Made by a program: the position numbers and the translations under genes
Assembly: GCF_009730915.1 (NCBI RefSeq)
Contig: NC_052487.1
Coordinates: forward strand, 806,001 to 870,000
Origin: Dioscorea cayenensis subsp. rotundata
Lineage: Eukaryota > Streptophyta > Magnoliopsida > Dioscoreales > Dioscoreaceae
Direction: 5' to 3'
Length of the DNA: 64,000 nucleotides
Notes under the pieces: generated by a model
Seen by the model: only the letters and a program-made list of their open reading frames with translations
What the model was told of the DNA's origin: nothing
Databases searched by the model: none
Shown here: positions 1 through 64,000 of the stretch, piece by piece
How positions within the stretch are numbered: position 1 is the stretch's first letter
How the letters are laid out: each line of letters starts with the position of its first letter

Positions 1-12
1 TAAGATAAGTGT

Positions 13-3000
13 TCACAGGTAGTCCTTGAAACTTGGACCAATGCAGCACTTACACCTAAAGGTAAACATAATGTTCAAGCAGACAAGAATATTTTGAACC
101 AAAACTTATCAACTTAGAGGCTTATTAATCAAGTCAAACTTGAAGCAAATTTAAAAACAAACCCACTAGATTGGCACTCTTTGCAGACCAAAATTTGAAA
201 TTATCACATTACACAATACCACATAAACGGACAAAAACACAAATCTTGACAACTTTTAAACCTGAATGGCAACTAATAGTGTTGATGCATAATCTGCATC
301 ACTAACTCCATCAGTTCACTTGCAAAATGCTAAATTTGTTATTGTGCTACAAGTCTAAAACAAGCACATTAAACTTATATATGTGTGCTTAAACGATTTA
401 CCAGCATCTAATAAATTACAATTTTCAGACATACTTAAGCGCCTGAAGAGGGCGGCCAGAAAATGCCGAGGAGAACGGACCCTCCAAATCCTGAAGATCC
501 TCCAATCCATCCTAAAGGAGAATTAAAAAAAGAGTATCAAAGTATCTAAACAAGAAATCTTAAATGGATAATTTGCATAAAATTGGAAGGAGAGTTTCAT
601 GCAACCAGACAACAAACTAAGAAAAGAATACCTCCTTGGGAGTTGCACCATGATTCTCAGTTGTAGAGGACAAAGTTTGCCCTGCGCATATATAGCCATC
701 ATAATCATCTGTAGAATCTTTTGACTTTTGCTTCTTATCAAGATCTTTCGTATGGATCTCATCAAGCTGAATAAAAGTAAAAAAAAAAAAAAACTGTGTT
801 ACTTTCCTGAATCTTTTCTTAACATCGCCAAAAATGTATACCATATTAATTAAATCTTTTCACAAAATATAAATAAATACATAATCCTTACAAGTGCCGC
901 TTGAGTTTTCAGGTCCTCAAGATTAAAATTCCATCCACTAATTCCTCGGATATATTCTTGCTAAAATGGCACAGAAAATACAATGTCATTTTGAAACAAA
1001 AGGGCGGAATGGCATCAATGTGAAGTAGAACAAGTGTTAAAGCTTACCTGTGACAAGTGCTCCTTATCTTCATAGATAGCCTGGTTCTGCAGAAGAAAAT
1101 TGGACTCTCTCCCCTATACCCAGGATATTTAACGCTTTAAGTGTCCCACATTCACTAATGTTATGATACAAATAAAATTGAATATAAACCTTTAGAGCTC
1201 TAAAACGATCACCAAGTGGAGCAAGACCATCAAGAATAGTCTTTTTTAAATATTCATTTGAGCGGGCCTGTTTAAAAAATGGATGCTTTAAAAGCTTTTC
1301 TGAGGCCGGACGTTTTTTTGGATCTTTCACTAGGCAAGCAGCCACCAATTCTCTAAAAGACTGAAACAGAATAGCACTTTCAAATTTATTATCTAGTATA
1401 TAATTTTTCATTACAAATTTCAAAACAAACAAGACAGACCTTTGAGAATCTCTTGTCTCTCTCATAGTCAAGACCTGGTGGTGCATTTTGTAAGGTCATA
1501 AGCAACACCTGCATGAAATATTTATCTTCAATATTGGAGATTAATAAAACATACAAAGAGGATGTTAGGAGAACGTCTTAACTGGCAAGGCATACCTTCA
1601 TCGGAGGATACTTCGAAAATGGTGCATGGCCATGTGCTAGTTCTAAAGCTGTAATACCAAACGACCATATATCTGCTCTGTTTACCACAAATACAAGTGG
1701 AAAAATGTTTGAAACTAGAAACCGGTATACAATTACAAAACTTGCAGTACAACAGGAAAGAAGAGCCTCAGATCATATAATTCGGCCACTTACTTAAAAT
1801 CGTATCCATGTAATTGCTGCATCACTTCAGGAGCCATCCTGTGAAACATAGAGCATTAACTTCAGTGTGATATTTGATAAATCAGAGCCGTAGTAGTAAA
1901 CCAAATGCATAAAGGAAGGGATACAAAATCAGAAATTCCAGGTTCAAGCAAATTCAAACTGCAAGATACAAGAGATGTACCAGCATGGAGTGCCAACAAA
2001 TGTGTTTCGTGACCGTTGCCTGTCCCCGGTATCAAACATACATGCTGAGACTCCAAAGTCAGCTAGTTTCACAGCTCCATTTGCATCAACTAATATATTA
2101 CCGGCCTGCCAAATGTAGAATTTAAATTAGAGATACCATACATATAATGATCAAGAGGTTACTACAACATCAGTGCAGATGTACTTGGCGTCTGGTAGAT
2201 GAAAATCATTTATGCAAGATTGAAAGAAAAAAATAATAATACTCGATTCACTGCAGTCTGAAGTAAATCATAAAAACCACTGCCCATTTCAATTTTCTCC
2301 ATGATTAGCCTAACAATAAAACAGATACAGTTAAGCATCACAACATGGAATGCTTAAAACATCAGTTGATAGGATCATACACAGGGTGGGAATAAAGCAC
2401 TCTAGAAGCTACAATTAAGCTATTGAACATCTTAATATTTTACCTTAACATCTCGGTGGATATGCCCATGACCATGAAGATAAACAAGAGCCTTCAGAAC
2501 CTCCCTTAGAAGAGTTGCAATAATTGGCTCCTCAAATCCCTCTGGAAAGTCAGATTTTATTATATGAAGACATGATCCGCCGGCCATGTAAGGCATAACT
2601 ACCCAAAGGTTCCTATCTGCTGGGAAAGAACAATATGCACGAAGCACATTTGGATGATCAATCAAGCTCATAGTTTGAACTTCACGTCTGATTCCATCCT
2701 GGAACAGAGAAAAAGAAAGTTACAGAATACAAGTTTTCCAAAAAACAGCTAAACAAACACAACCTTTAAAATCACAAGGGAAGGTCTTTATTAGCTTTGA
2801 TGAAATTAGAAAAGCAGTTAGTGAAGGAGTTTGAAAGTGACACTGTGTCAATCCCAAAGGGTTTTCTTAAATCATTGGGTTTTGTAGAATTAAATATTGG
2901 GCCCTGTAACTTTATGGTTGATACAAATCATTCAGCTAAATTAGATAAATTTTCAAGTATAGTTAAAACTACATACAACCAAATTGAACTCCAGAAAAAC

Positions 3001-3383
3001 TAAAAAGAACATATATATATATATATATATATAACATTTAATCTGTGAAGATTAAAAGCCAGTGAGGAGATTGCATATCTATCCAATAGAAAAAAAAAGC
3101 TATACAGTTTAAAAGTTTTAATACGATATTCACGTGAGAAGATATTTTATAAAAACATTTGAAAAATTAGAGAAACTCAAAACCTCTATCAATCAGCAGT
3201 ACGAAGAGAACATACCAGGTCATTATTGCACTTCTCAAGGTCAAGAACCTTGATAGCAACTATCTCATTAAGTGGTACACAAAGGGCCCTATATACTGTA
3301 GCGCTGACACCTTCACCAACTTCCTCATATAACTTGTACTCTTTAGGATTGGCAGGAAACCTCTTCTGAACTTCATGATCCAT
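13..3383 (-). CDS. STE20-type Ser/Thr kinase, SPAK/OSR1-like (BLUS1 group)
   Basis: Protein kinase of the germinal-centre STE20 branch that in plants includes BLUS1. The coding exons I can place are 3383-3216, 2698-2444, 2105-1981, 1838-1794, 1677-1596, 1508-1440, 1360-1190, 1086-1048, 960-892, 766-632 and 511-435, all with GT-AG borders and in frame. They give about 411 residues. Visible motifs are the Gly-rich loop GEGVSATVY, the VAIKVLDLE lysine, the catalytic loop HRDVKAGNIL, the DFG motif, GTPCWMAPEV, and the subdomain XI Arg in [15 protein letters not shown]. The kinase domain fills residues 15 to about 290 and is followed by the family segment [16 protein letters not shown]. The next possible exon (55-13) would add only about 14 residues before a stop. 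Many relatives are longer, so the true 3' end may lie beyond the window. The substrate is not visible from sequence. Confidence 0.88.
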
Positions 3384-3392
3384 GGTCCTTTC

Positions 3393-6314
3393 CTATAGAA
3401 CATCATTAAGTAACAACACCCTCCTATAAATTCCAGGATACATAAATATCTGGAGATAAAACCGCATTTGGAGTCAGGCCAACTTGAAATTTATTCTGGC
3501 TTGAAAACAGTATTTGTGTCATTTGGGTAGAGAATCCTACACAAACCCTGAGATGCTATGAGATGAGCTTATTTTCCATTTTAATGTAGCAATAAAGAAT
3601 ACCATGTATCATCTTCCAAGATAATCCTTATTACACCCTTTTAACTATACTATCCGGCACTCAGAATATCTTGATTTGGATATCCAGTGTCAAACTGTCC
3701 TTCAGTGACAAAAACGTGATGACTGAAGAAGCATATGGCAAAAACTACGTTCAGAATGCCAAAAGATGCCTGGAGATGAAATTATTTTTCTGAGAGAGAA
3801 TCGATGTCTATAAAATAGATAACTCAGAAGCATCTCCACCAGTAGAACGTATCCAATAGTATCCTGCGCCTTAAAATTGAATACCTTCAATGGATTAAGA
3901 AAAATGATAAGCATGAGCATTAATGCATCCATTAAACCAATTAATAAGAATAAAAAGGAACCTCAGCACCATTTTAATTGCTCCAAAGCCAAACAAGATT
4001 ATCTCAGGACCATATAATAGCGCAAAATCTAAATCATTGACATAGCACAAAAATATACTTCTTCAAAAATCAGATGTGCCTAAATTCCAAGAGACTAAAA
4101 TATAAAGAGATATGAGTAAGAAACAAAAAATGTTCCATATAGTTTTGAATTTCATTAAGACACTCTATTCAAACAAGATAAATTTATCCCATTTAAAGTA
4201 GCTGTTCCTATTAATTTTCACCAGTTTGCTTCTTTTGTAGTAAAACAGTCCAATTTTTTAGCTCACTTATTTCTTCTTGGATTGTTTCAAGATTGCAGGC
4301 ATTGACAATAGGGATTAATACTATCCTTTTCAGGAAACTACAAAGCAAAACTATATTTTACAATATTTTCTAGCATCATAAAAACTCAATATATTTGAGT
4401 AATGCCCTTTAAAGCACAGTCCATGTTCTCATCAAATAAGAACAGCAATTAACAATTGCCATCTAAGCACGGCAACTTGGTATATAGGCCTGCCGATGGA
4501 CCTTGCTTGCAAGCCAAAAGAACTTGGGCTCCAACTCATGATTTTAGGGCATGGATTAAGAGTCTAAGACAAGCCTAGATGGGACATAAGCTGGATATAC
4601 CACAATTGATATCGAAACAAACATTATCATCTTTAGCACTAGGCTCAGACTATTGATAAATCACAACCTATTGATTAATCACAATTAAGCAAGAACATAG
4701 TCAGGTAATTATAGATCCAGACAGATCCCAAACCAGGCTTAACTCATTTGTAACTCTAATAGTGTCCGCTACTGGACCAACAACTGTCTAAAATACAGTG
4801 TCTGGAAGCTATCACGTGCATCAACTCAATGTATAGTCTTATCGAGAGAGTAAGCATGCTTTCCTTCTTTCCTAAAAAAAATAAATAACTTGAAATTTTG
4901 TACTTTAAAAGCTATAGTAGTACTCAAGTTGAAAGTATGATGCAAAATGCTTTTCTGGTTCTACTAATACAAAATTATTTAGTGAACAAGCTACATAAAG
5001 TAAGATCCTGTTCATGTCACTTCCCTCACATGTTAAAAACCACTTCATTAAACTGAAAAGGAAGACAATGTTTCATTTCCTAACACTTTCGGGGAAATGA
5101 ACAGGCCCTAGGTCATTTTACTTCTCTCAATTTTTTTAATACAGTAGAAACCATTTTTGCGAAGTGACCATGAGTTTAAACAGATTTAAGACTGTCAAAA
5201 GAAAATATCGTACAACCTTGTGTATGAAGCAAAAGGCCATATTCTCTAAAATCCAATCTTTCTAATAATGAAATTCTTGGATCAAGAACATAAATACTTC
5301 ACAACCATTTTCAAGGCAATGACATTGCCTTTTCGGAATAGTGCCATTGCTTTCTTGTCTACTTGGCAACAGACCTAACAGTCAAATTGATCTCTAAAAG
5401 CAAGGGTTCCAAAATTCATATGCATTGCTTTCTTAATCAACTATGAACTAGGATTAAAAAATTATGATGATGTCGAATGCTTGATCATGGGCAAACGGAA
5501 CTCATCGTAAGCTACAAAACAGTAGCTTTTAACTACTTAAAAAGAGAGTAGCTTGAACAACCAGCACATTAAAGATTTAATGACATTGAATAATGACAGA
5601 TTTTAAGAAGTTCAAACAGCCAACAGATATGGATAATTATGTGCAAACACAAGCTCATTCTGAATCGCTCCAAATGAACATTTAACAGAACAGATGACAC
5701 ACCATCACTTACAAATTCAACAGTCCAGGGCTGGTTCAAGCAACCAAAACCCATGTCAGTTTAAACACATCACCCAAATTTTATCCATCAATGTGTATGT
5801 AATGCATCTGATCCACATCAACAAGAAACCCTGCACACCCCAAAAGGAACCATAATAGCAACGCAAGTACACTTTCATCAAACCCTTTCCTAATCATGCC
5901 CATATGCCCAAGAAGCATGGGTAAATCAAGAGAAACCAATTATGGAAACTACTAACTATTGAGATTACATATCCTACTTGAAAGTATCAAAACCCTAAGA
6001 CACAAAACCCAAAAATCCATTCACTAATCTCACCAAGTCCTCCTTACAACAAGATTACATCATATACACAGCTAGATTCAACACCAGACAATCAAACCAA
6101 AAACAAATCTAATGCAAATCACTCCCCTCAAACCCTGAATTTCCAGATCACGATTGCTCAAAGAGATACCATGATCTAACCCATTTCACAGCCTCTCATC
6201 TCATAATCCACAAGATTAAACCACAACATCACAATACCGATCAATAGTTTCAAGAAAACACAGATAAACAACAAGAAAACTCAAAGAAACACAAAATTCA
6301 GCATAGATGATCAC
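3393..6314 (-). other. Long 5' UTR intron of the kinase gene
   Basis: This is about 2.9 kb without a supportable gene on either strand. It is AT-rich, with no clear transposon ends, tandem repeats or conserved coding stretches. It is bounded by the proposed donor near 6314 and the acceptor at 3393-3398. Confidence 0.45.
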
Positions 6315-6530
6315 CTGCGAGCAAGAACCCTCAAAGCCAGTTCACAGGTCCCTTGTCGAAGCCCCAATCAAGAAGGGCAGCAACGATCGATCCTTCCCCC
6401 CAGTTCCGCAGATGAGATCGCGGAATCCACGATGGTTCTCTATCTACAGCGCCGCCTCCGCCATCAACGAACGATCTCTCTCGCTCCGCGCTTGATCTCG
6501 TTCTGGTTCTCTCGGTGATCGAACCCTCCC
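6315..6530 (-). other. 5' UTR exon of the STE20-type kinase gene
   Basis: A GC-richer, purine/pyrimidine-mixed block ends with a clean donor on the minus strand (GCAG followed by GTGATC at 6315/6314). The kinase start codon lies just inside the next exon, after the acceptor at 3393-3398. The 5' UTR is therefore probably split by an intron of about 2.9 kb, an arrangement often linked to intron-mediated expression effects in plants. The upstream edge is a guess, because no clear TATA box was seen. Confidence 0.5.
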
Positions 6531-6924
6531 CCTTTTCTTGCGGTTTAGAAAAAAAGAACCCTTTTTCTCTCCCTTTTTCGAATGATTTATTTATTTATTT
6601 ATTTATTTATTTCTCGTAGAAAAATTATGGTGGGGCCCATTTGGATGATGAGCTGTAAGTTATCTCGCGGTGCAAGTAAGAAGTTAGTTACCGTGGTCTA
6701 ATCTAGTCCGGAATAGTACGAGTAAACAGTAAAAGAAAATTTGCTTACACACCCTTGGCAAAAGTAGAAATTTGTTTTTTCGAATGTATACTTTATGGAT
6801 ATACTATTGTACGGTTGAAGAAATGAAATATTGAATTTGTGATTTTTTTTTTTAATACTTTATAAATATATTATATAAGCATTACAAATAATGTCAATAT
6901 TAAATATTAAAATGATAATATTAA

Positions 6925-7145
6925 TATGGACGGAACTACCGAGGTCGACTAAAAAAAATTGGTACGGGGCTTTGCGGAAATTATTGAAAACAATTTCATA
7001 GCAAAGCTCGAGGATTCCATTTTCACTATCAAGCGAAGTCTCAAGTTTTTGGGGCAGCGCTCAAAGGAGTTCATGGGAGACACGTTGGTTGGGGAGGCGC
7101 AGGACCAGACCATGAAATAGCTTGTTGTGCGGGTTGTTTGGGTGT
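6925..7145 (+). pseudogene. Possible decayed coding fragment
   Basis: This is a 220-bp island of normal coding-like composition inside very AT-rich spacer. One plus-strand frame is open from about 6955 to a stop near 7120 and reads like ordinary protein (for example KLEDSIFTIKRSLKFLGQ). No splice sites or further exons were found around it, and I do not recognise the family. It may be a scrap of a gene or of a transposon carried here. Confidence 0.2.
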
Positions 7146-9261
7146 GAAAAAACATTATTGTTTCCCATTTTATCTTTCTTTTGTTTTTAACTTGTCATAT
7201 TATTCCACATATAGTTGATTTTCATTTTGTTGCTGGATCTTTGTTGTTTTGTTATGTTCCATTTTTTTGTAGTGGGCTGTTGTTGTGTTCATTCATTTCT
7301 AATCTCAGTCATTTATCCACATTTTCAATATATATATATATATATATGATAACTAAACATAAATTTAGCTTCATTAATTTTGAATTTTAATATAAATACA
7401 AAGTAACTACTAAATCACAAAGACAGAGATATTGAGACACAAAATTTGAAGGCTTTTCATATAAATATATTTATAATTTTAGATTTTTTAAGAGTATATG
7501 TGCAAAAACTATTTAAAATTACTATCACCCCATTGTGTTGGATTTACTATGAAATTGTAAACACAAAATATAAGCAAGAATGTTTTCTTCTTAAAAGTCC
7601 AATTTGTTTTTGTTCACATGTTCACTTGAAAACATTGGTGCTTTTGAGTCTTGATATGTGACTTTTAGAAATATCTCTTGTTAGTCATAGGTTAATTTAA
7701 AATTAAAATGAATAAGAAAACAACAAAATTTGATTGGTCATTATCCTATATATATATATATATATATATGAATAACAGTTAATCTTAATTTAATATTCAA
7801 ACTTTTGACTCTAATGTATGATATGTATATAAGAATTTTGTTTAGGGTTGCTAAATTAAACCACATGGTGGAAATGTGGAATCATATAGAAGTTTTATGC
7901 CCTTTATGTGTGGCAGAAAGCAACATAAAATGATTTAAAAAACATGGATGATATTAAAAAGGAATTAAGTGGTACATAATTAAATATTTTATATATATAT
8001 TTCGTCAAAAAGGTGCATTAGACCAAGAAGTAGGAAAAACACCATTATTTGTTGAATGACAAGCCTAGCTTTTGAAAGCTTGATATTTTATTTGCATGCT
8101 AACTATGGTAAGCTTTTTGATTAATAACCATCTCATCTTAATATATTATAAACAGTTATTCTCATTCAATTACATTTTTCTAAAAAAAATTGAAGTTTGG
8201 TAGATTCCACAACTATTCAATACAATATATTATGTATAGATCTATGTTAAAAAAATGAGCTAAGCCCAATTATTATATATAAGCATGATTACAAGTTTTT
8301 TTTTTTAAAATTCAATTTGCTTTTTCTCTTTATTCTACTATAAACTCAATTTATCCTCTATTTACATATGGAAGATTTTTTTTAAAAAAATATATAATAA
8401 CATCTCTTATTTGGAAAAATTATATGGTTTACTTTCACATTATAAGAAGTATGGTAACTTTTTTTTTTTACCAAGCAAGAGAGAAAAAATCAACTTCGTC
8501 TTATAATTTTATTTGAGGTGAGTGGCTTGCCCACCTTAATATATATATATATATATATTATGTTTGTGTTTTATCAAATATTACTATACACTTTAGATGT
8601 GAAGTTTTCACAAAGCTTTTAATTCAATTTTTTTAACAAAATTAACTATAATGTTCTAACAACATAAGAATAATAATAATAAAAAAAAAAAAACAGAATG
8701 ATATAAAAGACTAATTATTTACTAGATAAGGAGGTTATATATCATTGATACTAAATGAATATGATAAATAACAAATGACTCAAGCGAGTAATTAAGAAAT
8801 AAATAAATATTTATTTATATGACTTATCCAAAGCTTAGAGACTATGTGACGCAATGGATGATGTGTAACATGATAAGGAAATCCTTTGAAGATGGCATGC
8901 ACGTGACTACGTGAGTTGGTGTATTGATATGAAAGTCACTAAACCTCATTCACACAGAGCATATAATTTTTTAAGCTTGATTTCTATATTAATAAATGAA
9001 AATAAATAAATACAAAATTGTTATTCCAATGATTTTTTAGAAATATCATTTAATTCAAATAGTTAAATATACTCTTAATTCAAAACTAAGTTATGCTTCA
9101 TTAAGAGATGCTCTCAACTTTAAAAAAAAAAAATAGAAATAAGTGAAAATAAATTAAATCTTTATATTTATTTTTGTGGAACAAGGGGGTGCACTTGGGT
9201 GCATGTAAACCTAAAATGGGCATTGGCTAAGTATCTCTTATTAATGGGTCATTGTTTTGGT

Positions 9262-9292
9262 TTCAAAGTTTGGCTAAAAGCCAAACTTTGAA
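9262..9292. repeat. Perfect 14-bp inverted repeat with 3-nt loop
   Basis: The arms TTCAAAGTTTGGCT and AGCCAAACTTTGAA are perfect complements around AAA. The stem sits alone in AT-rich spacer. It is too short for a typical plant microRNA precursor. Confidence 0.8.
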
Positions 9293-9350
9293 TTAGATAT
9301 ATATATATTTATTTTTGTAAGGCAAGAGATGGCTTGCAAAATCCAATGGT

Positions 9351-9375
9351 GGCTAGGCTAGGCTAGGCTAGGCTA
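9351..9375. repeat. GGCTA x5 tandem repeat
   Basis: Five perfect head-to-tail copies of GGCTA occur in spacer DNA. No function is apparent. Confidence 0.9.
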
Positions 9376-10277
9376 TGTCATTGCTTTGATCTTCATTCTT
9401 GGAGTTTATTATTCACCTAACAACTTATGGACAAAACTTCAGGGATTAGGGACCACTTTCTTTATCACAATCAGAGATCAATCTCATTTATTAAGCTCAC
9501 CAAAGTCAAATGAAACAATTAATCTGATAATTGAATAGATGAAATTATTTATTTTATTGTTTCTTACTTATTCATATTACTTCTCTGGTTTTTTTACTTG
9601 TCTCATTTAAAAGATTTTTTTATTTATTAATTTAAAAAATTTATGAAATATTAAATATTATTTTTTAAAATCTACATTTTATATTCAATATAATTGTATA
9701 AGATTCAATAAATCATATTTAACCACACATTTTATTAAATCATATTTTAAATAAAATAATTTTATTAAATAATATAATTATTATTATAAATTTTAAATTA
9801 TCAACTAATTTTAATCGACTTTTTGAATCATGTAAATTAATTAAAATAGATTAAAAAAACTGACTGATCATTTTGCTAAGAGGAGAAATATCTCTAATTT
9901 TCTATTTGACACAACTTAAAAGAAATACACTTTTCTAACCATTCAATCAATTACTTTAATAAAAACAAATAAAATAAATATTAATTTGATCAAAAAAATT
10001 TCATAACTATTGCTTTAAAAATGAACTAAATATACATTTAAACAACAAAAAAAATCTATAAATTAAATTTTTTTTAGTGGCTCATACCTAATTCTCATAA
10101 CTTATAAAAAAATCATTTTCTACAAGAAAAAATCTAGAAGCGCATTTTTGAATTTTATAAGATGTAAAAATAATTATGAAATATTTTAAATTTTATTTTA
10201 TTAAAAAAATTTAAAAAAAACTTAAAAATATAAATGGTAGCTCACCTAGAAAATAATCAAAACGTAGCCCCTTGACC

Positions 10278-10485
10278 TTCTAGAAGCTCACACCACCAAC
10301 CACGTGTGCCTCGTTGCGTTTCTCAGGCATCAAGCCATCCTACAAACCCGAACCTTCCAATCACTTCCAACTAAATCTCACCGTTAATTTTTTTTCTCAA
10401 GATTCCCGCTCGTGATCACACGGCCGCCTTCCACTCGTTTTCCTCTTTTATGAAAACGCGCCTCATGTTATCTCTTTTTATAAAA
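10278..10485 (+). promoter_or_regulatory. Promoter of the DUF1645 gene: HSE-like, G-box and TATA motifs
   Basis: Upstream of the DUF1645 start lie TTCTAGAAGCTC at 10279-10290, which fits a heat-shock element (TTCnnGAA pattern), a palindromic CACGTG G-box at 10301-10306, and a TATA-like TTTATAAAAA near 10475-10485, about 55 bp before the chosen ATG. Stress or light control is an inference from these motifs alone. Confidence 0.45.
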
Positions 10486-10536
10486 ACGCAAAACGAAATC
10501 CAAAGAGAGAGAAAGGGATTGAGAAGGGACTCTCAC

Positions 10537-11241
10537 ATGGAGGAACAGCGAGAAGCGATCTCAGCCGCACATCTAGGATCACCGAAGTGGATCCCGGCCG
10601 TCCGTAGCGACGGAGATGGCAACCGTGATGCGGAGAAGGAGGAGGTCGGCGACGACTCCGACTTCGCATTCGTGCCTCGGGATCCGATATCCGGCCAGGA
10701 GGTCACCGCCGATGATATCTTCTCCAATGGCCAGATCCGCACAGCATTTCCCCTCTTCGGGCGAGAGCTTGCGCCGGTGATCCCGATGCAGGGGCTGGCG
10801 ATCAAGGATCGGGATGAGCTCGTGGGGTCGGCGTCATCGTCGGAGTGCGACGAGCTGGAGGGTGTTCCAGAGGCGAGCTATTGCGTCTGGGCGCCGGAGC
10901 GGCAGGTGCGGAGCAAGTCGTATGGCGAACCAGGGAGGTTGCGGCTTCGTGATATTGTTCAGGGCCGGAGCCGGAGTGATGGGAATAAGAAGTTCTTGTT
11001 TCTCGCGCCGCCTCCGCCGCCGCCGCCGGTGGTGGAGAAGGAGAAGGAGAAATCTAAAGGAGGGAGTGAGAAGAAGGGGAAGGTGGGTAAGGTTACCGAA
11101 TTGGATATAGTCACCGCACATAGGCTTTACTATTCGAAGAAAGGCGGTGAGGGTATGAAGGGCGGTAAGCGGTCATTCTTACCTTACCGGCCGGAGTTTG
11201 TTGGGTTCTTTGGCAATGCTGCAAATAGATCCCATTTCTAG
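10537..11241 (+). CDS. DUF1645 family protein, intronless
   Basis: Single-exon gene of 234 residues. The hallmark of plant DUF1645 proteins is present near residues 45-80: FVPRDPISGQEVTADDIFSN followed by GQIRTAFPLFGREL. A basic, Ser-rich segment with RSKSYGEPGRLRLRDIVQGR follows, then a Lys/Glu-rich linker with a run of prolines, and a C-terminal LPYRPEFVGFFGN motif like that of family members. No membrane segment or known catalytic motif is seen. The in-frame ATG at 10450 is upstream of, or overlaps, the likely TATA box, so 10537 is preferred. A rice member, OsSGL, is reported to affect grain length and stress tolerance. A similar role here is only an inference. Confidence 0.88.
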   Translation: MEEQREAISAAHLGSPKWIPAVRSDGDGNRDAEKEEVGDDSDFAFVPRDPISGQEVTADDIFSNGQIRTAFPLFGRELAPVIPMQGLAIKDRDELVGSASSSECDELEGVPEASYCVWAPERQVRSKSYGEPGRLRLRDIVQGRSRSDGNKKFLFLAPPPPPPPVVEKEKEKSKGGSEKKGKVGKVTELDIVTAHRLYYSKKGGEGMKGGKRSFLPYRPEFVGFFGNAANRSHF

Positions 11242-12013
11242 AATTTTTATAAATATATATATATATATATATTTAATTATGTTTTGCATTGTATTTGTTT
11301 AATTAATTAATTAATTAATTAATTTTAGCGTTATTTAGTTGTTTGTGTACATTGATTGTGGTGTGATGAGAGACGTGTAACATGATGAAGAGTTTTGATT
11401 TGATTTGATTTGATTTTGTTGGTGTATTCTGACTATTAGTTGTACAAAAATGAGACAGAATGGATGAAGAAGTCAATGGGTTGATTTTGAACTTGATTTG
11501 ATCTTAAAATTCTTCATGTTTTTTTTGGTAGGTAGGATTATAATTTGATCCGTATGAGTTTCACACACTCGTGCAATTTATTTGGTTTGTTTTGCATCTA
11601 ACAAAACACTGCATTTGTTCTCTCTCATTTAATTTTTTTTTAAAAATCTTTTTAAGGTGTTTTTCACATGTACATATTAAATATTTAATCAGATCCTTAA
11701 ATCATGCTTTATCATGGTCAATTTTAAAATAAGAAATTACTATAATACCCCAAAGCCTTTTGTTTAGTTATATTCCTAAAATTCTTTATTTTAGAATTTT
11801 GTTAACCTCAGTTCAGTTGTATGCATGCAATTATAAAATTTCCATCAAATCTTAAGGTTGATTGAACCATTCTTTTATCAAGCCTGCCCATACTAGTTTA
11901 TTTCATTAAAATACACTCTGCAAGCACACTAGGGTGCTTCACATACAAAGTTTGTGAACTAGGCTGAATGGTAATTGATCATTGATGGACATTTTCTCAA
12001 GCACAGGGTTTAA
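11242..12013. other. Convergent 3' region between DUF1645 gene and DXR
   Basis: The two genes end toward each other here, so most of this stretch is probably the two 3' UTRs. It contains a (TA)n run near 11252-11270, a (TTAA)n run at about 11299-11326 and a short TTGAT-rich repeat near 11395-11420. No gene is supported. Confidence 0.6.
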
Positions 12014-15000
12014 TTAAGCAGGGAGAGGACTCAAACCAGCTAATTTTTGCAAGGTGGCTGCATAATCCCTGGCCCATAAATCATAATGAATTATCTCTTC
12101 AAGTGAAGGACTGATCACCAGTTCCTTCATATGTGCTTCACAGGTGACCTCCACAACCTTGAAAATGTCCAGATAACTAATCCTGAGATATCAATGAAAA
12201 ATTGTCAAATACATTGATAAGCAGGAGTTTGAATTTATCTTTAAAAAGCAAGAAACAAATATACTTTTCATCGAGAAACATCTCCACAGCTTTCTCATTA
12301 GCAGCACTGAGGACTCCAGTCATGGTGCCTCCGGCCCGACCGGCGGCGTAGGCAAGATCCATGGATGGGTATTTCGCATTATCAGGAGCTTTGAATGTTA
12401 GAGAACCAATCCTGCATCATCTCATTTGAAACAGTTACATTACTGTCTGGAGAGTTCAGGATGAAAATGATTGTCCATACAAATTTAGAGCTCGGAATGT
12501 ACAAAGAATTCTTACTTGCAAAGGTCAAGACGGGGCCAAGTGACCTCAGAGCAGTAAATTCTGTCCGGCCATGATAATGTGTAGAGGATTGGCAGACGCA
12601 TATCAGGCAGTCCTAGCTGAGCTAGAACAGATGAATCCTGAAGGCGAATTAAAGCACATTTGTCAATGACTTGAACAAATCATTTCATTTGTAACTGATT
12701 TTTTTTATGAAACATGCATTGCACACTATAGTATGTAATGGTAACTGATTGTTACCTGTGTCTCAATCATTGAGTGTATGATGGACTGTGGGTGTATGAC
12801 AATCTCTATATGGTCGTAATCGGCACCAAACAAATAATGTGCTTCAATAACTTCTAGACCCTATTCAAAACACCAAAATTGTTAGCAAGTGGAGATCCCA
12901 GTTTCCTAGTTATAGACAATTAAGAAAATTAGGCAGAATGTGTTGTATGCTATACCTTGTTGAAAAGAGTGGCAGAGTCAACAGTGATCTTCTTTCCCAT
13001 GCTCCAGTTTGGATGTTTTAAAGCATCAGCAACTTTCACTTCCTTCAACTTTTCAACTGGCCAGTCCCTGCATGTACAGATATTTACATATTGATCTGAT
13101 GCTAACAGGAAAAGCCACAGATTCAACTCAAAGTTCAACAGAAGATGTTGCCAGATGGCTGGTGAGTGTACATAGTGAAGTCTTCATTAAGTCATGAAAC
13201 CCCAGAGTCCCAAAATGGAATAAAGTAAATCAATTTTCAATTTTCTTCTCCTTCAAGCATTTGTCTTAACAAAAAGTTTGGTGGTGACAAACCTGAAAGC
13301 ACCACCAGATGCAGTCAAAATGATACGTCGAAGTGCCCCCTCCGGCAAGCCCTGGATACACTGCAGCCAGAGAAGTGATTCCATTATCAGTATCACAACA
13401 CTTGAGCAACCATTTCTAAAATACAGTCCAGTTAAAGAACCCCCTTTTGTACCTGGAAGATTGCAGAATGTTCCGAATCTGCAGGAAGTATCTTCACATT
13501 GTGCTTGTGTGCAAGTGGTAGCACAAATGGTCCTCCGGCTATGAGGGTCTCTTTGTTTGCAAGAGCTATGTCTTTTCCAGCCTCAATGGCAGCAACAGTA
13601 GGCTGGGGACAATGGAGGAAAAAGGAGACTGATGTTCAATGACAAAAACATGGATAAATGAATTTCTTTCAGTGAAAATAATGAAAAAGAGGGATCTTCA
13701 TATTTGCTGATCAGTCATTATAACTAGAATAGGTAGCACAGATCATCCATGCAGACACACATGTACTTGCAGACATGCACAATGATGCCTTGTGTTATCT
13801 TTCATCAAGCATCCAGATAATACAAAGAAAAGCATCCTAAAATGAGCCCTAGAAGTGCATTGTATTGCTTTATATTCTCTCAATTCCCAGTGTAAACACC
13901 AGCAAATAAAAAATTCATGCTGTCTTCTTATTATCTTAAACACTCTTTTGTGTACGCCAACATCCAATCAGTGTTACTATTGAACAGAGCAAAATGACAT
14001 TTCCACTTTATACTTCACCATAGAACATACTTAACTTTGATCAGGGAAACAGTGAATAGGCACAAGTTGACTGTCTTACCTTCAAGCCTGCACAACCCAC
14101 TATTCCTGTAACTACTGAGACAGCATCCGGGTGGCGAGCAACCTACAAAATTAATGTTCACAATTATCAGCCCATATATGTTAACAACAATATCAAGCTG
14201 AAACTTTGAAGAGGGAAGTGAAGTGACAGACCTCCACAATGCCTTCCTCACCAGGAATAATTTCTGGCTTGTGATCAGAATCAGCCAAAGCTTCTTTAAG
14301 CTCAGCAACTAAAGAGGCATTTTTAACTGAAACCAGTTGAGGTTTAAATGTTTTCACCTGCACAAGGAAACCAAATACCAACGCTCCATAAGAATCCAAA
14401 GGTCTTCAAAGTAAGTACAGGCACAAATCAACATTCAGTTTGCAATTACAATAAGCCTGCATCATTCTAACCTGATCAGCCAAAAGAGTCACATTTGAAC
14501 CAGCTGCAAGTGCAACCACTTTGAACTTTTCTGGATTCTCAGCCACTATGTCCAATGTCTGAAAGGCACCAAATTTACCAAGTTCAAAAAAGAAGTTCAA
14601 CAATATAAAGCAGTGGCCAACAATGACACAAACAAAAATTTCCAAAGCTGATAGTGGCTATCATGCAATAGGGAGATATTTCTAAAGCATGATCCAAAAA
14701 GTACAAAATCTCAGGGATGTTCTTGCTCCACCAGGAGATTATATACCTGAGTACCAATTGAACCAGTGGATCCAACAATAGATATTGGCTTGGGGCCATC
14801 CCATGATTTGCGCCCCGGGTCTGGAACAGCTCGGCCTGGCCAAGCTGGGGCAGGAGGCTGCTGCAATGAGCAAAAAACTTTCCTAGATGAACTTGTCACC
14901 TTCTTCTGCATTGTGCAAAATCCCACTGGAAACGCACCGGTTTATTCAGAGAGATAAATAAAGGCATGCATTTAAACTTTCAAAAATGATTTCATAAAAA

Positions 15001-15520
15001 GAATAAACACTCAGGACAGTAAATGCATCTTATAAATTGAGATAAAAAACGCAAATTTGTATGAAAAAATTTCGATAATTAGAAATGATTAACACTCAAT
15101 AATCATAATCAAAAGGAAGAGAGAGACCAAAATCCAACAACACAAGCATTCAAGCCAAAGTCCAAGCAAGCAACATCCACACTGCTAAATCACCAACTCT
15201 CCCAAATAATCAACTCAGCTAGTCCCACATAAAAACAAACAAAAACATCAGATTCCAGACTCGGCGAGACAAACTCCTCATTTTGCAATAAAATTCATAA
15301 AAAAAAAACACTAAAATACATCGTAAATCCTACTACGCTACAGAGAAATACTCAAACAAATCAATCACAAATAAGATACCCAACCAAAAAGAACAAAATT
15401 AAAATGAAATCCAGCATGATAGATGGAAGTAGTACCTCTGAGCTGGCGGAAGGGGCTCTTTTGGGCATCGAGGAAGGAGACAGCTCCAACCTCTCCAGAA
15501 AAAGGAAGCTTCAAATCCAT
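12014..15520 (-). CDS. DXR: 1-deoxy-D-xylulose 5-phosphate reductoisomerase
   Basis: Plastid enzyme of the MEP pathway. It converts DXP to 2-C-methyl-D-erythritol 4-phosphate using NADPH and a divalent metal, the first committed step to plastid isoprenoids. Twelve exons join in frame to 470 residues, the normal plant length: 15520-15436, 14925-14747, 14558-14472, 14357-14232, 14142-14080, 13602-13453, 13360-13293, 13067-12956, 12860-12756, 12637-12516, 12411-12265 and 12182-12014. Residues 1 to about 50 look like a plastid transit peptide, followed by the plant Pro-rich [11 protein letters not shown] segment. The NADPH motif GSTGSIGTQ is at about 80-88 and the metal/substrate motif [10 protein letters not shown] at about 221-230. 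[20 protein letters not shown] and the C-terminal helical domain are intact. All key motifs are present, so it looks functional. Confidence 0.97.
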
Positions 15521-15569
15521 GAAGATCAAGAGAAAGAGAGAGTGAATGATGGAGAGGAGAAGATGGAGA

Positions 15570-15578
15570 TTATATATA
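15570..15578 (-). promoter_or_regulatory. TATA box of DXR
   Basis: On the minus strand the sequence reads TTATATATAA about 50 bp before the DXR start codon. Transcription would then begin about 20-25 bp before the ATG, giving a very short 5' UTR. Alternatively, transcription may start further upstream. Confidence 0.5.
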
Positions 15579-17477
15579 AGGGAAGGAGAGAGAGATGGGA
15601 CGAAGAAGGAATCGAGAGCAGAGCTCGTTGAAACCGCGAGCTCTCGTACTGGATTATGCTCTCCACTTCCTCTCGGGCCGGCACCAATAATTAAATAATA
15701 AAACATTAAAAAAAAAAATGTTATTTTATATTTATATATATATATTTTTTTTAACTGAGAAAACAATCAAGAGATGGTTACGGATTTATTAGCTCAGTTT
15801 AATAGTTTGATTTCTAAAAATTTTTTGAGAAAAAAAAAAATCAAGGCATAGCTTAGTGATTTTTTATCTTATTTATATTTGTGAGGTTCCAAATTCGAAA
15901 CTTTTAAAACTCAATGTAAAAAATAAAAATAAAAAATAAAAAAATGCTTATCGGCAATTTGTTAAAAAAAAGGAAAAAAAAAATCTGAGTAAACTTATAG
16001 TACTCTAATCAATCGGATTAATAAATCTCCTGAGTAATTAATATATGATCGTAACTGTTTATTCCTTATTAACCCATTGTACAATAGTGTTTGTGTTATT
16101 TGTTGAAAAAAAAAACAAAATAAAATTTGGTTGTCTGTATTTTGTAATTTTAAAGCTTGTTTTATTAATATTTAATAGAAATAAAGAGAGTTGTCTGTAT
16201 GTCAGAAGTTCTAATTAAATATATAAAAATTATATCTATAATCTCTTATATTTTCTAAAATTGATTTTGCTTATACCTTCGGAAAATAGTGAAATATTTT
16301 GAATTTATATAGAAATTCATAATTACAAAAAGCTTTTCTGAAGTCATTTATTAGAGCTCTAACTGATGATTAAGTAACGGTATAAAAATGTCAAAAATCA
16401 AAAAAAGAGTCGAGAATGAAAATTTAAATATAGACTTTCAGTGAATGAAAAGGGAGTGAAAAGTTGCTTGACAATTGAACTAGAAGAATTAAATATAATT
16501 TTTTATTTAAATAAAAACTTATTTATCTACATCCCTTTTTTGTGCTATGGAATAATTTGAACCAATAAGTAACCTAACAAAATATTTATACCTGAGATGG
16601 AGTTTATTATAAATCTCTTGGATTTTATGGGTAAAAACATCTGTGTAATTTCCGGTCACAATTCACACATGATCATGTCCATAGAGGCAGGACAAGATCC
16701 ACCGTCTCCCTTTATCCTGATTCTCTGAATCTGAATAATTAAATAAATTATTTATATAGGTTTGAAATTTATCAAAATTTACATGGATATTATATATATA
16801 TATATATTTATCTTAGAAAAATAGGAATATATTGGTTATGACTAGTTCCTAGAGTCCATTTCAGGTTGTAAATAATGCCATGGATTATATTTCAGTAATA
16901 AAATACTTTATCTCAAATTAAATAGATTTTATGATCAAATTCTTTATAGGTCCACTTTAAAAATGATTTTGACAAATTTTTTTATATATAAATACTGGTG
17001 TGTGGGGAATGTTTTTTGTTTTGAGTAATGTAATTTTCTTTTTTCAGTATTTATTCCATGATTAATGGGCTATGGTTCTCTTGTATTGTGTTGTTTTTAA
17101 TTTACACTTATTATTATTATTTTTTTTTGTCCCATAATAAATATGGTTTATTTATTTTATAAAATAAATTTAAACTTAAAAATAGATCACTTTGCTCTTA
17201 AACTAATTATTAGTTTTATTTAATAATTTTTAATGAATGGTTTCTTGACTCGGATCAGATCTAGTGGGCAACAAATGTTTATTTTAACTATTAAAGAGCA
17301 TCTTGACTTAATTAACACAATAATGTGATTGTCATGCAAGTGTCTTTGATGTCACTCTCATTCATTGTGCTCCATGCTATTTTATATGTTATCTTTTTTC
17401 TCTTTCTCTCTTTTTTTGTTTTTTTTGTGGCACAGACCAAACTAGGAAGGATATTAGTCACTAGTCATGAAACCACC

Positions 17478-17516
<39 letters not shown>

Positions 17517-18670
17517 AATTTGAAAATTAATCCTTAACCCTTTTCAAAAAAAAAAAATCCTTAATAATTAGTTCTATATTTACATGTAGTTAGTGCTTGG
17601 AAATTAGAGCAACTTTTTTTTTTTTTAATTTCATGGACTCCATTATGGTAAGAAATTGCCATAATTAAAAAATTCTCAAATGGTCATTCAAGTTAAGTGG
17701 AAGATAATAAAGAAAGTTATGTACATTTCAAGGCAAAAGGAAACATAAGTGGATCTCCAAAGTATGGCCAATAAAAAAGTATGTGGGGGGTATTAGTGGA
17801 AAATGAGAGATAGATGTCAGTCTATAATGAATAATATTTGGTTTTTATTATTATTAAGCTGTGTTCTCACATGAAATTTGATGCCTTGTCTAAGTCCCAT
17901 TAATCAATCTCATGTGCAACATTGCATTTAATTTTATTATTATTGGTCACAAACTGCACACTTTTGATGTGATAATGAAAAGAACCTGCCTTTTGGTTGT
18001 TCCATGACTTCTTTTTTTGGTAGTTTTGATTCCACCAAACTCATTTATTATTTAAAAAAAAAATTAATGTATTAGCCTAATTTCAGTTTGTGAGGACAAA
18101 TTTATTGGTCTCATCTATTATATATATATATATATTATAATTCATATTAATTCTTAATTTTAAAGGTTCTTTATTTTGGCCAAACTTTGAGTAGGATCAG
18201 ACCGTCTACTTTTGAGTTTGAAGGACTAAAATAACATTCCTCTATTTTTATTTTTAATGAATAAATAAATCATTAATTTATTGAGAAAAAAATAAAGCAA
18301 TTAAAAAAAAGAAAAAAAAAAGAGAAAAAAGGACTAAGCCAAAAGAAGGGGTTATTTTTTGTACTTTGTCTTGATGATAATTTTTAATTTTTTATTTGAA
18401 AATATTTAGCATTATTTTATTTTTACAAAATCCAGGTTGAATATGCAATGAAATTAGAAAATATAAAATGTTTTTATATGAGAATTAAAGACATTAGGAA
18501 GTAAAGATGTAACCCGTCACTTTGGGGAATAAAAATAAATAAAAAAACTCATAACATAAGAACATAGGAATTTTAATATTATGGAATGTGCTTGGTTTAA
18601 GATTGTAAAAAATATTCCACATAAATATTATAATTATAATAATCAAAATAATCAAAATAAAAATATTTTT

Positions 18671-18702
18671 ATAAATAATAATAATAATAATAATAATAAT
18701 AC
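18671..18702. repeat. (TAA)n microsatellite
   Basis: About ten copies of TAA on the plus strand, close to a second and longer array of the same unit. Confidence 0.9.
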
Positions 18703-18821
18703 CGTATGACATAGAAAAAATATTTAGGTAAAAAACTCTGATATTTTCTAATGGTATCTAAAGATTCCATAATATTTTCATTAAAAAAAAAGTGACTAAA
18801 CACTCTTAATAAAATTTTCCA

Positions 18822-18826
<5 letters not shown>

Positions 18827-18889
<63 letters not shown>
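18827..18889. repeat. (TAA)n microsatellite, about 20 copies
   Basis: A near-perfect run of about 62 bp, one of the two longest trinucleotide arrays in the window. The number of copies is likely to vary between individuals. Confidence 0.95.
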
Positions 18890-19541
18890 CTTTAGCAAGC
18901 AAGTCCTAAATAAAGACTAGAGCTAATATATATGAACCCAAAATTATTTTCTCTCTTTTCAATATCATGTCAATTCCATCAAATAAAGTGTGTGTGATAT
19001 TGTTTTTCAACTTAAAAAATAATAATAAAAATTAAAATAAAATAAAATAAAAAAAGAAACGGCCAATTGAACCAAAAGTGCAATTTCTATGAAAGTTAAT
19101 TTTGGACAAAAGTGCTTCTATCAATAACGTGAATGGCATGCAACCACTTGCAAAGAATTCTCATTTCCATTCAAACCCTAAAAAATATCTAAACCTTAAA
19201 AAAAAAAAAAACAAACAAACTCTCTTTATCAACAACGTGCATGGCATGGTCCAACCATCACTATAACAACATAACAAGCTTGTAAAACATTTTACATAAA
19301 TGAATCATTGTCCTCCAAAGACAACCAGCATTTATGAACCAAAATATCACCACATGAATCACAAACCTCATTTAAATATACATTGAAAATATTCAAATTT
19401 GCTGAAATTATTAGGAAAGTTATTGTAAAGCATATTCATATGAACTGTATAATAGTCCATGATAGTAATAACTATTTCTTATAAACCTCCTCATCAAACA
19501 AAGTGAAGTTATCAAATTATTAATTGCAGAAACTTACTAAT

Positions 19542-22500
19542 CTAGTTATTCACTTCAACTGTGTCCATCCTTTCTTCTTGTATTTCAGAGTGATTCAAAT
19601 CCATGGTTGTATTAGAAGGGTACTTGACTTCGGCAACAGATACGGTTGTTCTCGCAGCTTCATTCTCTGTATCCTCCAAGTTTGATGCCACTGAAATATC
19701 ATCATCGCTCGAGAGCCGTTTCTGAACTGATGCTTTCGGTTGTCTTATGGCCGTGGCTGCTTCAGACATCACAACTGCCGGTGGTTGTGGAGGAACCCAT
19801 GCTCGTTGGTTTGGCCGGGCGCTGGATGCCCTCATTTCATCTGTTTCATCAAGTTCAGTTAACTTCACTGTTTTCTTTCCCCACCAGGGTTCTGAAACTA
19901 AGTGGGCTTTGTCATTGGGCTGAGAAGGTTGGCCATTATCTTGTAATTCAGAAACTGAGCCATCATCACTGCTAGTTTGGCTGACAGTTTGTTGAATTGG
20001 CTGAGGGTCACTTTTAGTTTGGTAGGGATATCCATAGTTCGGAGCTGGTTGACTCTGCTGAGGGATTTCCCATGGCTGTTTGACACGAAAAGAGAACTCA
20101 TTTTTCATCAGAGTTTTGGTTGAAGTGATAAGTAGCTAGCTCAAGACAGTCACTACACAAACTTGTTAACTTGGTTTATTGATTTGGAAGTCATAAGAAT
20201 CACAAAGAATGTAGAACAAAAGGAAATAAGCGAATCTAGCCTACTATCCTCTAGGAGCATTTAGAAAACGGCAATAAATTTTTTTAAATGACAAGCACAA
20301 AAACATAGATTGAAATTAACATGATAATGAATGTAAATCAATTAAAAAAAAAAATTTCAGTACAAACCTTGGGTCTAGGTGCTAAGACAGGTTTTGAGGG
20401 TGGCTGATTAGGATTTGGAGGCATGTCATTGATCTCCTATAAATTAAGAAACAAATGGCAAACAAAAAAAAAAAAATTTCTAACTCATGAGCGAATCAAA
20501 GAAAAGTATTGATAAATCACAACTTATAGACAGGTTTTGATGGTGACTGATTAGGATTTGGAGGCATGTCATTGATCTCCTACAAAGATTATGATGAAGA
20601 AGAAGAAGAACTGTTACCTTTATCCCAGGAGGCTTCTCACCTCGTTGTATCATGGCCATTATCTACAAAGATTTTGAACTCATAAGCCAATTTTTTTCAC
20701 GGAAGGAAAAGAGAAAAAATAACATATAGACAGAAGATATTTAGATGATTAAAGTCTACAAAGTACTTCTATCATGATAATGAAGTCAAGTAAATACAGG
20801 AAAGATCAGATTTATTCTGCACACCTCCATATACGACTTAGGATGAGGTGGTTGAGCTAATGGTTCCACAGATGCCGGCGCTGATGAAGGCCTCACTATT
20901 CAGAAGCAATTACAATATGAGGGAAATATGAATGATGGAACATAAAATTTGAACTTGAAAAGAGCACATACTGATCTAAACAACAACCTGTCCCGAAATC
21001 TGAATCTGATGTACCATTAACTTTCACTTGCTGAAAAGGAAAAAGAATGACACCCGTATAAGAACTATGATGAACAAAGTTAAAAATATTTTAAAAGGCC
21101 AAGAAAAGTGTACGCTATATACTACAAGAAATTACCTTTGGAAAGACAGAGGAGTAAGTTGGTTCTGAATGGTCAACTTGGGAATTTCTCCAGGAGTTAT
21201 TGGTTGTCCCTGAAGGAGCATGATAAATGTTCACAGCACTTTAGAAAAATATGTCCTACTCAACATAAAACTGCACCTTAAAGTTTGGAAATATGCCACA
21301 AAGTTGACAAAGTAACTGACAGTTTTACCATTAAGATCTACAATGTAGTGCAAAATCAAGCAAGATGAATTTTTTTTTTCTGACACGCACAGGACTGAAA
21401 ATAAAGAAAATACATCCAACACAAAGAGACCCAAAGAAAGGGCCCCAGATAGGAGGGAAACTTCCCAGCAAGATGCATATCAAGATGCAGAAATGAAAAC
21501 CTATATACCTATCTGATTAACATACCATTGCTCGTTGTATGCACTCCTATTGATTTATCCTCATATCGGCCATTCTCTGTTCTCATTTCCAATTCTCGAA
21601 TAGTTTTGGACATGGATTTCATCTCCTTCATTTGCATATCCATCATCTCCATAAAAAGTTCAAGACGCTTACTCTCTACAGATACATGGAATGAAAAATG
21701 ATAAAAAAGAAAAAAAAAATTAAAAAGCCATATAATAAATATATGATTGAACCAAAAAGATTAAAAAAATGAAGGACCTTCATTTTTTGCATTTACTAAT
21801 TCTTGACTAGCCTTAGCCACAATAGCAGCTGCAGAAGCGGCTGCTTTTGCAGCTTCTGCAGCTTCTTCAGCAAGGCTGCTCTTCAATTCTACTTCCTTTT
21901 TGGATTCTCTATCTTTTTCAACAACCTTCTGAACCCAAGACTGCAGCCTAGGAACAACCATTTTCTACACAGGAAAAAACAAGGAACACAATACATTATA
22001 AACAAAACAAACTGTCATAAATTGTACAAGATGAATAAATGCAAAAGCAGTTGCTGCTCCAGAAGCAATTGCTGCCTTGCTGGAGAGACCACAAAGATAT
22101 TATAAATGCGAACGCAGTTTTTGGGTAAAGAGTTATGTAATACCTTAAAAAGAACACCAGTTGCTGCTCCAGAAGCAGTAAGAACACCTATTGCAAACAA
22201 AGCATGCTTCCACTGAAGCCGGGGTTGCTGCAAACTAGCACCCAGAGAAGAACCACCAGCAACAGGCTGCAAGGTCTGAATGGGAGCTTGAGGCTGCAAG
22301 GCTGTAGATGGATTGGGCTGGCTTGCTGTAAGGAAATAGAAAATCAGAATTTATAATCCACAGACCTTCATGTCAAGAAAGGCGTGATAAATGCTAAATA
22401 TTTCTGAAGAAACTACTCATGGAGAGACAATGTTAAAATATTAGAAGATACAATATATAAGCAACCTTGCAAGCAGATACACTATATGCATTCAATGCAT

Positions 22501-23576
22501 CAATTTTATGTTACATATTGAGAAATAGACAAACAAAATTTGAAATCTATAGAAAAAGAACCTTGTTTTTTATTTTCCCAAAATTTAAGCAACAATAGCT
22601 GTTATGCGCAAACAGAGTAACACTTATGATCACCTTGATTAGCTTGGTTTGTGGTGGTAGTCCCTGTACCTGCGGCATTTGAAGGTGCTGAATCCTGCAA
22701 GTCATCACAAAACCAAATCTAATAGTAAGAACTTATAAAAACCATGAAGAATTATATCACCAAGAACAAGCACACTCTCAGATGATATAAGGCTTACGGG
22801 AACACGGCGGAAGGCCTCATCAATTTCCTCTTTTGAAAGGCCTTTCTTTTCAAGGAAAGCACGCCTGAAAATCACCGGGGAGCCCTTTACTTTGGGATGA
22901 GATAAAAAATTGACAGCATTTTGCACTTGCTCCTCCCTCATCGGTTGCGGGATAGCAAATGGTGGCCTTCCAGAAGATTCATGGGCCACCTCTTCTTTAA
23001 CACTCTCACCTCCATTGCTCACTGGGTTCAATGGATTGCTCTCTGGAATCAAAATAAAGAAAGAAACAACAATGAAATACAATCAGGACTTCCTCTCCCT
23101 CATAAAGCATCATACTGATTCTCCAATTTCATATCTCAGATGAAAAACCCAAAAAATAGTACCAAGCTAAACCTAAATTCCGTACTTGCAAGTTAAAAAA
23201 AATCAATTTTTTTTTTCTTGGTAGAATTTTCGGGTCAGAACTCACTTAAAAGCCATATAAACTAAATAAAATCCAAAATTCCATATAAATGAGCCAGATT
23301 CCAGCACAATTACAAAAAATCAACAAATAACTTGAATTCATGATTTCCATAAAAAAATTCACATGACCATGAAAACAATTAAATAGATTACCCAGAACAA
23401 AGAAACAAAAAAACTCATCCAGATCATCCGGTTGTCAATCTTAAAATCAAAAACACCAGCAACAAGAAAAGATCAAAATCAAGCAAAAAGGAACAGCATC
23501 GGTGATTGAAGAAATCACCTTGGGTCTGAGCTTGGGCATCAGGGGCGATCGTAGAAGTCTTGCGTTGGTCCTCCAT
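19542..23576 (-). CDS. PEX14: Peroxisomal membrane protein PEX14 (peroxin 14)
   Basis: Docking protein of the peroxisomal matrix import machinery; it binds cargo-loaded PEX5 with PEX13. Twelve exons join in frame to 572 residues: 23576-23519, 23042-22798, 22694-22634, 22325-22144, 21964-21778, 21675-21526, 21209-21136, 21030-20988, 20895-20825, 20662-20618, 20436-20368 and 20075-19542. The conserved PEX14 N-terminal domain spans about residues 54-101 (MREEQVQNAVNFLSHPKVKG, then the FLEKKGLSKEEIDEAF region). A hydrophobic segment, HALFAIGVLTASGAATGVLF, lies at about 162-181. After it come an Ala/Lys/Glu-rich coiled coil and a Met-rich helix (about 183-295), then PHPKSYMEIMAMIQRGEKPP, typical of plant PEX14. 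The tail is Pro/Ser-rich and acidic. A duplicated exon fragment lies inside the intron next to the 20436-20368 exon (see findings). Confidence 0.95.
20530..20580 (-). repeat. Duplicated copy of a PEX14 exon fragment
   Basis: About 50 bp repeat the 5' part of the neighbouring PEX14 exon (20436-20388) with only a few changes, including the AG acceptor and the codons for EINDMPPNPNQ. Similarity stops after the codons for SKPV, so the original donor is missing. The copy lies in the intron between the exons at 20662-20618 and 20436-20368. Confidence 0.85.
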
Positions 23577-23819
23577 GGCCGCTCTTCGTCGAAGCTCTCT
23601 CTGAACTCACCCTCTCTTTCTCTCTCGCAGTCTAAATATCGAGGATTTAAAAATAAGAAGAAATAATAATTATATATATATATATAAGATAAGATTTATG
23701 GGGGACAATTTAAAGGACAAAGTGAGCCCAACCATGAGCCCAAATTTTAATTATTTATTTTTATTTTATTATTATTATTATTAATAAATTCTAAATTTTA
23801 ATTTGTGATGAGTAAAATA

Positions 23820-24198
23820 TTTTGATATGGTACTAAATTATGGTTTTTTTTTTTAAATTTTGAGTTTTAAGTTTCAATTTGAATTAAAATAGTTATCCAA
23901 CTTTAATTTTATTTCACTGGTCGGTCAATCGAGGGAATCGAATTTTTTTTTTTATGATCTTATGTTATAAATTCTTTATTGGCAAATAAGATGGAATGAT
24001 AAGCTAGGCTAACAATATGTCATATATGTCTGGATAGAGAATTTTCGGCATCTATATCATTAAAAAAACAAAAATCAGAATCTCTTGAGACACCATTAGG
24101 TAAAATAAAATTAAAGTTGAATAACTATTTTAATTCAAATTGAAGTTTGGACCCCAAAATGAGAAAAAACTATAGTTTAATATCATGCCAAAAAAATT
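23820..24198. mobile_element. MITE with about 95-bp terminal inverted repeats
   Basis: The left arm (23820-23917) and the reverse complement of the right arm (24101-24198) align over nearly their whole length, sharing the block TTCAATTTGAATTAAAATAG and then CAACTTTAATTTTATTT. The element is about 380 bp, AT-rich and without coding capacity. A target duplication could not be decided in the AT-rich flanks. Part of its inner arm is also found in the MITE at 38850-39203. A Mutator-type origin is likely but not proven. Confidence 0.7.
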
Positions 24199-24599
24199 AA
24201 TCCGCCTAATAATCTTCTGATGTATGTAACAAAAATATTTTTAAGCATAACAACTTTTCTATTAAATTATTAATTTTAGAAAAAATATTAAAAATCCAAC
24301 GAAAAATTACATAAACTTGACCTATTACACATGGCCTAAGTTTTCTCTTAATTTTAAAACACTATCTTTTTCTTCTTTTATTTAGAGAATTAGTTACATG
24401 TCTTTTTTTTTTCTGTAGCTCCTGATACAAAGAGACAGTAGATGAAGGTTTCTTTGGTTGTGGTCAAAGAAGCATTCATTGACCTATTGCTCTTTTTTCT
24501 GATTTTTAATGTACTCTTGGAATTCTACTAAAATGTACATGGAGTATATCTAAGCCACTAGCAACACTATTGACACACCTAGAAATGAGTGCTTTTAAC

Positions 24600-24850
24600 T
24601 GATATTATTATTTATATATATAAATAATAAATCACAAATTTATTTAAAAAACATCAAACAAGTACAAGTACAATAAAATTCCAAAGATGATAAACTCCTA
24701 AAAGAACAACAAATCAACCATATTAACTGATAGTATATATATAAAATGAATAAATCATAAACCAACGAAGGGCATAATAACAAAATTAAAATGCACACTA
24801 GGTTTGTTGTTGTTTTCTGTTCGTTTTTCAATAAATCTGTGATTTATCAA
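24600..24850. mobile_element. LINE-like 3' tails in opposite orientations
   Basis: The left edge reads as the reverse complement of a tail (AATAAATCACAAATTTATTT), and the right edge reads TTTTTCAATAAATCTGTGAT followed by TTATC and an A-run. The same tail motif occurs at about 25405-25430 and 33900-33930. These may be two short, 5'-truncated retroposed copies facing each other. No coding sequence remains. Confidence 0.3.
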
Positions 24851-25229
24851 TTTTTATAAAAAAAAAAAGAAAAAGATATGCACACTAGAAACTAAGATGT
24901 GATTATTAAACATCCCTACAAAAGGAGTATGGATCAAGAAGAAAACAAATATGGTGACAATCAAACTGCTAACTTCTAAGTGATGGCATTAATAATGGGT
25001 TGTTTTTTTTAGGCTGGGTTGCAAGTGTCATCAGTGTGAATACTCAAATGAAAAGGGCGTCTGCTGAAGAAATTGAGGTTGTGAAGCCTGTTCATGTCCT
25101 AAGCTGCAGATAATTAAGGAAGAAAAATTAAACAAAATACAAAATTTTAATTATATCTTCATAATTAGTTTTTTTAACAATGAGGAAAAAGAAAATAGTG
25201 AAGTGGGTTACTATCTCAGACAGCCTGAG

Positions 25230-25440
25230 TAGGTCTTTGTTATCGGACAATGGTTTTTACTAGTCCAGCTGCTCTTTTCTCTTTTATTTTCGTAGTCATT
25301 TCTTCTTTGCTTTTCAAGTGCCTTACCTCGGGTAAGAGACTCCTGTTTGTTTCTATTTTGAGTTGTTTTATCTTAATGTGTCTATCCTGTTTCTTTTCTT
25401 TTTCAATAAAATTATGATTTATCCACGTTATTTAGGGAGT
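25230..25440 (+). mobile_element. LINE-like 3' tail fragment
   Basis: A T-rich stretch ends in CTTTTTCAATAAAATTATGA followed by TTTATCCAC. This motif is shared with the fragment ending near 33930 and resembles the non-coding 3' ends of plant L1-type LINEs. There is no reverse-transcriptase coding sequence nearby, so it would be a strongly 5'-truncated copy. Confidence 0.35.
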
Positions 25441-25692
25441 AACCATAGAACAAAGAGACGAACATGATGATCCATGGATGCAAAAAACAAAGGGGTTGTT
25501 GTTCTTAACCATCAATGACAATTACAAGAATGTCCCTTCAACTCAAATAAAACAATCATTGAACCAATAATATAATCTCTGTGAATAAACACAAATATAA
25601 ACAACATGAATCATTGATCACTTTCTTTAACTTTCCCCATCCTCCAAAGTACAAGGAACAACCACCTCCTTATTCTACATAAATTTCAAGCT

Positions 25693-28308
25693 TCATGACA
25701 GGAATGATGCAGTGATGGCATCCTTCTTTATTATATGAGGGTTGTTGTCAAGAAGAGCTTCAAGTGATCTGGCTTTCCTGTTCCTAACCCTGCCAGCTTC
25801 TTTTAACAACTCACCCAACCTTCTCTTTTCATCATCTACATCTGGGTTGGCAGTCCCAAGTTTCTCTTCCCTTATACCCACAACATATTCCAAGATCTCA
25901 ATGGCTTCATCTAATCTGCAAGATCATTCATAACAATACATCAATGTAAGTTTCTACCATGTATTATTACAGAGTTTACACATAAGATAACATATTAAAA
26001 ATATATATCTAAGATCATGCAGTAAAACAGGAAATTACACAGATGAACTTTAGGAAAATTAAGAAGGTAGCTAAGCAACAAAGTACACATGTAAAAGCTT
26101 AGAAAAGAAAAGGTAGCACCATTTAGCACACTTTAAAAAGCATGAAAAAGTAGACTTGAGATCAAGGGGAATAGAGAAATGACTGGCAGAGTCTTCATCA
26201 TTAAACTTTACACGGCCTTGCTTTGCATGGCATGTGCACCGACATTATCATTCAGACTATCAAGTTTGTGTTAACAAATTAATAAGAGATGATTATAATG
26301 ACTTGATGTGTATAATAAATGTAATTAAGAATGTATGACAATTAAAGGCCACATACCTTCCCATTGCATCATATGTTCCAGCAAGATTGCTGTAGACTCC
26401 GAGAGTGTCTGGATGATACGGTCCATACTCATGTTCTAGTATGACCCGGGCTTCCTCAAAGAGATCGGCAGCTTCATTTATCGCATACCTCTGTACACAA
26501 GCTAATCCCATCTGGTTCAAAGCAATGCCGAAGAAAGCAGACTTTTTCTCCCCACATGCCCGTAATTTTGTGACTGCATTCTTGAAAGAGGCATAAGACT
26601 CGGTGTAATTCCCTCTGATATAGTATAGGACCCCCATCTGTGCCTCAATACCAGCAATTGTATTCTGCTGACCAGGAGCATTGTTATATATCTTTAAGGC
26701 CCTTTTCAGCAATTTCAGTGCTTCCTCATGCTCATTCATAGATTCATACAAGGCAGAAACATCGGTGAGACCACTAGCAATTTCCTCTGGTGTGGTTCCT
26801 GGGAGAGGCCTTCCGTATATCTTAAGGGCATTCTCACAGTAAGACCGGGATTCCTTGAGCTTCCCTATCTTAAGATACAAATCAGCAAGACGGACAAACA
26901 CAGAAGCAACAGTTGGATGGCTTTCCCCTTTAATGGACTTGAAAATGGTTGCCGCTTTTTGATATGCAAAGATGGCCTCATCGTATCGAGCCAAAGCTAA
27001 ATAAGCATCTCCTATGCTGCAATCCACAGAAGCAACATCTATTTCTTGGCCATTTGATGCCATAGCCATGCTGGCCAAGACCAGATGCTCAAGAGCTGCT
27101 TCATGATCACCCTTTGTATCACAAATAAGACCCATTAGCCTCCTGTCTGCAGTTTCATCAAGAGATGATGGAGCACCATTCTCTTTGTGTATGTCGAGGG
27201 CCATTTGACACAACTTCTCTGCCTCGTCAAACTGCAGCGCTTGCACATGAGCTTCAGCGAGATACCGACAAGTTTCACCAACTCTTGGATCCATATCACC
27301 CAAAGTCTGCTTCTGAATGTCTAAGCCATTGCTGTAACACTGCAAAGAACTCTCCACCTGCCCCAGCATGGCAAAAGTATCACCCAATTGCATGCATCCG
27401 GAGAATTTAGCAAGAGCATGATCCTGCCCTTGTTCCAATACAGGAATGTCAATTGATTGTTCAAGAACAGGGATAGCCTGCCCATACTGTCCTAAACTGC
27501 AATGTATTGCAGCCACAACATGCAAACTCATTACTAGATCCAAACTTGGTTTCCCGGCCGTCCGTTTTTCAAAAGATTTTACTGCTTTCAATGCATACTT
27601 CAGGGCCCTCCGCGGATTATCTGATGAAATCAACTCCCTTGCATGCTTAAGCCAATAAGAGCCAAGATCTTTATTCTCAAGTCCTTCTTCCAATGAATTC
27701 TCATTCCCATTCTGTAATTTATCCTCTCCCGGTGAAGAATTTTCTTGTTTCTTTACATGATTGATTCCTCTCTTGCTCACAATGCTATCAGCTTTTCCAT
27801 GGGACACCTTGCTTTTTGGACTGGCTCTTGTTGAAGAATCAGACTCTAGCTGTGATCGATTGGCCCTCTTTGACTTCTTTGATGATATGGACGACTTGCT
27901 GGGAGATTGGATCTTGTTTCCTTTCTCAGACTTCAAACTTGATGACCCATTTCCAGCATCTACAACCACCACATTTGTACTGACTTCTTCTTCATCTTCC
28001 ACTATCTCCCCAACCTTCATGTCCCCACCGACAAGATGACGCAACTCCGAATCGATCCTTGATTCATCACCATCAGATCCATAGCTGTCTTGTGAAGGTG
28101 ACCCATCACCTGAGCTCTCTAGTTCACATACATTGTCATAAAGCTGTTCTATGGATGTATTCACACAACCCTCCACTGGTAGGTCAATCCCTTCACTTTG
28201 AGGACTCTGGGAGGACTTGGGCAAGGATAAATTCTCTTTCATATGTGAAGTTTCAGACCCATTCAATGCCTCATTCCCATCAACACCATCCACTATAATT
28301 CCAGGCAT
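25693..28308 (-). CDS. KLCR1: Kinesin light chain-related TPR protein (KLCR/CMU family)
   Basis: Tetratricopeptide protein related to Arabidopsis KLCR/CMU (cellulose synthase-microtubule uncoupling) proteins, which sit along cortical microtubules, bind IQD proteins and help to keep cellulose synthase tracks in place. Two coding exons, 28308-26357 and 25915-25693, join in frame to 724 residues. The first 210 residues are acidic and Ser/Lys-rich, with a low-complexity SPSKSSISSKKSKR patch, and look disordered. From about residue 215 to 670 there are at least ten TPR-like helical pairs in the kinesin-light-chain style, for example ALKYALKAVKSFEKR, GTYDAMGRLDEAIEILEYVV and the repeated YxxAI/LxxxxxAL pattern. 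No kinesin motor domain is present. The C-terminal end RNRKARSLEALLDNN is family-like. The assignment to the KLCR group is firm, but the exact paralogue is not. Confidence 0.93.
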
Positions 28309-28462
28309 TGCTGGAACACTAAATTTTCACAAGATTGATGAAGAGTTGATACTCAAAAGTCTGATACAAACAACACTGCAAAGCATTTCATAGTGAAACA
28401 CAAAACCATCAAACTTTTGATCTATAATTTAACCTAGAAAAATTAATCAAATCTAGAAACAA

Positions 28463-28507
28463 AACTTCTCTCTTTCTCTCTTTCTCTCTTTCTCTCTTTC
28501 TCTCTTT
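28463..28507. repeat. (TTTCTCTC)n repeat in the KLCR 5' UTR intron
   Basis: About five tandem copies of an 8-bp pyrimidine unit lie inside the proposed leader intron. Confidence 0.85.
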
Positions 28508-28887
28508 CATGGAACAAAAAATAAAGAACCAAATCAACAAGAGGGATCTCTTTTTGTAGAATAAACCAACAAATAAATATTAATTCAACCCTAAAACATC
28601 CAAAAATCCAACCTTTTGATCTTCAAACAACAGCATGTAGAGCACCAATGCAATCAATTATAATCACAAAATCCACAACTAAACCATCGAAAAACCACGA
28701 AATCAAAGAAACACACATCGAGACCATCAAGTCAAGACAAGAAGAACAAGGGGGCAAAAAAACACAAAACTCCAATCAAAGGAGAAACAAATCAAACAAT
28801 TCCATACTTCAAGCAAAACACTTGAATCCAAACGCATAAGAAACAAAGAAAACACTTCAACAAAAAGGCATAAATCGAGAGCTCGTA

Positions 28888-28974
28888 CCTCTAGAACCCC
28901 GCCATTAGAGAGAAAGCTGCGAGCTTTTCCCTCCTCCGGAGACAAAGCGAATGAAAACAGAGCTCTTTTATATA
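28888..28974 (-). promoter_or_regulatory. KLCR promoter TATA box and 5' UTR exon
   Basis: On the minus strand a TATATAAAAG box (28974-28965) is followed by a short untranslated exon ending at the donor AGAG/GTACGA at 28889. The start codon is in the next exon, after an AG near 28312. The intron between them (about 28316-28888) carries the TTTCTCTC repeat at 28463-28507. Confidence 0.6.
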
Positions 28975-29668
28975 TTGAAACAACACAAGGCATTGGGAGG
29001 GAGACGAAGGGTACATACGTAATTTCAACCAACAAAGTGAATTTACTTATAATTTAATAAATAATAAAATAATAAAATAATAAAATAATTAGTGTTTGGT
29101 GCCGAAGCAAAGCTTGATGTGGACCTCTCTGCCACCACCTTTTCTAATTTTTCTTTTTATTAAATAATTTTACTTTGAGTAATTATATCATGCAGTAAAA
29201 TGACAACTTTACCCTTTTCTACCATTTAATGACTTGTCAACCGTCAGATTAGATCAACATAGCTCAACACAGGATGGCATTAATGTGATGTTTAGAAGAA
29301 TGAGAAGAGTTAGTGAAATGACAGATGTAACCTTGATTGAAGAGTGAAATGGAGATGGATGATAAGGACATAATGGGGATAGATGGTAGTGTGATGGGAC
29401 AGTCAGCTACTGGGGGGACCAAACACACGGAGGGGAAAATTTTAAGTACTGAGATTGCCCTTCAAGACAAAGTTTGGGACAAAATTAGCTGGCTTTTTCA
29501 ATGTTTAGGTGCCACTAATTTTAACTTTCACACTCTTTGATTCCAAGTAAATTCTTACTTAAGGTACATGACATCTCTTCTAAGTAATAATGTTTTTTTT
29601 ATTATCATTAAAAAAACTCACATGCACTGAAATAAAAAAAGATAAAAATAGTACACAGTAAAATAGAG

Positions 29669-29699
<31 letters not shown>

Positions 29700-29703
29700 G
29701 TAA

Positions 29704-30510
29704 AAATTACTGTTAGTACCTGAAAATTTTAAAACTTCTCAAACAACCCCTCCGATATTTGAATTTTTCAGACAATTTTTTTTTGTTTCAGTACACTTTC
29801 TTTTCAGTCATTACAGCTCATTCCACCAGTTTATTCTATCTTACAACATGTATCTCTTGTTTAATAATTATAGTTTTTATTTAACATAACGTGTTTACGT
29901 GTAACCACACAAATTTTATTTAATATGTTACCTTTTTCATTTAATATTTGGTTTTTCTATATAATATCTGAACTTTCCGTTTAATATTATGTGTTTCTTT
30001 TTAAAAAACTGAGGGTTATTTCTGTCAACATCAGCTACTTTTATATTCCTGAGGAAAGGCCAAACAAAGGGGACAACGAATAGGAGAAATAGAAGTTTGG
30101 GCTCTAGAGGGATTTGGGGTAGCTCATATTTTATAAGAGGTGCTTACTTATAAATCTGATCATATTAAAGCTTGTCAAAGAGGTACTTGGTGCTAAAATT
30201 ATTTGAAGAACAATACCTAACCCCAAAGATACTCCAGAATCCTTTCGATTGCTCGTTCGAGAACTACTATTTTTGGCTTTGGAACTGAATCATTTCCTCG
30301 TATCTGAAAAGAATTTCCAGATTAATAGGAAGAAAGCTTGGTCTGAATGAATCAGAATTTATATTCTATAATTTACTAGTATAAAAATCAATAATTTCGA
30401 ATTGGATAAGCTGTCAGAAAAACGAAGATTTTTTTTAAGAATATCCAAATTTGAGAGGGCTAAGTATTCATTAAAAAAACTTTCAAGGGGTTTTTGGTAA
30501 TTACAAATTA
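29704..30510. mobile_element. Possible decayed inverted-repeat element
   Basis: The left edge (about 29704-29790) and the reverse complement of the right edge (about 30430-30510) show loose similarity: both begin with AATTAC and go through CC-TGAAA-TTTT, CCCTC and ATTTG blocks. Both edges abut (TTA)n-rich DNA. The similarity is partial and the element is a weak call. The interior includes a plastid-derived segment. Confidence 0.3.
30047..30425 (+). pseudogene. Nuclear plastid DNA: rpoB 3' end and rpoC1 5' end
   Basis: The plus strand matches what I know of chloroplast rpoB from the [20 protein letters not shown] region through [18 protein letters not shown] to [13 protein letters not shown], followed by the normal rpoB-rpoC1 spacer (GAATGAATCAGAATTT) and the first codons of rpoC1 (TATAAAAATCAATAATTTCG, then AATTGGAT). 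The copy carries small deletions, substitutions and in-frame stops, for example in HILQEML, so it is a decayed NUPT and not a gene. The order of the two gene parts matches the plastid operon. Judged by eye, similarity is roughly 85 percent, which suggests an old transfer. Confidence 0.88.
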
Positions 30511-31642
30511 TTATTATTATGGACGTTAATTATTATTAAAAATTGAAAATGGTGTGGGTTTAGAAATTAGAAGAGAAGTGTTTGATGATAAACCCAAAAT
30601 ATTGGCGGGAAGTCATAGTCAAAGGCAGGCAACGTACATCAAAGTTTAGATGCTTATCCGGAAAGCGAGTGACCTGCCACCCGCTACGTGGTGGTTCGAT
30701 GATTTATTGGACGGTCCAGATTTGATATATTCATTATAGCTTGGATTTCTTTTTTTTTGCATACCTTGTTAATATATTTTATTGTAGAATGCTTGCTTGA
30801 TATATTTTAGCTATGATCCACTAAAGTGCTTGATTTCATAATTTTTTTTTAAGGTTATAATGTTAACAAATTACCCCAAATATAGCTCTGGGAAATTATT
30901 TTTAGATTATAATGTTTTTTTTTATGTAATTAAATCTAATGCAAACATGTTTCAATTTAATTCATTTACTTAGTCAACCTTATCCCAATCACATTGGTTT
31001 CAGCTTTTTTATTTTTTACTTTTTAAAATAAATGTGAATGAGCCACAATGACCAGTGTATCAAATACTGAGCAAACCTAATAGATAAAGTATTTTTTTTT
31101 CATACATACTATAGATGTTCAAATTCCACTCAAGAGTTCACTATACGTGAATGGTAAGGGTCCCTACATGCACAGGGTATCACTAAAAAAAATCTTGGTA
31201 CTAGATTGGTCCTCTATTATGGAAAGGCACGGCTAGACAATACACTGATTATTGCATTTGTTGTATTTTGTCAAAAAAAAAACTCTCAATTATTGTCTTG
31301 GAACGAAAGAAATGTACTCTACTTTTCTATTGTAGACGGTTTTTCAAAAAATTTTTTCTCAAAAAATTAATATAATAAAAAATAAAGAAGAACAGAGAAA
31401 AAAACATTTTAGACAATGTCAAATCATTATCACCTCAATAACTCAGCGGTAAAACACTTTTATAGTAATAAAAAATATGTATAATATTGTTTTTTTAAAA
31501 AATAATAATGTGAAATGAAATCAAGGGAACTGACCAAGTTATAAAACCAAATAATAAAATATTTATTATTACATGTATCTATTTATTTATGTATTTATTT
31601 TCTGTATATATATATATATATAATGTAGAATGAAATCAACAT

Positions 31643-33362
31643 TTATTTTAATAAATCTTGAGAACGAAAGGCATCAATATTTCTAGACATAGACTTATTA
31701 AGACCGGGTGCTGACGTGGCCAAGGCACTACTCATGAACAAACTTTTAGGCGAAGTAGTATGGGAACGATAGAGTCTAGTGAACTCAACACACTGTCTTA
31801 TGATGGAGAGAGCTGTGAAGTTAGTGTCATGGTCATTCTTAATGGTGGTGGGATGATGAATGCTTATGTTTGGGCTTGCTGTGTAGTTCTCAACGAAATA
31901 TACACAGTCTGTTCTGGCTCTGAAGGCTACTTCTCTTTGTAGCTCTTCCGTTTGCTTCATGTTCCTTAATACTCTCTTGTGTGTTAGCACCACCACCACA
32001 TGAAGCCCTGTCACATTCCTTAATTAATTACTCTCTGTTACTTTCAAATTAAGTTTATGTATATTTCATAACTAGACAATTAGTTTTGATTTTTTAACAG
32101 GGGAAAACTTCACATATTAATTCATCTTAATTATAAGAATGCTCACTCTACTTTATTAAAAATAGTTACATAAGAAGTACTTGCAAGAAAAATATATATG
32201 TGTTTAATTAGTTTTTCTTCACCTTCACTTCTTTTATATATATATATATATATAAATAAATCATTATTTTATTAATTACAATGAATCAATCCTTACTGAC
32301 ATCCCCATCTATATAATACATGTGATACATAGTGATTTAAACATTTTACCAAAAATAAAAAATAAAAATAATTACATAAAACCAGAGTGAGAAACAAAAA
32401 CATAATTTAATAGTTTTCTAATTTACTTGTATTTAAAACGTGTTTGTCGTAAATTTTTTTAAAAAAAAATTAGAGTGAAAAATGAGAAAATTAACACAAA
32501 ACTGACAAATAAAAATATACCAGTAATTGCAATAATTTATCTATTTTTTTTTAAAAAAATATACCACTAATTTACCAAAAGTAAAATGGGACTAAAAAAA
32601 AAATATATTAATTATTTGAAAATATATATTTTTTTATCTATGAAAAAAAATTAATTGGTTTTGAGAAACACCTCCAAAGTCCAAACAAAGAAACACCAAT
32701 TCAAGTATTCAACATAATTAATATTAATTAAAATTATTTTTACTCTAATCAAAATCTTATATATTTATATATATAAATAAGTAAATGAGAGAGGGGCCCA
32801 CACCTCGTTCACGAACAACGCTGGCAATATCAGTGAGCTTCTTCACCGCGATGGCCCGTTCCTTCAACGATCCCGAACACCGGAACACCAGAATAACGCA
32901 CTCCGGCGCCGGAGTTCCGACGATGGCCGCTTCCACGTCAGCACGCGTCATCCCTGCCGCATCCGGAAGCGGAGGTCCGTCAATGAGATCCACTGCCACC
33001 GGCTCCACCCCGGCTCCGCCGGGGTCCGCCACAAAGGCGCGTACGATGCGCGATGATTGAGATACCGGCGCGGCGCCGGGCGGCGCGGTCTCAGCGCGGA
33101 GGAGGAGGATGGGATCGGATTCGGAGGCTAGGGCACGGCAAGCAGTGTTGAGAAAGCTGCTCTTGCCTTGGGATCGGAACCCCATGATGAGAATGGACGG
33201 CGGACGAGGGAGGAGGGGTTGGAGAGCTTCGCGGATCTGGCGGCGGAGAGCGGAGAGGGAGATTTCCCGGCGGATTCGGCGGATGAAGAGGAACGTCGCT
33301 GTGGCGGTGATGGCGCTGGCGGTGAATCGGAGAAGAAGAGTCATTGGGATTTTGGGAAGCAT
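31643..33362 (-). CDS. Plant P-loop NTPase/GTPase-like protein, uncharacterised
   Basis: Two exons, 33362-32804 and 32007-31643, join in frame (split codon in RERG|LHVVVVLTHKR) to 307 residues. The N-terminus has a hydrophobic stretch (LLLRFTASAITATATFLFI, about 8-26) followed by basic residues, suggesting a membrane anchor or organelle signal. A Walker A motif GFRSQGKSS lies at about 59-67, then a DLIDG that may be the DxxG switch, and ERGLHVVVVLTHKR where GTPases carry the NKxD-type strand. The C-terminal 100 residues have no feature I recognise. Exon 1 is very GC-rich and exon 2 ordinary, a gradient common in monocot genes. The start at 33362 is the first ATG in this frame; no earlier ATG is in frame. 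The function is unknown; a dynamin-like or septin-like role cannot be claimed. Confidence 0.8.
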
Positions 33363-33377
33363 GATGGCTTTTCTCAA

Positions 33378-34810
33378 TTTAGGGAAAAGTTTGGGGGGTT
33401 AAATGGAAATTTGGCAGAAGAGTTAAAAGACTCTTATTAAGAGTGCATTGAGGTTTGTTTTTCAATGTGATATTTAAATATGATAAACAATTAAATGAGG
33501 GACCAAAGAATAAAGGTTGTTGTGGAGATTAAGGTAACAAGAAAGGATTTAGTTCTTTTCTTCGTTCTTAGTACTAACTTTTTTCTTCTTCTTTTTTTTT
33601 TAATTTCTTTTTATTAGTCTTTTTAATGTAATTTAGAATTAAAAATATTTCTTTTTTTGAATTTAGAATATGGCCAATACCGGTATGACCACTGAGCACT
33701 CCGGTGACCCTGAGAGCAACTTACCTTGGGAGTAATCTCCTATCTTCTGTAGCATCTGTGTCTCCATGCCCTTTTTGTTTTTTTTTGTTATTTTTTTTTC
33801 TGGTGAGATTTCAATATCTTTCCAGTTGTATCGTTCATTCCTTCCCCTATTCTCTTCTCTTTTCTTTTTTCAGAGTTTTTCCTGTTTTATTGTTCTTTTT
33901 ATTTCAATAAAACTATGGTTTATCCATATTTATTTAAAAAAAAATAATACTGATAAGGAAGTGTGAGTGACACCGAAAACAAGGAGGTTTCCACCCAAAA
34001 CAAGGACCAGTTTTTTTCATTGCTTTCAATCAAGGTTTGCTAACACATTCCTCCTATTCTGTCTTCTAATAAATCTTTTTTACTTATACATGTGGTTATT
34101 CATCTTTAGAAAAAAAAAACAGACAAAAATATGATCTAGTTATAAAATTTTATTACTGGTAGATATAGGTTTAAAAACTTTCGTTTGAATTGGATCTAGT
34201 AATGTATAATATTGTTGAAAGATTTAGAATTTAAAAATATGAAGTGAAAATAAATTTGATATACGAAAACTTCAGTGTGAAAATTAATGTTTTTAAATAT
34301 TAATTTTGAGTTGAAACTAGTACTTTAGTAGGGGATAGGGCATTCTTGGGAATGGAGGAATAGACTTTTGACTTCAAAGCCAATGAATAAGTGACTTTTA
34401 TTTTAAATTAAGCAACTAACTTAGCATTATCTTAATTTAAATATTACTCCATTTAGCTAAAATAAAGTTAATTAACTATGTTATTTTTTTTAAAAAAAAA
34501 ATATAAATTAATTAAAAAAAATTAAATTTTTTTATATTTTTTTAAAAGATCAAATTGGACATCAATTCCACCTGGCAATCATGCATGCAAAGGCATCATC
34601 CTTGCTGGAGATTTCACATGCATATCACTACACCTCTAATTTCCCCTAAACACCCTTAACAAATCTCAAAATCTCATTAGCTCAAACCTTGGTTCTCTTG
34701 TCATTCTGATGATTGTAAGGGTTAATAATGTCATTTTATTTGCTTTCCATTCACTAAACCCGCCCTTTTCCCTCCTGGTCCACGATGCCGCCGCGATCGA
34801 AACCTCATCG
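33378..34810. other. Divergent promoter region between P-loop and GT47 genes
   Basis: About 1.4 kb separates the two divergent genes. It contains a LINE-like tail (33690-33945) and AT-rich DNA. No gene is supported. Confidence 0.6.
33690..33945 (+). mobile_element. LINE-like 3' tail fragment
   Basis: The stretch moves from mixed sequence into T-rich DNA and ends in TTTCAATAAAACTATGGTTT followed by ATCC and then an A-run with AATAATA. The ending matches that near 25405-25430. It fits a 5'-truncated L1-type insertion with a short poly-A tail. A target duplication was not found. Confidence 0.4.
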
Positions 34811-37356
34811 ATGGCGGCGCGCCGGCTCCGGGGATGCTCCGGCGGTGGTTGGAGGGTCCTCACCCTCGCCATGGCAGCGGTGGCTACTGCCATAGTAGCC
34901 GTTCTTCGCCTGGTACTCTCTGCTCCGCTCCCAATTACCTCCCTTTCCGACTCCAGCTTATCCCCCGTTCCTGGTGCCGTTCCCAATGTCTCCTTAGCCC
35001 TAGGTCTTGCTCCTCGTCCGATTTCCTCTGATCCCCCATTGAATTTCGCTTTTGCTACTCCGGTGGCCTCGCCGCCGCCGCCTGTTCTTGTTCATCTGCC
35101 TTCTGGGGATGTGAATTCTGGCTCTGCGTACTCAGTGGTGAAGGTTGATTCCAGTGATCAAAAGCCACGGCTTGTGGAACCAAAGGTGATTGTTTGATTG
35201 CTTGATTGCTTGATTCTTGATTTGCAGGCGAGTCAGTGTTTTTCAGGAGGAAATTTGATCACTTTTTGTCAATTTACTTGTTCAGGAGCCTGTTCAGTTA
35301 TTGACAAAAGATCGAGAGCTTATTTATGCGAAGAGGGAAATCGGCCGAGCGCCTCTTGTTTCCGATGATCCTGAGCTCTATGCGCCGCTCTTTCGGAACT
35401 TGTCTGTCTTCAAGAGGTGATAAAGTTGAGATTTTTATGTATTCAGTGTGATGCCAATTTATAGGATTTGAGATCCTTGATCTGAATATTGAGTTTTGCT
35501 TTGCTGGCGTTGTCCTGCTTCTAGAATTGATTGATGTTTCTTACCCTTTTCTTTTTTAAATTGTATTATCATTTTTTTTAATTAGATTCCAAAGTGACTT
35601 AGAAACTGACTTTGGGATTGTTCGCTTGAAATTCTTTGATATTTAGGAAAGATGATTGTTAGCTGAACATATGGAGAATCTAAGGGTGATTGAATTAAAT
35701 CTCTGAAAAGAAGAGATCAAAAGATAGTATCGATTATATAATTCGAGCTATCCAATAGCTATTTTATGTTTCCGAATTGTATGATTTTGCTTGATGGAAG
35801 ATATAATTAAATTTGATAGACAGCAGGACTATAGTTTGAACCAGTAATTCATGTTGTATGCCATGGCCCTCCATTGTAACTGGGCTTGATCACCTTTTTC
35901 TAATTGATGTTTGCCTTATGGACAGAGATGCCTAAAATTTAATCATGACTTTCTGTTTTTCAATTCTTCATCTTTCTTATTGCTTTATTAAGAGCATTTG
36001 TTTTTCAATTCACTTACCAGATGACAATATGTTACCAACTTATAATAAGTCATAGCTATATGAATTTGCTTAATCTTGAGTTAGTTCAGTCTCTGCAAGG
36101 TTTTGGACTTTGTGTTTCCATCAATCCTTTTTCATTCTGTTTCTAAATAACCTCTAATTGCTAATTTTTCAGGAGCTATGAGCTGATGGAAAAAATACTT
36201 AAAGTTTACATCTACCAGGAAGGGACAAGGCCTATTTTCCACCAACCGGATCTTAAAGGCATTTATGCTTCAGAGGGCTGGTTTATGAAATTGATGGAGG
36301 TAAACAAGCATTATGCGGTGAAGGATCCTCGTAAGGCTCACTTATTTTATCTGCCATATGGTTCACGCCAGCTTGAGCTTGCTCTTTACGTGCCTGACTC
36401 GCATCGTATGAAACCGCTGTCCCTCTTTCTGAAGAACTATGTGAATATGATTGCGGCAAAATACCCTTTCTGGAATCGGACAAAAGGATCTGATCATTTT
36501 CTAGTTGCTTGCCATGATTGGGTGAGTACATAGTACAGATAGTTTGCGATAACATTTTATGCTTGGAAACTACTTATAAAACCTTTCAAGTCCTAAAATT
36601 TTGCATCACTTCTCCATGTTCATTACTTGCTACTTTATCTTTTGGTTTCTTGTTTGTCTTTAGGGACCTTATACAACAAAAGAACATAATGAGCTTTGGA
36701 AAAACACTATTAAAGCCCTGTGCAATGCGGATGTATCTGAAGATGTATTCATTCGAGGAAAGGATGTGTCCCTCCCAGAAACAAATATCAGAAATCCTAG
36801 GCGGCCGCTGAGAGACATTGGAGGAAATCCAGTCTCCCAGAGATCTATCCTTGCATTCTTCGCAGGTAACATGCATGGCAGGGTGAGACCTGTCCTTCTC
36901 AAATATTGGGGAGGCAAAGATGAAGATATGAAAATTTACGGCCCGCTCCCAAACAGGGTGGCTAAAAAGATGTCTTATGCTCAACACATGAAGTCAAGCA
37001 AGTTCTGCATTTGCCCTATGGGTTTTGAAGTTAACAGCCCGAGAATTGTCGAGGCAATCTATTATGAATGTGTTCCAGTAATAATAGCCGATCATTTTGT
37101 TCCTCCTTTTGATGAAGTGCTGGATTGGAGCGCATTCTCTGTGATCGTAGCCGAGAATGATATACCAAATTTGAAGGACATATTGTTGGGTATTCCTCTC
37201 AGAAAATATATTTCCATGCAGACAAATGTAAAGAGATTGCAGAAACACTTTATGTGGCATGCCAGGCCAGTGAAGTATGATCTCTTCCACATGATTCTTC
37301 ACTCCATATGGTTTAATCGGTTGAACCAGATCGAAGCTCCGCCAGTGGATGTTTGA
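34811..37356 (+). CDS. GT47 exostosin-family glycosyltransferase
   Basis: Golgi type II membrane glycosyltransferase of the plant GT47 group that includes the Arabidopsis At5g03795 and At4g32790 type proteins. Four exons, 34811-35185, 35286-35416, 36173-36521 and 36664-37356, join in frame to 515 residues. A single membrane anchor (VLTLAMAAVATAIVAVLRLV) is near residues 15-35, followed by a Ser/Pro-rich stem. The exostosin domain runs from about 175 to 460 with KVYIYQEGTRPIFH, HLFYLPYGSRQLELALY, HFLVACHDWGPYTT, RSILAFFAGNMHGRVRPVLL, MKSSKFCICPMGFEVNSPRI and VEAIYYECVPVIIADHFVPP, all family hallmarks. The ATG at 34811 is preferred over the in-frame upstream one at 34709 because it precedes the basic MAARRLRG and the anchor. 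The donor and acceptor sugars cannot be told from sequence; cell-wall polysaccharide synthesis is likely. Confidence 0.93.
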
Positions 37357-38587
37357 TCCTCTCCACAACTTTTTCGATCAAATACTGAATCACTTTCAAA
37401 GCTTTGTTTATATGTCATTGCCATCTTCAGTATCGACGACGGAACTAATTCTTGCTGATGCAAATACAGACCACAGGGCAGGTATAAGGCAATCCTTTTT
37501 TTTTTGCTCACTGATTTCTTTGGCAGTGGATATGCATGTAAATCTGTACCTGTAGATGAAAAATAGATGAGCCATTCTCAGCACTTAATTATTTTTAGTT
37601 GCAAATAAAATACAAACCATTTCTTGTATAGTTTGAGACAAGGTCAAGATATACATTTATTGTACAATAAATCCTTATTTCTCCTCTGATACTTTTTGAA
37701 CATTTCAGTTTAGTCTTTGTCAAGTTTTTTTACTTTGTAACTTTTAATTGAACCACCGAATATTTTTTTAATCCAGACATTAGAAATGAAGAATTTTTCC
37801 GTAAAGTTCAAATTCTTTGGTGTTGGGCAAAGTTTTTATCCTGAGTTGTGTAAACTGTAAAGGTTTGTACAAAATGCTTATTTAAAGAAAATTTGAGATG
37901 TATATGTACAAATTCTTCGTCTAATCTTTTATTATATTAACTCTGAAGTATCAATAGGGCACATTGATAGATTCTTTCAGAGAACCAACATCGACATTTC
38001 CAAGTATATCATAACAATTGGCATTAAAAACCAATGATCAAGTGTTCCATTCCTAACTAGATCTTTATTGGAATTCTATTAAAATCCTTCACATATAGTG
38101 AGAGTTTAAATTATGGGTGAAAGCACAGTTTTAGGAGTATGAGTAGTGATTGTGTGCGAATGGTCCTAGCACTCATATATGCATAAGCATCACTCATACT
38201 TGCTCCGTCAAAATTTATACACGCCTCTGTTTTTTTTAGCAATTTAGTTGCTCATTTTGGCAAAAACTGGTATTAAAAATATTATGTAGCATAAAATATG
38301 TGACCTTGTAATAATAAGAAAAGCAAGGGTCACAAAAAAAAAAAACAAAAATAAATGAAATACTATGACTTTATACAGGATTTCTTCAAAATAAAATCAG
38401 TATAACATGCAATACATTGTGCATGGCATGGCGTGACTCACTGGTAATAATTAAAAAAAACAAGGATCCGAACAATAAATGAACTAGGATCACATACAAG
38501 TAGTATACAACATTTTATTTATAACAACACCACCAACAAAATCAGTAGAATATATAATGGGCAACATTGGATGTACAACAGGCTGAG
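37357..38587. other. Convergent 3' region between GT47 and CASP-like genes
   Basis: Probably the two 3' UTRs, plus AT-rich DNA. A stretch near 38135-38230 (GTATGAGTAGTGATTGTGTG and following) resembles one at about 61738-61800, so a small dispersed repeat may be present. No gene is supported. Confidence 0.5.
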
Positions 38588-41500
38588 CTAAATTCTCCTT
38601 CTAAAGAAATTGAAAGCAGAAACAAGAGAACTCATGGCGAAAACCAGGAAGGCCAAGAAGGAGACTGCAGCTGAACCCCTGGCCATGCTTGGGAATGGAT
38701 CATTTCCCCAATACTCAACCCATTCATCTGCTCGTGTTGCTGCTGCTGATGATGCAGATATTAGTAGGTACGCCAGAATCTGTAATCACTGGTAACTGTC
38801 ATTTATTGACACATCAAATGCTAAGCCAAAAGATAAGTTTTAATCTTTTGGGTAAATTTTTTAATATGTCACTAAACTTTGACTCAATTTCAGTTTGATT
38901 ATTGAATTTTAATTTGCATTAATTTGATCACTCAACTTTAATTTGATTTCACTGGTAGTAAATCAAGATATTTCGAGCCCTCAAATGAATGATGTGGTTT
39001 TTTTTCGATGACATGGACATTTCCAATAGACTTAATAATGTGTCATGAATAGGACTGATTTGGATTTTCAGACAGCCATGTGCCATGTAATCAATTGCAG
39101 GTAGAAATCATTGATTTATTTCCCGGTGAAATCAAATTATAAAAAGTTCGGTGATCAAAGTGAAAATGAGTCAAAGTTTAGCGATCTAGTAAAAAATTTA
39201 CCCCCCTAATGTGAAGTCATAGACTCATGTTTTGATGAGAATGAGAACAAATGAAGTAAATATTGTTTTTCCTAAATCAAATAATTATAATGTGTCTGTA
39301 TCTTCAAGTAATATGAGAAAAAAATGGCAAGCATAAGGATAGATAGAACAAAGAAATAAAAGATTGGAGGAAAAAGCAACAGACCTTTCCTCTTGCTATT
39401 AACCTTCTAAATTCATTTTAGTAATTGAAAGATGTCTTTTGTAATTCATGCTTGTTGACTATCAAAGATACAGTGATTTATCATAACCAATGGATAGAAA
39501 ACTAGGTTAAGTTATGCAATATAGTACAAGCATTATTTGATATCAACAGGCTTCTATGAAGGCTAAACAAGATCTAACAAGTGGAAACTATAAACAATTG
39601 AATTAAAAAACAAAGAAAACTGTTTGAAACTCTCGGAAGAGCTTTACTTACCTGATCCATGGAGAAGTTGAAGATGATTCCTATGTCAGGACGAATGAGG
39701 TGCTTCCCTTCCACGCATGCCTGGAATAGCGCATACAAGAATCCAAGCACATTCACAGTGATTGCATACCTAACAAACCAAAAAAGGAGAACAAAAAAAA
39801 AAACAGAGAACAGGCCTGTGAATCTCAATCACATTATGAATTTCTGATTCAACAATCAATAGATCAATTCCACAAATAAATAAATTAGCCACAAAAGTGA
39901 AGTTAAGTAAGCGTTAGGAACTGACAAATTTCTTCTTTAAAATTGTAAAATCTACATTTTAGCTAATTTATTTATTTGTCATAAATATGTCACATGGCAC
40001 CACATCTTATATCACCTCAAAAATTCTATCTAACAAAAAAATTATGCTTCTGTTGCAATGAAGCAGAAATATATGATTTATAATCAGCAAAATTTAAAAT
40101 TTCAACGCCACTAATGAATTGAAGTTTAAAGTACAAAATTAATAAAATAAATTTGTATGTTTCATAAAAATGAAATAAAAAATAAAATAAAATAAAATAA
40201 ACCACATATTTGAATTAGAAATTGGGATAGAAAAGACAAAAATAAACACTAACTTATCCCTAATAATTTTGAGAAAACTGACCATCTCATTTGATATAAT
40301 AACTAATAATTATCACCACTTTAATAACTGAATAATAAGATATTTGATTCTTATGCGGAAAATCAAAGATATGACTCCTTAACACATGACTGACTTGTAA
40401 TAATAAAAAATATTATCAAAAATTATATCTATATATATAATGACCAATAAGTAGAACTCACCACATATATATATATACACAGATATGTATGTGCATGTTA
40501 TTCCCTAGAATCTGATTCCAAAAACATTAAAACAATCAAGCTATATCACATCAATATCCAAATAAAACATACATCCATACAACAACAATAGATGATTAAA
40601 CAACAAAGAATAACATTGAACAGCAGCAAAACGCCTAAAATTTAAATTCCTACAATTATATATAGTTTCTAAATCCGGTATGAGAAGCAGGTTAATCTCT
40701 GATCCTAGTCTATTATATTTTGATATGTCTTTATATAATATTGTTATTATTTTTATGTGTATTTGGGACATATGTCAAGTTACGATAGAGTATGACGAAA
40801 AAAAACCATGTTTTTTTCAATAAAGATGAAATGAAATGAATTTTTTTAAAAAGGAGACAAGTGCCGGAAACATGGACGAAAATTTTTTTATTCACTAACA
40901 TGAAAAGTACCTGTACTCCGTGTATTTGTCGTAGGAGTCCTCGGCCCAACCTTTGTTCCGATCGGCGGCCATCACCGAGAACGAGATCAAGCACAGCGCC
41001 GCCGCCAACACACGCAGAGCCAGCGAACCCTGACGCACCGCCGTCGTCACCGATTCCCTCCTCATGAACACCCCTCGATCCTTCGTTCCTCCGTTGCCCC
41101 TCACCTTCTCCGCCGTTGTCGCCGTTCCACTCCACGTCGAGAAACTCGCCACCGAAGTCGCCGGAGCAAAACCCTGATTCTCCCTCCCGTTGTGTGCCTG
41201 CGGCGTAGCGGAGTCCACCGTCTCCAATCGCAGTGGCGACTTCGGGTGCTCTGGGTCTCGGATCGGCAATCGCAACGTTGGATTTGTCATCGTGCTATCT
41301 ATATGATTTTCCAACTCCTCATCCGCTGCTACCGCTGTTATCAATCGTGGTGGAGATTGCTGATGCTCCGAGCTTCGGATTGGGGATCGTGACGGCGAAT
41401 TCACTACTCGCAAGCTCCGCTTTTCCGATTCCACCTCCGCCGCCGTTGCTACTACCAATCCTAGTGACGACTTCAGCCGCGCCGAGTTCCGAGCAGGCGA

Positions 41501-41629
41501 TTGAGAAGGCGAATTCATCGTGCGATCGGAGAGATCCTCCGATTCCTCCAGTGCTGCTCGTGCAGGAGATTGCGGTTGGGGTGGGTGCTCTGGAACCCTG
41601 ATCACCGATCTAGACAGCGAATTCTTCAT
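38588..41629 (-). CDS. CASP-like protein (CASPL4 type) with a long repeat-bearing N-terminus
   Basis: Four-helix membrane protein of the CASP-like (MARVEL-related) family. Three exons, 41629-40911, 39769-39652 and 38779-38588, join in frame to 342 residues. The membrane part matches CASPL4A/4B proteins: TM1 with its conserved Arg ([20 protein letters not shown]), TM2 ([17 protein letters not shown]), TM3 preceded by the family Asp ([20 protein letters not shown]) and TM4 ([20 protein letters not shown]). The acidic loop EWVEYWGND lies between TM3 and TM4. The 200-residue N-terminus is cytosolic and SP-rich, with four related repeats of about 38 residues (see findings), and is longer than usual for the family. 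An upstream in-frame ATG at 41722 would add a poly-Ser run made by a GAAGAC-type repeat, so 41629 is chosen. Intron 2 contains a MITE. Confidence 0.9.
38850..39203. mobile_element. MITE inside the second intron of the CASP-like gene
   Basis: The left arm GGGTAAATTTTTTAATATGT continues into CACTAAACTTTGACTCA. It pairs with the reverse complement of the right arm (39142-39203), which starts with the same GGGTAAATTTTTTA and runs through CTAAACTTTGACTCATTTTC. The arms are about 62 bp and the element about 354 bp. The interior contains CAACTTTAATTTGATTTCAC, nearly the same as in the MITE at 23820-24198. It has no coding capacity, and its removal from the transcript by splicing should leave the gene intact. 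Confidence 0.75.
41220..41629 (-). repeat. Four diverged tandem coding repeats (about 114 bp each)
   Basis: In the CASP-like protein residues 1-37, 38-75, 76-113 and 114 onward each follow the pattern N-S-x-S-x-S-x-x-R, then two to four residues, EH or a relative, then SP-x-RL. Each ends in an Ala/Glu-rich part. The repeats are too diverged to be recent. Confidence 0.7.
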
Positions 41630-41759
41630 GCTATTGCTCCGATTTGGGGGCAAAATCAAGCAAAAGCTCAAGAGAGACGAAGACGAAGACGAAGACGAAG
41701 ACAAGCACGAAGATATACACAAAACACTCAGCTTTTCATTCGTTTATTTAATATCCAAG

Positions 41760-42222
41760 CAAAGGGCCTGAGAAAAAGGTCGACGGCAAACGAGCGGTTC
41801 CGATGAAACAATGAATTCCGATCCCGAGGCAAATTCGTGGTGGATGCTTGATAACATCATCTTGCATATATACTGTAGTTCATAGCATGAAGCAAGAATA
41901 AAATAAATATGAAATTCAAATTCTCACAAAGTTTGTAGCATAAATTAAGGAATCATTTCAATTTCAAGATTCTTATGACTAATTTCACATAAATCAAAAA
42001 GATGGAATGTTGTTATTACTGATAAGGTCTATTCATAGACTCCAAAACACTTTCCTGAGATTACATATATTGCCTTGCTTAAAACAGAAAGCTAAAACAA
42101 CGTATAATGAGGTAACTGGGATGTACATGATCATCAAGGGAAAATTGATGTTTGTAGAAGAAATATATGCATTCTCGGCCTCCTCTGCATCGACAAAAAA
42201 ATCCGTGGAGAACTTGATAAGT
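41760..42222. other. Short spacer between CASP-like promoter and EXECUTER 3' end
   Basis: This stretch contains the CASP-like core promoter (TATTAAATA on the minus strand near 41745-41753) and the EXECUTER 3' UTR. No other gene is seen. Confidence 0.5.
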
Positions 42223-45200
42223 TTAGTCGGGGAGCCTCAACCGATCGAACAGCACTAAGAAGCTATGCTCAGGGACGACGTAAAGAAAGCCCAGCTCCAT
42301 GCCCCGGATATGTGGTCCTAATCCCTGCAGAGCTAACTGTGAGTTTTCTCAAACAAATGCTAGAACATAGTTACCTTAATTCAAATCCTGTTGGTTTTTG
42401 TTACTGAGTGTAAAAGAACCATTTTCTTATCTAGTGTGTGGTCAGACAAAGTATGGTTTAACAAGTCAAAACTCAGAGAAATGAATTTCCAAACATAGTA
42501 ATTTTACCTTGCCATTTAGTTGGAGAAGTTGTCCTTCAACCCATTGTGGATTCTTGAATCCAGGTTCTGCTATTCTTCCTTGACCTTTGTAACTTGCTAC
42601 CTATATGTATAACATGACAGAAGATGATGTGCCGCAGAAATCGACCATCATATAAATGAATGAATCAAAAGTGCTGGACAGCCTGGACCGATTTTTAGAT
42701 CAAAAGTTTAATATAAAAACATGCAATTCATATGCCTGTCATATAAGAAAGTATAAAGGAAAGAACAATTACCACGCCAAGCTCATCAGGAAACATTCCC
42801 CGGTTAGCAAGGCGGCTTCCTTTTCCAATTTTGGCACGAAAAGTAACCTGAATATGAAAATCAGGACACAACAAACTAAAACTAATGCATGAAAATAAAG
42901 TGTGGTACCGAACTACTACCACAAACCTGCCCAGCAGGAACATTTAAATCTCCGGTTAACTTTACTGCTTCAACATACTCAAAAAATTCAACATCTGATC
43001 CATTGCTTGTTTCATCTGTGTCATTCCAGTGGCCAAATTTGCGTCTCAACTGTACCACCTCAATGCCATAGGGACCAAAAGATCCCACATATAAACCTGC
43101 ATTTCAGATCAGTTCAAGAGATCATGAATCAGTATTCTACAACAAAATACCAGCCTTCTATAACACCTTACCATCAAAAGGATCCAAACTATCATTATCA
43201 GTGGTGATCCGGTTAAAGATAGTGGTCCTAGGCAGTTTGTTTCTTCTCTGTGCTTGGCTGACTGCAAGCTTAACCACCTCCCGGAGATCTCTAGAAACCT
43301 AAAATGATTGATAATTAATGACTAATTCATATATTATCTATGTACTTCAATGTAACATAAAAATATTTCTCGAGATGCAGACTTTATATGACAAATGCAT
43401 AGATTGTTGGCAACATTGTCACATGTCATTTCATGAAATGATGTAGAAAAGTTCTTAACCATAAGGGATCGAATCCTCCATCTGCTAATGACCAGGTAGA
43501 CCCCAACATCAAGGTTAAAATCAATCAACCAACTTACACATCTACATGTTTCTGGTATCTCTGATTTTCAATAGAAATATAGAGGAACTAGTTTAGTCCA
43601 AAAAGTAAGATGCCAAGCAAGGCCTCATATATTTATTCATTTGGTTTGAAGTCTAAAAAAACACTGATTTATGTGGCAATGAAATACATTGTCCATTCTA
43701 ATGAAGAATCTATAAAGGCGATAGAAAAAAAAAAATTGCTGCCTATAATAATGAAATAAAGGTTTGAAATTAAAAACCTTCGAAGAAACTTTGTCAGCGC
43801 TCAGAAGTCCTTTTGCGACATCAGGAGGCATAAGGTCAGAAGCTGCTTGGGCAGCAATTGCAGCAATTTTGATTTTGGCAGATCTTCTTTCCCCAGCATC
43901 TGAATTACTGCTTCTGCTTGGAATGTGTAGCGTAAATAAATCCTTCTCCATATCATTTATTTTTGCAGGAAGGCGTATGTAGGATTTCGACAAGACATCC
44001 TCTTTGTTATGAAGCACGCCACCAATAATAACCTTCATGGCTGTATTTTTGTTTTCTTCATTGGAATCAGTATCATCACCAGCTGAATCTTCTCGTTGGA
44101 AATCATCCACGCTACTGACCTCATCCTCAGAAACCTCAGGAGATGCATTCTTCACAACATCTTCTTGCATTAACTGCTCCAAAGAATCTGCATTCACTTT
44201 GACATCCTCTGAACCACTCACATTGACTTTAACCTTGAACCCAGGAATTCTTTCCTTGAAAAAATCAATAACACTCTTTAAGCCTTCTTCATTAGCATCC
44301 TTAACCTTTGCATCATCATTGCTCTTTTCTGTTGTATCCTGCGGTTTATCATCATCGCTATTTTTCTCTACTGCACCTTCATTGACCAAATTGCTTTCTA
44401 GAGTTGAGCTATTAGAGTCAGCCATGGGTGAGCCATCAGTAGTACCTGATGCCAATGTTGAAACCATTGAATTCCCTTTCACCGACTGCAGGTATACGAC
44501 CTGTAGAAAGGTTGCAGAGTTGGTAACTACTTTTTTTTTTTAACATCAGCTTGCAATCAAGTCACAAGCTTTGAATCATACCTGCGTTATGTACGACCCA
44601 TCATCATTTTTAACAAGAAAGATTTCAAACAATGGAGTCCCTGGAGATCCAGTAATCAGTTGTCTGAAATGGCGTAAGAATGTCATTCATAAAATATTCA
44701 TATCTAGCAAAACACCTAAGCAAAAATTTCATTTTTTTTTTAAACCTTGGATAGTAACTCCTGGCTACAAATCTTCCCAAAGCTGGAGCTATTCTCACTA
44801 TTCGACCAAACGGATCATCTGAATCCATTGACCAACCCACCCACCATCCTACCTGAGAATTCATAACTCTAACATAAATATCATCTATAACACACGATAT
44901 AATAGCAATCCAAATAGAGAAGGACAAAACTATATCAAATTGCTCTTCTTCTTGATGGTAAAGACATACCAAACCAGTCCCCGCAATCCTACATAATCTG
45001 GATGCATCATGGTACCGCTCTTCTTCAATAGCATTCTGCAAAATTTCAAGAAAGAATCAAAGCTAGAGTCTTTACTTCAAAGATTGAAACTTTAGTGATT
45101 GAAGCAATCAACCCACGTTCAATTCAGACATAACTTCAGCTACCACATCCTTTGAAGTAGCTTCCGCTATTGCTCTCTTCAATTTAGCAGCTTCCAAAAA

Positions 45201-45708
45201 ATCCTCTTTCTCAATTGCATCTTCAAGTTGAAACTGATAAATTTAAAAAAAAACAAAAATAACAAAAATAACAAAAACAAAATTTCTTAGAAATACAAGG
45301 ATTGCGTCATAAATTTCGGAAAGAATCAAAAGAAAAAAAAATTCATGAAAAATCCACAAAACGAAATCAAACCCCAAGAAGTCAAAGATCGAAAAAATGG
45401 AATTCAAGGAGAATGGTGACCTTAAGAACGGAAGAGAAGTTCTCCGCCTGGTCAGTCTCAGAGAAATGGCGGCTCCATCGATTCCAGTCCCAATCGGAGC
45501 AGCCATCAGTGGCGGCGGAGGAGGACGAGGACGAGGATGAGGAGGAGGAGCAGCGGCAAAGAAGAGATTGTGGATGCTTGTAGGACCTTGAGATGGCCCT
45601 GCGGGAGAACGTACCGGAGAAGGTTAGATGGGAGGAGATGAACGGCCGGGATTGAAGGATCGGCGCCGGCGGTGAGGTACGTGCGCCGCACGCGCGCGGC
45701 AGCGCCAT
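42223..45708 (-). CDS. EX: EXECUTER protein, plastid singlet-oxygen signalling
   Basis: Thylakoid-associated plastid protein of the EXECUTER1/2 family, which senses singlet oxygen and starts retrograde signalling to the nucleus. Eleven exons join in frame to 649 residues: 45708-45421, 45233-45117, 45035-44970, 44852-44746, 44663-44582, 44500-43778, 43298-43172, 43096-42927, 42847-42773, 42600-42508 and 42324-42223. A Ser-rich transit peptide (about 1-60) includes an 11-Ser run. A UVR-like helical pair lies at about 97-160 ([20 protein letters not shown] and the related [15 protein letters not shown]). An acidic, Ser-rich, poorly conserved middle follows. The conserved C-terminal singlet-oxygen-sensor (DUF3506) domain has [38 protein letters not shown] and [15 protein letters not shown]. 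Trp605 in [15 protein letters not shown] probably corresponds to Arabidopsis EX1 Trp643. EX1 or EX2 cannot be decided by eye. Confidence 0.95.
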
Positions 45709-45834
45709 TTCGCTTGGACTCTTTTGAGGACTGGATAGAGTTTGGGGAAGGCTTTAAGTTAGCGGAGCATGTGGCTGTGGATCAGCTGTTTGGGTTGTTG
45801 TATTCAAATTGGTAGTGGGGCTTTTATTGAATGA

Positions 45835-45840
45835 CACGTG
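45835..45840 (-). promoter_or_regulatory. G-box upstream of EXECUTER
   Basis: A palindromic CACGTG in the context GACACGTGGC lies about 130 bp before the EXECUTER start codon. Such sites bind bZIP/bHLH factors and are common in light-regulated genes. Use at this gene is inferred. Confidence 0.45.
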
Positions 45841-46355
45841 GCTACTTTTGGATTTATTATTTTTATTTTCCTATATTTTTGTGAATATTTGTCTATTTGT
45901 TATATTTATATGTGTTTACTCCTTAAAATTTAATTTGTTTGTATGCATTCTTCTCTATTTCATGGACATCGTTAAAATATATATTATAAGTTATATAGAT
46001 ATTAATTTTTAAAATGAAAATTTTGATTTTTTATTTAATTTTTTAAATGAATATAGTTACTCTTATTTTTTATTTTCATTTTTTGACAAAATGTGAATAA
46101 GTAAAGTGTGAATAAGTGTAGAGTTAATATTTCAACATACATATGCTTTTATTTCGTGTGAGTTAAGTTTCAATATGAACACCTTACGCAATAAACTAGG
46201 TGTTACTAGACTACAACATCGTTGATTAATTTTTTTTTAATAATAAATATGTTAAGTACTATTAGAATTTGTTAGAATTTAAATATAATAAATGAAATAA
46301 TTTTTTATCTAAATATGTAAAAGTAATTTTGTTATTTAATATGTAATAATATATA
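45841..46355. other. AT-rich spacer upstream of EXECUTER
   Basis: About 500 bp of AT-rich DNA with no gene or repeat that I can support, ending at the Mutator-like element. Confidence 0.5.
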
Positions 46356-47774
46356 GGGCAAACTATATGTTTTAGTCACTAAATTATTCGTGTTTTCTTA
46401 ATCTGGTCACTAAACTAAAAAAAAATTCAATTGGTCACTAACGTTAACATTTTCTTCTAATTAAGTCACTCATTTCAATGTCGTTACCCTGACTCTGAGC
46501 TGGCGCGCCATCTCACCTGACACTGTTGAACTTTCTCTTTGATTGCTGACGTGACATTCCACTTCAACAATCCATTGTCACATAGTACCTATCTTATAAA
46601 TTACACCAAATCCACATGTTTCAAGCTTATTCACTCTAAGCTGATACTCCTCCCACACACTGCCATTATAAATTATACAAAGCAAAGCAAATCCTCCGCT
46701 TTTGCTTTCCAACAAAAGCTCGAAGCAATCGAAATCAGACCTCGCCGAGCATGGTGCCCACTAATGCCAAGTGCCACCTTCTCACAAAGGTCGCGCGCCT
46801 CGACAAGCTAGCATGGGAGATCCAAGACTATTTTCTCGCTAATCTCTAAGACCTAGAACGAGGAACATACCCTTTGCTAGTGCGTCATCGCCCTTGATTC
46901 GGACCTCCGCAAATTGGAAACCGCTGCTTGGAAAGCTGCCCTTGATCATGCAATATTGGATAAGGTCTTTGAGATGTGTTCCTAAATTTATTTGATCTTT
47001 TGCTTTGTTTGGTGTGTGATTGTTTGATTCTTGGTGTTCAGTTTAATGAAGGATTGTGTAGGATCAAATGCCTCCTTAGTGATGCCGATGTGGCGCCACT
47101 CCTCTCTAGCACAAACAATGGTGTTTTGATTTTTTTATTTGTTTGTTTTATTATTTTTATCTAACTTTGTTCTTGGTTTTTTTATTATGGAATTGGGGTT
47201 TTTTTTTTTGTTTGGTTTTGTTATTTGAAGTTTTTTTCTTCAATTGAGGAACTGAAGTTTTTTTCTTTTTACTTCTTGAAGATGTTTCTCGGCTCGATAA
47301 ATGTCCGAGCGACGAGGAAGGAGGTTCAACTCAAAGTGAAAGGGAAGTATAACAGTTACAGGATGAACGGAGATAGGTACCTTTATCTTCCTCCTCCTCC
47401 CACACAACGCCATTATCCTAAACCTCAACAACGATACCCCCCGCTAACCTCTCCTGCTTCAACCTCAAACCCACACTATCCCCCTTCCCCACCGTCCATG
47501 CCTGAGCAATCCCCATGGATTTCCACTAGCTGCTATTTTCTCATCATCCACAAACCCATGTTGAAGTGGAATGCCACAACAACCCAAGAGAAAGTTCGAC
47601 ACGTGTCAAGTGAGGTGGCGTGCCAGCTCAGCCCAGCATCAGGGCAACAACATTGAGGCAAGTGACATAATTGGAAGGAAATGCTAATGTTAGTAGCCCA
47701 ATTGAATTTTTTTTAGTTCAGTTACTATATTAGAAAAATATGAATAGTTTACTGACTAAACATGTAGTTAGTCC
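46356..47774. mobile_element. Mutator-like element with long TIRs carrying host gene pieces (Pack-MULE)
   Basis: The left arm (46356-46568) and the reverse complement of the right arm (47561-47774) align over about 213 bp. Shared blocks include CATGTTT(T)AGTCA(C/G)TAAA, AAAAAAATTCAATTG, the GC-rich stretch around GCTGGC-CGCCA-CTCAC and CATTCCACTTCAAC. The flanks TAATATATA and TAATAATAA fit a blurred 9-bp target duplication beside a (TAA)n run. No transposase is present. The 1-kb interior contains three exon-like pieces with splice borders that resemble a TMEM120/TMPIT-like gene, so this is most likely a non-autonomous Mutator-like element that has captured host sequence. Confidence 0.8.
46893..47362 (+). 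pseudogene. Captured fragments of a TMEM120/TMPIT-like gene
   Basis: There are three exon-like pieces inside the Mutator-like element. Piece A, about 46893-46964, encodes LDSDLRKLETAAWKAALDHA and ILDK and ends at a GT. Piece B, 47042-47120, follows CAG and encodes FNEGLCRIKCLLSDADVAPL and LSSTNN, ending before GT. Piece C, about 47270-47362, encodes FLKMFLGSINVRATRKEVQL and KVKGKYNSYR. The order and content match the N-terminal part of plant TMEM120/TMPIT-like membrane proteins as I remember them, especially INVRATRKEVQLKVK. The first membrane segments that should follow are absent, and the reading frame between pieces B and C does not join simply. It is therefore a partial copy and not a working gene. 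Confidence 0.6.

Positions 47775-47832
<58 letters not shown>
47775..47832. repeat. (TAA)n microsatellite touching the right end of the Mutator-like element
   Basis: About 19 near-perfect TAA copies begin exactly at the element boundary. The array may have grown out of an AT-rich target duplication. Confidence 0.9.
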
Positions 47833-48020
47833 TTTGAATTTTAAAAGATACATGTGGTAATTGACCATCTCTATAATAAAATGGTAGTATTTATTTCCTT
47901 CTTACTTTAAAAGTCCAAGGTTTGAATTTATAATTATAAAATAATAAAAGTGATGTGATTTTATTAAGATCACATTTGGATTTTTTTCAAAGCATAATTG
48001 AGAATTCCGAATGCGTTTAG

Positions 48021-48901
48021 CAAGGTTGTCAGACTCGGACCGGTCCGACCAGTTTAACCGTAAAAATCGGAAACCGACTATGTGGTCGGTCCGGGTATAC
48101 CTCATTGACCCGGGTATTAAAAAACCCGGTGTTAACTCGGTGACCCGGGCTATTCAATCATGAACCGATTGACTCGGCCGAGTCAATCGGGTCACAATGT
48201 TTAATTTTTTTTACAATATTTAATAATTTATTATTATTTTCTCATTAGAAATCACAAAATCGTGTATATTTATTAATATTAATTTATAATTTATAATCAA
48301 TAAATAGAATTACAATATATATATATCATAAACATACCAATAAAAATTAATATTTAAAAATTAAATATATTAATGTGTTATGTAAATACTTTCTAAAAAT
48401 TTAATTTATTAAGAAAATAAAACAATAAATGAGTGTAATTTTCTTATAAAAATATAAAATTAAAGTATTCTAATTAAATAAAAAATATAAGAAAATTTAA
48501 AACAAAATAAAAACTCAATATAGATATAAGAATTAGTGAATTAAATTTCTTATTTATTTTAACAAAATCAACCAATAAATAAATAAATAAATAAATAACA
48601 CCAAGAGAAGTTCGATAATTATATATTAATATATTAACTTTGTAAATATTTAAAAAAAATATAAAAATAAATGACATAATTAAAAAACTCTACTGCATAT
48701 AAGGTCATTTATCAATTTAAATATCAAATTTGAGTAGGTTTTATAATATAATTATGGGTTTAATATTATATTTACTCATTATTAATTATTATAATATTTT
48801 TTATATTTAATTATTGATCCCGGTTTGACCCGGTCGAACTCATTGACCCCTGACCCCTGGGTTTAGCCGGGTTATTACCCGGGCCGAGTCTGACAATCTT
48901 G
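48021..48901. mobile_element. Non-autonomous hAT-like element, 881 bp
   Basis: The terminal inverted repeats CAAGGTTGTCAGACTCGG (48021-48038) and, on the other strand at the right end, CAAGATTGTCAGACTCGG (48884-48901) differ at one base. They are flanked by an 8-bp target duplication, GCGTTTAG on the left and GTGTTTAG on the right. The 8-bp duplication and CA-starting termini fit the hAT superfamily. Both subterminal regions are rich in CCGGGT and GACCCG words, typical transposase-binding repeats, and the middle is extremely AT-rich. No transposase coding sequence is present. Confidence 0.85.
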
Positions 48902-48909
48902 GTGTTTAG

Positions 48910-49061
48910 TGACTTATTCATATTACTAAATAAACAAATGAAAAATTTTGTTAAAAAACCATGGGACCCATCAATCTATTAAAAAAAATTGTGATTCATT
49001 GATAGTGGATTGGCAATTTGCGACCTTGTCAAATTTTTAGGGTCTACAAGTAATTGATGTC

Positions 49062-49094
<33 letters not shown>

Positions 49095-50930
49095 TTTATT
49101 TTTTATTGTGATTGATGTTGGAGGTTTTTGTTTTTATTTATTTGAATGGAATGGAATTGGTAGTTTTCTACCATGTAATAATTATAAAATTGAGAAATTT
49201 TGTTAAATCAACTGTTTATTTTCACATAAAAATAATTAATGATAATACTAAATATTAATTTTTTAAGATTTTTTCCAAAATATCTTTGTATTTTTTGAAT
49301 TTTTGAAGAAAGTGTTAAAAAAGAATTAGATTGAAAGAGTGAGAGCAAATTTTGGAAAAAAATCATGTTAGCACCAACCTGGTAATCTGAATAGACATAT
49401 TTTTGGTGGTAATATTATTACTTATTTATTTAATAATATATTACTGTTGCTAATATCATATTATTGTTAATACTATCATTGATACAGTAATCAAACATGA
49501 TAATATGTTCAAATTACTATTTGATTTTCTCTAATATTTTCATATTATCACGAAACAAATATCTCTTAAAGGGTTAATAACACCTTTTATCAATAATGTT
49601 CTCCACTTATGGTCTATAATTTAGGACTAACAAACAGTACTAAGTCAGAAAAGTTTTGCACCCTCACTCAATTGTGCAGTTTGTGTTGAATCACTATTGT
49701 ACTGTCGGCGGTTTTTATTATTGTTTTTTTATTAGATGCTCGCATTATTATTATTGATGGTTTTTTATAAAAAAAAAATATTAAATATGGTAGGAAAGTC
49801 CAAGTAAGTATTAACACGGCGGCTTGATATCACATCAAATAAACAAACAAAACAGTAGTGGATGTGATGTCTCATCATCATTAAAAAAGAATATCTTTTT
49901 TTAATATTAACTTTTAAATTTTTTGCCATTATTGGACAGCTAATTTGAACACTAGGAATAATTCAAAACCAATTCATAATTTTTTTAATTAATAGTAAAA
50001 ACCAAAATACACTCTCAAATAAAGTTCATAAAATAAAGTGAAATTTTAACCAGTTAAAATATATATATATATATATATATATTTACTTATAAAAAAATTA
50101 GTAATCTAACATTTATAAAAACTTATATTAACTTTTTAAAATTATTCTAATTTAAAATATAGTTTAATAAAATATGTAATTAAATATGATTTATTAAAAA
50201 TTATAAAAATATATTAAATATAAAAATAAATTTTAAAAATAATATTTAATGTTAACAACTAGAGATGCCACTTGTTTCTAGACTGGAGCTGACGGTGTTA
50301 AGAAAAAGAATATATTGATAACAATCGCCGAAGACTCTGAGTTCTTATTTTTTCATGTCTATAATCTTATTCATGGGATTACTACAGAGATGAATCCAAC
50401 CCCGAATATGAACCATAATAAAGTATTAAGTGAAATAAGGCAAAAAAAAAAAACCAGAGAAGTACATAAAATAAAAAATCAAAATAAATATAATAATTAC
50501 CTATTTACATAAAAAAAAAAGGAAGGAGAACTTCAGAAGAAAACTTTAGTTAAAAACCACTAATTAATCTTTGATTTTAAAATATAAACACTGAGAATAC
50601 AAAATCATAATCTCAAAAGTTTTTCAAATCCTAAAGCTATCACAGTTCATTTCTATGGTTTTTGTATAGTACAAACTCATCAATATTTTCTCTAGAGGGT
50701 CTACAAGATATGATAAGGCCATGACAAGATGATTTTGAAATAGTACAAATAACTTTAAAAAATTACATACAAATTTTTCTAAATATCCAAGTAAAAAGGA
50801 CCAAACCACTAATTAATTTTATTTATTTATAAAATCATAATCATAATAATAATAATTATTATTAGTGAGACACTGTTTTTCACCCACTTCTAGATAGAGC
50901 TGCCTCACCCACCATCCATCCAGATCTCAG
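48910..50930. other. AT-rich intergenic region upstream of FDH
   Basis: No gene is supported. It contains (ATT)n at about 49062-49094 and (TA)n at about 50059-50081 in very AT-rich DNA. Confidence 0.55.
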
Positions 50931-51046
50931 GCGCAATCAACGGCTGCGATCTCTCACATTTAGATGCGGAAAAAAGCAAAAGCCGCCTTTAATCCTCCTA
51001 CATTGCACCATCACAGCCAAGCAACTACTTCCACACTCAATACTCG

Positions 51047-51236
51047 CCACGTATAAGATTACAAAAAGAACTAACCACGTGTAGAATAACTAATGGAATT
51101 TTAAGAATCATTTTACAATTAACAATGCAATTGATGCTCAGCCGTTGTCCCCGATGGTCTTGAACGAATTCTCTTGCTCTACCCTTGAGCGCATGCCACG
51201 TGTCCCATTTCCACTTGTATTTGCTTCTATTTATGG
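51047..51236 (+). promoter_or_regulatory. FDH promoter: three ACGT-core (ABRE/G-box) motifs and TATA box
   Basis: CCACGTA at 51047-51053, CCACGTGT at 51075-51082 and GCCACGTGTC at 51195-51204 precede TCTATTTATGG (about 51226-51236), a likely TATA box about 65 bp before the start codon. Closely spaced ACGT-core elements are typical of ABA- and stress-induced promoters, and plant formate dehydrogenase is known as a stress-induced gene. Confidence 0.6.
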
Positions 51237-51300
51237 CCACTCCACTCCAACCACTCGTTTCACACTTCTCTTTCCTACTTATCTCTACTCGTGATCGACA

Positions 51301-54300
51301 ATGGCGATGCGAAGGGCTGCGCAGCAAGCGATCCAAGCACTGGGATCGAGTGTCTCTCAATCGAGACAGCTTCATGTAATCCCTTCCTTGTTCCTAGTCT
51401 GTCAATCGGTTCAAAGATTCCAGTTTGGTTTTTTCTTTTAATAATTTTGATGATTTATTTTGATTTTAATTTGTTTGTTGTTGAAGTTCTGATGATTTTT
51501 CAGTTGTTTGATGCTATTTAATTGGTTCCTAGTTTCTGATTTTTAGATGAATGTTTTTTGGGTGCTCATTGTTGAGATTCTTCATAAAAGTGTCTCCTTT
51601 GGTGCTCTATGTGGTTTCTGATTCTAGAACTAGATTTATTTTCACTGTTTTTCATGAGATATTTCGTTGATTCTATATCTTTCATTAGAATTCTGTTTGA
51701 TTGTTTTTTGTCGTGTTACTAGTCTATCAATCGGTTCAAAGGTTCAGTTGTTTGCTGCAATTTAGTTGGTTTGTAGTTTCTGATTTTAGATTGTGAGAGT
51801 TTTCAAAAAAGTTTTTCCTTTGGTGTGTAGTTTCTGATTCGTGAGACTTTTCGTTGATCTTTTTTTAATAGGTGGTAGTGTTTTCTCTGCAGACAGTGAG
51901 AGCTTATGTAACTTTGACTAGAGTTTGGTTTGATTATCTTTAACCAATTTTTGGATGTTGGATGTCTTTTGTTTATTATGTGAAGATTTAGTGACTATCT
52001 CGCTGATTTTATCCTAAGCAGGCAACTCCTGGGAGCAAGAAGATTGTTGGGGTGTTCTACAAGGCTGGGGAATACTCTGAGAAGAATCCCAACTTTGTGG
52101 GATGTGTGGAAAGAGGATTAGGTATTGGGGACTGGTTGAAATCTCAAGGTCACCAGTACATCGTCACCGATGACAAAGAAGGCCCCAACTGTGGTTTGTT
52201 TTTGTTCTACTCTTGTTCAGTTTTTTTTTTTTTTTAACATGCAAATTCTATTATGCTCAATCATCAACCACATTAACAATACTCAAAACTATTTGAGATG
52301 TTGGCGGAGTGTAGCAAAGAAAAAGTTATTGTTCTCATGTGAATGTCTCATTGCATTACAAGCATATCTTGTTTTTTTATTTTGCCTTTCATAATCAAAT
52401 AGTATCTCTACCAGCCAGGTAGTCCTCACTTCATTTACATCAGTCTCATGTATCTTGATTTCTCTTGGTGTGTCTGTGCTGATATACTTCTACTTCATTG
52501 CTCAGAACTGGAGAAGCACATTCCTGATATGCATGTTCTGATAACCACCCCATTCCATCCGGCCTACGTGACAGCAGAGAGAATTAAGAAAGCTAAGAAC
52601 TTGCAACTTCTTCTGACTGCTGGGATTGGCTCAGACCATATTGATTTGAAAGCAGCAGCTGATGCTGGCCTGACTGTCGCTGAAGTCACGGGAAGCAATG
52701 TGGTTTCAGTTGCAGAAGATGAGCTCATGAGAATTCTCATTCTTGTCCGCAACTTCGTACCTGGTCATCAGCAGGTAATCAGGGGTGAGTGGGATGTTGC
52801 AGCTATTTCCTACAGGTCTTATGATCTTGAGGGCAAGACAGTTGGTACTATTGGTGCTGGTCGCATTGGAAAGCTTTTGCTTCAGCGTCTGAAACCCTTC
52901 AACTGCAATCTTCTTTACCATGATCGGCTCAAGATGGACGCACAACTGGAACAACAAATTGGGGCCAAATTCGAGGAAGATCTTGATGCCATGCTTCCAA
53001 AATGTGATGTAATTGTTATCAACATGCCGCTTACTGAGAAAACAAAGTATATCTCTCTAGCAACTTGAATTAAATACTTTTATCATGTCTTTGAATTAGT
53101 TTTTATTGATCTTACATGTTATTTAAATTAGGATTCTCGCTAACAGTTTACCCTGTTCTAGTAGCTTTAACCAGATGAGAACGATTAGAATCCTGACTGA
53201 AATGATTTAAGAAGTATCTTCTTTCGTATGTTCAAACTTCAGAGCTCTTTATCAATTTTGATGGTCAAAGCTGGAAACTTGACTATTTTTTGGAAGATTT
53301 TTCTCATAGATTTTTTAAAACATTTCACTGTTGCAACCTGAACGGGATACCTAAAATATCATTGAAACATCCAAAACAGTCCTTGCCTTATACTACCGAC
53401 TATTTTCTGTTGTGGCACTCTCTGCATTATTTGTGTATCATGAGTTTGGGGATCAATTTACTTAACCGTCTTTACTTCCCATTGCATAGTAATGTTTTAG
53501 ACTTCTAACTCTATGTTTTTATGTTTTACAGGGGTCTGTTTAACAAAGAAAGGATTGCAAAGTGTAAGAAGGGAGTTCTCATTGTAAACAATGCTCGAGG
53601 AGCAATCATGGATACTCAAGCAGTTGCTGATGCATGTGCCAGTGGACATATTGCAGGTGCACAAATATTCAACACCACCATTTTCATTTATGGATTTGCT
53701 TGTTCCAGGGACTCAACTCTTTCAGTTTTTCATCTAATGACATTTTGGCTTGTCTCTTCACCTATCCTCCAAAGCTTGCCTTCATTAATCTTTGTTTTTA
53801 TAGAATATAGGATAAAATAAAGTATTCATAGGTATATATATATATATATATATATATATGGGAAAAGACGTATATGCAAATCACTGGAATCTTGAACTTG
53901 TCTGCTTGTGTTAGCCTGAAAGAGCAAACCATGTCATTGTTTTGAGATTGCCAAACATGTTCATTTTTCAACAGTGCATTAGCTGTCTTTCTATGTATAT
54001 GTATTCAGGTTACAGTGGTGATGTCTGGAATCCACAACCAGCTCCAAAGGATCATCCATGGCGATACATGCCTAACCAAGCTATGACACCTCATACCTCT
54101 GGGACTACCATTGATGGCCAAGTAAAGCCATTTACACTACTTTCTTCCCATTTTATTTCACCTTTTGATGTTTTCAGGATTAATCAATTTTAACTGGAAA
54201 AACCTTTGAATGCAGCTTCGATATGCTGCCGGAACTAAGGACATGCTTGATAGATACTTCAAAGGAGAGGACTTCCCTCCTCAGAATTACATTGTCAAGG

Positions 54301-54329
54301 AGGGTAAACTGGCCAGTCAGTATCAGTGA
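51301..54329 (+). CDS. FDH: NAD-dependent formate dehydrogenase, mitochondrial
   Basis: Oxidises formate to CO2 with NAD+ in the mitochondrial matrix. Six exons, 51301-51375, 52022-52193, 52506-53046, 53532-53656, 54009-54121 and 54216-54329, join in frame to 379 residues, close to other plant FDHs. Residues 1 to about 27 ([20 protein letters not shown] and on) are a presequence rich in Arg/Ser/Gln without acidic residues. The substrate region is [20 protein letters not shown] with [11 protein letters not shown]. The NAD-binding fold has [14 protein letters not shown] at about 196-209 and YHDR. The catalytic Arg is in [16 protein letters not shown] and the catalytic His is in MTPHTSGTT. The usual plant [19 protein letters not shown] segment is present with Asn where many plants have Tyr or Phe. 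The enzyme looks intact. Intron 4 has a (TA)n run at about 53833-53860. Confidence 0.97.
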
Positions 54330-55542
54330 TGTTGAAGATTCAGTGAGCTCTTCCTTCTTTGAAGATTTTCGCAAAGAGTACTAAATAAATTTCATCAATA
54401 ATCAGATGATCAGGAGGTCATTCCTCTGATGAAGTTGTTCATCAGTTTATGTATGAGCTGTTTGTAGTATCTGAATTTTATGCATCAATACAAATTGTTG
54501 TGCCATCTTTTTCTGAGAACTTAGAACTTCAGACTCCAATTTCATGTACTATTGAGAGTGTTTGGATGGAGGAGCTATCAATGGATTGAACTTTTTTATG
54601 TTTTAAATAAATCCATAAAAAGTAACTTAAATTGTTCCAAACCTTAGTTATTCTCAAAATCTGGTTTCCTTGCATGTCTTCTTTTTATCTAATACAAATT
54701 CTTGAAGAGTTAGTATGATGCGTGTAGGATTTTCTGTTCTTATAAATTGTATTGATGGGTTGCAAGATCTTGAGAATTTCAGGAATTAGTCTTGAAGTTT
54801 ATCTGTTTGAGTTTAATGAGTGTTTATTTTGCTGGCTTATTTGTGTGTTTATCATGATTCAATAGCTTTTCCCATTCAATATTGAATCTCATTCAAATTC
54901 AATGACCCTTCATTTTTTTAAAATTTTTTTTATAATTAATATATATTTAAATATGAACAAGTCATCCTAAATTCATACAATTTTATTATTAAATCTTAAC
55001 TTATTGAGAGAGTCAAATATTTTACCTCTTATATGGGAGTCAAGTGCTTTAGCCGCTCAACGGTGAAAATAAAACATTTTATTAGAGTTATATTTTATTT
55101 ATTTATTTTGATAAACATGAATAAGTCGGAATAGACATACATGAGAAGCTGAACTCAACAATACTTTACCTTTCATCGACGTGAGTTGAGATTCCAACCA
55201 ACCTCTTTAACGGGACAAACACCTATATAAGAGACTCAATGCTAATAGAGAAAATCATCACTGGCTTATTAGCATCATATTTATATAGTTTTTGGATTTT
55301 TTTTTTTTTTTAAATACTACTTATTTTTGTTTTTAAAAAAAAATTGTTGTTAAGGTGTTGCAGAGGTGTTGTAGAGGTGGTTGGAGGGAATCTTTGGCAA
55401 AATGGATCCGACCCGCTAAGATGGGCCTCCAGAAAGATCCGACCCGTTAAGCTGGGTCGATGGTAAACTGTTTTCATTTTCACAAGGGCTTGATTCATTA
55501 TCGAAGAGGGTTTTTGAGGTTTTCCAACTCTGAAGGCAAAGA
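54330..55542. other. Spacer between FDH and the NFD6-like gene
   Basis: Holds the FDH 3' UTR, then AT-rich DNA. A stretch near 55140-55250 (a GACGTGAGTTGAGATTCCAA phrase among others) has repeat-like flavour but no recognisable ends. No gene is supported. Confidence 0.5.
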
Positions 55543-57701
55543 ATGGCAGCTCTCGGCGTCGCTCGAAGAGCTCTTCTCCGCGTTTCTCCATCGTCTTCGG
55601 TGTTTTCCAATCGATGCCTCAATGCCACTTCTCCTTCTTCTTCGGTTCCGATCTTTGCTCGGATCTCTCGTCGCAGGCTTCCTCTCAACATCGCGAGGTA
55701 TAATCCTCTCTTCCCCATTTTTTCTACTTTTGTTTTCCTCTCCTTTTCTTTTTTATGCGTTTTTATACTGCTTTTGTTGTTTTAATCTCTATAGCTTCAA
55801 GATCTATACCATTTAGTAATTTTGATGTTGCTTTGAAGTAGAAAAACTAGAATTTTGCTTCTTCTATGTGGGATTTTACTTGTTTTTGCTGTCCTTTTAG
55901 GTGTTTATTTTGTTACCATTTTCTTAGTCATTCTGATCTATTGGACCTTTTAGGCTTCCGGTGGAGTTGGCTTGTGCTCAGTCATTGATGCCATATCATA
56001 GTGCCACTGCTTCTGCGTTGCTTAATTCAATGCTCTCCTCAAAGTCTGGGAATTGGGGTTGGCTTTCAGAAGGTAATATTTCATTTTTCTTCTCCTTTTG
56101 GGACTCGTTATTGGAAATTTCAATCGCTGCACTTTTTCAAGATGTGTTTGTTCCAGCTGGTAGTTTATTATGGCCAATGAGCTTTACTTTTATTTGGTTG
56201 ATTGTTTGTTGCTATTGTGAAAAGCTGCTGGCTTTTTATAGCTGCAAAATTTAATGCCCACTAGAATTAGCTTAATTGCACACCTCAAATTACAGATTCC
56301 TTAGGATCAGGAAAATTAATTCCCAATTTTATTTGGCTGTCTTGGACTTTAGATTAATCTTCATATGATTTCAAGTAGCCAATGTAGAACCACTTTGAAA
56401 GGAAGTGTATTATGTTGGGTGTTTATCAATGCCATTTAAGTTGAATTCACGAATTTATCATTGAAATTCCACTTGTAGTTAGGCCCTTCATTTGTAATTG
56501 TTGATCTTGATGATGTGTTTGCATTATAGTTGAACCACCAAATTCATTTACTCTAGCGATGGAGCTATTTCCTTGAATGTAAGCTTTTCACAGGTCCATC
56601 ACTTTGTTGATGTTCCTTTTCATCATTTGCTTTGTCGGTCTGTCACTGTTGTCATTCTTGAAACTATTTCCCTTAAAATATAACCATGTCTGACCATTTC
56701 TCATTCTTGGACCTGTATTTAATAACCTTGTCCAACTTATCCAAAAGAGACAAGCATGCTAATTATGAACATTTATTATACCGACCATCACCGGCTGTTG
56801 TAAAACTTTGTCTAGCCGTGGGCAGGGGTGATGTTCATGTGCCATTGAACGGTCAAGTTCATCTTTGCTTATGGTTACTTTCTAGAGCTCCTGAGTCTGG
56901 CAGCACTTCTCATGAAGAGAAAAGATGACAAGTTTTGGCTAGTCAATTGCATTAGCCTCTATTATACATGTTGGAGCTATGGATGCCAATGGATATTCAT
57001 TAGTCACATATGTGGCTATACTTGCTCTTTTATATGAAGCAGGGCTACAGTGAGGTCAGCCTAAGTGATTTCTTCTTTTATGTAGTGGCAACTTAGGTCA
57101 TGCCCTATGTTGCTTTGGAATTGATAAAACTATTGGCAGCATCCTTCCCTCTGGACAAAAAATGTTTGTTTGCCACCACCCTCCAGCTGTTTTTTTTTTT
57201 TATTTTGTGGCAAGCTTCTCCCCAGCCTAAAGTTGCCTTTGCTAATAATCAAGCACAATGGTCACCGTAACAGCCAATGAGAGACCGCCTGCTTATTGCT
57301 TTTCTTGGCTTTTGTGGAACTGTCCTTTAGAGCTCACAATTTATTGAACAGATTTGGCATCAGTACTTAATAATTATTCTATGTACACTTTAGCTGTACT
57401 GAAATTCACTTAGTAGGTTGTCGAGCTGTATTCAGTGACAGTAGTATTTGTTTACTCTCTGCCAATTTTGTTTCTCTTTTGGGTGATAAGAAATTGGTAG
57501 TGTAGTTTCAAAATACAACTTAATCCTTGTGTTTCAAAACTGGAATTTTAACAGTGTACAGCATTTGGTGTGCGGATGATGCCTTTCATTTTGTCCTACA
57601 GAATTGTCTTGTTAAGATCAAACAAACATATACAGGATGATGTTTTTGCTAATATGTCTATTGTTTTCTACTTTCTTGTAGGGTTTGCAACACCTCTATA
57701 G
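55543..57701 (+). CDS. NFD6: NUCLEAR FUSION DEFECTIVE 6-like organelle protein
   Basis: Small plant protein of the NFD6 group, targeted to mitochondria and/or plastids. The Arabidopsis nfd6 mutant fails in polar nuclear fusion. Exons 55543-55697, 55954-56072 and 57682-57701 join in frame to 97 residues. The first 50 residues are rich in Arg, Ser and Ala, with no acidic residue, and look like an organelle presequence. The conserved core is RLPVELACAQSLMPYHSATA followed by LLNSMLSSKSGNWGWLSEG. The last exon is only 20 nt and gives the family-like tail EGFATPL. Members of this family are known for alternative C-terminal exons, so other ends in the 1.6-kb intron or downstream are possible. The molecular function is not known. 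Confidence 0.85.
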
Positions 57702-58612
57702 CAGTGCTAATGGTATAGATGAAGGCATGAACCCACTACTTTCACAGCAGTTGTACTGTCTTTTCTTAACTTAGATAACACTCTTAAATTTTGATTTGAA
57801 TGTCAGTTATTACATTGGAGATGGTTTCTGATTCTAAAATCATGTGCCTTCTCAAAATAAATTCCATAAACATCATCATTGTTCTATAATTTAACTTGCA
57901 ACACAATCTGAATTGAGCTTATCCAAAGAATCACTTGGCTTTCTTGACTCTATCTCACATTTTCCAGTCATAATTGATGAACTTGCTCATTCTATCATGC
58001 TGTTGCCTTTTCTCTATGCCCAATCCTTGCATAGCCTTTCATTTGCTCACATAAAGAAAATCAAATCTTTACATTGTCATCCTTGTGTAGAATCTTTTTC
58101 CTTTTTTGTTGCTTGCCATTGTTATGCTTTTCACATAGTGGTTTCATATCACTTTCATGGCTTCTCTTTGCCAATTTTTCTTTATATACGTGTACTTTTT
58201 CGTCTTTACTATTTATGGTGTAGAATTCTATTATTCTTTTGCCAACTTTGAAGCTTTGTATTGCCATTGCTTTTAAGCAGAATGATGACATCATCATATT
58301 TATGTCACTAAGTAAAGGTTTGATCACTTCTTACTTAAACTGTATATTTGATGTTGCCATTATTTCATTATCTTTATGCTTTATTTTTGTGCCCATAATT
58401 ACTTGATAAATCCCTCGTGAATTACATGATTTAGGATGTTTCCACTTAGTTTACAACCAGACTTAGAAGTCATTATATTCCATTTAGTTTAGAAATAAAG
58501 TTATTACCCATCGTTATTAACATATCATATCATAAGAATTCATTAGACTTGGTTTGGAGGTTTCACTGTTAAAACAATTGTTTTCTTTGAAATGTTGTTA
58601 CTAATAAGAATT

Positions 58613-58830
58613 TACTCCCTCTGTACATGTTTCTTTTTAATTATCTTTAACATTCTATTCTATTTAATTATGTTAGAATTAAATATGAGAGAAATATGAA
58701 TATATAAATTAGAGATACTTTTGCAAAAATAATTGATTTCTTATAAAATTTTGTGAGATAACTAAGTTTTTTAGTATGTGAGATTCGGTTAATCATGATA
58801 GATAACAAAAAAAAAAAAAAGAAGTAACAG
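58613..58830. mobile_element. Stowaway-like MITE, copy A
   Basis: It begins with TACTCCCTCTGTACATGTTT, the classic Stowaway terminus after a TA. It shares AATTAAATATGAGAGAAAT, then ATTCGGTTAATCAT, and GATAA plus a poly-A stretch with the copy at 61325-61603. The right terminus is decayed. It has no coding capacity. Confidence 0.6.
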
Positions 58831-59418
58831 ATTTATGTACCACTACAATAATGATTCCCTGACTGAGTGAATGGTTTTGGTGGCGAAGAAGAATATGAGA
58901 AAGATAAGAACAATGAAGTCCACTTTGTTTTATTTTTGTTAGTGAAGTGGAATAGAATAAAGTTGAGTCTGAGGACCAGAATCAATGCTAATAATTTTTA
59001 AGTTTCATACATTCTCTTTTAGTGACTATTTGTGGCATTTTCTTTTTAATTTCTTTTTATTTTTCCTTTTTATTTTTCATTTGTTAATAAAAGCAGACAG
59101 TTGAGCTCTGTCCCACCATGACTTCATAGTCCACAATTTCCCACCTAAGAAATGTCCACACAGAAGAGATTTGGCATTTATCAAAGCATGTCCCTCACTT
59201 AAACCCTGATTGGTTCCTTTAATGAAGAATTTTCAAACCTTGAGGCTAGAATAATAATTGGGTTATTCATGGACAGGTGTATAAACAAAACTCCAGTCAA
59301 GCATTACCCTCCTACCAAAACAAAATTAAATTTATTCTGAAATTTCAAGTCTTTGGGTCCACTTCAAGTGCTTGTCAAGTTACTTGAAGGGGACAGCAAT
59401 ATCAATTGTGGATAGTGG

Positions 59419-59464
59419 CCTCTCCCTCTCCCTCTCCCTCTCCCTCTCCCTCTCCCTCTCTCTC
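59419..59464. repeat. (CTCTCC)n microsatellite
   Basis: Seven to eight tandem copies of a 6-bp pyrimidine unit. Confidence 0.9.
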
Positions 59465-59533
59465 AGGTTATCTCAAAGGTTGGAATCTATATTTAATCAT
59501 TTAGCATTTTTATTGATATTTTATATATCTATA

Positions 59534-59535
<2 letters not shown>

Positions 59536-59580
<45 letters not shown>
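59536..59580. repeat. (TA)n microsatellite
   Basis: An uninterrupted TA run of about 45 bp. Confidence 0.9.
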
Positions 59581-59583
<3 letters not shown>

Positions 59584-59629
59584 GAATCAATCACAAATTG
59601 TTATCTGAAGTGTTTATAAATGTGTTTCA

Positions 59630-60000
59630 TAATAGACTTGACTTTGTTTTCATTTCAATTCAGTTCCGGTTTCGAATTGGTGGTTCTAGTTTTGTAAATT
59701 TTGAAACCGAGATCAAACTGACTTTATAAGGTTCTAATTTCAATTTTAGTTCTAAGATGGTTTCGGTTTAGTTTCCGTTAATTAAATATATAAAATAATT
59801 TTCATTATATTATTTATTATATATTTTTTTATTTAAATAATTAAAAATAAAACTGGAACCAACGGTTCAGTTTCAATTCTAATTTTTACCTTGTAAGAAA
59901 TTTAATTAGAATTTATAAAACAATTCCAGTTTAATTTAAATAGTAACAGTTTAGGTTCATTTCAGTTTGATTGTTCGAACCGAGCCGATCTATATGATAA
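59630..60000. mobile_element. Possible decayed MITE rich in GGTTTCGGTT-like words
   Basis: The left part contains CAGTTCCGGTTTCGAATTGG and related words. The right part contains their rough reverse complements and GTTCGAACCGAGCC. Many plant hAT-type MITEs have such ends, but no exact terminal repeat or target duplication could be fixed. Confidence 0.25.
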
Positions 60001-60076
60001 GTACATCGTGTGTGTATATATATTTAATCTTTTAACTCGAATGCGTAGTTTATTATGTTCCAAAAAAAAAAAAAAG

Positions 60077-60162
60077 TCTGAAAATTCTTTAATACTTTGA
60101 ATAAGCAGCTGCAAAGTCTAGGAAAATTATTTAATACTTTGAATAAGCAGCGACTTATTAAA
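60077..60162. repeat. 42-bp imperfect tandem duplication
   Basis: Two adjacent units share TTTAATACTTTGAATAAGCA and then GC, and each begins with AGTCT plus GAAAATT. They differ at a few positions. Confidence 0.8.
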
Positions 60163-61324
60163 CCACCTGTATTTCAAGGCATGTGAAAGTTAGTCAATGT
60201 TGCATACTTGTATTATTGTATATTAATCAAATCCATAATATAATTTATTATATTTTGATGTGTATTTTATCTATGTTCGCAATCCATTTTTATATATTTA
60301 AGTCATATATTTTCTATTTTATTTGTCCATGTTATAAAATTAATAAATACTTTCAAGGCATCCAATTCTTTTGCATGATTAATACTATATATGATTAATT
60401 TTTTTAGCCTTTAATCAACATGTGTCAAAAGTAATTAATTAATTAATTAATTAATTAAAAAGTCAAATCTTGATAACTCTATGACAATGACACTCACCTT
60501 AGAGAAAGAGTGCTCCATGATAATCTTATACTAAAAATTTTATATAAAAACGTAAAAGAGGACTTAATATTAATAAAAAAACCCATTAGTTACTTTTCAT
60601 TTAGGGTTTATAAAAAGTTATAATAAAAAATGTTAACTAATTTAGCCTGAAGTGAATAATTTTTTTTTGGAAAAATTTCTAAAATAGTAATCATTGGATA
60701 ATCTAGTGGATTTTCACTTTAACGGTGGGTGGGTAGATTCTTAAGTACAAAGTTGAAATCCTATATTTATAACCATGAGTATTGGTTATGTATTGTTCAT
60801 TAAATTTCTAGGACTCTAGAGCTTTATTTTGAGTTCCAGCGTAGGTCTCATATGAGAAGAGTTGTATTTTCCACTTCTTCGTGAATCTATAATTTTCAAG
60901 ATTTTATAATAGAAGATTCACTATTTTGGGTTATAATCCTTCACATATCACTAAGAATGTATGTGGTAGATTTTAATTACCTCGCATATTAGTTCGTTTT
61001 ACATGATAAGTTTTTATGAAATTATTAAATTACTGTAATTAGTTTACTTCTATATTTTTTTCAAAAAAATAATTCTACCAAAAACTAGTGATTAAAATCA
61101 AATATATAATTCTAATTTATTTATCTAATATAAATAGATAAATTGCACTCTTTAGAACTTGGAAAAAACAAAGTTAATATCCTCCGGGAGTATTTCCTTT
61201 TTCAATTCCCTGCATCTAGACATATCAAAACCTTTTTTCCCATGGTTTAATTTTTAATTTATATATATAATAATTATATCTTAAAAAATTAATTAATATT
61301 AATTAAAATTTGTTTACCAACGCA

Positions 61325-61603
61325 ATACTCTCTCTGTTTTTTTATTTGATACAAATTCATATTTCTTTTTATCTGTCCTTTTCTAACATCAAGTATTATT
61401 TTTTTTTCAAAATTACCCTTACATTCTATTCAACTCTCTTGTTGTAAATAAATATGTTGTAATTAAATATGAGAGAAATGTGAATATATATATTATGGAT
61501 AATTTAAAAAGATAGCTATTTTTTTATAAAATTTTATAAAATAACTAAGTTTATTGGTACGTGAAATTCGGTTAATCATAACAGATAAAAAAAATAAAGA
61601 GTA
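61325..61603. mobile_element. Stowaway-like MITE, copy B
   Basis: The left end TACTCTCTCTGTTTTTTTAT and the reverse complement of the right end, TACTCTTTATTTTTTTTATC, pair with a few mismatches, with TA at both borders. The inner part matches copy A at 58613-58830. About 280 bp and non-coding. Confidence 0.65.
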
Positions 61604-62327
61604 TTAAAAAAATTAGTTAATTATATTATCAATTATTAACTAAACACTCTAACACTTTTTGATACAAAGTACAATAATGAGATAGGTACCCATGATCAAA
61701 TGATTTATTGATATTTGAGTCTTTGTTAGAATTAATTATGAGTGTGAGTAATGATTGTGTACGAGTGGTCTTAACATCAGTTTGTACATGTTTTTGTTTT
61801 TTTTCACCGGTTTAGCCGAGCTTAAAAAACAAACAAACAAACATATGATTAAGCCAGAGACTCAAATAAAAACAATTGGATTGATTGTGTACTTAAAATC
61901 ATTTATGGCCAAGTACTATGATAGGTCATTTCCTGTTCATCATAAAAACTCCGGTTGATCTCACAACACACACACACACATCAAACAAAAACTTGGTCGG
62001 TGTTTCTCAATGACACACATACACACATACACGCACACACAAAGTCCATAATCAAAGTCTTATTATTAAGTCATAGTCCTAAATCAAAGTCACAAAAACA
62101 TTAAAAGCAACAAGAGAGATAGAACAAAATAGAGGTCCCACACGTTTCCTTCATTAATTCCCCCTACGCCCTAGTGCACACTATCAAACAAGGCTACCCA
62201 CTATATTAATCCATTTCCCAACTCTTTCCTCTTCAACATTTCCATTATTGCCTATCTTGTTTTTCTAGTTATCTTTGTTTAGTAACTAGACAACAATAAA
62301 CAAGCTCCCATAAAAAAATCAAACATC

Positions 62328-62523
62328 ATGAAGAGTGCAACAGAGGTTCCAAAGATGGAGAGAAAAACAGTTGAAAAGAATAGAAGGTTGCATATGAAAC
62401 GCTTGTGCTCTCAACTCTCATCTTTCATCCCCAAAGATGAATTTTCCAACTCCAAGGTTTGTATTTCTCTCTATATATATTTATATATTTATGTATGTAT
62501 TGATTTCTTGTGAAGAGTTAGTT

Positions 62524-62574
<51 letters not shown>

Positions 62575-63063
62575 GATAGGAGGTGTTGACACAGCCAGAT
62601 CATTTGGAGCAAGCAGCAAAGTATATAAAGGAATTGAAAGAAAGAATAGAGAAGTTGAAGGAGAAGAGAAGAGGGATGATGATGAACATTGAAGGAATGG
62701 ATATTGGATGTAATTTACCAGTGATTGAAGTTAGACATCTTGATTCAACTTTGGAAGTGCTTCTTATCAGTGGGATTCATAGCAAGAGCTTTATGTTTTA
62801 TGAAGTTATTTCTCTTCTTGAAGAAGAAGGTGCTGAGGTTCTTAATGCTAATTACTCTGTTGTTGGTGATAAGATTTTTCATACTATTCATTCCCAAGTA
62901 TGTACATCTCTTTTTTCTCTTTTATTTTTATTTTTAATTAATGATATTATTATTATGAAGGTTATTTGACAGTGATTTTAACTTGGGTTTGCAGGCAGTG
63001 AGTTCAAGGATTGGATTTGATACAACAAGGGTATCAGAGAGACTTAGACAATTGGTTAGGTGA
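62328..63063 (+). CDS. bHLH transcription factor, bHLH162-like
   Basis: Exons 62328-62456, 62580-62897 and 62995-63063 join in frame to 171 residues. The basic region and helix 1 (ERKTVEKNRRLHMKRLCSQL, about 11-30) are followed by a loop and helix 2 with a short leucine-rich extension (DHLEQAAKYIKELKERIEKL, about 49-68). This order and the short length match the Arabidopsis bHLH162/168 type. The basic region keeps the Glu and following Arg-Arg for DNA contact, but has Arg where G-box binders carry His, so G-box preference is less sure. The C-terminal half (LEVLLISGIHSKSFMFYEVI through VVGDKIFHTIHSQ) has the ACT-like fold pattern found in this subgroup and probably serves dimerisation. Intron 1 carries a 40-bp (AT)n run at 62529-62568. 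Likely nuclear; its targets are unknown. Confidence 0.92.
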
Positions 63064-64000
63064 TTGATTAATTAAAGCTAATAGAATGTGATGTTTAGTT
63101 TTGTAACACTATTAATGGAATGTGATGTTTTGGGTGCTATCTTTTGTGTTGGCTTTTATTATTAGTCTTAAATTCTTATTTTTTATTTTTTATTTTTAAA
63201 TAAGGTAGTCACAAATTTATTAAAAAAAAAAAAAGAGGATAGTACAAAGTTTAAAAAGTAGAAGCGATAAGTAAAACTAACAAAGTAGAGAATTGTAATT
63301 TTTACCAGAGATAAGGTGAACAGAAAAAACATAAAAACACATAAAAAAAAGATAGTGAAACGGGAGTTGGCGAAGCCAACCCTTTGGAGACAGGTATGCT
63401 CATATGATTTAGTTTTAAAAAAATGGTGGTGGAATGATGCTTCATTATTATAATTAAAAATATATATTTTTTAATTTTTTTTTTTTTTGAAAAAAATAAT
63501 AATGAAAACAACATACCACTCTTATATCAATTATTCATCCACTTTATGTCTTGTCTTTGGCTTTTATGTGCAATGGATGATGTTGGTTGAGTTGGGTGAC
63601 CCCTCTCTGCTAGTGTATATATATATATATTATTTTTAGTGTATATATATTAAAAATAATGGATAAATAAATTGATGATTCCATTAGAAGCAAATATAAA
63701 GTACAAGAACAGTTGAAGACTTATTAGAAAAATAATAATATAATATAATATAATAAATCAAAATTCTGCTCCAAGATGCTTGTCTAAGTGTCTAACTCCT
63801 TCTTTTGGCTTCTTCCCGGAAACTACAAGGAACCCAATAAGTAAATAAATAAATAAATAATTGTTATATTTGGTATCCGGAAATGCTTATAAATGCACTC
63901 TTACTGCTCAAATTAAATATCTTAGATTAATTTGGTTCAAAAAAAAATTAAAAAATAAATCATTTTAACCTCCAAATTAGAAGTAGTTTTCCCAGATTGG
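63064..64000. other. Region downstream of the bHLH gene
   Basis: Contains the bHLH 3' UTR, a minus-strand LINE-like tail (about 63196-63440), (TA)n runs near 63620, and an (AAT)-like run near 63840-63860. No gene is supported. Confidence 0.5.
63196..63440 (-). mobile_element. LINE-like 3' tail fragment
   Basis: Read on the minus strand it contains GGTTGGCTTCGCCAACTCCC, then T-rich DNA, and ends in TTTAATAAATTTGTGACTAC. This resembles the other AATAAA-TGTG-tailed fragments in the window at about 24830, 25410 and 33910. No coding sequence is left. Confidence 0.35.

Follow-up and report, generated by a model that had tools for sequence, protein, structure and literature searches.

A stretch of DNA that has long inverted ends and carries open pieces resembling the exons of a host gene raises the question of whether it is a transposon that captured parts of that gene and, if so, from which donor, in what order and with what effect. 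Such a stretch spans positions 46356-47774 of the window, by which we mean the whole 64,000 nucleotides analysed here (C17:806001-870000 of the 584-Mb assembly). An earlier note, made from the letters alone, had read it as a Pack-MULE that carries three exons of a TMEM120-like gene; this reading stood as far as it went, and it missed a second captured gene, a type-2C protein phosphatase (PP2C) lying antisense to the first, as well as a filler at one junction. The element is a chimeric, multicopy, decayed and non-autonomous Pack-MULE of the Mutator superfamily (Table 1), and we put at about 0.93 the probability that it was assembled stepwise, by capture of PP2C and then of TMEM120, followed by spread and decay.

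Table 1. Parts of the element and its flanking target sites (positions in the window)
Feature	Positions	Strand	Remarks
Left target-site duplication	46347..46355		taatatata, degraded, 6/9
Left terminal inverted repeat (TIR)	46356..46570	+	80.1% inverted match to right end; among at least 49 genomic matches
Subterminal element sequence	46571..46632	+	common to PP2C-carrying elements C246, C926 and C1
Junction filler	46633..46677	+	between element sequence and TMEM120; duplicated scraps
Captured TMEM120 5' untranslated part	46678..46750	+	L029:3440-3517 on C11, 81.9% of 72 columns
Captured TMEM120 exon 1	46751..46964	+	82.7% of 214 columns; two stops, one 2-base deletion
Captured intron 1, GT and AG kept	46965..47041	+	90.9% of 77 columns
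Captured TMEM120 exon 2	47042..47120	+	88.6% of 79 columns
Captured intron 2, acceptor gone	47121..47271	+	73.3% of 120 columns
Captured TMEM120 exon 3	47272..47362	+	89.0% of 91 columns; parent L029:4024-4118
Captured PP2C piece	47359..47545	-	80.9% to C9:591849-592034; antisense to TMEM120
Right terminal inverted repeat (TIR)	47560..47774	-	inverted match to left end
Right target-site duplication	47775..47783		taataataa, within TAA microsatellite

Ends, target sites and copies of the element

The two ends, put at about 213 bp in the earlier note and found to be 215 bp long, align with each other over 216 columns, and the score of their local alignment (206) was reached by none of 500 dinucleotide shuffles, the best of which scored 39. 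Inside the window each end matches only the opposite one, and a genome search with the left end gave at least 49 matches, its own place included, from the 40 of 133 first-look candidates that were scored, a count of matches rather than of elements in which both ends of one element may appear. The ends are thus members of a genomic repeat family, and both things on which the earlier note had let its reading depend, a TMEM120 match and termini repeated elsewhere in the genome, were found. No transposase was seen among the stop-to-stop frames of at least 110 aa that overlap the element, in agreement with that note: the sole such frame (47165-47656, plus strand) holds the last of the three exon-like pieces (A, B and C), which is TMEM120 exon 3.

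MULEs have ends of 100-500 bp and target-site duplications of 9-11 bp, according to the available part of one study (PMC3310237). The ends of this element lie within that range, and duplications of such a length are found in the family, although the degraded pair beside the window copy does not on its own amount to one. The C6 copy is flanked by taataaaaa (9/9), an A/T-rich and simple sequence, and copy C4b by gtaatttat (9/9), which recurs with one change (8/9) at C4a and C4c. The TAA microsatellite at 47775-47833 starts exactly at the right end of the window copy and has perhaps grown from the target duplication.

Five copies carry TMEM120 sequence, and they are found among the 20 genomic matches to the interior: the window copy on C17, one on C6 (C6:4879105, 79.9% identical to the window element) and three on C4, namely C4a (C4:10521375, 81.6%), C4b (C4:10732389, 82.3%) and C4c (near C4:11109137, 74.0%). 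Since the three C4 copies have both their flanks and their target duplication in common, they represent one insertion that was duplicated later, and the five copies amount to at least three insertions. The C4 copies lie within about 0.6 Mb, which points to local duplication in that region.

A neighbouring gene on the minus strand of the window (43637-45753), which we take to resemble EXECUTER, has its putative ATG at 45708, and the element begins 648 bp upstream of that codon; a Pfam scan of this gene's frames gave no match. Beside the element, at about 48020-48200, repeated words of the ggtccg/gacccgg type look by eye like another dispersed repeat.

The two captured gene pieces and their donors

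The TMEM120-like identity, which the earlier note had proposed, was borne out when the three pieces were joined with X at the stop and at the frameshift, as the joined sequence matches Pfam PF07851 (TMEM120A-B) with E=3.6e-11 and 43.3 bits, above the curated cut-off of 29.8. The frame starting with piece C alone stays under that cut-off (E=1.2e-5, 25.2 bits), Pfam scans of piece B and of each of the two parts of piece A gave no match, and neither did a PDB sequence search with the joined pieces up to E=10. In the genome, the interior matches C11:18149939-18150617, the start of a multi-exon TMEM120 gene whose hand-joined model matches PF07851 with E=4.6e-80. A genome-wide search for this domain gave 14 matches, of which C11 and C2007 account for five each, C4 for two, and C6 and the window for one each. 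The element aligns to the C11 gene at 80.5% over 707 columns, through the 5' untranslated region, exons 1-3 and introns 1-2, whereas the matches to the second TMEM120 gene, on C2007, are confined to short exon stretches. The C11 gene, or a close allele, is therefore the donor, taken as genomic DNA, and the C2007 gene was rejected in that role; a single parental gene with the same exon order is what the earlier note had foreseen.

Alignment to this donor, from which the exon borders in Table 1 were read, also bears out the three exon-like pieces. It further explains their splice sites, described before as usable in pieces A and B and unclear in piece C. The window copy keeps both splice sites of intron 1 as well as the donor site of intron 2, and the missing acceptor of piece C is due to a 17-base deletion at 47271/47272, absent from C4a, C4b, C4c and C6, that removed the AG. 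This AG, which precedes GTCGCTTCTTGAAG or a near copy of it, is kept in the donor gene and in C4a, C4b and C6; in C4c the 17-base stretch is present, with GG in place of AG. Intron 1 has lost its acceptor in all three C4 copies and kept it in the window and C6 copies. The deletion accounts for the gap, and the possibility that piece C is a separate exon with its own acceptor was rejected.

The second captured piece, of 187 bp, adjoins the TMEM120 sequence. Its donor on C9 contains a minus-strand frame that matches Pfam PF00481 with E=7.1e-27 and a second frame that does so with E=7.2e-18; we presume it to be a clade-A-like PP2C, and in our scheme the source is a part of its exon 1. Three further elements, on C246, C926 and C1, have related ends and a longer PP2C piece (503, 503 and 459 aligned columns, respectively), and no TMEM120 match was found in them by alignment. 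Positions 1-277 of the element align to L033 (on C246) and to L034, and positions 26-277 to L035 (on C1), the first 25 bases of the C1 element not aligning with the other ends; the C246 and C926 elements have common flanks. In a tree of the PP2C pieces, built from a short alignment of less than 190 bp per row, the five copies with TMEM120 group together as a single clade (98 by ultrafast bootstrap), and the node that joins them to C246 and C926 is weak (support 53). As elements exist that hold PP2C without TMEM120, and as all TMEM120 carriers fall into a single clade, TMEM120 was probably added to an element that already carried PP2C, to judge from these sequence comparisons.

Elements with these ends hold other gene-like sequence as well. 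In the C246 (L033) and C1 (L035) elements, the stretch that separates the left end from the PP2C piece contains further frames on the minus strand, in which we see a likeness to the juxtamembrane start of a receptor-like kinase. The C1 frame had no match in Pfam, and a PDB search gave seven weak matches (E 0.09-0.56), to proteins named as protein kinases of receptor or lectin type. The same ends also bound the element L003:1501-3191, which contains a CAP/PR-1-like gene piece at about 2530-2703 on the minus strand (Pfam PF00188, E=1.4e-6), and L005-L008 align to L003 over this stretch at 87-97%.

Assembly, spread and decay

The junctions of the TMEM120 piece carry traces of how it may have been acquired. 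At its right border the end of exon 3 and the start of the PP2C piece overlap by four nucleotides, CAGG. At its left border, filler positions 46647-46669 resemble the PP2C-derived 47394-47416 (21/23), and positions 46666-46675, TTATAAATTA, repeat subterminal positions 46594-46603. When the fillers of the window copy, C4a, C4b and C6 were compared with their own PP2C pieces, 0 of 1000 shuffles did as well in any of the four; the corresponding counts were 0, 4, 0 and 0 for comparison with the C9 gene, and 19, 1, 4 and 1 for comparison with the copies' own subterminal parts, so the subterminal-like part of the window filler is weak (19 of 1000). Duplicated scraps and a short common joint are the expected traces of template switching, which we therefore infer. 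A likeness exists to animal Pack-TIRs, for which template switching (gap filling, FoSTeST) is described in the available part of one paper and in which microhomology of 1-36 bp, with a median of 2 bp against the 4 nt here, occurs at one breakpoint or more in 67.6% of cases (PMC8277862).

In the proposed sequence of events, an element with these ends would first have held a piece of exon 1 of the C9 PP2C gene. During copying or repair of its interior, synthesis would then have switched to the C11 TMEM120 gene, copied about 680 bp of genomic DNA (the 5' untranslated region, exons 1-3 and introns 1-2), and returned into the PP2C piece at the common CAGG; small duplicated scraps would have remained at the opposite junction. 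The chimera would next have moved to at least three sites, in the C17 window, on C6 and on C4, presumably with transposase supplied in trans, and the C4 copy would later have been duplicated with its flanks, after which the copies decayed.

An alternative route, improbable here, is a fusion of neighbouring insertions, in which two elements flanked a gene piece and moved together. In the portion of the paper available, this is the favoured model for Pack-TYPE elements of several superfamilies, and it predicts newer DNA further inside (PMC8903248), a prediction that the position of TMEM120 inside a frame of PP2C and subterminal sequence does fit. However, no trace of these ends was found in the 9.9 kb examined at the C11 donor or the 8.0 kb at the C9 donor, where nothing but the captured sequence aligns to the element, and template switching accounts better for the duplicated scraps and the 4-nt joint.

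Kimura distances between separate insertions are 0.147-0.181 without C4c and reach 0.324 with it. At the 1.3e-8 substitutions per site and year of grasses, the former range would correspond, as a rough guess, to about 6-7 million years. A tree of the TMEM120 pieces is almost star-shaped where the copies branch from the parent, the node between the window copy and those on C4 and C6 having a support of 44, and this shape fits spread soon after capture.

Piece A of the window copy has stops at codons 36 and 44 and a 2-base deletion. The first stop (TAG) is present in the window and C6 copies; the second is TAG in five of five copies, with CAG in the donor and Q in the C2007 gene, so the simplest reading is that the TMEM120 frame had been broken before the copies diverged. 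A coding function of the piece was rejected on account of this common stop. If substitutions are read from the parent to the window copy, a direction that is assumed, C>T and G>A changes account for 53 of the 108, a pattern like that of silenced, decaying DNA. The expectation in the earlier note of higher identity in exons than in introns did not hold in general: identity to the parent in exons and introns, respectively, is 85.4% (328/384) and 80.2% (158/197) in the window copy, 85.6% and 84.8% in C4b, 83.8% and 86.2% in C4a, 86.0% and 86.7% in C6, and 74.9% and 81.3% in C4c, so exons exceed introns in only two of five copies, and intron 1 of the window copy tops every exon. Differences from the parent at codon positions 1, 2 and 3 of the window copy number 19, 13 and 24 of 128 each; a third-position excess may stem from constraint on the parent alone, and these counts were not used as evidence either way.

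The element most likely has no present function, though its sequence could still be transcribed or feed siRNA. A putative role for such transcripts or siRNA in regulating the parental TMEM120 gene, which the earlier note had suggested, is improbable. The window copy has eight exact runs of at least 18 nt in common with the C11 locus, the longest of 29 nt (mostly intron 1) and the longest within exons of 28 nt (exon 1) and 26 nt (exon 3), and many of the Pack-MULEs in plants give transcripts, and may give small RNAs, as the consulted portions of two papers have it (PMC8277862, PMC4858842). Against such a role stand the overall identity to the parent of about 80%, the substitution pattern of silenced decaying DNA, and the finding of no exact run of at least 18 nt between the window copy and the C9 PP2C donor. 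Exact runs of up to 28 nt with parental exons leave silencing possible, judged by sequence, and are not evidence for it.

The border of exon 3 also suggests a different template, RNA, for the second capture, which we consider very unlikely. The TMEM120 piece would then derive, by reverse transcription, from a 5'-exon intermediate that was still unspliced and had been cleaved at the 5' splice site of intron 3, and it does run, with its introns kept, from near a plausible transcription start (by eye) to the last base of parental exon 3. One edge of a PP2C capture (L030:3533) lies inside the exon frame and not at a splice site, which argues against RNA templates as a general route, and the plain alternative is that the splice-site letters CAGG merely gave microhomology. 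If true, capture from an RNA template would add a new way in which DNA transposons acquire genes.

Finally, a transposon-free duplicate or retrocopy of TMEM120 lying by chance between inverted repeats can be dismissed: the interior alone does look like a decayed 5' gene fragment, but introns 1 and 2 are still present, which rejects a retrocopy or processed pseudogene, and ends and interior recur together in five copies, with 9-bp target duplications on C6 and C4, which refutes a chance arrangement.

Relation to known Pack-MULEs

All features of the element are ordinary for Pack-MULEs. As far as the available parts of the papers go, those of rice, maize, tomato and Arabidopsis likewise have long inverted ends, no transposase and captured pieces of host genes, prefer GC-rich sequence, and occur in several copies with separate target duplications (PMC3310237, PMC8277862, PMC4858842). 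Here, G+C is 63% in donor exon 1 and 59% in the PP2C donor stretch, compared with 34% both in the rest of the C11 locus and in the window. Chimeric MULE-derived sequences with two or more parental genes also resemble this element, the two donors of which lie on different contigs; unlike chimeric MULE-derived genes, it has pieces of opposite orientation and a broken TMEM120 frame, and is not a gene. Animal Pack-TIRs likewise spread in multiple copies after capture, in a paper whose available part covers animals and leaves plants open (PMC8277862), and the route proposed for this plant element is one that we infer. A literature search found no paper that joins Pack-MULEs with TMEM120, TMPIT or protein phosphatase 2C.

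The known picture of Pack-MULEs is unchanged by this element, which shows no basic difference from others of its kind except that both donors, the PP2C-only elements and the junction scraps are all visible. The stop common to all copies suggests that they spread after the captured frame was broken, so that spread would have been independent of an intact TMEM120 protein piece. With both donors, the elements that carry PP2C alone, the chimera and its later copies present in one assembly, the steps of capture can be placed in order and the junctions can be read base by base.
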